Shown here: positions 1 to 32,599 of the stretch, piece after piece
Numbering within the stretch: the first letter of the stretch is position 1
Layout of the letters: every line of letters begins with the position of its first letter
Program-made: the position numbers and the translations under genes
NCBI GenBank assembly: GCA_030524175.1
Contig: JAUNHC010000053.1
Coordinates: 1-32,599 of the forward strand
Length of the DNA stretch: 32,599 nucleotides
Origin: Eubacteriales bacterium
GTDB taxonomy: Bacteria > Bacillota > Clostridia > Lachnospirales > Lachnospiraceae
Reading direction: 5' to 3'
Notes under the pieces: generated by a model
What the model was told of the DNA's origin: nothing
What the model saw: the letters and a program-made list of their open reading frames with translations, nothing else
The model's database searches: none

Positions 1-571
1 GGATAGGGTAGCTAACAGTTAGCAATTCATTACGCGACTTCACGTCGCACTTCTGATGCTGGATCAGATCATCTGTTCCAAGCAGATCTGTCACATCAGT
101 GATTGGGGCAACATATTCGCCCTCCTGGATCTCGAAGGTGGCATCCATGATCTCAATCTCCCCGGACCATTCTGCTTTAAATCCGGTAACTTTAATTTTG
201 GTTCCCGGAACCAGCTTTTCATAATCTTCTTCAGAACAAGCTGCATTATATACGAAGTATGCTCCGTCCTTGTCCTGGGTGTAAAGGGTAGCCTTGTCCT
301 CCCACCAGGACTGTTTTGCCTGAACATAAGTCTCTACCACTACTTCAGAATCCAGCTCTGCAGCCATATATTCTTCATAGGTCATAACGCCCTCAGATTT
401 TACATCCGGTTCCGCGTCCGCATCGTTGTCAGCAGTAGTGCCCGCATCAGCAGCCTCGGCATCATCGGCGGCCTCAGTCTCTGTATCAGCTTTGGCGTCC
501 GCTGCCATAACACAGGTAGGAAGTGCCATGGTAAGGGAAAGGGTTAAAAGTAATGCAATTCTTCTTTTCAT
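1..571 (-). CDS. Partial secreted acidic protein with OB-fold-like domain (C-terminus off the left edge)
   Basis: The frame starts at the ATG at 571 and stays open to the window edge (about 190 codons). GAGGAG lies 7 nt upstream of the start. Residues 1-23 form a signal peptide (MKRR, hydrophobic core, cleavage near VMAA). A low-complexity stretch rich in Ala, Asp, Glu and Thr follows (about 24-60), the usual look of a surface linker. From about residue 62 (MTYEEYMAAELDSEVVVETY) to 150 there is a compact beta-rich domain that resembles small OB-fold domains in secreted Lachnospiraceae proteins; this is a resemblance only. The last 17 or so codons (KCDVKSRNELLTVSYP) lie on two tight palindromes at 11-48, so the frame may have run into a dispersed repeat and the native C-terminus may be lost. 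Function unknown. Confidence 0.75.
   Translation of the reverse strand, partial: MKRRIALLLTLSLTMALPTCVMAADAKADTETEAADDAEAADAGTTADNDADAEPDVKSEGVMTYEEYMAAELDSEVVVETYVQAKQSWWEDKATLYTQDKDGAYFVYNAACSEEDYEKLVPGTKIKVTGFKAEWSGEIEIMDATFEIQEGEYVAPITDVTDLLGTDDLIQHQKCDVKSRNELLTVSYPI
11..48. repeat. Two adjacent short palindromes, possibly a dispersed repeat
   Basis: GCTAAC-A-GTTAGC (11-23) and GCGAC-TTCAC-GTCGC (34-48) sit side by side inside the end of the partial reading frame. Two tight hairpins so close together are unusual in coding sequence and look like a REP-type intergenic element. The assignment is an inference, because only one copy is visible here. Confidence 0.4.
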
Positions 572-623
572 TGTAGTTCTCCTCTCTGGTAATAGTATCC
601 CAGTTGTTATACTGAATACTTAT

Positions 624-651
624 ATTATACTTTAAAACAGGGATAAATCAA
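624..651 (-). promoter_or_regulatory. Sigma-A promoter of the partial secreted-protein gene
   Basis: On the minus strand TTGATT (651-646) and TATAAT (629-624) are separated by 16 bp, about 50 nt upstream of the start at 571. The interval 572-672 holds nothing else apart from the end of the upstream ABC operon. Confidence 0.65.
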
Positions 652-672
652 TGATTACCTTCATTTATTTTA

Positions 673-2298
673 TTACTGTTCATTCCGTGACCTGTGACCA
701 GCGACTTTGTTTTTCCTTTTCAAAGCCTGGAACAAAATATATAAAAGAATTAGTAGCCAGGCGGCGCCGATGGCGGAAAGGAGTATGACCGATGTCCTGG
801 GGAGGGTACCCAGTTCTGCCTTGCCTGAGGCTGATGTGCTGATCTGGTCCAGACGGCACAGGGAGGAAACGTCGGCGTAGAGCTTATCCATGTATGCACT
901 GTCGATCTCTTGTTTTCTTCTGGTGGATTTCACCACATTTTCTATCAACTGCTGGGAAGCAACACGCAGTGAAGCGGAGCCGTTGAACACAGGAGTGACG
1001 AAGGTATGCTCCACATTGTCCAGGAGCAGCCTGGAAGCTTTTATTTTCACATCGTAGTAGGTGAGAGTGTCTTCGCCGCTGCGGGACAGATAATCCTGGT
1101 ATTCCGGGGAATTTTGGGCTTTGGCGGTAACCGGGACGTACCCTTCCGTCTGTGAATAGGCAATCTGCACATCATTGGTGAGAAGATACTGGGCGAAGAG
1201 CCAGGAAGCCAGAACCTCCTGGGAATCCTCTTTATTGAAAATACACACCGAAGGACCCTGGGAAATCATCTGGGGATTTTCCGCATCAAACTGAGGCGGC
1301 ATCATCACCTCTGTCTCAAAATCTGCCAAAGCGTCCTTGCTGATGTCCACCAGAGGTGCGTCCGTACCCATCCAGGTGGCGCCTGCCGTGGAATCCACAG
1401 CAAAAATACACTGGCCTGCATTGAGGAAATTGGCCGGATAGCCTGATATCTTGAAAGTGGAAAAGGCCCCGGTCTTTGTATGATCTGCAATAGTGTGCAA
1501 AAGTTTTGATGTGGTATCGTTGAAAATCTGTATCTCTCCGTTTTCTGTGGAATATCCGGCGTTTTTCTGGCGGAGCATCTGTATCATCATATTATCCGTG
1601 GATTTGTAAATAAAAGGAATCATCACGTTCTGTCCGTTGACGGTGAAATTGCCCTCCGCGTCCTTGGCAGTGGCCGCCTCGGAAACTTCCCAGATAAAGT
1701 CCCAGGTAAGGGTTTCCGGCAGAGTATATCCAAGGGCTTCAACGTAAGTTTTATTTACGTAGCAGGCTTCGGTGGAGCGCATGAAGGGGACTGCATAATA
1801 ATGGCCGGAAAAAGAACATTCCTCCAGAAATTTGGGAATCACTTCCTCCTTTGAAGGGGAGTCAAATTTCAAATCGCTGCCGCCAAGACCGTATTTTTCG
1901 CTGGTAAACAGGTCATCCAGAGGAGCCACGGTATCTGCTCCGGTGAGATAGGTGGCAATGTGGTCCGGGTAGGTAATACAAACATTGGGCGTGGTATTGG
2001 TGGAAATGTTTGTGATAACATCATTGTAAATTTTGCTGTAATCTGTGTAGAGACGCAGGTTGACAGTGATGTTGGGGTATAAATCCTGGAAATCTGAAAT
2101 TGCTTTTTTATAAATATCGGCCTGGGTCTTGTTGGTGTCATTTTTGGCCCAGAAGGTGATCTCATAGTTTTTTGAGGTGTCGAATTCATCGGGAACTGCG
2201 AAGGATGCTTGTTCTTTGGAACCGTGGCAGCCGCCGAGGGCGCTGAGCATAACTGTCAGCAATGATAAAAACAAGATTTTTTTCCATGTCCTTCTCAT
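673..2298 (-). CDS. ABC transporter solute-binding lipoprotein (family 1) with extra C-terminal membrane anchor
   Basis: This is the extracytoplasmic substrate-binding subunit of the ABC operon, most likely for a sugar or oligosaccharide. The 541-residue protein starts with a signal sequence ending in a lipobox (LSALGGC, Cys at about 24). The body has the family-1 binding-protein pattern, for example ITFWAKND near the mature N-terminus and the YYAVPFMRSTEACYVNK strand-turn around 167-183. The family usually ends near 420-450 residues. Here roughly 100 more residues lead to LPRTS (499-503), a hydrophobic helix (about 504-526) and a tail starting KRKNK. That tail is a second anchor, and its order (LPxT-like motif, helix, positive tail) mimics a sortase signal, although the fifth residue is Ser rather than Gly. 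The start overlaps the permease stop by 4 nt (ATGA), so it is translationally coupled. Substrate unknown. Confidence 0.9.
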   Translation of the reverse strand: MRRTWKKILFLSLLTVMLSALGGCHGSKEQASFAVPDEFDTSKNYEITFWAKNDTNKTQADIYKKAISDFQDLYPNITVNLRLYTDYSKIYNDVITNISTNTTPNVCITYPDHIATYLTGADTVAPLDDLFTSEKYGLGGSDLKFDSPSKEEVIPKFLEECSFSGHYYAVPFMRSTEACYVNKTYVEALGYTLPETLTWDFIWEVSEAATAKDAEGNFTVNGQNVMIPFIYKSTDNMMIQMLRQKNAGYSTENGEIQIFNDTTSKLLHTIADHTKTGAFSTFKISGYPANFLNAGQCIFAVDSTAGATWMGTDAPLVDISKDALADFETEVMMPPQFDAENPQMISQGPSVCIFNKEDSQEVLASWLFAQYLLTNDVQIAYSQTEGYVPVTAKAQNSPEYQDYLSRSGEDTLTYYDVKIKASRLLLDNVEHTFVTPVFNGSASLRVASQQLIENVVKSTRRKQEIDSAYMDKLYADVSSLCRLDQISTSASGKAELGTLPRTSVILLSAIGAAWLLILLYILFQALKRKNKVAGHRSRNEQ

Positions 2299-3170
2299 CC
2301 TTTTGTACCTCCTCTTGACACACCAGCCATGATTTTTTTGCGGAATATGAGGAATAACACGATCAGGGGGACTGAAATTACTACCACTGCAGCCATCATG
2401 GCAGGTATATTTTCCCTTCCAAAACCGTTTTCCCTGATCTCCTGGATGCCGTTAGATACCAGGTAATGGCTGGGATCGTCGGTGATAAGCCGGGGCCACA
2501 CATAAGAATTCCAGCATTCGATGATTTTCAGGATGGCGATGGTCACCAGGGTGGGTTTGCAGATAGGCATCAAAACCCTGCACAGGTACTTTAAGTCTGA
2601 TGTGCCGTCCACCTTGGCTGCCCGGTACAGTTCATCAGGCACCTGCTCAAAATTTTCCTTCAGCAGATAGATGTAAAAGACAGAGGTTACCGAGGGCAGG
2701 ATCAAACCTGCAAAGGTGTTGCGCATGTCAAGGCTGGTGATTGTAGTGAAGTTAGTGATGACTACCAGCTCCGTGGGTATCATCATCAGGGAAAGAAACA
2801 AGGTGAATACTATGTTTTTGCCCCGGAATTCCAGTCTGGCAAAGGCAAAGGCGGCAAGTGTGATCACCACAAGCATAAGTGCTGTGGTAGCAATGGTAAA
2901 AAGCACAGTGTTTGCCAGATATCTTCCCAGAGGAACTGCTGTGAAGGCCTCTTTATAATTCTCCAGAGTAGGGGCCAGTGTAAAAAGCCTGGGTACATGT
3001 TCTGCGTTATAGGAACCGTAACTTTTTACAGATGTGAGTACCATCCAGTAAAAAGGAAACAGTACAATGGCTGCCCAGAGAGTGAGAAAGATATATGTGA
3101 CAATATTTCGTATTTTCTGGTGCCGTCTGGCTGATTTTTCTATTTTTATATAATCCATTTGATTTTCCAT
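2295..3170 (-). CDS. Carbohydrate ABC transporter permease, MalG-like
   Basis: This is the second inner-membrane subunit of a CUT1-type sugar importer. The 291-residue protein begins with a short charged cytoplasmic N-terminus, followed by a first helix (about 23-46, ending LFPFYWMVLTSVK, typical of MalG-type subunits). Five further hydrophobic segments follow. The EAA coupling loop, which docks on the ATPase, is visible near residues 180-210 (YRAAKVDGTSDLKYLCRVLMP). It sits between the MalF-like permease (14 nt upstream) and the binding protein (4-nt overlap). MalG and MalF types work as a heterodimer, which fits the neighbour. No unusual features were seen. Confidence 0.93.
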   Translation of the reverse strand: MENQMDYIKIEKSARRHQKIRNIVTYIFLTLWAAIVLFPFYWMVLTSVKSYGSYNAEHVPRLFTLAPTLENYKEAFTAVPLGRYLANTVLFTIATTALMLVVITLAAFAFARLEFRGKNIVFTLFLSLMMIPTELVVITNFTTITSLDMRNTFAGLILPSVTSVFYIYLLKENFEQVPDELYRAAKVDGTSDLKYLCRVLMPICKPTLVTIAILKIIECWNSYVWPRLITDDPSHYLVSNGIQEIRENGFGRENIPAMMAAVVVISVPLIVLFLIFRKKIMAGVSRGGTKG

Positions 3171-3184
3171 TTTATCCGGCCTCT

Positions 3185-4075
3185 TTAGTAGTGTACATGT
3201 TTTTTGCTCACAAGCAGGTTAATGCAGGTGATGGTCAGGACGATCACGAAGAGGATCACTGCCGCCGCGGAGGCATAGGACGGATAGCCGCCGCTGTCGC
3301 CGTAGAGCATATCGTAGATATAGCCTACAATAGTATTCATCTCCGCTGCGTTTAAGTTCGTGCCGAACAAGGCCACCGCATCGCTGTAGGCTTTGAAGGC
3401 ACCGATAAAACCTGTGATGATCAGGTAAAAAAGCATAGGTGAGATCATGGGCAGGGTAATTCTTGTAAAAATCCGGAATTTTGACGTGCCGTCCACCCTG
3501 GCCGCGTTGTAGTAGGTTTGGTCTACAGAGGCCAGAGCACTGGTGAGTATCAGGATCTTAAAGGGCATGACCACCCAGATGGTGTATACACATAAAACAA
3601 ACATTTTCGCCCAGTATGGTCCGTCGATAAAGTCAACGGAACTGCCCCCAAACCAGTTAAGGACCAGATTGATCAGCCCGTCAGTATATGGGGTCTTCTT
3701 GAAAAGAATCATAAATACCAGGCCCACTGCCAGAGTATTTGTCACATATGGCAGGAAATATACAGTCTGGTAAAGGTTCCGCAAGGGTTTAACTGAGCTT
3801 AGGGCCACGGAGATCAAAAGAGCCAGTCCCGTGGACAGAGGAACTGTGACGATCACCAATATAAATGTATTTTTTATAGCCTGCAGAAAATAGGGGTCAC
3901 GCAGCACATATGAATAATTATAGGTGCCCGTTCCGAAATAAGTCTGGGATGCAAAATTATAGCCTTCTTCAAAAGAGTAGATAAATACATCGATCAGGGG
4001 ATACACCATGAAAACCCCCAGAAAGACAATTGCCGGCAGGAGATACAGCCAGGCCTTAAAATTGCGCTTTTCCAT
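3185..4075 (-). CDS. Carbohydrate ABC transporter permease, MalF-like
   Basis: This is the first membrane subunit of the CUT1-type importer. The 296-residue protein has a very short cytoplasmic N-terminus and a first helix at about 8-31 (AWLYLLPAIVFLGVFMVYPLIDVF). The LLPA and YP pattern is typical of MalF/UgpA-type subunits. Its EAA loop reads YYNAARVDGTSKFRIFTRI followed by LP, around residues 190-215. Six membrane segments are expected and visible. The gene lies 55 nt downstream of the ATPase and 14 nt before the MalG-like gene, all on one strand. It would form the translocation pore with that partner. Confidence 0.93.
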   Translation of the reverse strand: MEKRNFKAWLYLLPAIVFLGVFMVYPLIDVFIYSFEEGYNFASQTYFGTGTYNYSYVLRDPYFLQAIKNTFILVIVTVPLSTGLALLISVALSSVKPLRNLYQTVYFLPYVTNTLAVGLVFMILFKKTPYTDGLINLVLNWFGGSSVDFIDGPYWAKMFVLCVYTIWVVMPFKILILTSALASVDQTYYNAARVDGTSKFRIFTRITLPMISPMLFYLIITGFIGAFKAYSDAVALFGTNLNAAEMNTIVGYIYDMLYGDSGGYPSYASAAAVILFVIVLTITCINLLVSKKHVHY

Positions 4076-4130
4076 ATTACCTCCAGTGCCGCAGAAACTG
4101 CGGCTATATTCAGATTTGCTGTAAGGATTT

Positions 4131-5240
4131 TTATAAATAGATCCGTTCTTCAGTCTCTTTATTGAAGATCAATACTTTTTTAGGTTTTAATGCAAAATGC
4201 ACGTATTCCCCGGCGGCATGGAGACTGTTTTCCGCATCCACGATGGAGCGGACAGCGGTGCCGTCAAATGCTTCATGAGTGGATACAATACTGATATCCC
4301 GTCCCATGACCTCTACCTGTACAAGCTTACAGCAGAGCGGTCCCTTTTCCTGCAAAACAAAGCCTTCGGGGCGGATACCTACCGTAACTTCCTGGTCTGC
4401 CACTCCTTCTGCGGCCAGAACAGGACTGTCGCCCAGGTACAGTGTATTGTCCTTTACCCTTCCATGAAACACGTTGATGGGCGGTGTTCCCAGGAACTTT
4501 GCCACAAAGAGATTTACCGGGCTGTCGTAAACTTCCTGAGGTTTCCCGATCTGCTGGACAATTCCGTCTTTCATTACCACAATGATGTCAGAAATACTCA
4601 TGGCCTCTTCCTGGTCATGGGTGACAAATACCGTGGTGATTTTTGTTTTTCTCTGGATCTTGCGGATTTCCTCCCGGGTCTGGAGGCGCAGGCGTGCGTC
4701 CAGATTGGAGAGGGGTTCGTCCAGAAGAAGGACATGGGGCATTTTCACCAGTGCCCGGGCAATGGCAACACGCTGCTGCTGGCCCCCGGAGAGCTCACTG
4801 GGCTTACGTTCCATCAGTTCGTCAATCTGCACCAAGTGGGCAGCTTCCAGCGTCCGGTTCTCCATCTCGGATTTAGAAAGTTTATCTTTTCCCTTTAGAT
4901 TCTGGAGAGGAAAGAGGATGTTCTGCTTCACGGTGAGATGAGGGTAAAGTGCATAGTTCTGAAACACCATGCCCACGCCTCTGTTTTCCGGCGGAAGTTC
5001 AGTCACGTCATTGTCGCCGAAAAAAATCTTGCCGCTGGTGGGCTTAATGAGACCGCAGATCAGGTTCAGAGTGGTACTTTTTCCGCACCCGGAAGGCCCA
5101 AGCAGCCCAACTAACATGCCATCAGGGATTTCAAAGGTAAAATCACCCACTGCAATAACATCCTCCCGGGATTTTCTATTGCGGCTGGGGAATTTTTTCG
5201 TGAGATTCTGCAATACGATTTTCATTTTGGTTTTCTCCAT
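4131..5240 (-). CDS. Sugar ABC transporter ATPase, UgpC/MsmK type
   Basis: This cytoplasmic ATPase powers the sugar importer. The 369-residue protein has Walker A GPSGCGKST (48-56), Q-loop near 94 (MVFQNYALYP), signature LSGGQ (150-154), Walker B LLLDEP (171-176) and the switch His at 208 (VTHDQ). A C-terminal TOBE-like domain begins after about 240 (PPINVFHGRV, then the IRPEGF strand), as in MalK/UgpC proteins, which can bind regulators there. It carries a short charged insertion near residues 20-30 (RNRKSREDV). It is the first gene of the operon, whereas many clostridial CUT1 clusters lack a dedicated ATPase. A promoter and a palindrome lie just upstream. Confidence 0.95.
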   Translation of the reverse strand: MEKTKMKIVLQNLTKKFPSRNRKSREDVIAVGDFTFEIPDGMLVGLLGPSGCGKSTTLNLICGLIKPTSGKIFFGDNDVTELPPENRGVGMVFQNYALYPHLTVKQNILFPLQNLKGKDKLSKSEMENRTLEAAHLVQIDELMERKPSELSGGQQQRVAIARALVKMPHVLLLDEPLSNLDARLRLQTREEIRKIQRKTKITTVFVTHDQEEAMSISDIIVVMKDGIVQQIGKPQEVYDSPVNLFVAKFLGTPPINVFHGRVKDNTLYLGDSPVLAAEGVADQEVTVGIRPEGFVLQEKGPLCCKLVQVEVMGRDISIVSTHEAFDGTAVRSIVDAENSLHAAGEYVHFALKPKKVLIFNKETEERIYL

Positions 5241-5271
5241 TTTTGGTGTTGTTGTAACAGTTCAGACAGGC

Positions 5272-5290
5272 CTGCACATTTACTGCGCAG
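5272..5290. promoter_or_regulatory. Palindrome in the leader of the CUT1 operon (candidate operator)
   Basis: CTGCACA-TTTAC-TGCGCAG pairs at 6 of 7 positions. It lies downstream of the predicted -10 (5323-5328) and about 30 bp upstream of the ATPase start, a position suited to repressor roadblock. The regulator is unknown; no LacI-type gene is adjacent. Confidence 0.35.
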
Positions 5291-5322
5291 ACCGTGGGAA
5301 AACGTGTTGTTCGTTATTTATG

Positions 5323-5351
5323 ATTATATCGGACTTTAGGGATTTTCACAA
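5323..5351 (-). promoter_or_regulatory. Sigma-A promoter of the CUT1 sugar ABC operon
   Basis: On the minus strand TTGTGA (5351-5346) and a consensus TATAAT (5328-5323) are spaced by exactly 17 bp. A leader of about 75 nt precedes the ATPase start at 5240. Confidence 0.75.
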
Positions 5352-5372
5352 GATTTGAAGGAAGAGAAATTT

Positions 5373-5404
5373 GGGGCTCACACTATTTTCTGCGTGTCAG
5401 CCCC
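5373..5404 (-). terminator. Hairpin downstream of the YbjQ-family gene
   Basis: GGGGCT and ACAC pair with GTGT and AGCCCC around a 10-nt loop, with one C-C mismatch. The hairpin follows the stop of the YbjQ-family gene. On the minus strand it is followed by AAATTTCTC, a weak U-tract, so it is a probable but not strong terminator. It also separates that gene from the ABC promoter. Confidence 0.5.
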
Positions 5405-5442
5405 TGTTTAAATAGTGATTTGGATAGGGTATTGTTTATAAA

Positions 5443-5754
5443 TCATACAAACTTAACTGCAGTTCCATAGGCCATGACTTCAGCAGCGCCCTGCATGACT
5501 GAGGCTGATGCATAGCGGATGTTCACAATAGCATCGGCACCCATGGATTCCGCTTGTTCTACCATGCGCTTGGTAGCCAATGCCCTGGCATCGTTCATCA
5601 TTTCATTGTAAGCCTTCAGTTCTCCGCCTACCAGGGTTTTGAAGCTCTGGGTAATATCACGGCCTACATTTTTGGACTGTATGGTGCTGCCTTTTACCAG
5701 TCCCAGCATTTCCAGGTTTTTTCCGCTGATATAATCAGTATTTACTAAGATCAT
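5443..5754 (-). CDS. YbjQ/UPF0145-family protein
   Basis: The 103-residue protein covers the whole UPF0145 family. It has the N-terminal strand with TTDYI-like spacing (NTDYISGK), the GLVKGSTIQSKNVGRDI segment, the long helix LKAYNEMMNDARALATKRM, and the hallmark AESMGADAIVNIRY near 67-81. YbjQ proteins form beta-rich pentamers and are often called heavy-metal-binding, but their role is not settled. The start overlaps the end of the upstream small membrane protein by 20 nt, so the two are translationally coupled. The likely location is the cytoplasm, or the membrane face through the partner. Confidence 0.92.
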   Translation of the reverse strand: MILVNTDYISGKNLEMLGLVKGSTIQSKNVGRDITQSFKTLVGGELKAYNEMMNDARALATKRMVEQAESMGADAIVNIRYASASVMQGAAEVMAYGTAVKFV

Positions 5755-5965
5755 CTTCTTCTCCGCTCCTTATCTCTTTGATTCGGCTCATCAACACAGC
5801 TACCATTACACCGGAAAGCAGAAGCATTACAATTAGAAGAAATGCCTTGATAATCCCCGGCATATCGTCGACCACTGTAAACAATACTGCAATACCGATA
5901 TAATATAAAACAGTACATATTGTTATTATAACCGGTGCGATCATTTTTCTTGTGTGATTTGACAC
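5735..5965 (-). CDS. Small two-helix membrane protein coupled to the YbjQ-family gene
   Basis: The 76-residue protein starts with GTG at 5965, supported by AAGGGGG 8 nt upstream. Two membrane helices are visible, about 9-31 (IAPVIITICTVLYYIGIAVLF) and 38-60 (IIKAFLLIVMLLLSGVMVAVL), then a charged tail (KEIRSGEEDDLSKY). The family was not recognised. It overlaps the YbjQ-family gene by 20 nt in another frame, which implies co-translation and suggests it anchors or partners that protein. No separate promoter was recognised. Confidence 0.75.
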   Translation of the reverse strand: MSNHTRKMIAPVIITICTVLYYIGIAVLFTVVDDMPGIIKAFLLIVMLLLSGVMVAVLMSRIKEIRSGEEDDLSKY

Positions 5966-6084
5966 GGCGGCGCCCCCTTTTCAGATGATTGCCATGTTTG
6001 TGGGTAAATAAGATACTTTTTGATGTATTGAGTATATCACTTTTACAGGAGGAAGTATATAGTATCACGTCTGCTGTTTTCACC

Positions 6085-6780
6085 CTATTTCCAGGGACGT
6101 TTTTTGCCTGTCCAGCCCTTTTCAACCCAATAATTCTTGTCAGCCTCATTCCAGCCATTTTTTTGTACCAGCCGCATAATATTGAAAAAGGCTTTTGCTT
6201 TCACGGACGGTGTTACATGTCCGTGGTTTTGAGTGATTTTTTGTGCCATGGTGGTAGTCTTTTTATCAATACGTTTTTTGATTTTTTCGTTAATCCCGGC
6301 CCATGAGACTGCTCTCACACCTACCCCATATTTATAGGTTCTGGCAATGCCCCAAAAGTATGTGCTGTGTGCCATATCTTTATTTGTGCTTTTCATACCG
6401 CCGCCGGCTGCTGTGGAAATACAGACAGCCTGTTTGCGGAACATTTTTTCCTCAGGGCGGTGCACCATCCATCGGTATCCATAGTGATCTAGAAAAGCTT
6501 TCATGGAGCCTGTGACATGATATACATATACCGGACTTGCCAGAATGATTACATCAGCATCGTCCATGGCTTGGGTTAGTGGTTTCAGCTTTTCATAGTG
6601 AGGACACAATGTTTCGGATTTTCCGAAACATGCTGTGCAGCCTACACAGAAGCTTCCAAAGTCTTTCGGCAGAAAGAATTCTGTCACTTCGCCTTTCAGT
6701 TTGTCTGAGAGCATCCTGGCAATGTGGTAAGTTGAACCTTTATGACTCTGTCCGTGAATGATTGTTATTTTCATTTTCAA
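6085..6780 (-). CDS. Flavodoxin-like NAD(P)H-dependent FMN oxidoreductase
   Basis: The 231-residue protein has the flavodoxin-fold FMN reductase pattern. The phosphate-binding loop follows the first strand (HGQSHKGSTYHIA, about 9-21), a CVGCTACF segment with paired Cys lies near 45-52, and the flavin-site loop reads ASPVYVYHVTGSMKAFLD around 81-98. The C-terminal third is basic and longer than in minimal members (about 180 residues). Such proteins reduce flavins, quinones or small redox substrates in the cytoplasm; the substrate cannot be read here. GGGGGA precedes the start. It lies 62 nt downstream of a LysR gene on the same strand and is probably its target or co-transcribed with it. Confidence 0.88.
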   Translation of the reverse strand: MKMKITIIHGQSHKGSTYHIARMLSDKLKGEVTEFFLPKDFGSFCVGCTACFGKSETLCPHYEKLKPLTQAMDDADVIILASPVYVYHVTGSMKAFLDHYGYRWMVHRPEEKMFRKQAVCISTAAGGGMKSTNKDMAHSTYFWGIARTYKYGVGVRAVSWAGINEKIKKRIDKKTTTMAQKITQNHGHVTPSVKAKAFFNIMRLVQKNGWNEADKNYWVEKGWTGKKRPWK

Positions 6781-6842
6781 ATCCCCCGTAAGATTTCAAT
6801 ATCTTGTATGTAGATATAGTTATGAATGCTAAAACTTAGCAA

Positions 6843-7736
6843 TTATGTTCCTGGCTTATGGACTTTGATCAGATTGAGAAACAATTCCATCGCAGGGCTG
6901 ATCCATTTATTTTTATGATGGCCGCAAACAGCGGAAATCTGTATATCTTCCAGGCCGGTGGGGATCTCTGCCAATTCTCCTGTGTGCAGTTCTTCTTCCA
7001 CTGCGAATTTAGGGAGAAAAGAAATGCCCATGTTGTTTTTTACAAGATTCTTAATTGTAGGGATACTCCATAACTCAATTGTATGATCAAGTACAATGGA
7101 TTTTTCACGGAGATACTGTTCAAATATTTGGCGGAAGATACAATTCTTTTCATTAATGATAAATGGTATATCCAAATTTTGGTCTGGTGTTATGAAGTCG
7201 GGGTATGCGTCTCTGATATCCGGTGAGGCTATGAGGATAAGAGGATAAGAGCCAAAGGGATGAGGGATAATGTTAGTGCCATACCCGCCCACATTTTCAT
7301 AAAATATACCTAAATCAATGTTTCCATTCAGCAGTTCGTCCCGGATATCATAACAGTTCATGGAACTGAGAAACAACTTGGTATTGGGTGCCTGTTTCCG
7401 AAATTCCTTTAAGATATGGGGCATTTGGTAACAGAGCAGACTTTCGCCTATTCCGATATGTAAGTCGCCCTGATATTCTGCCAGATTACTTTTAAAACAA
7501 CGCATTTTATCAACAGAGAGAATCACGTTATCAATATAAGGAATTAATTGTTCACCCGCTTTTGTCAGTAACATACGCCTGCCGATTTTTTCAAATAATT
7601 TTGTGGAAAGTTCATTTTCCAGCTGACCAATCTGAAAGGTGATAGTGGATTGGGTGTAGTTAAGCTTTTCAGCAGCTTTGGAAAAACTGCCTTCAGAAAC
7701 GATCGTACGAAAGGTTTGTAAATATTTCAGTTCCAT
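6843..7736 (-). CDS. LysR-family transcriptional regulator
   Basis: The 297-residue protein has an N-terminal winged helix (MELKYLQTFRTIVSEGSFSK, then AAEKLNYTQSTITFQIGQLE, residues 1-60) and a linker helix. A two-lobe periplasmic-binding-like effector domain starts near residue 90 (GDLHIGIGESLLCYQMPHIL). Length and order are normal for the family. It activates or represses nearby genes in response to a small molecule, which is unknown. It is followed by the flavodoxin-like gene on the same strand and faces the DUF2284 gene across a 209-bp gap that carries an LTTR-type palindrome next to its start, so autoregulation and control of one or both neighbours are likely. Confidence 0.95.
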   Translation of the reverse strand: MELKYLQTFRTIVSEGSFSKAAEKLNYTQSTITFQIGQLENELSTKLFEKIGRRMLLTKAGEQLIPYIDNVILSVDKMRCFKSNLAEYQGDLHIGIGESLLCYQMPHILKEFRKQAPNTKLFLSSMNCYDIRDELLNGNIDLGIFYENVGGYGTNIIPHPFGSYPLILIASPDIRDAYPDFITPDQNLDIPFIINEKNCIFRQIFEQYLREKSIVLDHTIELWSIPTIKNLVKNNMGISFLPKFAVEEELHTGELAEIPTGLEDIQISAVCGHHKNKWISPAMELFLNLIKVHKPGT

Positions 7737-7750
7737 TGACGGTCTCCCAT

Positions 7751-7765
7751 ATTATTCGAAATAAT
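7751..7765. promoter_or_regulatory. LysR-type T-N11-A box
   Basis: ATTATT-CGA-AATAAT is an interrupted palindrome containing a T-N11-A arrangement typical of LysR operators, 15 bp upstream of the LysR start. The rest of 7737-7945 is AT-rich and holds no gene that could be supported. Confidence 0.5.
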
Positions 7766-7945
7766 TGAAGATATATATTGAAAGTTTTAATTAAATTAAA
7801 GTATTCTTCTGGGATATTATATCAGAGAAGAGATGTGAAGGCAAAGGAATTTCGTATTATGGGGTAGAATATAGAAAGAGCTAGGAGTGTAAGAGAATCC
7901 TCATTCCATAGCTGGGAAAATATCAGAAAAAAGGCAGGTATCTAT

Positions 7946-8437
7946 ATGAAAAAATACATAAATTTTTTAGAAAGTAAAGGAGCGGACAAAGCTGTAATAA
8001 TTGAGACAAAATCAGTCGTTACGGCACCATGGACAGCTTATAAATGCAAATTTGGGTGCAAGGCATATGGAAATAACTTGTGCTGTCCCCCAAACACTCC
8101 TACATACAGGGAAACTCAGGATATCTTAAACTGTTACACAAAAGGCATTTTATTCCGTACTCACGAAATAAATACTGTTACTCCATTAGCCGTAGAAACA
8201 GCCAGGGAAATGTTCCTGGATAATTTTTATAAGGTAATTGCGTTCGGCGACGGCGACTGCGGCAAATGTTCAAAATGTAATTCTGAACATTGCAATTTTC
8301 CCGGGCAGACAGTCCCATCCATGGAAGCGTGTGGTATTGATGTGTTTGCAACGGTACGTGCAAACGGATTGGAAATCCGCGTACTTCGGGAAAAGGGGGA
8401 AATGCAGAATCATTTTGGGTTGATTCTTTATGAATAA
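7946..8437 (+). CDS. DUF2284 cysteine-rich putative metal-binding protein
   Basis: The 163-residue protein matches the DUF2284 layout. An N-terminal Cys cluster is visible (CKFGCKAYGNNLCCPPNTPT, about 34-53), then a helical middle, then a second cluster (GDCGKCSKCNSEHCNFPGQ, about 99-117) ending in the PSMEACGIDV segment. At least ten Cys in pairs argue for an iron-sulfur cluster or other metal site. The biochemical function of the family is not established. It is transcribed divergently from the LysR gene. The Shine-Dalgarno is modest (AGGCAGG, about 8 nt from ATG). A hairpin just after the stop probably terminates it, making it monocistronic. Confidence 0.9.
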   Translation: MKKYINFLESKGADKAVIIETKSVVTAPWTAYKCKFGCKAYGNNLCCPPNTPTYRETQDILNCYTKGILFRTHEINTVTPLAVETAREMFLDNFYKVIAFGDGDCGKCSKCNSEHCNFPGQTVPSMEACGIDVFATVRANGLEIRVLREKGEMQNHFGLILYE

Positions 8438-8472
8438 GGAGGGAAGTATTTTAAATCGTCTTTCCCGCCTTG
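8437..8472 (+). terminator. Hairpin after the DUF2284 gene
   Basis: AAGGAGGGAAG pairs with CTTTCCCGCCTT with small mismatches across an AT-rich loop, directly after the stop codon. The tail (GGCATTTCTTCATTT) is only partly T-rich, so termination may be inefficient. Confidence 0.45.
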
Positions 8473-8719
8473 GCATTTCTTCATTTAATATAAAAATTCT
8501 GGAATATTTTAAAATTAATGTCGATTATTGATAGTATTACTGATCTCAGATATTCAATTTGCAGTATTGTCATGGCAGTTCTGCCACATTCCCGTTCCAG
8601 GCATGGACTTTGATACTGAAAATGCATTTATGCACATAAGCTTGCTATTTGTGCCTTATATGAGAAGATTTGGAAGTAAAATGGTAAAATAGGTTACGTA
8701 TCAGGAGGGGAGACAGGGA
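8473..8719. other. Intergenic region upstream of the agr-like locus
   Basis: The stretch is AT-rich. It contains ATGGCAG-TTC-TGCCA (about 8571-8585) and a GCACA...TGTGC inverted pair (about 8634-8656). No confident promoter hexamers were found. A good ribosome site (AGGAGGGG) lies at its end before 8720. No agrD or agrB-like gene is present. Confidence 0.4.
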
Positions 8720-9442
8720 ATGGAACGTACTATTTTATTCATTGATATGGCAGTGGCAGCTGCATTGATCTTCTGGCTGTTGTTCAGTTATCAGAAACGA
8801 AGAAAAGAGGTTCAGGCTAATTATTATCTGAAGCTCCAAAAAACAATTATGAATGAGCATTACATGGTGCTTCAAGAGCAGATCGGACTGACAAGAAGGC
8901 TCCGTCATGATTTGGCAAACCATATCCAGACAATGGAAAGTCTTGAACAGACTGGTCATACAGAGGCGCGCAGAAGATATGAGGAACAGCTTAAAGAATT
9001 ATATACTATTTTAAAAGCAGATGGTTTCTGCGGAAACTATGTCCTGGATGCCATGGTGGTGCGCAGGATAAAACAGTGCACTCAGAGGGGAGTGGAATTC
9101 CGGACATCATTGCGCACTGTGGATGGGGCCGGAATAGACCAGACTGATTTGATGATTGCGTTTTATGAACTGATGGAGTATGGGACAAAACGTGCAGAAG
9201 CAGGAATGCAGAAAAGCTTCTGTCTGGCTGGGAATCAGAAAAACGGCTATCTGTTTTTGCGTCTTACCTGTCCGGCATCAAAAGGGCAGACACCCCGGAA
9301 ACTCAGTCAGTTGTTAAGTATAGAGCTTTCCCAGACAAGCTCCATTGCGGCAAAGTATGAGGGAGAAGTCCGCGGAGAAGTAAAAGATGGAACAGAGACG
9401 ATCTTCTTTACCGTAAAGCTGGGAGAGGAGGGGAAGGAATAA
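8720..9442 (+). CDS. Membrane-tethered histidine phosphotransfer (DHp) protein with a degenerate kinase domain
   Basis: The 240-residue protein has one N-terminal helix (about 8-25), then a coiled segment leading to LTRRLRHDLANHIQTM. This is an AgrC-type H-box with the phospho-acceptor His at 63. The rest aligns in order with the kinase encoded by the next gene: NEHYMVLQEQ here and NEHCELLQEQ there. Its ATP-binding domain is ruined. The N-box position reads YELMEYGTKR (149-158) without the Asn, and no GLGL G-box exists. It would therefore be phosphorylated in trans and hand phosphate to the response regulator, as Spo0B-like proteins do (inference). It overlaps the next gene by 1 nt (TAATG). 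Confidence 0.8.
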   Translation: MERTILFIDMAVAAALIFWLLFSYQKRRKEVQANYYLKLQKTIMNEHYMVLQEQIGLTRRLRHDLANHIQTMESLEQTGHTEARRRYEEQLKELYTILKADGFCGNYVLDAMVVRRIKQCTQRGVEFRTSLRTVDGAGIDQTDLMIAFYELMEYGTKRAEAGMQKSFCLAGNQKNGYLFLRLTCPASKGQTPRKLSQLLSIELSQTSSIAAKYEGEVRGEVKDGTETIFFTVKLGEEGKE

Positions 9443-10620
9443 TGACATTAAATGCTTTGTTAGAGATGTGGTGGATACTTTCACTTTTTATGGATGGGGT
9501 TTTATACTACACATCTGTACATACAGAAATTTTTTCGGCGGCAGCCCAGTCGGGGATGAAGCTTTTAGGGATCATCGTGATTGCTTTACTGAGATTGCCT
9601 GTTTTCTCCACAGGAATATGGAGTACATTTACTCTTCTGGCTATCCTGGATTTTTTTGCCGGAATTTCTATCATGTTACGTTTTGGGACATATAAACTGC
9701 TGGGACTTAATTTGGAGAATTATACTGCAGGTAACTTCAGGATAATGCCGCTGCTTATTTTGATAGTATTTGGGATTCTTGTACATTTTACTTTGGTGCG
9801 CTGGCTTCACAGATTCAGGAATGGGCTAAATCATCCCGGTAAGATCCTAAAAATCATGAATCTTTTTTACTGGATTCCGTCACTTGTAGCTGTCCGTCCT
9901 ATGGATGCCATTGATTTGTCCAATAGTATGGTTGTGGTAGTGAGTAGTATTACCGGTTTGGCAGTGGTACTCTTTGGCTGGGCTTATATGGTTGGTTACC
10001 GCAGGCAGATATCAAAAGAAAATCATTATCTGGCCATGCAGGCAGAGCTTTTCAATGAGCATTGTGAATTATTGCAGGAACAGATGGAGTTTGCCAATAT
10101 GTGCAGAGGCTATCTTCAAAATGGTGATTTTAGCATGCCGGATATAGAGTATCTGGAAAGTTCCTGTTGTACAGGGAAAGACGTATTCACTGAAAACAGC
10201 ATGTTTAATACAGCAATCTGTAATAAAATTAAGCAATGTGAGCAGGAGCAGGTGAAAGTTACTGTGGAATTGGACGGGTTTCAATTGCCGCCGGAAATTG
10301 AAGATATTCATCTTTTGACTATATTCTACAATCTGTTTGACAATGCATTAGAAGCAGCAGTCCAATGTGAAAGCAGCGAAAAATATATTTGTATCCGGGG
10401 TATTACCCAGGCAGATGCAGTTCATCTCGCTATTGAGAATAGTGTGAGCCCAGACAGAAAGCCGGAAAAAAGTCTGTTTACCACAAAGAAGGATAAGGCC
10501 AATCATGGACTGGGACTTCAGATTGTAAGGGATATCACAAAGAGATACCGGGGCCAGCTGCTGTTACGGCAGGAACCTGGGAGGTTTACCGCGGAGGCTG
10601 TTTTGAGGACAGATATTTAA
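9442..10620 (+). CDS. AgrC-like sensor with intact GHKL ATPase domain but no phospho-acceptor His
   Basis: The 392-residue protein carries about six membrane helices in residues 1-186, like AgrC sensors, and then a dimerisation helix. At the H-box the sequence reads ANMCRGYLQNG (218-228), with Gly223 where the first gene has His, and the following Asp is Tyr. The catalytic domain is complete: N-box IFYNLFDNALEAA (294-306) and G-box HGLGLQIVRD (355-364). It can thus be expected to bind ATP but not autophosphorylate. The upstream gene has exactly the missing half, and the two are translationally coupled, so a heteromeric kinase is the simplest reading. The signal is unknown; no AgrB/AgrD is nearby. 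Confidence 0.85.
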   Translation: MTLNALLEMWWILSLFMDGVLYYTSVHTEIFSAAAQSGMKLLGIIVIALLRLPVFSTGIWSTFTLLAILDFFAGISIMLRFGTYKLLGLNLENYTAGNFRIMPLLILIVFGILVHFTLVRWLHRFRNGLNHPGKILKIMNLFYWIPSLVAVRPMDAIDLSNSMVVVVSSITGLAVVLFGWAYMVGYRRQISKENHYLAMQAELFNEHCELLQEQMEFANMCRGYLQNGDFSMPDIEYLESSCCTGKDVFTENSMFNTAICNKIKQCEQEQVKVTVELDGFQLPPEIEDIHLLTIFYNLFDNALEAAVQCESSEKYICIRGITQADAVHLAIENSVSPDRKPEKSLFTTKKDKANHGLGLQIVRDITKRYRGQLLLRQEPGRFTAEAVLRTDI

Positions 10621-10626
10621 AAGGTA

Positions 10627-10650
10627 TTTTTTTAGGGGGGGGGGTAAAAA
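10627..10650 (+). repeat. T7-A-G10 homopolymer tract serving as ribosome binding site
   Basis: Seven T (10627-10633), one A and ten G (10635-10644) lie between the kinase stop and the TTG start of the response regulator at 10651. The G run is the only Shine-Dalgarno candidate, ending 6 nt before the start. Runs of ten G are prone to length change during replication, which here would alter ribosome-site strength and spacing. Confidence 0.7.
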
Positions 10651-11382
10651 TTGTTTTATTGTCTGATATTTTGTGATGACAACGAAGCGCAGTTGAAGGT
10701 TGTCAGCAATACGGTTCTGGATTATATAGAAAAGACGGAGGACTGTGAAGGAAAAGCTGTTTTGTGTACGGGCAAAGAACAGTTAAAAAATGCACTGCTG
10801 AAGGAGGAATGTGAGAACAAGATTGTATTTATGGATATCTGCATGGAAGATGAATATAACGGTATCAAGTTGGGAGAGCAGATAAACAGGGATTTTCCTG
10901 AGGTTTTGCTGGTGTATGTGACCGGATTTCCATGTTATGCCAGTGATGTGTATGAGACACAGCATTGTTATTTTATAGTCAAAGAGGAATTGGAGCAAAG
11001 GCTTCCTGCACTGTTCGGCAAAATAATCCCGGCACAACTCCGCAGAAACCGTGAATTTTTAGATTTACATAAGGGCTTTAAAATCCGTCATATATTGCAG
11101 GCGGACATCCTATATCTGGAAAGAGATTTGCACAAAACTAGAATCTACCTAAAAGATGGAGAACAGGAGGAGACAACAGAGAAGCTGACTCAGCTCATAG
11201 AGAGATTGAATCCCTATGAATTTGTGCGCTGCCATAACAGCTATATTGTGAACATGAGACATATCAGAGAGATCAGCAGAAAATGTATTACAATGGTGAA
11301 TGGCGCCGTGATCAACGTGAGCAGGGCATATGTGCCGGAGGTGAAGAAGCGGTTTACTTTGTGGGGGAATCAGGAGTTTTAA
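10651..11382 (+). CDS. LytTR-family response regulator, AgrA-like
   Basis: The 243-residue protein has a receiver domain (1-120) with acidic pocket CDDNE (8-12), phospho-acceptor Asp62 (VFMDICMED), Thr91 and Lys111. A LytTR DNA-binding domain follows (about 140-240), with the family signature FVRCHNSYIVNMRHI. The start is TTG with the poly-G tract as its only ribosome site; no better in-frame start exists, because the first residues are needed for the receiver's first strand. It is the natural output of the two preceding kinase genes. LytTR regulators bind paired 9-bp sites; no convincing copy was seen nearby. The end is marked by a strong terminator. Confidence 0.92.
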   Translation: MFYCLIFCDDNEAQLKVVSNTVLDYIEKTEDCEGKAVLCTGKEQLKNALLKEECENKIVFMDICMEDEYNGIKLGEQINRDFPEVLLVYVTGFPCYASDVYETQHCYFIVKEELEQRLPALFGKIIPAQLRRNREFLDLHKGFKIRHILQADILYLERDLHKTRIYLKDGEQEETTEKLTQLIERLNPYEFVRCHNSYIVNMRHIREISRKCITMVNGAVINVSRAYVPEVKKRFTLWGNQEF

Positions 11383-11404
11383 CGGTATGATCAAAATTAA
11401 AAGG

Positions 11405-11442
11405 AATCAGCGGCCCCAACAACGGAACCGCTGATTCTTTTT
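11405..11442. terminator. Bidirectional intrinsic terminator
   Basis: AATCAGCGG (11405-11413) pairs perfectly with CCGCTGATT (11428-11436), followed by CTTTTTG on the plus strand and by CCTTTTAATTTT on the minus strand. It ends both the LytTR gene and the convergent surface-protein gene. Confidence 0.85.
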
Positions 11443-11451
11443 GAATAATGA

Positions 11452-14400
11452 TTACTTGACTGTAATCTTTTTCGTTGTCCACTTACTGAAGACTTTCGTT
11501 TTATTATTGGAAGTACGGTTTGCTGCATGTACTCCGAAATAATAAGTGCCTTTTTTAACATTTTTAAATACAATTTTATTGGATTTGGTTTTTATCACTA
11601 ACTTTCCGTAGTTTAAGGGGCGGTTTCCATAGCTGCTGTCTTTACCTAAACTTTTACCAAGAATGGCATCATAGCTTGTGATACCTTTGATTTTGTCCAG
11701 GGTGACTGTGACGGTAGTTCCCTTAACTGATACTGACTTTATTTTAGGAGTAGAAGGAGTGGTGGCGGTAACAGTAAATTTCAACGGTGCAGACCATGGG
11801 CCAAATACCTTCTTTCCGTCTACTTTTTTCCATGCATGACAGTATGCGTAATAAGTGCCTTTTTGTATATATTTAAATTCTGTCTGCTGCTTTAAGATGT
11901 TCTTTCTGATATCTACGTACTTTTTGGTAGTGATACAGTTTTTGTTACCGATAACAAAATCATAACCGTCCGCTTTTTCAGCAGTACCATTCAGGGAAAC
12001 GACTGCCGTATTACCGTTAACAGTAATATTTTTAATGGCAGGTGCTCCCACTTTTAAAAGTTCTGACACTGCTTTTTCCAGATCGTCCAAAAGTTCTGAT
12101 ACCTTGTCTTTGGTTAAATCTTTGTCATTAATACCTGCCTCGGCAGCAGATAAGGCCTTTTCAAATTTTGTCCAGGTTGTAAGTGTGTAGTCATCTTTTT
12201 TATAGGATCTGTATTTTTCGTAAGCGGCTTTCAGTGCATTTTTATCTGCTGTTTTTACCAGAGACGCAATAGCATCCTTTAGAACCTTTTCTGCCTGGTC
12301 AACTGCCGTTTGGCTGGAACTTGTTTCTAAAACATTCTTTGCAGATTTCAGTGCCTCCTGCAGTCCATTCCAGGATGACGTAGTATATTCTGTTTCCTTA
12401 TATGCGCTGCAGGTATCATATAATTTGCGGAGAGAACTCTTATCTACGCTTGGTGGATAATAAATATACGTAAGTCCTTTCACTGCAGACTGGAGATCCT
12501 GTAACGCCTGGTTAATTTCTTTTTGCAGTGAAGTATTATCATACAGAACTAACTCGGCTGCTTCTAAAGCCTGGGAAAATCTATTCCAGCTTGATGTGGT
12601 ATAGCCGGAGGACGATTTGTTTTTGTTGGCGTTGTAGGCAGACTGAAGTTCAGATTTATCAATTTCAGTTATGATGATCGAACGTTTAATTGATGGATCA
12701 TCGTCGTAAGATGCTAAAAATGTATACCCGATGTCTGCTTTGCCTTGGAAAATACCCTCCAGTATCCCATTGTAACTATTAAGAGGATTCAGTGAATCTA
12801 TATTACCTTCATCGTCAGCCAGATTGACCCAATACACATTCTTAATGGTATATTGATAAACACTGCTTTTTTGGGGAGTGAATATTGCTGCTTTTTGATT
12901 TGTATATTTAGTGGTATCCTCCCAATCCGTTTCTGAATTTAGTTCTAATGGGGTGAATTCCATATCGGAACCTTTTTTTACGGATATTGATATTTCTTCA
13001 GACTCAATATCCGGAAAATCCTTCAGATAAAATTGAACCGTTGTATCCCCAAGTCTCAGGCCGTCGGCGTCGATACCGTCATTGCCGCCTATTTTATAAG
13101 CAATTTCTCCGTATTTATCGAAAGCTTCATTTATCGAATATAATGTTTCGGATGTGCTGTTATCTTTAAACTCCAATTGGAATTGCCAGCCTGGTAAGTT
13201 AAAGAAATCTCCGTATAGTAAATCAGTGTGTGCTGGCCTTACCAGTAATGATTTTATTATGTTGGAATCTTGTGCAGCCTGTACTTTTACAGAGCAGTTA
13301 CATTGCCTGCAAAGGAAATATATCCTTTCGTTCTCTACAAAATTACGAATAATCGAAGTTGCATCATCAATACGTATTTCAGAGAATTTTCCATTTTTCA
13401 ATATTATTATGCGTGGCTGTTCGGTTTTCCCATCCTCATCATCATACTTTTGTGCGCTGTCGTTTGGTGTAAAAACAATTTCATAGGTTCCGGCTTTTTC
13501 TGCTTTGTAGGAAAAACAGTATCCGTTATTATAGTTTGAGCCAGCAGTCGAAGCAATGTCTTTATCTAATGATAGCTCCGGCAAATTATTTAATTCGGAG
13601 AGACTTATCACATTAACAGATTTAACAAAATCTCTTCCCTCTATATAGCTGTTGTTAATATGAACCGTCAAAATCCCGGAAGTATAATTGCTATCTTCAT
13701 CCACCGGCCAGTCGTAGTTTAAATATCCATAATTAATACCATCTCTGTAAATTGGGTCTCCACATTCAACAGGTATAGATATATTATCCGAAAAGATTAC
13801 ATTGAATACAACAGGCAGAGGGGCATATTCCATCAAAAATTCTTTAATATATGTCTTGCTTAAATTTTGCCCTGGTGGTAACTCTATTTTTCGAATTTCT
13901 CCAACAGCAGTTGCTTTTACTTTAAGAGTTTCTTCTGAAGAAACCCCAACATGGAATATTTCCCCTTGCTGCAGCTTTTCCGGCAGCATTCTCCAAGCAT
14001 AATTCCACTGTAAATTTTGAGATGATCTATTACTTTTTACGTTCTCTTTTGCCCAATAATAGTCAAAGGAATCCAGCTCATCATTATCTTTTGTCTTAAC
14101 CTGGAAAATATAGGTGCCGTTTTCCGGGGCAGTAAAGGAAAACCACTGAAGATCATGAATTCCTTTTGTTAAGGTTTTTTCCTGGTTTATTCCCAAATTT
14201 GTTATTTGGGACAAATCCGGTTTGTCTACAATATGTATGGTGTATTTAGGGCTTGTCACCTCACTTTTATCAAACCCTGCCCAAACCTTTTGGTCTCCTG
14301 TCAATATGGAGCCGTCATCATACGCATCGGTATATATTTCCAGATGTCCATAATATTTGCTTGGTTTACTCCAGCTAGTGGAAATAATTTCAGAAGGAGT

Positions 14401-16239
14401 TCCATCGGAATAAGTAACTTCAAATAAGCAATCTTTAGCGACATTGCTAAAACCATCATCGTATAGAATATCAGCTATAAAGCTTTTTCCTTCGATATTT
14501 CCGCGTTTTAAGCTGATAGATTTTATAAGTGGTTTTTTTTCAATTTCCACTTCAACAGCATCAGCTGTTAGATTTTTTGCTATGAAATATATGGTTTCAT
14601 TTTGCTTTAAGTTGGGCGAAAAGATTATGTCTTCATCGCTCTCCTGTGTACCGTGAGAGGAAGCAACAGTTTTTGCGTTCTTAATGGTGAAATCATACAC
14701 GCCTTCCTCTGGTGCCTGGAATTTAAAATATGCTCCGTCAAGATATGCTTCAGATAACGGTATTGTGTTAACAGAATTTAATTTAATTTCTGTCATATAC
14801 GAAGCAGTATCGAAATCAACAAGTTTGGGGCCTTGGACGGAATGGCCTGGGGAACCCCAGTCGTTATCATTTGCCAGATAGTACACTATATGCCCATTGA
14901 TCTCTGTACTAGTTATGCGTCCATATTCCTGGCTTCCTTCCTTATATGTTATAGTATCGGAAGTTTCATCTGTGTATGTTATGACAAATTTAGTATCCGG
15001 TAATAGTTTTGTGTAAAGGTCTATCATTTCCGAAGGCATTGTTTGCCCATTGGTCAATGTAAAAGACTGAAGCATTTTTGCCGAATTTAAACGAAAGGAT
15101 AATGTTTCAGTGGGATCAGAGGATGATATTCTGACCAGATATCTGCTATTTGCCGCTAAAGAGAAACGTGCTTCGTTTGACACAGATTGATTAAAAACAG
15201 GATCTGGAACTATTTTGTTTTCTTCAGAATCTGATATTTCATATACTCGAACATAAAATATATTAGAAAACTCATTTGTATCCTCGAATTTTATCTTATA
15301 GATACCTTCAGCACTGGTCTTAAACTGGAAACAATAATTATTTGCATCTGTTTTGGAGATAGTATGCACATTGTTGTCAATGTCAATGCTTGTTGGATCT
15401 GATTCTGTTATTTCTTTGTAATTTAGTTGAATGGGATCGGTTTCTACTGCTGGTGCACATGCTATACTTATGTACATTTTATTGTCGGAATCTGTCCGCC
15501 AATTACAATATCCGTATATCTCTGAGCATCCCGAATTATCTGTTATTGTCTCATTTCCATTAATATCGGTAATTTTTAATGTGGTATTTAATTCAGTAAC
15601 AGATTCTCCCTTATAGTAGGTAGGAATATCAGAATTGACAATTTCCAGTTTTTCAATATCAGGAAGCTGTGTAGCTGTGACTGTTGTGGCTCCCTGTATA
15701 TCTTTACAGTTGACAGTATAAGTGTCCTCATTAAGACGTACAATAAATTTCTGAGGCTCATGACTTCCGTAATGGCCAGGTATTTCTATAAGGAACGGAG
15801 AGGAATAGCTTAACTGGTAAATCCCTTCCTCGCTTATCTTCAGTGTGAAAGAGTCCGTCCCTTCTGACCCTGGCTGAACGGTGATTTCTCCTCCGATTTC
15901 TAAGACACGTGTATCGTCCGTATCACCTGATGAGAAAAGCATAATTTCCTCTTCGGGTTCTTCAGAGGTAAACGCCCCTGTTTCTTGTTCCTCATTCATA
16001 CCGTCACTAAAATCCAAAACGGCTTCTTCATCTTGGTAAGTTTCTCTGTCCATGAGGATTTCATCATTGCCCTGTGATGAAACAGCTTCCATGGCTGCAG
16101 ACTCATTTGATTCTGAATCGGATGTTAAGCTTTCAGTGTCAAATACTTCTGTTTGACCCTCTGCTTCTGCCCAGGCAATGCCTCCTGATGTGCAAATCAG
16201 GGAGATTGCCAAAAAACATGCCAACACTTTCTTCTTCAT
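11452..16239 (-). CDS. Very large secreted surface protein with three FIVAR repeats
   Basis: About 1595 residues. The ATG at 16239 is preferred over the one at 16245, because AAGGAGG (16253-16247) is 7 nt from the former and only 1 nt from the latter. A signal peptide (MKKKVLACFLAISLIC to IAWAEA) is followed by an acidic linker (to about 115). Then come many beta-sandwich units that alternate PPC-like modules (pattern F-K-A-E-x-G-x-Y) with Ig-like segments. Three FIVAR-type helical repeats begin near residues 1192, 1264 and 1331, each with YTTSSWN or YTLTTWT. Two terminal Ig-like units carry a KKGTYY motif. No LPxTG or transmembrane anchor ends the protein. It is probably a cell-surface adhesin or glycan binder; no catalytic domain was recognised. 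It is poorer in GC than its neighbours. Confidence 0.85.
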   Translation of the reverse strand: MKKKVLACFLAISLICTSGGIAWAEAEGQTEVFDTESLTSDSESNESAAMEAVSSQGNDEILMDRETYQDEEAVLDFSDGMNEEQETGAFTSEEPEEEIMLFSSGDTDDTRVLEIGGEITVQPGSEGTDSFTLKISEEGIYQLSYSSPFLIEIPGHYGSHEPQKFIVRLNEDTYTVNCKDIQGATTVTATQLPDIEKLEIVNSDIPTYYKGESVTELNTTLKITDINGNETITDNSGCSEIYGYCNWRTDSDNKMYISIACAPAVETDPIQLNYKEITESDPTSIDIDNNVHTISKTDANNYCFQFKTSAEGIYKIKFEDTNEFSNIFYVRVYEISDSEENKIVPDPVFNQSVSNEARFSLAANSRYLVRISSSDPTETLSFRLNSAKMLQSFTLTNGQTMPSEMIDLYTKLLPDTKFVITYTDETSDTITYKEGSQEYGRITSTEINGHIVYYLANDNDWGSPGHSVQGPKLVDFDTASYMTEIKLNSVNTIPLSEAYLDGAYFKFQAPEEGVYDFTIKNAKTVASSHGTQESDEDIIFSPNLKQNETIYFIAKNLTADAVEVEIEKKPLIKSISLKRGNIEGKSFIADILYDDGFSNVAKDCLFEVTYSDGTPSEIISTSWSKPSKYYGHLEIYTDAYDDGSILTGDQKVWAGFDKSEVTSPKYTIHIVDKPDLSQITNLGINQEKTLTKGIHDLQWFSFTAPENGTYIFQVKTKDNDELDSFDYYWAKENVKSNRSSQNLQWNYAWRMLPEKLQQGEIFHVGVSSEETLKVKATAVGEIRKIELPPGQNLSKTYIKEFLMEYAPLPVVFNVIFSDNISIPVECGDPIYRDGINYGYLNYDWPVDEDSNYTSGILTVHINNSYIEGRDFVKSVNVISLSELNNLPELSLDKDIASTAGSNYNNGYCFSYKAEKAGTYEIVFTPNDSAQKYDDEDGKTEQPRIIILKNGKFSEIRIDDATSIIRNFVENERIYFLCRQCNCSVKVQAAQDSNIIKSLLVRPAHTDLLYGDFFNLPGWQFQLEFKDNSTSETLYSINEAFDKYGEIAYKIGGNDGIDADGLRLGDTTVQFYLKDFPDIESEEISISVKKGSDMEFTPLELNSETDWEDTTKYTNQKAAIFTPQKSSVYQYTIKNVYWVNLADDEGNIDSLNPLNSYNGILEGIFQGKADIGYTFLASYDDDPSIKRSIIITEIDKSELQSAYNANKNKSSSGYTTSSWNRFSQALEAAELVLYDNTSLQKEINQALQDLQSAVKGLTYIYYPPSVDKSSLRKLYDTCSAYKETEYTTSSWNGLQEALKSAKNVLETSSSQTAVDQAEKVLKDAIASLVKTADKNALKAAYEKYRSYKKDDYTLTTWTKFEKALSAAEAGINDKDLTKDKVSELLDDLEKAVSELLKVGAPAIKNITVNGNTAVVSLNGTAEKADGYDFVIGNKNCITTKKYVDIRKNILKQQTEFKYIQKGTYYAYCHAWKKVDGKKVFGPWSAPLKFTVTATTPSTPKIKSVSVKGTTVTVTLDKIKGITSYDAILGKSLGKDSSYGNRPLNYGKLVIKTKSNKIVFKNVKKGTYYFGVHAANRTSNNKTKVFSKWTTKKITVK

Positions 16240-16301
16240 GTTCATTCCTCCTTGTTCCTGACCTGGATTCCGGTCACTTATTTCAATTATTTTATCAAAA
16301 T

Positions 16302-16316
16302 TGTAAACTGATTACA
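16302..16316. promoter_or_regulatory. Palindrome TGTAA-N5-TTACA, candidate operator
   Basis: This is a perfect 5-bp inverted repeat around ACTGA, about 60 bp upstream of the surface-protein start. On the minus strand it includes TTTACA, a possible -35. The regulator is unknown. Confidence 0.35.
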
Positions 16317-16445
16317 GCCCGTTTTGCATCAATACACAAGGTAGCTTCATAAATGAACACATAATTAATCCCAATGGGGATGGAGATCTGTTAGTTCATT
16401 TTTTGATTCCCTTGTGCCTTCTCAGGTAAAATTTTTATACAAAAA

Positions 16446-16480
16446 ACGCCGATAATTGGAAATACAATCGGCGTTTTTTT
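16446..16480. terminator. Orphan bidirectional intrinsic terminator
   Basis: ACGCCGAT (16446-16453) pairs with ATCGGCGT (16467-16474), with a run of T after it on plus and TTTTTTG on minus. No gene ends into it from either side: the surface-protein gene points away to the left and the sugar operon points away to the right. It may attenuate readthrough or end an unannotated small RNA. Confidence 0.7.
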
Positions 16481-16586
16481 GTATATAATGAACATATCAA
16501 GGTTGCTTTTGAATTATCAGCAAATATACCGCAGATAAGGAGAGAAGCAGTTAAAAATCAGATTTGAGGGCAGGTGAGGAGGAGCT

Positions 16587-18095
16587 ATGGAGAAGAAGTT
16601 ACTTGATATGAAGAATATTAGTAAAACCTTCGGAAGTGTTCAGGCTTTGAAGAGTGTTTCACTGGACCTCTATGCAGGTGAAGTTCTGGCCCTTATGGGA
16701 GAGAATGGTGCGGGAAAATCCACTTTAATGAATATTTTAAGCGGATCCTTGCAGCCCAGTGCGGGGGAAATATATTTACACGGGGAGAAGGTTACTGTTT
16801 CCGACCCTATCTCAGCGAAAAAGCTGGGAATTGCAAAAATCCATCAGGAGCTGCAGGTGGTTCCGGAGTTAAGTGTGGCAGAGAATATTTTTCTGGGAAG
16901 ATGGATGTCCAAGGCAGGGCCTGCAGTAGATTTCAAAGGTATGATGGCAGAGGCTAAGAAATACCTGGACATGCTGGATGTGAAGGTGGAACCGTCTAAA
17001 AAGCTGAAGGACCTGCGTATTGGGGAGCAGCAGCTTGTGGAGATCGCCAAGGCTATTTCCCTGAATTCCCAGATCATCATTATGGATGAGCCTACTTCTG
17101 CCATCAGCGAGAAGGAGGCGGAGAAATTGTTTACCATTATCCGCAGACTCCGCAGTGAGGGAAAAGGCATTATTTATATCACCCACCGAATGGAGGAGAT
17201 TTTTAAAATCGCTGACAGGCTCACGGTTATGCGGGACGGACAGTATATCGGCACAGTTCAGGCAGCGGAGACAACAAAGGATGAGATCATCAAGATGATG
17301 GTAGGCCGTGATATGAGCGAGCAATACCCTAAGGAGCCCACGGAAAAAGGGGAAATCGCCCTGGAGGTTAAAAATCTTACCTATACGCCGCCTTCGGGAA
17401 GCTTCCGCCGTTCGCTGAAAAATATATCTCTTTATGTACGTCACGGGGAGGTATTGGGCATTGCAGGACTGGCCGGAGCGGGGCGTTCTGAGTTTTTCGA
17501 GTGTCTGGCTGGAGTACATCACGGTGAGACGAAAGGTGAAATCCTCATAGGGGGGAAAGCCGTAAACATCAAGTCACCGTCAGATGCCATCCGTGCAGGG
17601 ATTTCCTTTGCTACGGAGGACCGTAAGGGAACAGGCCTTGTGCTGCCCCGTTCTATCGGGGAGAATATGTCCCTCCCATTGCTGAAAAAATTCAGCCCTA
17701 TGTTTTTTATGAAGAATAAAGAGGAAAAGAAAATCTGGCAGAAACAGGTAGATGCCTTGAAAATCAAGACTCCTGGTGTCAGGACGCTGGCAAGCTCTCT
17801 TTCAGGAGGAAATCAGCAGAAGGTAGTACTGGCCCGCTGGCTGATGACTAAGCCTGAGATATTACTTCTGGATGAACCTACAAGAGGTATCGACGTAGGG
17901 GCAAAGGCTGAGATTTACCAGCTTATCAATAATCTGGCCATGCAGGGGATGGCGATCATTGTTGTATCCTCTGAGCTTCCTGAGGTTATCGGCATTTCTG
18001 ACAGGATTGTGACCTTCTGTGAAGGGGAATTGACCGGAGAATTCAAGCAGGAAGAGGCAACGCAGGAAAAGCTGCTTCAGAGTGCCACGAAATAG
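16587..18095 (+). CDS. Sugar ABC transporter ATPase with two nucleotide-binding domains (MglA/RbsA type)
   Basis: The 502-residue protein is a fused double ATPase of a CUT2-type monosaccharide importer. The first half has a canonical Walker A (GENGAGKST, 38-46) and Walker B (IIIMDEPTS). The second half has the degenerate Walker A usual for the family (GLAGAGRSE) but a full signature and Walker B (LSGGNQQKVVLARW, then LLLDEPTRGIDVG). Only the first-half site is expected to have a normal P-loop. GAGGAG lies a few nt before the ATG. The permease follows after 12 nt and the binding protein after that, forming a complete importer. Confidence 0.96.
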   Translation: MEKKLLDMKNISKTFGSVQALKSVSLDLYAGEVLALMGENGAGKSTLMNILSGSLQPSAGEIYLHGEKVTVSDPISAKKLGIAKIHQELQVVPELSVAENIFLGRWMSKAGPAVDFKGMMAEAKKYLDMLDVKVEPSKKLKDLRIGEQQLVEIAKAISLNSQIIIMDEPTSAISEKEAEKLFTIIRRLRSEGKGIIYITHRMEEIFKIADRLTVMRDGQYIGTVQAAETTKDEIIKMMVGRDMSEQYPKEPTEKGEIALEVKNLTYTPPSGSFRRSLKNISLYVRHGEVLGIAGLAGAGRSEFFECLAGVHHGETKGEILIGGKAVNIKSPSDAIRAGISFATEDRKGTGLVLPRSIGENMSLPLLKKFSPMFFMKNKEEKKIWQKQVDALKIKTPGVRTLASSLSGGNQQKVVLARWLMTKPEILLLDEPTRGIDVGAKAEIYQLINNLAMQGMAIIVVSSELPEVIGISDRIVTFCEGELTGEFKQEEATQEKLLQSATK

Positions 18096-18107
18096 GGAGG
18101 GAGAACA

Positions 18108-19091
18108 ATGGAAAATAAGGACAAGATGAAATCTATGCTGAAACAGATGCAGAGTGTCATCGCCCTGGTGATCATTTTTGTGGTGGCGTCTACTATCTGT
18201 GTGAAAAACGGAAAAAATAATTTCCTGGATATCAGGAATCTCATGAATGTGTTAAGGGCAGTGTCGGAAAACGGCATTATCGCCATCGGTATGACTATCA
18301 TCCTCATACTGGGTGACATTGACCTTTCTGTAGGGTCTGTGGTAGGCTTGATTTCCACAGGCTGTGCTTACCTCATGGTGGAAAACGGCCTGGGATTTGT
18401 ACCTGCAATTGTGGTAAGTCTGGGGATCGGCGCTCTGTTTGGATTGTTTAACGGCCTGTGTATTACGAAACTGAGACTGCAGGCATTTATTGTAACCCTG
18501 GCATCGATGAATATCGCCAGGGGGCTTGCAAGATTCTGGGCAAATGGCATCGGTATTCCTCTTGCCTACGGGGAAGGAAAGGGAATGGCGCCTCCGGCAT
18601 TTGAAGTGCTTCAGATGAGGATTGGAGGAATTGTGCCGGTGCCGGCTATTATTTTCATCGTCCTGCTGATCATATTCCAGATCATTTTGACAAAAACAAG
18701 ATTCGGCCGTCAGATTTATGCCATCGGAGGCAACAGGCAGGCAGCTTATTTGTCAGGTATCAAGGTGGACAGGATTAAGATTTATGCCTTTATGCTGTGT
18801 GCTATGCTGGCATCTGTTGCAGCTATGATCCATGCAGCACAGATAAGCCAGGGCGGTCCAAATGAAGGACAGGGTTATGAGCTGAATGCAGTTGCAGCCT
18901 GTGCCATAGGCGGTACAAGCCTTGCAGGAGGAAAAGGTACAATTGTAGGAACTTTGATCGGTGCATTGATTTTAGGTATGCTTGACAATGTTTTGGGACT
19001 GAAGGGAGTAAACTCCAATCTACAGCTGATGGTAAAAGGATTTTTGATCATTATCGCCGTATTTATGCAGGCAGATAAAGTAAAAGACTGA
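18108..19091 (+). CDS. Sugar ABC transporter permease, MglC/RbsC type
   Basis: The 327-residue protein has eight or more hydrophobic segments and the family hallmarks. GDIDLSVGSVVGL lies around 67-79, the cytoplasmic loop reads TRFGRQIYAIGGNRQAAYLSGI (about 197-218), and GGTSLAGGKGTIVGTLIGA lies near 271-289. Two copies are thought to form the channel in these importers. A basic N-terminus (MENKDKMKSMLKQ) precedes the first helix. It sits 12 nt after the ATPase with its own ribosome site (GGGAGG). A stem-loop follows the stop. Confidence 0.95.
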   Translation: MENKDKMKSMLKQMQSVIALVIIFVVASTICVKNGKNNFLDIRNLMNVLRAVSENGIIAIGMTIILILGDIDLSVGSVVGLISTGCAYLMVENGLGFVPAIVVSLGIGALFGLFNGLCITKLRLQAFIVTLASMNIARGLARFWANGIGIPLAYGEGKGMAPPAFEVLQMRIGGIVPVPAIIFIVLLIIFQIILTKTRFGRQIYAIGGNRQAAYLSGIKVDRIKIYAFMLCAMLASVAAMIHAAQISQGGPNEGQGYELNAVAACAIGGTSLAGGKGTIVGTLIGALILGMLDNVLGLKGVNSNLQLMVKGFLIIIAVFMQADKVKD

Positions 19092-19108
19092 TGATCAGGA
19101 GTAACTAC

Positions 19109-19143
19109 ATTTTTCCGTTCCGCCCGGCAGCGGAGGGAAAAAT
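19109..19143 (+). promoter_or_regulatory. Intercistronic stem-loop between permease and binding protein, with an alternative pairing
   Basis: ATTTTTCC (19109-19116) pairs with GGAAAAAT (19136-19143), and inside it TCCGC (19119-19123) pairs with GCGGA (19130-19134). No U-tract follows, so it is more likely an mRNA-stabilising or processing element than a terminator. Its loop and inner arm contain CCGGCAGC (19124-19131), which is fully complementary to GCTGCCGG at 19163-19170, just before the next ribosome site. The two pairings exclude each other. Confidence 0.6.
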
Positions 19144-19185
19144 ATAAAATAAAAATATGAAAGCTGCCGGAGAAAGAGGGTTTTT

Positions 19186-20175
19186 ATGAAGAAGAAAGCG
19201 ATCAGTGTGTTACTTGTTTCCGCAATGCTGGCAACCACTCTTGCTGCAGGAGCTGCCACAGTCCATGCAGAGGAAGAGAAAAAAGACAAGTTTGTCATCG
19301 GCATGTCACAGTGTAATCTTGGTGAGCCATGGCGTGTAGCTATGAATGACCAGATAGAGATGGCAGCAGAGAAATATCCTGAATTTGAAGTGATTTTTGC
19401 TGATGCGGCACAGGATAATTCCAAACAGATTGCCGATATTGAGAACTTCGTTCAAATGGGTGTGGATTTGATCATCACCTCTCCCAATGAAGCCACGCCT
19501 CTCACAAATGCAGTAAGCGCTGCATACGATGCAGGAATCCCGGTAATCCTTCTGGACAGAAAAATTGACGGGGACAAGTATACCCAGTTTATCGGTGCAG
19601 ACAACGTTGATATGGGACGTATTGCAGGAGAATACGTAGCTGACACCTTACTTCCGGACGGCGGAAAGGTTTGCGAGATCAAGGGACTTGAAGGTACTTC
19701 CGGCGGTATTGACAGAGACAATGGTTTCCGTGAGGGGATCAAGAAGAATGATAAGGTAGAGATCGTTGCTATGAACAATGCTGACTGGCTCCGTGAGAAA
19801 GCGATCACTGTGGCAGAGGAAATGCTTCAGACAAATGACGAGATCGATCTGTTCCTGGCATTGAATGATCCTATGGCAGAAGGCGCTTACATTGCAGCTA
19901 AGAATGCAGGAAGAGAAGGGGATATTCTCTTTGTAGGCTTTGACGGACTTCCTACACCTGACGGCGGTATCCGCAGCGTTATGGACGGAAGACTGAGCAT
20001 GACCCAGGTATATCCTACCGGCGGCGCAGAGGCTATTGAGAGTGCATATCAGCTTCTTGTAGAGGGCAAAGAGCTTGAGAAGACGATCACCCTGACATCT
20101 GAGATCGTGACCCCGGATAATGCAGAAGAATTGCTGGCAAAATACGGCGGATCTGCAGAAGAAGCAGCAGAATAA
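19186..20175 (+). CDS. Sugar-binding protein of the CUT2 ABC transporter (type-1 periplasmic-binding fold)
   Basis: The 329-residue protein binds the sugar outside the cell and delivers it to the permease. It has a signal peptide (about 1-28) ending VHA before EEEKKD, with signal peptidase I logic and no lipobox Cys, which is unusual for a Gram-positive binding protein. The mature domain begins FVIGMSQCNLGEPWR, close to galactofuranose/ribose-binding types. Ligand-pocket positions of the family are present: Trp in EPW, Arg in LLDRK, Arg in GIDRDNGF, Asn-Asp in ALNDPM, Asp in GFDGLP and Gln in MTQVYP. The exact sugar is not decidable. AGAGGG and TTTTT precede the ATG. A strong terminator follows. 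Confidence 0.94.
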   Translation: MKKKAISVLLVSAMLATTLAAGAATVHAEEEKKDKFVIGMSQCNLGEPWRVAMNDQIEMAAEKYPEFEVIFADAAQDNSKQIADIENFVQMGVDLIITSPNEATPLTNAVSAAYDAGIPVILLDRKIDGDKYTQFIGADNVDMGRIAGEYVADTLLPDGGKVCEIKGLEGTSGGIDRDNGFREGIKKNDKVEIVAMNNADWLREKAITVAEEMLQTNDEIDLFLALNDPMAEGAYIAAKNAGREGDILFVGFDGLPTPDGGIRSVMDGRLSMTQVYPTGGAEAIESAYQLLVEGKELEKTITLTSEIVTPDNAEELLAKYGGSAEEAAE

Positions 20176-20191
20176 TGAAATAGCTGAAACA

Positions 20192-20230
20192 GAGCTGCTG
20201 CACCTGTGATTTTCATAGGTGTGGCAGCTC
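20192..20230 (+). terminator. Terminator of the CUT2 sugar ABC operon
   Basis: GAGCTGC and CACCT pair with AGGTG and GCAGCTC, giving a long hairpin 17 nt after the binding-protein stop, followed by TTATAT. The U-tract is short, so some readthrough into the repeat array downstream is possible. Confidence 0.65.
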
Positions 20231-20297
20231 TTATATGTGTTCAGAGGATATAATTCATTTGCACGTTATCTGTAATTCTTGCAGGACTAAAAGAGGA

Positions 20298-20568
20298 ATA
20301 CCTATAAGATTGGCAGTTTAATCAATTTTATAGGTATTTTCAGGTCCTAAAGAAGCTGATATAAGCCCCCGATACCTATAAAATTCTTCCAGTGACAAAT
20401 TTTATAGGTATTTCCGGGTGATTTTCATACCAATCTGACTCGGATATCAAGTAAAATACCTATAAAATTAGAAATTCAATGATTTTTATAGGTATTTGGC
20501 AAGTTTCTGGCCTTTTATTGAGAGAAAAATACCTATAAAATTTCCAATCCAATAAATTTTATAGGTAT
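20298..20568. repeat. Array of four 40-bp inverted repeats with uniform 12-bp centres
   Basis: Units are at 20298-20337, 20372-20411, 20456-20495 and 20529-20568. Each is ATACCTATAAAATT, 12 variable bases, then AATTTTATAGGTAT. Of the eight arms six are identical. Unit 1 has G for A in the left arm (still a G-U pair in RNA) and unit 3 has one A to T change in the right arm. The 12-base centres share no sequence but never change length. Start-to-start distances are 74, 84 and 73 bp, close to 7, 8 and 7 turns of B-DNA. The array may be a multi-site operator, a nucleoid or replication-related element, or a family of palindromic repeats; the sequence does not decide. Confidence 0.9.
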
Positions 20569-20614
20569 TATCGCCTCAGCAGTACCACTCACCTGCACAC
20601 CAGGCACATTGGCA

Positions 20615-20642
20615 GCGCATCACCGTCTCATTGACAATGCGC
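20615..20642. promoter_or_regulatory. Palindrome overlapping the -35 region of the sensor operon
   Basis: GCGCAT (20615-20620) and ATGCGC (20637-20642) form an inverted repeat with a 16-bp centre that contains the TTGACA hexamer. A protein bound here would block RNA polymerase, so it is a candidate operator. Confidence 0.4.
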
Positions 20643-20659
20643 ACCGGATAACATATGAT
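20631..20659 (+). promoter_or_regulatory. Consensus sigma-A promoter of the sensor operon
   Basis: TTGACA (20631-20636) and TATGAT (20654-20659) are spaced by 17 bp, about 60 nt upstream of the kinase start. It drives the kinase, the regulator and the lipoprotein binding protein independently of the ABC operon. Confidence 0.8.
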
Positions 20660-20718
20660 TAAAAAAACGCTAGTACCCTGACAGATTCATGTTTAGCGCA
20701 CAAGAGGAGGGCCGTGAT

Positions 20719-22500
20719 TTGGGCAGAATCAGGAGTTTGTTAAAACCAGAAAATATGATGTTTAAAATGGTTGTCCTCAATTGCGGGATTCTTCTTTTGG
20801 TGACGTTGATCCTCACAGTTACCGGGAATGTTATTTATCAGAATTCCATTGAAGAGCATTCTTTTGCCAATACCATGGAAATACAAAACCAGGTATTGAA
20901 ATCCCTGGATTTAATTTTTCAGGCTGTGTCTGATGATGTGGAGATTTTGGGGAAAGACCCTGCTATCCAGGATTACCTGAAGGTGGATGATAACAGGGAA
21001 CAGGGCAAGCGTGTGGAGGCGGAGGGCAAGGTGAGAAGCCTGCTGCTGAGGTATTCCGGGAACTATAAGGATTACCTGAATATCGTGGTGGTTAGTGAGA
21101 AGGGGCAGTACCTTTCCAATGATTCCTACAGGATCAAGAAGACTCCTTTAAGCCGGGAGACATGGTATCAGGAGGCTATAGAAGCGGATGGAAAACTGGC
21201 CTTGAGCAGTACAAGCTTTGGCCGTAATTTGAAGAGCTGGAAGAATTACAGTACGGACAGCTATGTAAGCGCGGCGAAAATGATACGCGATGTGAACACC
21301 CAGGAACCGGCGGGGGTGATACTTGTAGACCTTGATATCAGGAGTATCCAGAATCTCGTGGAGGATATCACCATGGGCCAGACTGGATTCGGGTACATAC
21401 AGGACAGTGACGGCAAGGTGATCTATACTCCTAAGAACGAAATCGTATACAGAATGAACCCGGAGTGGTTCACAGACCAAGACAGCGGTCAGGTGCGCTG
21501 CAAGATCGGCGGAGAGAAATATAATGTGATCTATACACGTTCCTCTTACACGGATTTGATTGCCGTGGGGGTATTTGACTGGGGGAAAACCATTGAAGGT
21601 GTTGCCCAGGTACGCAGGGCCTCTATATTGATCGCGGTGGTTATTTCTGTATTTGCTTTTCTGTGTTCCGTTGCATTTTCCGCCTCCTTTACCAAGCCGG
21701 TTTCCAAGCTTTCCAGGTTGATGAAGCGGGCGGAAACAGGTGATCTGACAGTGCGCTTTGACAATCACTATAAAGGTGAAGTAGGACAGCTTGGAGATTC
21801 CTTTAACGCCATGGTGGACAAAATCCAGGGGCTGCTGAAGCTTGTTTATAAGGAGCAGAAGGATAAGAGGGAGGCAGAGCTTAAAATCCTTCATGAGCAG
21901 ATCAAGCCCCATTTCCTGTACAATACTTTGGATACGATCCAGTGGATGGCAAAGGGATATCACGCTATGGATATCGTGGATATTGTGCTGGCTCTGTCTA
22001 ATTTTTTCCGCATCAGCCTGAGCCAGGGAAAGGAATATATCACCCTGGAAAAAGAGCTTGCAATGGTGAAAAGTTACCTTGATATCCAGAAATACCGTTA
22101 TGAGGATTTGTTCGAGTATGAGACGGAATATGACCCGTCACTTATGAAATGCGAGGTGCTTAAGCTGTCGCTTCAGCCCCTTGTAGAGAACGCTTTGTAC
22201 CACGGGATCAAGGAATCGGATTCCGAACGGGGAACTATTGTGGTGAAAGTATACCAGGAAAGTGACACGGTTATTGTTCTGAGAGTAGAGGATGACGGTG
22301 CGGGCATGAGCCGGGAGTGGTGTGATCAGCTGAATCTTTGGCTCGGGCAAAAGGAACGTGATGAGGATGTGAAAGCATTTGCTGTCCTTAACGTAAATGA
22401 CAGGATAAAAATAGCTTACGGGGACGAGTACGGGCTGCATTATGAACTTCGCCCGGGAGGGGGAACCATTGCTGTTCTGAGGATAAAATATGTGAGATAG
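20719..22500 (+). CDS. YesM/LytS-type sensor histidine kinase
   Basis: This is a membrane sensor kinase of about 593 residues. The TTG at 20719 is chosen because GAGGAGGG lies 7 nt before it; an in-frame ATG at 20689 has no ribosome site. Order: TM1 (about 17-39), an extracellular Cache-type sensor region (about 40-300), TM2 (about 301-323), HAMP (KPVSKLSRLMKRAETGDLTV onward), then a His_kinase domain with phospho-acceptor His near 398 in EQIKPHFLYNTLDTIQWM, and an ATPase domain with N-box VENALYHGI and DDGAGM. Such kinases in Firmicutes control sugar uptake genes through AraC-type partners, and the regulator encoded next is one of these. The signal could come directly or through the binding protein two genes downstream. 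Confidence 0.93.
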   Translation: MGRIRSLLKPENMMFKMVVLNCGILLLVTLILTVTGNVIYQNSIEEHSFANTMEIQNQVLKSLDLIFQAVSDDVEILGKDPAIQDYLKVDDNREQGKRVEAEGKVRSLLLRYSGNYKDYLNIVVVSEKGQYLSNDSYRIKKTPLSRETWYQEAIEADGKLALSSTSFGRNLKSWKNYSTDSYVSAAKMIRDVNTQEPAGVILVDLDIRSIQNLVEDITMGQTGFGYIQDSDGKVIYTPKNEIVYRMNPEWFTDQDSGQVRCKIGGEKYNVIYTRSSYTDLIAVGVFDWGKTIEGVAQVRRASILIAVVISVFAFLCSVAFSASFTKPVSKLSRLMKRAETGDLTVRFDNHYKGEVGQLGDSFNAMVDKIQGLLKLVYKEQKDKREAELKILHEQIKPHFLYNTLDTIQWMAKGYHAMDIVDIVLALSNFFRISLSQGKEYITLEKELAMVKSYLDIQKYRYEDLFEYETEYDPSLMKCEVLKLSLQPLVENALYHGIKESDSERGTIVVKVYQESDTVIVLRVEDDGAGMSREWCDQLNLWLGQKERDEDVKAFAVLNVNDRIKIAYGDEYGLHYELRPGGGTIAVLRIKYVR

Positions 22501-22554
22501 TATGGGCATAAAATGGGCAGGGAGCATAACTATTGTGTGAGACAGGAGGGGCAT

Positions 22555-23757
22555 ATGTGGAAGGTTTTAATTGCAGATGATGAGCCGAAAATCAGACAGG
22601 GGCTTAAAAACACATTGGAAATGTTTGATCTCCCTGTGAGTGTGTGTGCAGAGGCAAAAAACGGGCTGGAAGCACTGGAAAAATCCAGAGAACTGAAACC
22701 GGATATTCTGCTTGTGGATATTTGTATGCCCAAGCTCAGCGGGATTAAGTTTCTGGAGGAAATCAGAAAGCTTAAGCTTGAGTGCAAGATCATTATCATA
22801 TCTGGTTTTAATGAGTTTACTTATGCCAGGCAGGCGATCACATTGGGCGTATCTGAGTATCTCTTAAAGCCCATAGCGGAAGAAGAGCTGCGTTCTGCTC
22901 TGGAAGAAATTTTAGAAGAACTGAAACAGTCCCGAAAATCGAAAAAATTTATGGATTTGATGCAGCAGCAGATGCAGCAAAACGGGGTATATCTTAGGGA
23001 TGTATTTTTTAATGACTGGGTAGAGGGGAATTTATCAGAGGAGGAACGGAATGAACAGATGGAGTTTCTGGACATTGAAATCCCGGAGAAGCTGCTTCTC
23101 ATACTTGTGTCCCTCCGGCCTGAATATACAGGGAAATTAACGGCAGGAACAGTTTCCGAGGAGTTATATAAGATCACGCTGGAAAAGGTTATGGAGGATT
23201 TGATCGGAGAATATAAACCGGTATATGTATTTATGAGCCGTTACCAGGATGTGGCAGGGGTCATCGGCGGATACCGGGATGAGATAGAGAAGCTGAACAG
23301 GCGGATTCTGGACGAGGTGGAGAAGCTTGTGGGAGGAAAGTGCTGCGTGCAGATCAGAAGCTGCAGGTGCGGTGAAATTCCTAAGGTGTACGAAGAGATG
23401 CGGGCAAATGCACGTAAGGTTCTTGAATGCCGTCCTATAGTTCTTCAGGCAAGGAAATATATTTATGCAAATTATGAACAGAGGGAACTGGATCTGACCC
23501 AGGTAGCCGATGCCATTGGCTGCAATCCGTCTTACCTCAGCAGGACCATGAAACAAGAGCTTGGAATATCCTTTAAGGATTTTCTTACAAAACTTCGAAT
23601 CGGACAGGCGATCCAGCTTATGCAGAACAACCAGCTTTCCTTGAATCAGATTGCAGAAAGAGTGGGTTACAGCAACCAGCATTATTTTTCAGCAGCTTTT
23701 AAGAATTGCCAGGGGGTATCTCCTTCTGAGTACAGGAGAAATCTTACACAGGACTGA
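22555..23757 (+). CDS. YesN-type response regulator with AraC DNA-binding domain
   Basis: The 400-residue regulator starts at the ATG at 22555, which follows AGGAGGGG by a few nt; a longer frame from 22513 lacks a ribosome site. The receiver domain (1-120) has the acidic pair ADDEP, phospho-acceptor Asp55 (LLVDICMPKLSG), a Ser in IIISGFNEF and Lys105 (EYLLKPI). A middle region of unknown fold (about 130-290) follows, as is common in YesN proteins. Two AraC helix-turn-helix motifs make up the last 100 residues (LTQVADAIGCNPSYLSRTMK and LNQIAERVGYSNQHYFSAAF). The expected target is the CUT2 sugar operon upstream, whose promoter has a weak -35. It starts 54 nt after the kinase stop. Confidence 0.95.
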   Translation: MWKVLIADDEPKIRQGLKNTLEMFDLPVSVCAEAKNGLEALEKSRELKPDILLVDICMPKLSGIKFLEEIRKLKLECKIIIISGFNEFTYARQAITLGVSEYLLKPIAEEELRSALEEILEELKQSRKSKKFMDLMQQQMQQNGVYLRDVFFNDWVEGNLSEEERNEQMEFLDIEIPEKLLLILVSLRPEYTGKLTAGTVSEELYKITLEKVMEDLIGEYKPVYVFMSRYQDVAGVIGGYRDEIEKLNRRILDEVEKLVGGKCCVQIRSCRCGEIPKVYEEMRANARKVLECRPIVLQARKYIYANYEQRELDLTQVADAIGCNPSYLSRTMKQELGISFKDFLTKLRIGQAIQLMQNNQLSLNQIAERVGYSNQHYFSAAFKNCQGVSPSEYRRNLTQD

Positions 23758-23773
23758 CAGAGAGGGGGATAAT

Positions 23774-24697
23774 ATGCGCAAAGGTATGGCAGGAATAACA
23801 GTTTTCCTGTGTGCGGCACTGTTGAGCGGCTGCAGTCAGGAGGACGGGGTGAGGACGGACGGGTATGAATATTTGATCGGTGTCAGTCTTACCAATGTTA
23901 TGGAACCTTGGTTGAATAATCTTGTCCAGGTGATTTCCGCAAGGGGAGAAGAAGGCGGCGTAAATCTTATTTTCCGGGATGCGGCAGGCAGTACGGAGAA
24001 GCAGATACAGGATATCCAGGCGCTCATGGAATGTGGGGTTGATCTCCTGATCTTGTCGCCGGACGGCAGCGATTCCCTCAATGATGTGATGGAAGAGGTG
24101 TTTGAGGAAATTCCTGTTGTTGTGGTGGGAGTGGAGCCGGGCAGCCAGGCATATACCACAGTGATCCAGGCCGATGATGAAGGAATCGGAAAGATGGCCG
24201 GGGAGTATATTTTTGATGAGCTTTATAGTGAAGGGGACAAAATCGTTGTCATACAGGGTGTGGATGGTTCCCCTATTTCCAGCAGCAGACTAAAGGGATT
24301 CCAGGAGGCGGCTGAGGGAAAAATCCCTCCGGAGCAGATCACCTACCATTACGGGGAATGGCTGCGGGATGTGGCAGAGCAGAGAATGAAGGACTTTCTG
24401 GTGGTCTACGGAAAGCCGGACGTGGTGTTTGCATTTAACGATGAGATGGCATATGGCGCCTGTCTGGCCTGCGAGCAGCTGCGGTTGGACGACGGAGTGA
24501 GCTTTATCGGAGTGGATGGATTCGAAGGTGAGATTGCAGGTTTGAATCTTGTGGAGAAAGGAATCCTGGACGCAACGATCCAGAGTCCGGATTTTGGAGG
24601 TCTGGCTTATGACACTGCGCTGGAAATCTTAAAAGGAAATAAAGTGGAACGGAATATAACCATTGTGCCGAAGCTGATCAGTGCAGAGGAATCATAG
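23774..24697 (+). CDS. Lipoprotein sugar-binding protein, likely sensor subunit of the YesM-type kinase
   Basis: The 307-residue protein starts at the ATG at 23774 with AGGGGG just upstream. The signal peptide ends in a lipobox (ALLSGC, Cys about 20). The mature domain is a paralogue of the ABC binding protein in the same window: IGVSLTNVMEPWL against IGMSQCNLGEPWR, FAFNDEMAYGA against LALNDPMAEGA, and GVDGFE against GFDGLP. The Arg of LLDRK is not kept (VVVGVE), so ligand affinity or specificity may differ. It has no permease or ATPase of its own and is the third gene of the sensor operon. By analogy with XylFII-LytS it probably presents ligand to the kinase, though it could also share the upstream transporter. 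Confidence 0.9.
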   Translation: MRKGMAGITVFLCAALLSGCSQEDGVRTDGYEYLIGVSLTNVMEPWLNNLVQVISARGEEGGVNLIFRDAAGSTEKQIQDIQALMECGVDLLILSPDGSDSLNDVMEEVFEEIPVVVVGVEPGSQAYTTVIQADDEGIGKMAGEYIFDELYSEGDKIVVIQGVDGSPISSSRLKGFQEAAEGKIPPEQITYHYGEWLRDVAEQRMKDFLVVYGKPDVVFAFNDEMAYGACLACEQLRLDDGVSFIGVDGFEGEIAGLNLVEKGILDATIQSPDFGGLAYDTALEILKGNKVERNITIVPKLISAEES

Positions 24698-24811
24698 GCT
24701 GTCAGGCAGATGCAAGTCATAAATTAACATAGGATACTGGCAAAATACATAAATAAGACATCAGTAAATTGTGCATAACAGCCAAAGATAATAAAAGTAA
24801 CCGCTGTATTA

Positions 24812-24840
24812 TTGACAATTATGGACAGTGAAATTATAAT
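24812..24840 (+). promoter_or_regulatory. Fully consensus sigma-A promoter of the PLP enzyme/NhaC operon
   Basis: TTGACA (24812-24817), 17 bp, TATAAT (24835-24840). A promoter this strong needs a repressor, and a palindromic operator lies immediately downstream. Confidence 0.9.
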
Positions 24841-24852
24841 TGGCCTATAAAT

Positions 24853-24871
24853 TGGTTCAACCAGTGAACCA
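24853..24871. promoter_or_regulatory. 19-bp palindromic operator, GntR type
   Basis: TGGTTCA-ACCAG-TGAACCA is a perfect 7-bp inverted repeat beginning 12 bp after the -10, that is, just after the expected transcription start. The TGGT...ACCA form is typical of FadR/FCD-subfamily GntR sites, and a GntR/FCD gene lies 4 kb downstream. Confidence 0.7.
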
Positions 24872-24906
24872 TTAAACCAAAATATGGAAAGGTTTGGAGG
24901 ATAAAC

Positions 24907-26073
24907 ATGGCAGACAAGCAGGATTTATTGGCAATGACACATCTGGGGGAGGAGCCGTCAAAGTATATGAAAGCGGTGACCCCGCCTGTTTTTATGAACT
25001 CCCTTCACGTATTTGATTCAGTGGAGGATTATTTTTCTGTAGATATCTTTAAGGACGATTTTTATTATGGCAGGGCATCTAACCCCACAGTTTCCATTTT
25101 AGAAAAGAAACTGGCAGCACTGGAGCACGGCAGCAGGGCAGTTGTTTTTTCCGCAGGAATGGCAGCATGTGCAGCGGCAATCCTGGCTGTTTGCAAAACC
25201 GGCAGCCATATTATCTGTATGAAGGAGAGCTACGGACCTGTGCAGCATCTTCTTAATGATTTTCTCAGTGAAAAAATGAATATCAGCGTATCTTATGTCC
25301 AGGGTACAAGGGTGGAAGAGTTTGAGGAGGCTATCCGGCCTGAGACGGATATGATAATTCTTGAAAGTCCCTCTACTTTGCTGTTTTCTGTTGTGGATCT
25401 TGAGGGGGTGGCTAAGATTGCCAGGAAGCACGGAATCAAGACTTATATTGACAATACATATTCCACGCCTGTTTTCCAGAAGCCCCTTGATATGGGGATT
25501 GACCTGGTCATGCATACAATGACGAAATATATCGGGGGTCACAGTGACTTGATCGGAGGTGTCCTGATTTCCAAGGATGAAGAATTCATGGAGAAAATCA
25601 TGGTGCAGAGAGACTGGTTCGGGGGAGTGTTAGGGCCTATGGAAGCATGGCTGGCAATCCGGGGGCTTCGTACACTTGACGTAAGGATGGAGAGACACCA
25701 TGAGACTGCTTTGAAGGTTGCAGAATTTCTTGAAAACCACCCAAAAGTGAAACGTGTTTTTTATACGGGACTTAAATCTCATCCTCAGTATGAACTGGCA
25801 CGCAGACAGCAAAAAGGTGAGTGCGGCCTTATGACTATTGAAATTGACGGCACTGCGGAGCAGACTGCTGAATTTGTGAACAGCCTGAAGCTGTTCGGGA
25901 TCGGATGTTCCTGGGGCGGCTTTGAGAGCCTTGCCATTGCTTATACTTATAATTGGGACGAAGAGCAGCAAGCTTTTCTTAATGTGAACAGAAGCATTGT
26001 CCGGCTTCACTGCGGACTGGAAGGAACAGAAAATCTGATTGAGGACCTGGCTCAGGCCCTGGACAAAATTTAA
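24907..26073 (+). CDS. PLP-dependent Cys/Met-metabolism enzyme (methionine gamma-lyase/cystathionine synthase-lyase family)
   Basis: This 388-residue cytoplasmic enzyme has family length. Visible sites: YGRASNP (54-60), whose Tyr and Arg contact the cofactor phosphate of the neighbouring subunit; SAGMAA (82-87); Asp182 in IDNTYSTP for the pyridine nitrogen; the Schiff-base Lys207 in TMTKYIGGHSD; and RLHCGLE near the end, whose Arg binds the substrate carboxylate. The usual ESPTNP stretch is changed to ESPSTLL (153-159), a difference near the active site. The reaction could be methionine gamma-lyase, cystathionine lyase or homocysteine formation. The coupled NhaC-type transporter and GntR/FCD control favour a catabolic role (inference). 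GGAGG precedes the ATG; the next gene follows after 15 nt. Confidence 0.92.
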   Translation: MADKQDLLAMTHLGEEPSKYMKAVTPPVFMNSLHVFDSVEDYFSVDIFKDDFYYGRASNPTVSILEKKLAALEHGSRAVVFSAGMAACAAAILAVCKTGSHIICMKESYGPVQHLLNDFLSEKMNISVSYVQGTRVEEFEEAIRPETDMIILESPSTLLFSVVDLEGVAKIARKHGIKTYIDNTYSTPVFQKPLDMGIDLVMHTMTKYIGGHSDLIGGVLISKDEEFMEKIMVQRDWFGGVLGPMEAWLAIRGLRTLDVRMERHHETALKVAEFLENHPKVKRVFYTGLKSHPQYELARRQQKGECGLMTIEIDGTAEQTAEFVNSLKLFGIGCSWGGFESLAIAYTYNWDEEQQAFLNVNRSIVRLHCGLEGTENLIEDLAQALDKI

Positions 26074-26088
26074 CGACGGAGGCATATT

Positions 26089-27579
26089 ATGGAGACAAAA
26101 GATAACGTTAAAACTGCAAAAAAACCAGGACTTTTTATCGCAGCCTTGCCCTTGATCTTTATGTTTGTGGTGCTGTTTACAGGGCTGATCATTTACAGCG
26201 TAGACATTAAAATACTTCTTTTACTGTGCGCTGCTTTTACTATTGTACTGTCCCTTTTTCTGGGGCATACCTGGAAGGAAGTAGAGGAAGAGATAGTCGC
26301 TAAGTTGGCTAAGGCTTTCCCTGCCATCATGATACTGATCACAGTGGGTCTTATGATAGGCGCCTGGATCGTCAGCGGCACCATCCCATTTTTAGTGTAC
26401 ATAGGGCTTCAGATCATCAGCCCTAAATTTATTATTGTGACCTCCTTTTTAGTTACCGTTATCCTCTCTGTGAGTACAGGTACTTCCTGGGGAGCGGCCG
26501 GAACAGTAGGAGCAGCCCTTATGAGTGTGGCAGCCGGTATGGGAGCGCCCCTTCCGGCAGTTGCAGGAGCGATTGTTGCAGGAGCTTATTTCGGAGATAA
26601 AATGTCACCTCTTTCCGACAGTACCAATATGTCTGCCATTGCAACTAACACTAACCTTTATAAACACATCGGGCATATGTTTTATACTACGATCCCGGGC
26701 TTTATTGTGAGCTGTGCGGTGTATATTTTCGCCGGAATGTCATTTGCCAGCAGCGGAGAGATCAGCCAGGTAGATGCCATTATAGAAACCCTTGCAGAAT
26801 TGTTTAACCTAAGTATGCCTGCGGGACTTCTTCTGCTGATCCCTCCTGTCATAGTGGTAGCAGGTTCACTGAAGAAAAAGCCTACCATTCCGGTAATGAT
26901 GATTTCATCAGCAGTGGCTGTTGTCATCGCTATGGCTGTACAGGGATTTTCCTTTGAAACCTGTGCAACAAGTATGGTAAACGGATTTAAGATGGAAATG
27001 TTTGTAAACCCGGCAGCAGATATCACCAACATGGTGCAGGAAGTCCCTAATCTGCTTCAGCGCGGCGGTATGTCATCCATGATGAACACTGCCCTCATGG
27101 CATTCTGTGCGTTCGGATTCATCGGAGCGCTTACTGTTTCCGGAAGCCTTGATGTGATTTTGTCACATATTATGAAATACGTACACAGTACAGGTCAGCT
27201 CATCACTACCACAGCAATTTTAGGCGTGATCATAATTACAGTAATAGGGGAAGCATCTGTCACCTTCCTCATGATCGGCGGCTTGTTTAAAGACGAATAC
27301 GTAAAAAGAGGACTGGAGACAAAGAATCTTTCCCGTACTTTGGAAGACAGTATCACAGTAGTGGAACCTCTGGTTCCCTGGTCTCTGGCCGGAGTTTATA
27401 TGAGCTCTACCCTGGGAGTTCCCACAGCACAGTATGCACCTTGGGCATGCCTGTGTTACACTGGTGTGATTTTTGCCGTGATCTGGGGCTTTACCGGGTT
27501 TGGTATTGCGAAGATCAAAAAGGGCGGAGATAACTATGAGGATTATGTGGAGCTGACAGGAGAAGAAATGGAAGCATAA
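26089..27579 (+). CDS. NhaC-family Na+/H+ antiporter-like transporter, possibly for an amino acid
   Basis: The 496-residue protein has 11-12 hydrophobic segments. NhaC-family signatures are present: GTSWGAAGTVGAAL around 128-141, GAYFGDKMSPLSDSTNMSA near 165-183 and, in the last third, the VEPLVPWSLAG segment. Members exchange Na+ or H+ for cations or organic acids, and comparative-genomic work assigned some (MetT) to methionine uptake. Being 15 nt behind a Cys/Met-metabolism PLP enzyme makes sulfur amino acid import a plausible role. The N-terminus is short and basic, with a good ribosome site (GACGGAGG). A terminator follows directly. Confidence 0.9.
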   Translation: METKDNVKTAKKPGLFIAALPLIFMFVVLFTGLIIYSVDIKILLLLCAAFTIVLSLFLGHTWKEVEEEIVAKLAKAFPAIMILITVGLMIGAWIVSGTIPFLVYIGLQIISPKFIIVTSFLVTVILSVSTGTSWGAAGTVGAALMSVAAGMGAPLPAVAGAIVAGAYFGDKMSPLSDSTNMSAIATNTNLYKHIGHMFYTTIPGFIVSCAVYIFAGMSFASSGEISQVDAIIETLAELFNLSMPAGLLLLIPPVIVVAGSLKKKPTIPVMMISSAVAVVIAMAVQGFSFETCATSMVNGFKMEMFVNPAADITNMVQEVPNLLQRGGMSSMMNTALMAFCAFGFIGALTVSGSLDVILSHIMKYVHSTGQLITTTAILGVIIITVIGEASVTFLMIGGLFKDEYVKRGLETKNLSRTLEDSITVVEPLVPWSLAGVYMSSTLGVPTAQYAPWACLCYTGVIFAVIWGFTGFGIAKIKKGGDNYEDYVELTGEEMEA

Positions 27580-27596
27580 GAATAGGCAGCAAAAGA

Positions 27597-27645
27597 AAAC
27601 GCATTTCCCATGTGCCATTGGTAATGGTATGGGAGATGCGTTTTT
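27597..27645 (+). terminator. Terminator of the PLP enzyme/NhaC operon
   Basis: AAACGCAT-T-TCCCAT pairs with ATGGGA-G-ATGCGTTT around the central loop, ending in TTTTT, 17 nt after the stop. Confidence 0.85.
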
Positions 27646-27665
27646 ATAGTATAAGAGCTATTGTA

Positions 27666-28082
27666 TTAAGGTATTCTATGCCGGTTACGTGATGTTATTA
27701 ACCTAATTGCGGTGAGCGCACCTCCCAGTATGAGGTATCCCCAAAAGTATGGAATTATCAGTTCCCGTACAAAGATAGGTTCATCTGGTTGCAAAGGACT
27801 GATTATCACATGTACTTTCACAGTATCTCCATAACTTTCAAAAAGTGCCTTTGGTAAAAACACATTGTATATTTTATCCTGATAGCCTATACTTACTTGC
27901 GTTGAGAATGCGTGATGGTTTTTTATCACAGAGTAAATCTGGCCATTAACTTCCTGGCTGTATTTAAATTTATAATGATAACGGAAAAAATCTTTATTTG
28001 ACCACAAAAAAGTTAGTACAAACCCTATCATTAAGAAGAAAATAATTGTCATTATTGTTTTCTTTTTCATCAAACCCCTCAT
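27666..28082 (-). CDS. Small membrane protein with two helices and an extracytoplasmic beta domain
   Basis: The 138-residue protein has a basic start, TM1 at about 8-27 (TIMTIIFFLMIGFVLTFLW), a middle region of strands (YSQEVNGQIYSVIKNHHAF, then VSIGYQDKIYNVFLP), TM2 at about 110-127 and a basic end. The layout resembles DUF3592-like proteins, but the family is not certain. Two starts are possible. The ATG at 28082 overlaps an upstream stop (ATGA) but lacks a ribosome site. The ATG at 28070 has GAGGGG 4 nt before it. Function unknown. It is convergent with the NhaC-type gene. Confidence 0.7.
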   Translation of the reverse strand: MRGLMKKKTIMTIIFFLMIGFVLTFLWSNKDFFRYHYKFKYSQEVNGQIYSVIKNHHAFSTQVSIGYQDKIYNVFLPKALFESYGDTVKVHVIISPLQPDEPIFVRELIIPYFWGYLILGGALTAIRLITSRNRHRIP

Positions 28083-28225
28083 AAATAATCATCAAAATTG
28101 TATAATTCTTCTGTAGCAGCGTTAACATAAGCAACTGTAGCATCATTCTCATACATTGCTGTAGGTACTATTTGTTGGCTCCGGCTTTCTACGCTGCCTG
28201 TCCGTACTAAAGGCGATTTGTCCGG
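28079..28225 (-). pseudogene. Remnant of a gene end (48 codons) between GntR and the small membrane protein
   Basis: Directly after the GntR stop (28226-28228) the same frame stays open for 48 codons (PDKSPLVRTG to TEELYNFDDYL) and ends with a TGA that overlaps the ATG at 28082. An ATGA overlap is a mark of a real operon junction, yet the open stretch has no start with a ribosome site. It looks like the C-terminal tail of a deleted gene that once preceded the membrane protein. The original product was not recognised. Chance openness is possible. Confidence 0.35.
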
Positions 28226-28933
28226 TTAATCTTCCTCTGAGCTTGCATTCTTTAATGAAAACCCATAATTATTAATCGTGTTGATAGAATCCAGGGCGGC
28301 TGCGGAATTGCCGTTTTCAATGGCCTTTGCCAGATTAAGATGGTCTGGGACTGTTGTAAGCCATACAGAGTCATTTTCGCAGTCAGCGTCCTCGCGGCGT
28401 ACAAAGCGGTCGTCGCGGATCCTGTTGATCAGCTGGTGAATGGCAGAGTTACGGCCCATTTTGTACAGCTTGCTGTGGAAGCTGTGGTCAAGAGTATGGC
28501 TGTAAATATTTTCCCGGAACATCTCCATCATTTCAGAAGCTATAGAAATCAGCTCGTCTTTCTGTTCCCGGGTTCCTCTGGCAATGGCGTTAAGCACAGC
28601 CTGATGGTCAAGAGTGGTCTGAAGCTCCTGGAGTTCCTCCAATGTGCACTCTGTGAGGCGTACAGATAAGGTACTCTTTTCGCCGTAAGGGTTGCTTACG
28701 AAGACACCGCTGCCTGTTTTTACGTAAATGAGTCCCCGGTCTTCCAGAATCCGCAGTGCTTCACGCACAGAGTTCCGGCTTGTCTGAAGCATGGCCGCCA
28801 TATCACGTTCGGAAGGCAGTTTATCCCCGGGCTGAAGGTCATTGATTTTTATATAGCTGTAGATGGAATCGGATATCTTTAAATATAAGGATTCCTTTTC
28901 CACAGGCTTTAATGAAACTTTTTTCTTTTCCAT
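28226..28933 (-). CDS. GntR-family transcriptional regulator, FadR/FCD type
   Basis: The 235-residue protein has a winged helix (about 12-80; YIKINDLQPGDKLPSERDMA then LQTSRNSVREALRILEDRGL) and a C-terminal all-helical FCD domain (about 95-225). Metal-ligand-type residues of that domain appear as the Asp/His pattern around HTLDHSFHSKLY. FCD regulators sense organic or amino acids and usually repress. It has its own promoter and lies convergent to the PLP enzyme/NhaC operon, whose promoter carries a matching palindrome; that operon is the likely target. AGAGGA precedes the ATG by a few nt. Confidence 0.94.
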   Translation of the reverse strand: MEKKKVSLKPVEKESLYLKISDSIYSYIKINDLQPGDKLPSERDMAAMLQTSRNSVREALRILEDRGLIYVKTGSGVFVSNPYGEKSTLSVRLTECTLEELQELQTTLDHQAVLNAIARGTREQKDELISIASEMMEMFRENIYSHTLDHSFHSKLYKMGRNSAIHQLINRIRDDRFVRREDADCENDSVWLTTVPDHLNLAKAIENGNSAAALDSINTINNYGFSLKNASSEED

Positions 28934-28966
28934 GTTTTCCTCTTTTGCTTACCATAGTTTGTTTAG

Positions 28967-28996
28967 ATTATACGGCAATGTGGCAGAGTGCGTCAA
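28967..28996 (-). promoter_or_regulatory. Sigma-A promoter of the GntR gene
   Basis: On the minus strand TTGACG (28996-28991) and consensus TATAAT (28972-28967) are 18 bp apart, 34 nt upstream of the start. The TGGTTCA palindrome of the PLP enzyme operon is not repeated here, so autoregulation through that site is not evident. Confidence 0.75.
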
Positions 28997-29022
28997 GCAA
29001 AGTAATGATCAAACCGGAGCAG

Positions 29023-29045
29023 TACTGGTCACGGAGTGAACAGTA
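29023..29045. repeat. Imperfect palindrome, REP-like
   Basis: TACTG-G-TCAC pairs with GTGA-A-CAGTA around GGA, with one G-A mismatch. It lies between the GntR promoter and the terminator of the glucosidase operon. Its position in a gap between genes suggests a small dispersed repeat or an operator; only one copy is visible here. Confidence 0.4.
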
Positions 29046-29049
29046 ACCC

Positions 29050-29089
29050 GGAGCTAAAAAGAAAACCTGCCGGAATACTCAGGCAGGTT
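29050..29089 (-). terminator. Terminator of the GH3/GtrA operon
   Basis: On the minus strand AACCTGCC (29089-29082) pairs with GGCAGGTT (29071-29064), followed by TTCTTTTTAG. It lies about 65 nt after the GtrA-family stop. Confidence 0.85.
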
Positions 29090-29155
29090 AAAGTGTGTTT
29101 GGAAATTGCTTTTGGCAAGATGTGCATCACCCCGGTATAGCCGGTCATCATTGTT

Positions 29156-29764
29156 TTATTTCTTTTTTCCGTCACCTTCCGGAAAAATGATTTTGAAGAC
29201 AAAGAAGAAAATTACCATGGATACACCGCCGGTGATCACTGTTACCAGGATGTTGTAAACTGCCGGTGAAAAATGTACTGCGGCTATAGGCATCCACAAA
29301 TTGTTAAAGCCATTGCAGATAAGAGAGATCACGATCCAGGCGATAAAATACCACATGGCCTGATAAGCAACATTCCCATGGCTCTTAAATGTCAGATTTC
29401 TCTGCAGTGGGAAATTGATGCACTGTGCCAGGAAGGTACCCAGCCAATAACTGATGGTATAACCCAGTCCTCCGCCGATGACTACGGCGCCCATTGCATC
29501 ATAGTGTACCGGAGTACCGATGAGACTCCAGGTAAAATCCACTCCAAAAAGACTCATGGCTGCCTGCGGCACCATAAATTCCGTGCCGGCTAATCCCATA
29601 CCGAGAATACCCGGCAGGAATGTAAATACAAGGTACTGAAAAATCGTCACGCCATTGCTGAAAATGAAAAACAAACCTATCTGATAAATCCACTTTGCCA
29701 GTTTCGGATGATTCTTGGAAAATGGTTCCCAAATCCCCATCCATGCTTCTTTAACTGCTCCCAT
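29156..29764 (-). CDS. GtrA-family membrane protein
   Basis: The 202-residue protein has four membrane segments (about 25-50, 88-115, 138-158 and 170-193). The GtrA-type loop after the second (QCINFPLQRNLTFKSHGN) takes the place of the usual FxxNRxWTF motif. GtrA proteins are thought to help flip or present lipid-linked sugars for surface glycan modification, but this is shown for few members. It is longer than minimal members (about 130 residues), with an N-terminal extension and an insertion of about 30 residues between helices 1 and 2. It lies 106 nt downstream of the GH3 glucosidase, with AGGAGGA before the ATG, so it is probably co-transcribed. Confidence 0.85.
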   Translation of the reverse strand: MGAVKEAWMGIWEPFSKNHPKLAKWIYQIGLFFIFSNGVTIFQYLVFTFLPGILGMGLAGTEFMVPQAAMSLFGVDFTWSLIGTPVHYDAMGAVVIGGGLGYTISYWLGTFLAQCINFPLQRNLTFKSHGNVAYQAMWYFIAWIVISLICNGFNNLWMPIAAVHFSPAVYNILVTVITGGVSMVIFFFVFKIIFPEGDGKKK

Positions 29765-29828
29765 TACTTAATCCTCCTTTATGTACACGGCAGAAAGCCC
29801 GCCTTTTATTTCCGTCACAGCCTTCTGT

Positions 29829-29891
29829 TCATTTGCCTGAAAACATCTTTTATTTGCCCGAATGCTTTCTTTACTTGCCCGAGAGTTTCCT
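29829..29891 (-). repeat. Three 21-bp in-frame repeats, each encoding a stop (SGK-stop)
   Basis: Reading in the glucosidase frame, the units are RKLSGK-stop (29891-29871), RKHSGK-stop (29870-29850) and KMFSGK-stop (29849-29829). The last three codons (GGC AAR, then TAA, TAA or TGA) are nearly identical while the first ones have drifted. The first unit is the real end of the GH3 protein; the others are downstream copies in the same frame. Confidence 0.8.
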
Positions 29892-32294
29892 CTCGTATGC
29901 TTTGTTGGCTTTGGAATTTGCAAAGAATCCGCCGATGATTTTTTTCATACCGCGCAGGAAATGGCCGTTGACCACATCCACCATGCCGTAAACCATCTCC
30001 ATACTTACCGCTCCGTTGGTCATCTTGGCAATTCCACGGAAGGGCATATTATAAATAAACAATATATTTAAATCCGGCTTACCTTTTGCTTCACTCTTTT
30101 TCTTCATAGATGTAAGAATACGGTAAATCAATCTTGCCAGACCGCTCCTTGCATAATACATCTGGCAGATTGCATCGTTTTCCGTCAGCAGACCTGACCA
30201 TTTTCCCTGAGGTATGGGATATCCAAGAAGTTCTGCAAACTCGCTGTCCTCTACCTGCTGAATGAGGCCGTTGTAGTAAGACGGCATTTTCTGTGGATCG
30301 TAAGGAAGTTCTGTTGTGGTTCCTTCCACTGCAACACTGCCCTTGAGCCGGATATCTGACACACAGGCGCCAATGAGGATAGCGTAGTTTCCGCCTTCCA
30401 CTTCCCAGCGGTTTGTTTTCACATTCCAGTAGCGGAATGTCTTGTCATCGAATGGAATACGGACCTCTTTGCTCTCCCCGGCTTTCAGGAATATTTTACA
30501 GAAACCTTTCAGTTCCTTATCGGGACGGAATACCTTGGCGCCGGGAAGTGAGACATACATCTGCGCTACTTCCGCACCGTCATAGTCACCTGTATTCTTA
30601 ATAGTAAATACAACTCCATCCTTTTCTGTCTTGAGATTGGAATATTCAAAGGTGGTATAAGATAATCCATATCCAAAGGGATACTGGATCCGAATCTTTC
30701 CGGTGTCATAATAACGGTATCCTACATAAACGCTCTCCCGGTATTCCGCGTTGCGTTCGGTGCTTGGGTAATTGCGGAATGCAGGGGTATCCTCATAGCG
30801 GATGGGATACGTCTCATTCAGGCGTCCGGACGGATTCACCTTACCGGTCAGCAGATCAAGAATGGCACCAGCTCCCGCTTCCCCGTTGAGATATCCGTGC
30901 AGGATAGCCCTGCAGCAGTGCTGCCATGGCATTTCAACAGAGGCCCCGGCGCTGAGTACACCGACAATGTTCATATTCACCTGGGAGATTGCCCCCAACA
31001 GATCGATCTGATTCTGAGGAATCCGCATATGTGTGCGGTCCAAGCCTTCAGATTCGCTCAGTTCATCCAGGCCGAAGCAGTAAATGACAATATCAGCCAT
31101 ACCGGCAAGATCCAGAGCTGCTTTCTTTAAAGCTGCATCCTCCTTGCCATCTCTCTGATAACCGCGGTTGACACCGATCACCTGCAGGTCATAATCTTTA
31201 ATGAGTTTTTCCATAGTGTCAACCTGTATTGCATTTACCATGGAGGAGCCTGCGCCCTGATATCTGGGATCAACTGCAAAGTCGCCGATGAGAGCTACTT
31301 TGCTCTTTGGCGGCAGGGGCAGGATATGGTCTGTATTTTTCAGAAGAACAGCGCTTTCCTGTGCAGCTCTTCTCGCAAGTTCGTGATGAGCTTTGGCGTC
31401 AAATCCTGCGGGTTTATTTTTTGCATTCTCACTGAGAACAAGAATGGCGTCCAGCAGGTCATCCACTGCTGAGTCCAGTTCTTCCATCTTCAGATTACCT
31501 TCCTCAACAGCTTTGCAGAGTTGTCTTGCAGAATCCAGTCCCGGTGCAGGCATCTCCAGGTTTGAGCCTGCAGCAACACCCTTGACATGATCGTTGGATC
31601 CGCCCCAGTCTGTGATCACAATTCCGTCAAAGCCCCATTCATCCCTGAGGATTTCCTGGAGAAGGTGTTTATTTTCATTGGCATAAACACCGTTTATTTC
31701 ATTGTAGCTGGACATGATCGTCTTCGCATTGCCCTCTTTGACAGCAATCTCGAAGCCTGTGAGATAAATCTCCCGCAATGTCCGTTCGTCAAGTACGGAA
31801 TTCATTGCCATACGGCGCAGCTCCTGGCTGTTTACTGCAAAATGCTTAGGACATGCGTACACACCCTTACTCTGAATACCTCTGACATAGGCGGCAGCCA
31901 TTTTACCCGCATGATAAGGATCTTCTGAAAAATATTCGAAATTACGTCCGCAGAGAGGACTTCTTTTAATGTTCAGCCCCGGACCAAGAAGAATGCTCAC
32001 GTCCTGGACTGCTGCTTCTTCACCCAGTGCAGCGCCCAGTTCTTCGCCCAGTTTTTCGTCCCAGCTGTTTGCCATGGTTGCTGCCGTGGGAAAACAGGTG
32101 GCCTGCAGTGATGCGTTAAGTCCAAGATGATCTCCTGCCCCCGCCTGCTTGCGGATACCGTGAGGGCCGTCTGCGCAGCCGATAGATGGAATGTTCAGAC
32201 GCTCATAATCTCTTGTGTCCCAGACAGTCTTACCGCTTAGGATTGCGGCCTTCTCTTCCAGAGTCATCTTGGAAATCAATTCCTGATGTTTCAC
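29871..32294 (-). CDS. Glycoside hydrolase family 3 beta-glucosidase with Fn3-like domain and C-terminal extension
   Basis: This is an 807-residue exo-acting glycosidase, probably removing beta-linked glucose or a similar sugar. The start is GTG at 32294 with GGAGG 8 nt before it. There is no signal peptide, so it is cytoplasmic and acts on imported oligosaccharides. The N-terminal barrel has the substrate-contact KHF (150-152) and the nucleophile Asp229 in GIVITDWGGSND. The second domain carries the acid/base candidate Glu416 in SESEGLDR. An Fn3-like domain follows (from about AEVAQMYVSLPG to GNYAILIG). The last 130 or so residues form an extension (from the LPYDPQKMPSYYNGL segment) with amphipathic or hydrophobic stretches that the minimal family lacks. 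The GtrA-family gene follows. Confidence 0.95.
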   Translation of the reverse strand: MKHQELISKMTLEEKAAILSGKTVWDTRDYERLNIPSIGCADGPHGIRKQAGAGDHLGLNASLQATCFPTAATMANSWDEKLGEELGAALGEEAAVQDVSILLGPGLNIKRSPLCGRNFEYFSEDPYHAGKMAAAYVRGIQSKGVYACPKHFAVNSQELRRMAMNSVLDERTLREIYLTGFEIAVKEGNAKTIMSSYNEINGVYANENKHLLQEILRDEWGFDGIVITDWGGSNDHVKGVAAGSNLEMPAPGLDSARQLCKAVEEGNLKMEELDSAVDDLLDAILVLSENAKNKPAGFDAKAHHELARRAAQESAVLLKNTDHILPLPPKSKVALIGDFAVDPRYQGAGSSMVNAIQVDTMEKLIKDYDLQVIGVNRGYQRDGKEDAALKKAALDLAGMADIVIYCFGLDELSESEGLDRTHMRIPQNQIDLLGAISQVNMNIVGVLSAGASVEMPWQHCCRAILHGYLNGEAGAGAILDLLTGKVNPSGRLNETYPIRYEDTPAFRNYPSTERNAEYRESVYVGYRYYDTGKIRIQYPFGYGLSYTTFEYSNLKTEKDGVVFTIKNTGDYDGAEVAQMYVSLPGAKVFRPDKELKGFCKIFLKAGESKEVRIPFDDKTFRYWNVKTNRWEVEGGNYAILIGACVSDIRLKGSVAVEGTTTELPYDPQKMPSYYNGLIQQVEDSEFAELLGYPIPQGKWSGLLTENDAICQMYYARSGLARLIYRILTSMKKKSEAKGKPDLNILFIYNMPFRGIAKMTNGAVSMEMVYGMVDVVNGHFLRGMKKIIGGFFANSKANKAYERKLSGK

Positions 32295-32319
32295 CTTTAT
32301 TTCCTCCTTTTATACTGAT

Positions 32320-32337
32320 GGAACCACAAAGTGTTCC
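32320..32337. promoter_or_regulatory. Small palindrome in the glucosidase leader
   Basis: GGAAC and GTTCC are separated by 8 nt, between the promoter and the start of the glucosidase gene. It is a weak operator or leader-hairpin candidate. Confidence 0.25.
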
Positions 32338-32375
32338 GTTTCCCTCGTCTGTTTATATATGAGTTCCCAGTTTTT

Positions 32376-32403
32376 CTTATATAATATAAAGTGATTTTAT
32401 CAA
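32376..32403 (-). promoter_or_regulatory. Sigma-A promoter of the glucosidase operon
   Basis: On the minus strand TTGATA (32403-32398) and TATAAG (32381-32376) are 16 bp apart, about 80 nt before the GTG start. The surrounding sequence is very AT-rich, so neighbouring hexamers could also serve. Confidence 0.5.
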
Positions 32404-32493
32404 AACCTTAGGGTTCGTGCGTTTTTTAGCATAAACTGCTTATTTTTTGCACAAGTTGAAGAAATAATAAACGATTATCACCAGAATACACAA

Positions 32494-32542
32494 AAAGAAA
32501 CACCTGTTTTTGTATTATATACACAAAAACAGGTGTTTCTTT
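32494..32542. terminator. Perfect 20-bp stem hairpin
   Basis: AAAGAAACACCTGTTTTTGT and its exact reverse complement flank a 9-nt loop. On the minus strand it ends in TTTCTTTTTG. It is probably a second terminator for a gene beyond the right edge. The stem is unusually long for a terminator, and its loop contains TATAAT on the minus strand. The stretch 32404-32493 holds nothing that could be recognised. Confidence 0.6.
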
Positions 32543-32552
32543 ACATGTGTGA

Positions 32553-32584
32553 CAGAAAAAATAATCCCCCTGCTATGCAGGGGG
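32553..32584 (-). terminator. Intrinsic terminator of a gene beyond the right edge
   Basis: CCCCCTGC (32566-32573) and GCAGGGGG (32577-32584) form a tight hairpin. On the minus strand it is followed by ATTATTTTTTC, a classic terminator order, so a minus-strand gene must end just outside the window. Confidence 0.8.
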
Positions 32585-32599
32585 AGGGCAGGTCTTTAG

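Follow-up and report, generated by a model that had tools for sequence, protein, structure and literature searches.

Can two adjacent genes, one encoding a kinase-like protein with a phospho-acceptor histidine and the other a kinase-like protein with an ATP site, together specify a single histidine kinase? The question is raised by a locus in the window, by which we mean the whole stretch of DNA analysed, a single contig of 32.6 kb (32,599 nucleotides) from the 5.95-Mb genome of a gut Blautia (family Lachnospiraceae). Three genes run together there on the + strand: gene A (8720..9442, 240 amino acids), gene B (9442..10620, 392 amino acids) and a LytTR response regulator gene with a TTG start (10651..11382). 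A and B both start with ATG and overlap by 1 nt. Purine-rich putative ribosome-binding sites, read from the sequence, lie 9 nt 5' of the ATG of A (AGGAGGGG, 8703..8710) and, for B, within the 3' end of A (9424..9433). Because of the 1-base overlap and the placement of the B ribosome site inside the end of A, the two proteins are probably translated together. Just 5' of the regulator TTG (10651) is a run of ten G residues (10635-10644), at which slippage might make translation of the regulator variable.

Protein A is the His-bearing half, with one predicted transmembrane segment, a coiled coil, a DHp region and a degenerate CA-like region whose approximate boundaries (9140..9439) were drawn from Pfam, motifs and alignment. 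It carries TRRLRHDLANHI, with the H-box RLRHDLANH at residues 60-68 (8897..8923) and the His63 codon at 8906-8908. Neither an N-box nor a G-box motif was found in A: FYELMEYG occupies the N-box position and the G-box is missing. Pfam returned sub-cut-off matches only, the best to SPOB_a (PF14689, 22.6 bits versus a cut-off of 28.1), and no match to HATPase_c_5. Motif check and Pfam thus agree with the original prediction that A keeps the H-box histidine and has lost both ATP-site boxes. When solved structures were searched, a profile of A matched none and the A sequence alone gave one chance match.

Protein B is the ATP-bearing half, apparently polytopic and without a phospho-acceptor histidine, as judged from its open reading frame, Pfam and motifs. 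It keeps NLFDNA and HGLGL, with the N-box FYNLFDNALEAA at residues 295-306 (10324..10359) and the G-box HGLGL at residues 355-359 (10504..10518), and its GHKL CA domain matches HATPase_c_5 (PF14501) at 72.5 bits (cut-off 22). A profile of B also matches the AgrC CA structure 4bxi (E 1.4e-4). The H-box motif is absent from B. BLASTP aligned A and B at 25% identity over 190 amino acids (E 2e-10), pairing the signalling helix NEHYMVLQEQ of A (residues 45-54, 8852..8881) with NEHCELLQEQ of B (residues 205-214, 10054..10083) and placing His63 opposite Gly223 in the H-box remnant CRGYLQN (residues 221-227, 10102..10122). Open reading frames and BLASTP therefore reproduce the predicted pair of genes overlapping by 1 nt and aligning through this helix, and motif check and alignment likewise reproduce the retained ATP boxes of B and the glycine at its His position. 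In the regulator, the LytTR domain (PF04397) scores 74.9 bits and the receiver domain (PF00072) 21.9 bits, under its cut-off of 30.2. Residues D9, D10, D62, T91 and K111 are kept in the regulators of the window and Blautia schinkii, Asp62 (codon 10834-10836) being the presumed phospho-acceptor.

We then asked how far the pair is conserved, labelling complementary A/B pairs type I and inspecting the best matches and the short frames. In B. schinkii the three genes stand in identical order, the A, B and regulator proteins being 54%, 48% and 53% identical to those of the window. In a genome of another genus, G509, A (51% identical) and B (27% identical) overlap; this B has a weaker G-box, RGQGL after a long insert, and its CA domain passes the Pfam cut-off (33 versus 22). 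No regulator was seen in G509 up to the contig end, and 3' of B begins another polytopic B-like protein, which the contig end cuts off (L077:6053-6760). A third genome, G089, encodes a distant A (27%) and a distant B (24%) on separate contigs; its B carries an aspartate in place of the His and keeps its ATP site intact. The A contig ends in a regulator gene and the B contig opens with a regulator tail directly 5' of B. The end of the former and the start of the latter (L040 and L042) carry inverted 14-bp ends and a repeated 8-bp flank, TTATAAAC. The sequence suggests that, between its A and B homologues, G089 carries an insertion element that interrupts the LytTR regulator gene.

The gene pair and both losses, which the original prediction had proposed seeking in related genomes, are thus conserved in B. 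schinkii, G509 and G089, and by motif the halves are complementary in all four type I genomes, the window's included. In a joint alignment the His column holds His-Asp in four of four A proteins and a histidine in none of the four B proteins, and every recognised A-like protein with a dead CA (n=4) has a polytopic counterpart with an ATP site and no histidine. R62, H63, D64, L65, A66, N67 and H68 are invariant in all four A proteins, and mean pairwise identity along A peaks in the H-box bin (residues 61-80, 0.61). Along B it peaks in the N-box bin (281-300, 0.58) and is 0.20 in the bin of the lost histidine (221-240). A contig scan with B gave three loci, that of B. schinkii and the distant L045 and L046. 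The kinases of the last two are full length, with histidine and ATP site, and we did not count them as relatives of the pair.

The B proteins differ from the other proteins in one respect that bears on assembly. Between His column and N-box, the joint alignment gives 75 residues for window B, 75-76 once the B. schinkii and G509 B proteins are included, and 84 for G089 B; the A proteins (n=4) have 87 or 88, and the complete kinases aligned with them (n=4) have 87. This reduced spacing indicates that the hairpin of the window, B. schinkii and G509 B proteins is about 12 residues short. Window B also falls a net 28 residues short of its B. schinkii counterpart, through an in-frame gap near the N-terminus that may remove a membrane segment, and a crude hydropathy count gives four segments in window B, four in B. 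schinkii B and six in G089 B.

Type I pairs are rare. They occur in 2 of the 64 genomes of the genus, where all candidates were scored. Beyond the genus, they were recognised only in G509 and G089 among the inspected matches from 397 family and 392 order genomes, with the best candidates per genome scored, and in the genera of these two genomes they occur in 1 of 11 and 1 of 1 genomes with no further case. The family, order and class searches scored the best 5 to 7 candidates per genome, so counts outside the genus are lower bounds.

Related ARRANGEMENTS comprise type II and type III loci. Type II, found by searching with A, pairs a short single-pass protein that is a complete kinase with a polytopic neighbour lacking the His and ATP motifs. 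It is represented by loci in G008 (where the polytopic partner was read in two frames), G154, G464, G322, G146 and G755, and by incomplete loci in G089:C64, whose short kinase stops before the G-box, and G239, where a contig end leaves the short kinase alone. The G755 locus (L118:1193-3963) encodes a complete short kinase followed by two polytopic pseudokinases without His and ATP motifs. The original prediction had singled out homologues with a histidine in the second protein or an intact ATP site in the first, at the same locus, as pointing to decay or sequencing error. We found none in type I. The related type II loci have a complete kinase as their short protein, which means that the pattern does not hold throughout the wider clade.

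Type III loci are a mirror image of the window pair. Here the His-only protein is polytopic, has 276-329 residues and ends right after the H-box hairpin, and the ATP-only protein has 269-304 residues, 1-2 predicted membrane segments, no phospho-acceptor histidine and an intact CA domain. We found 16 such loci; together they hold 21 His-only and 17 ATP-only proteins, and in every locus the motifs are complementary. One of the 21 His-only genes, the second of G223, is broken (164 codons, read in two frames). Because the query was an ATP-only protein, the His-only partners were unselected. A histidine occupies the His column in none of the 17 ATP-only proteins, the G037 protein having a histidine one column earlier. 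The N- and G-box residues do not vary among 13 of the ATP-only proteins, and in 13 His-only proteins, which are 18-30% identical to the first of them, the H-box residues H, D, N and H make up four of the eight invariant columns. Among solved structures, a profile built from type III ATP-only proteins hits the AgrC kinase module 6e52 (E 5e-8). A LytTR motif lies next to 13 of the 16 loci; a receiver-like ORF was found in G223 and G387, and neither was recognised in G056. That genome also encodes, beside a separate pair, a natural 653-aa fusion of His-only and ATP-only halves (L156:3066-5027, minus strand) with its H-box at 265 and a GHKL domain of 68.3 bits at 550-648, which suggests that such halves work together.

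Type III is present in 11 of the 64 genomes of the genus, all candidates scored; 14 genomes matched at E 1e-20, the other three with full-length frames or a fragment. B. schinkii has a type III locus (L163), as does the window's own genome (L161, G000:C51:75500-82500), with a regulator at 2303-3013, an ATP-only gene at 3026-3865 and a polytopic His-only gene at 3862-4749. Elsewhere in that genome, a 170-residue ORF (L168:3132-3644, G000:C52) by eye joins part of a LytTR domain to a histidine kinase tail and is perhaps a deletion remnant. When 391 class genomes were searched with the His-only profile, a strong short-frame match was found only in the window's genome among the best candidates scored; most other matches listed are frames of more than 420 codons, and a few are shorter and weaker (for example G990, 299 codons). 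The one His-only protein scanned scored above no Pfam kinase cut-off (0 of 1), suggesting that split systems are easily missed in annotation.

We placed these proteins in a tree of 71 rows, after dropping 12 of 83 (near-copies, the cut-short G089:C64 short kinase and the fusion protein). Types I and II and one complete kinase form one clade (99/94) apart from type III. A groups with the type II polytopic pseudokinases and B lies near the complete kinase of G297, although long branches leave the placement of A and of the G322 pseudokinase unsure. The original prediction of a duplicated kinase with reciprocal losses does not stand as worded, since A and B do not come out as sisters in this tree; their grouping together, and with it direct duplication, was not rejected (p-AU 0.17). 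A single clade of type I B and type III ATP-only proteins was rejected (p-AU 0.0001), as was a single clade of the type III ATP-only proteins (p-AU 0.0029). The trees thus reject a single origin of ATP-only proteins, and under this model splitting would have arisen at least three times.

On the sequence evidence, we consider it about 75% probable that A and B form one bipartite AgrC-type (HPK10) kinase in which B phosphorylates A in trans and A feeds the regulator. B, as a polytopic membrane sensor, would bind ATP in its intact CA domain and phosphorylate His63 in the dimerisation helix of A, its single-pass partner with a dead CA. From A the phosphate would pass to Asp62 of the LytTR regulator encoded next door, which A may also dephosphorylate, and neither A nor B alone should form phosphohistidine; we infer both the association and this route of phosphate. 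Because the B hairpin is about 12 residues short, a symmetric A-B bundle is doubtful, and an A2B2 assembly in which an A-A four-helix bundle is served by the CA domain of B would be no less likely than a simple A-B bundle. The points we counted against this bipartite kinase are the rarity of type I, the short hairpin of B and the shortening of window B, together with the weak G-box and unseen regulator of G509, the split contigs and interrupted regulator of G089 and the receiver score under the Pfam cut-off. Some of the same points, namely the rarity of type I, the shorter window B and the interrupted G089 regulator, would be expected if two once-complete kinases were being lost or had been misread by sequencing. 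We judge decay or sequencing error to be the least probable of the alternatives and set it aside, since the reciprocal losses recur in open frames across four genomes: the pair is kept in B. schinkii, complementary halves occur in two other genomes of the family, the frames of B. schinkii and G509 are open with identical reciprocal losses, the A H-box is invariant in four genomes, and the pattern recurs as mirror images. The split pair is real and conserved, and probably functional, and because related bacteria repeat the split in both orientations it looks less like a broken gene than like a switch made of two proteins that evolution has preserved.

Two further explanations would keep A and B functional and assign them other roles. 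A could be a phosphotransfer hub of the Spo0B/ChpT kind fed by other complete HPK10 kinases, with B as an ATP-binding modulator. The genome has 38 HATPase_c_5 matches, many in frames of more than 400 codons, that could supply such kinases, and the DHp and dead CA layout of A and its weak sub-threshold SPOB_a match would suit a hub. We nevertheless think this improbable, as the two genes lie side by side in the window, B. schinkii and G509 and the N-box is the most conserved stretch of B, and kinase-partner specificity usually disfavours cross-feeding. Slightly less probable again is that A mainly dephosphorylates or sequesters the regulator, gated by the ATPase of B, with no net kinase activity. 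The His-bearing partner of CheA3/CheA4 is also the phosphatase (PMC3591291), yet a pure phosphatase system would need neither the phospho-acceptor site of the regulator nor the full ATP site of B, and both are kept.

How does a bipartite kinase of this kind compare with known systems? AgrC of Staphylococcus aureus belongs to the same kinase family as B (HPK10) and has its histidine and ATP site on one chain. The window pair has the GHKL CA domain and adjacent LytTR regulator of that family, with H-box and ATP site divided between two chains. Cisar and colleagues reportedly engineered complementing AgrC dimers in 2009. Spo0B and ChpT, like A, consist of a DHp and a non-ATP-binding CA-like domain; A differs from them in being membrane-anchored, lying beside a presumed kinase and scoring under the SPOB_a cut-off. 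In Mycobacterium tuberculosis, Rv0600c and Rv0601c share out the ATP and His parts, and belong to a different kinase subfamily from the window pair. These two kinases are said to cooperate with one regulator, TcrA (PMC9274095).

The original prediction knew of no agr-type system in this form, and on this point it has been overtaken: FasBCA of Streptococcus pyogenes (group A Streptococcus) is comparable, and is the closest system we found, with two adjacent kinase-like proteins and a regulator, as in the window, all three in one operon. In its description (PMC12675982, October 2025), the kinase domain of FasB is proposed to phosphorylate His246 of FasC, FasC needs His246 and can dispense with its own kinase domain, two-hybrid assays detected a FasB-FasC heterodimer and no homodimers, and FasC 1-286 with FasB 216-448 suffices; FasA is a ComE-like regulator. 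The window likewise encodes two AgrC-like kinase proteins and a LytTR regulator in one gene cluster. However, six transmembrane segments are predicted for each of FasB and FasC, whereas one is predicted for window A, and the proposed sensor of Fas is its His partner, whereas the window joins the histidine to a single-pass protein and the ATP site to an apparently polytopic one. In layout, the type III proteins match FasC 1-286 and FasB 216-448.

CheA3/CheA4 of Rhodobacter sphaeroides resembles the window pair in carrying the ATP site and the phospho-acceptor histidine on two proteins, a division that motifs and alignment establish for A and B. Neither CheA protein autophosphorylates alone; one phosphorylates the other, which feeds the regulator (PMC3591291). 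Unlike the window pair, they are of the CheA family, with P1-P5 domains, a role in chemotaxis and whole-domain loss. The same study reports a SMART survey in which 711 of 42417 HisKA proteins (1.7%) lacked a HATPase domain but retained a phosphatase motif, making them potential split kinases. A further split kinase is the Hik36-Hik43 pair of Synechocystis (PMC7656254), and a review describes trans phosphorylation as a usual mode of histidine kinases (PMC12189002).

The split-kinase principle is therefore already published, and the window pair is a variant of it. We found no description of pairs of this kind in Blautia among the matches listed from the open-licence literature, in searches run mostly without the genus name and all without Lachnospiraceae; nor did that literature yield a description of reversed polarity, of recurrent splitting or of a natural fusion of the halves. 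The pair looks like a natural experiment in complementation between H-minus and ATP-minus kinases, kept by evolution and repeated with both polarities, and it offers separable parts for asking whether histidine kinases can be strict hetero-oligomers. It also bears on partner specificity in a genome with dozens of similar kinases, and on switch-like responses from a split kinase/phosphatase of the sort modelled for CheA3/CheA4 (PMC3591291).

Taking types I and III jointly, we lean, with less assurance than for the window pair itself, towards the reading that, within the family to which Blautia belongs, kinases of the AgrC type have split at least three times into obligate complementary halves of opposite polarity. 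If so, in the window type the small protein would carry the histidine and the sensor the ATP site; in the mirror type a polytopic sensor that has lost its whole catalytic domain would carry the histidine, leaving ATP binding to a small partner anchored in the membrane. Evolution would then have arrived repeatedly, by splitting, at a hetero-oligomeric sensor that has its kinase and phosphatase activities on different chains, allowing switch-like responses. Four loci (L162, L164, L169 and L170) have two His-only genes per ATP-only gene, suggesting that two His-bearing sensors could share one ATP-bearing engine.

AgrB, the peptide-processing protein that lies beside the kinase in agr quorum-sensing loci, was not found by Pfam among the 34 window ORFs of at least 120 amino acids. 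Convergent with the regulator gene is a minus-strand gene (11452-16245) for a 1597-residue protein with three FIVAR stretches and, by eye, an apparent signal peptide; from position alone, it is a possible target. Look-alike secreted proteins also adjoin the kinase pairs of B. schinkii (L039:5708-6511) and G322 (L083:166-999); by eye, these have YYxxNGK-like repeats and a transglutaminase-like end, and they are possibly a shared target.
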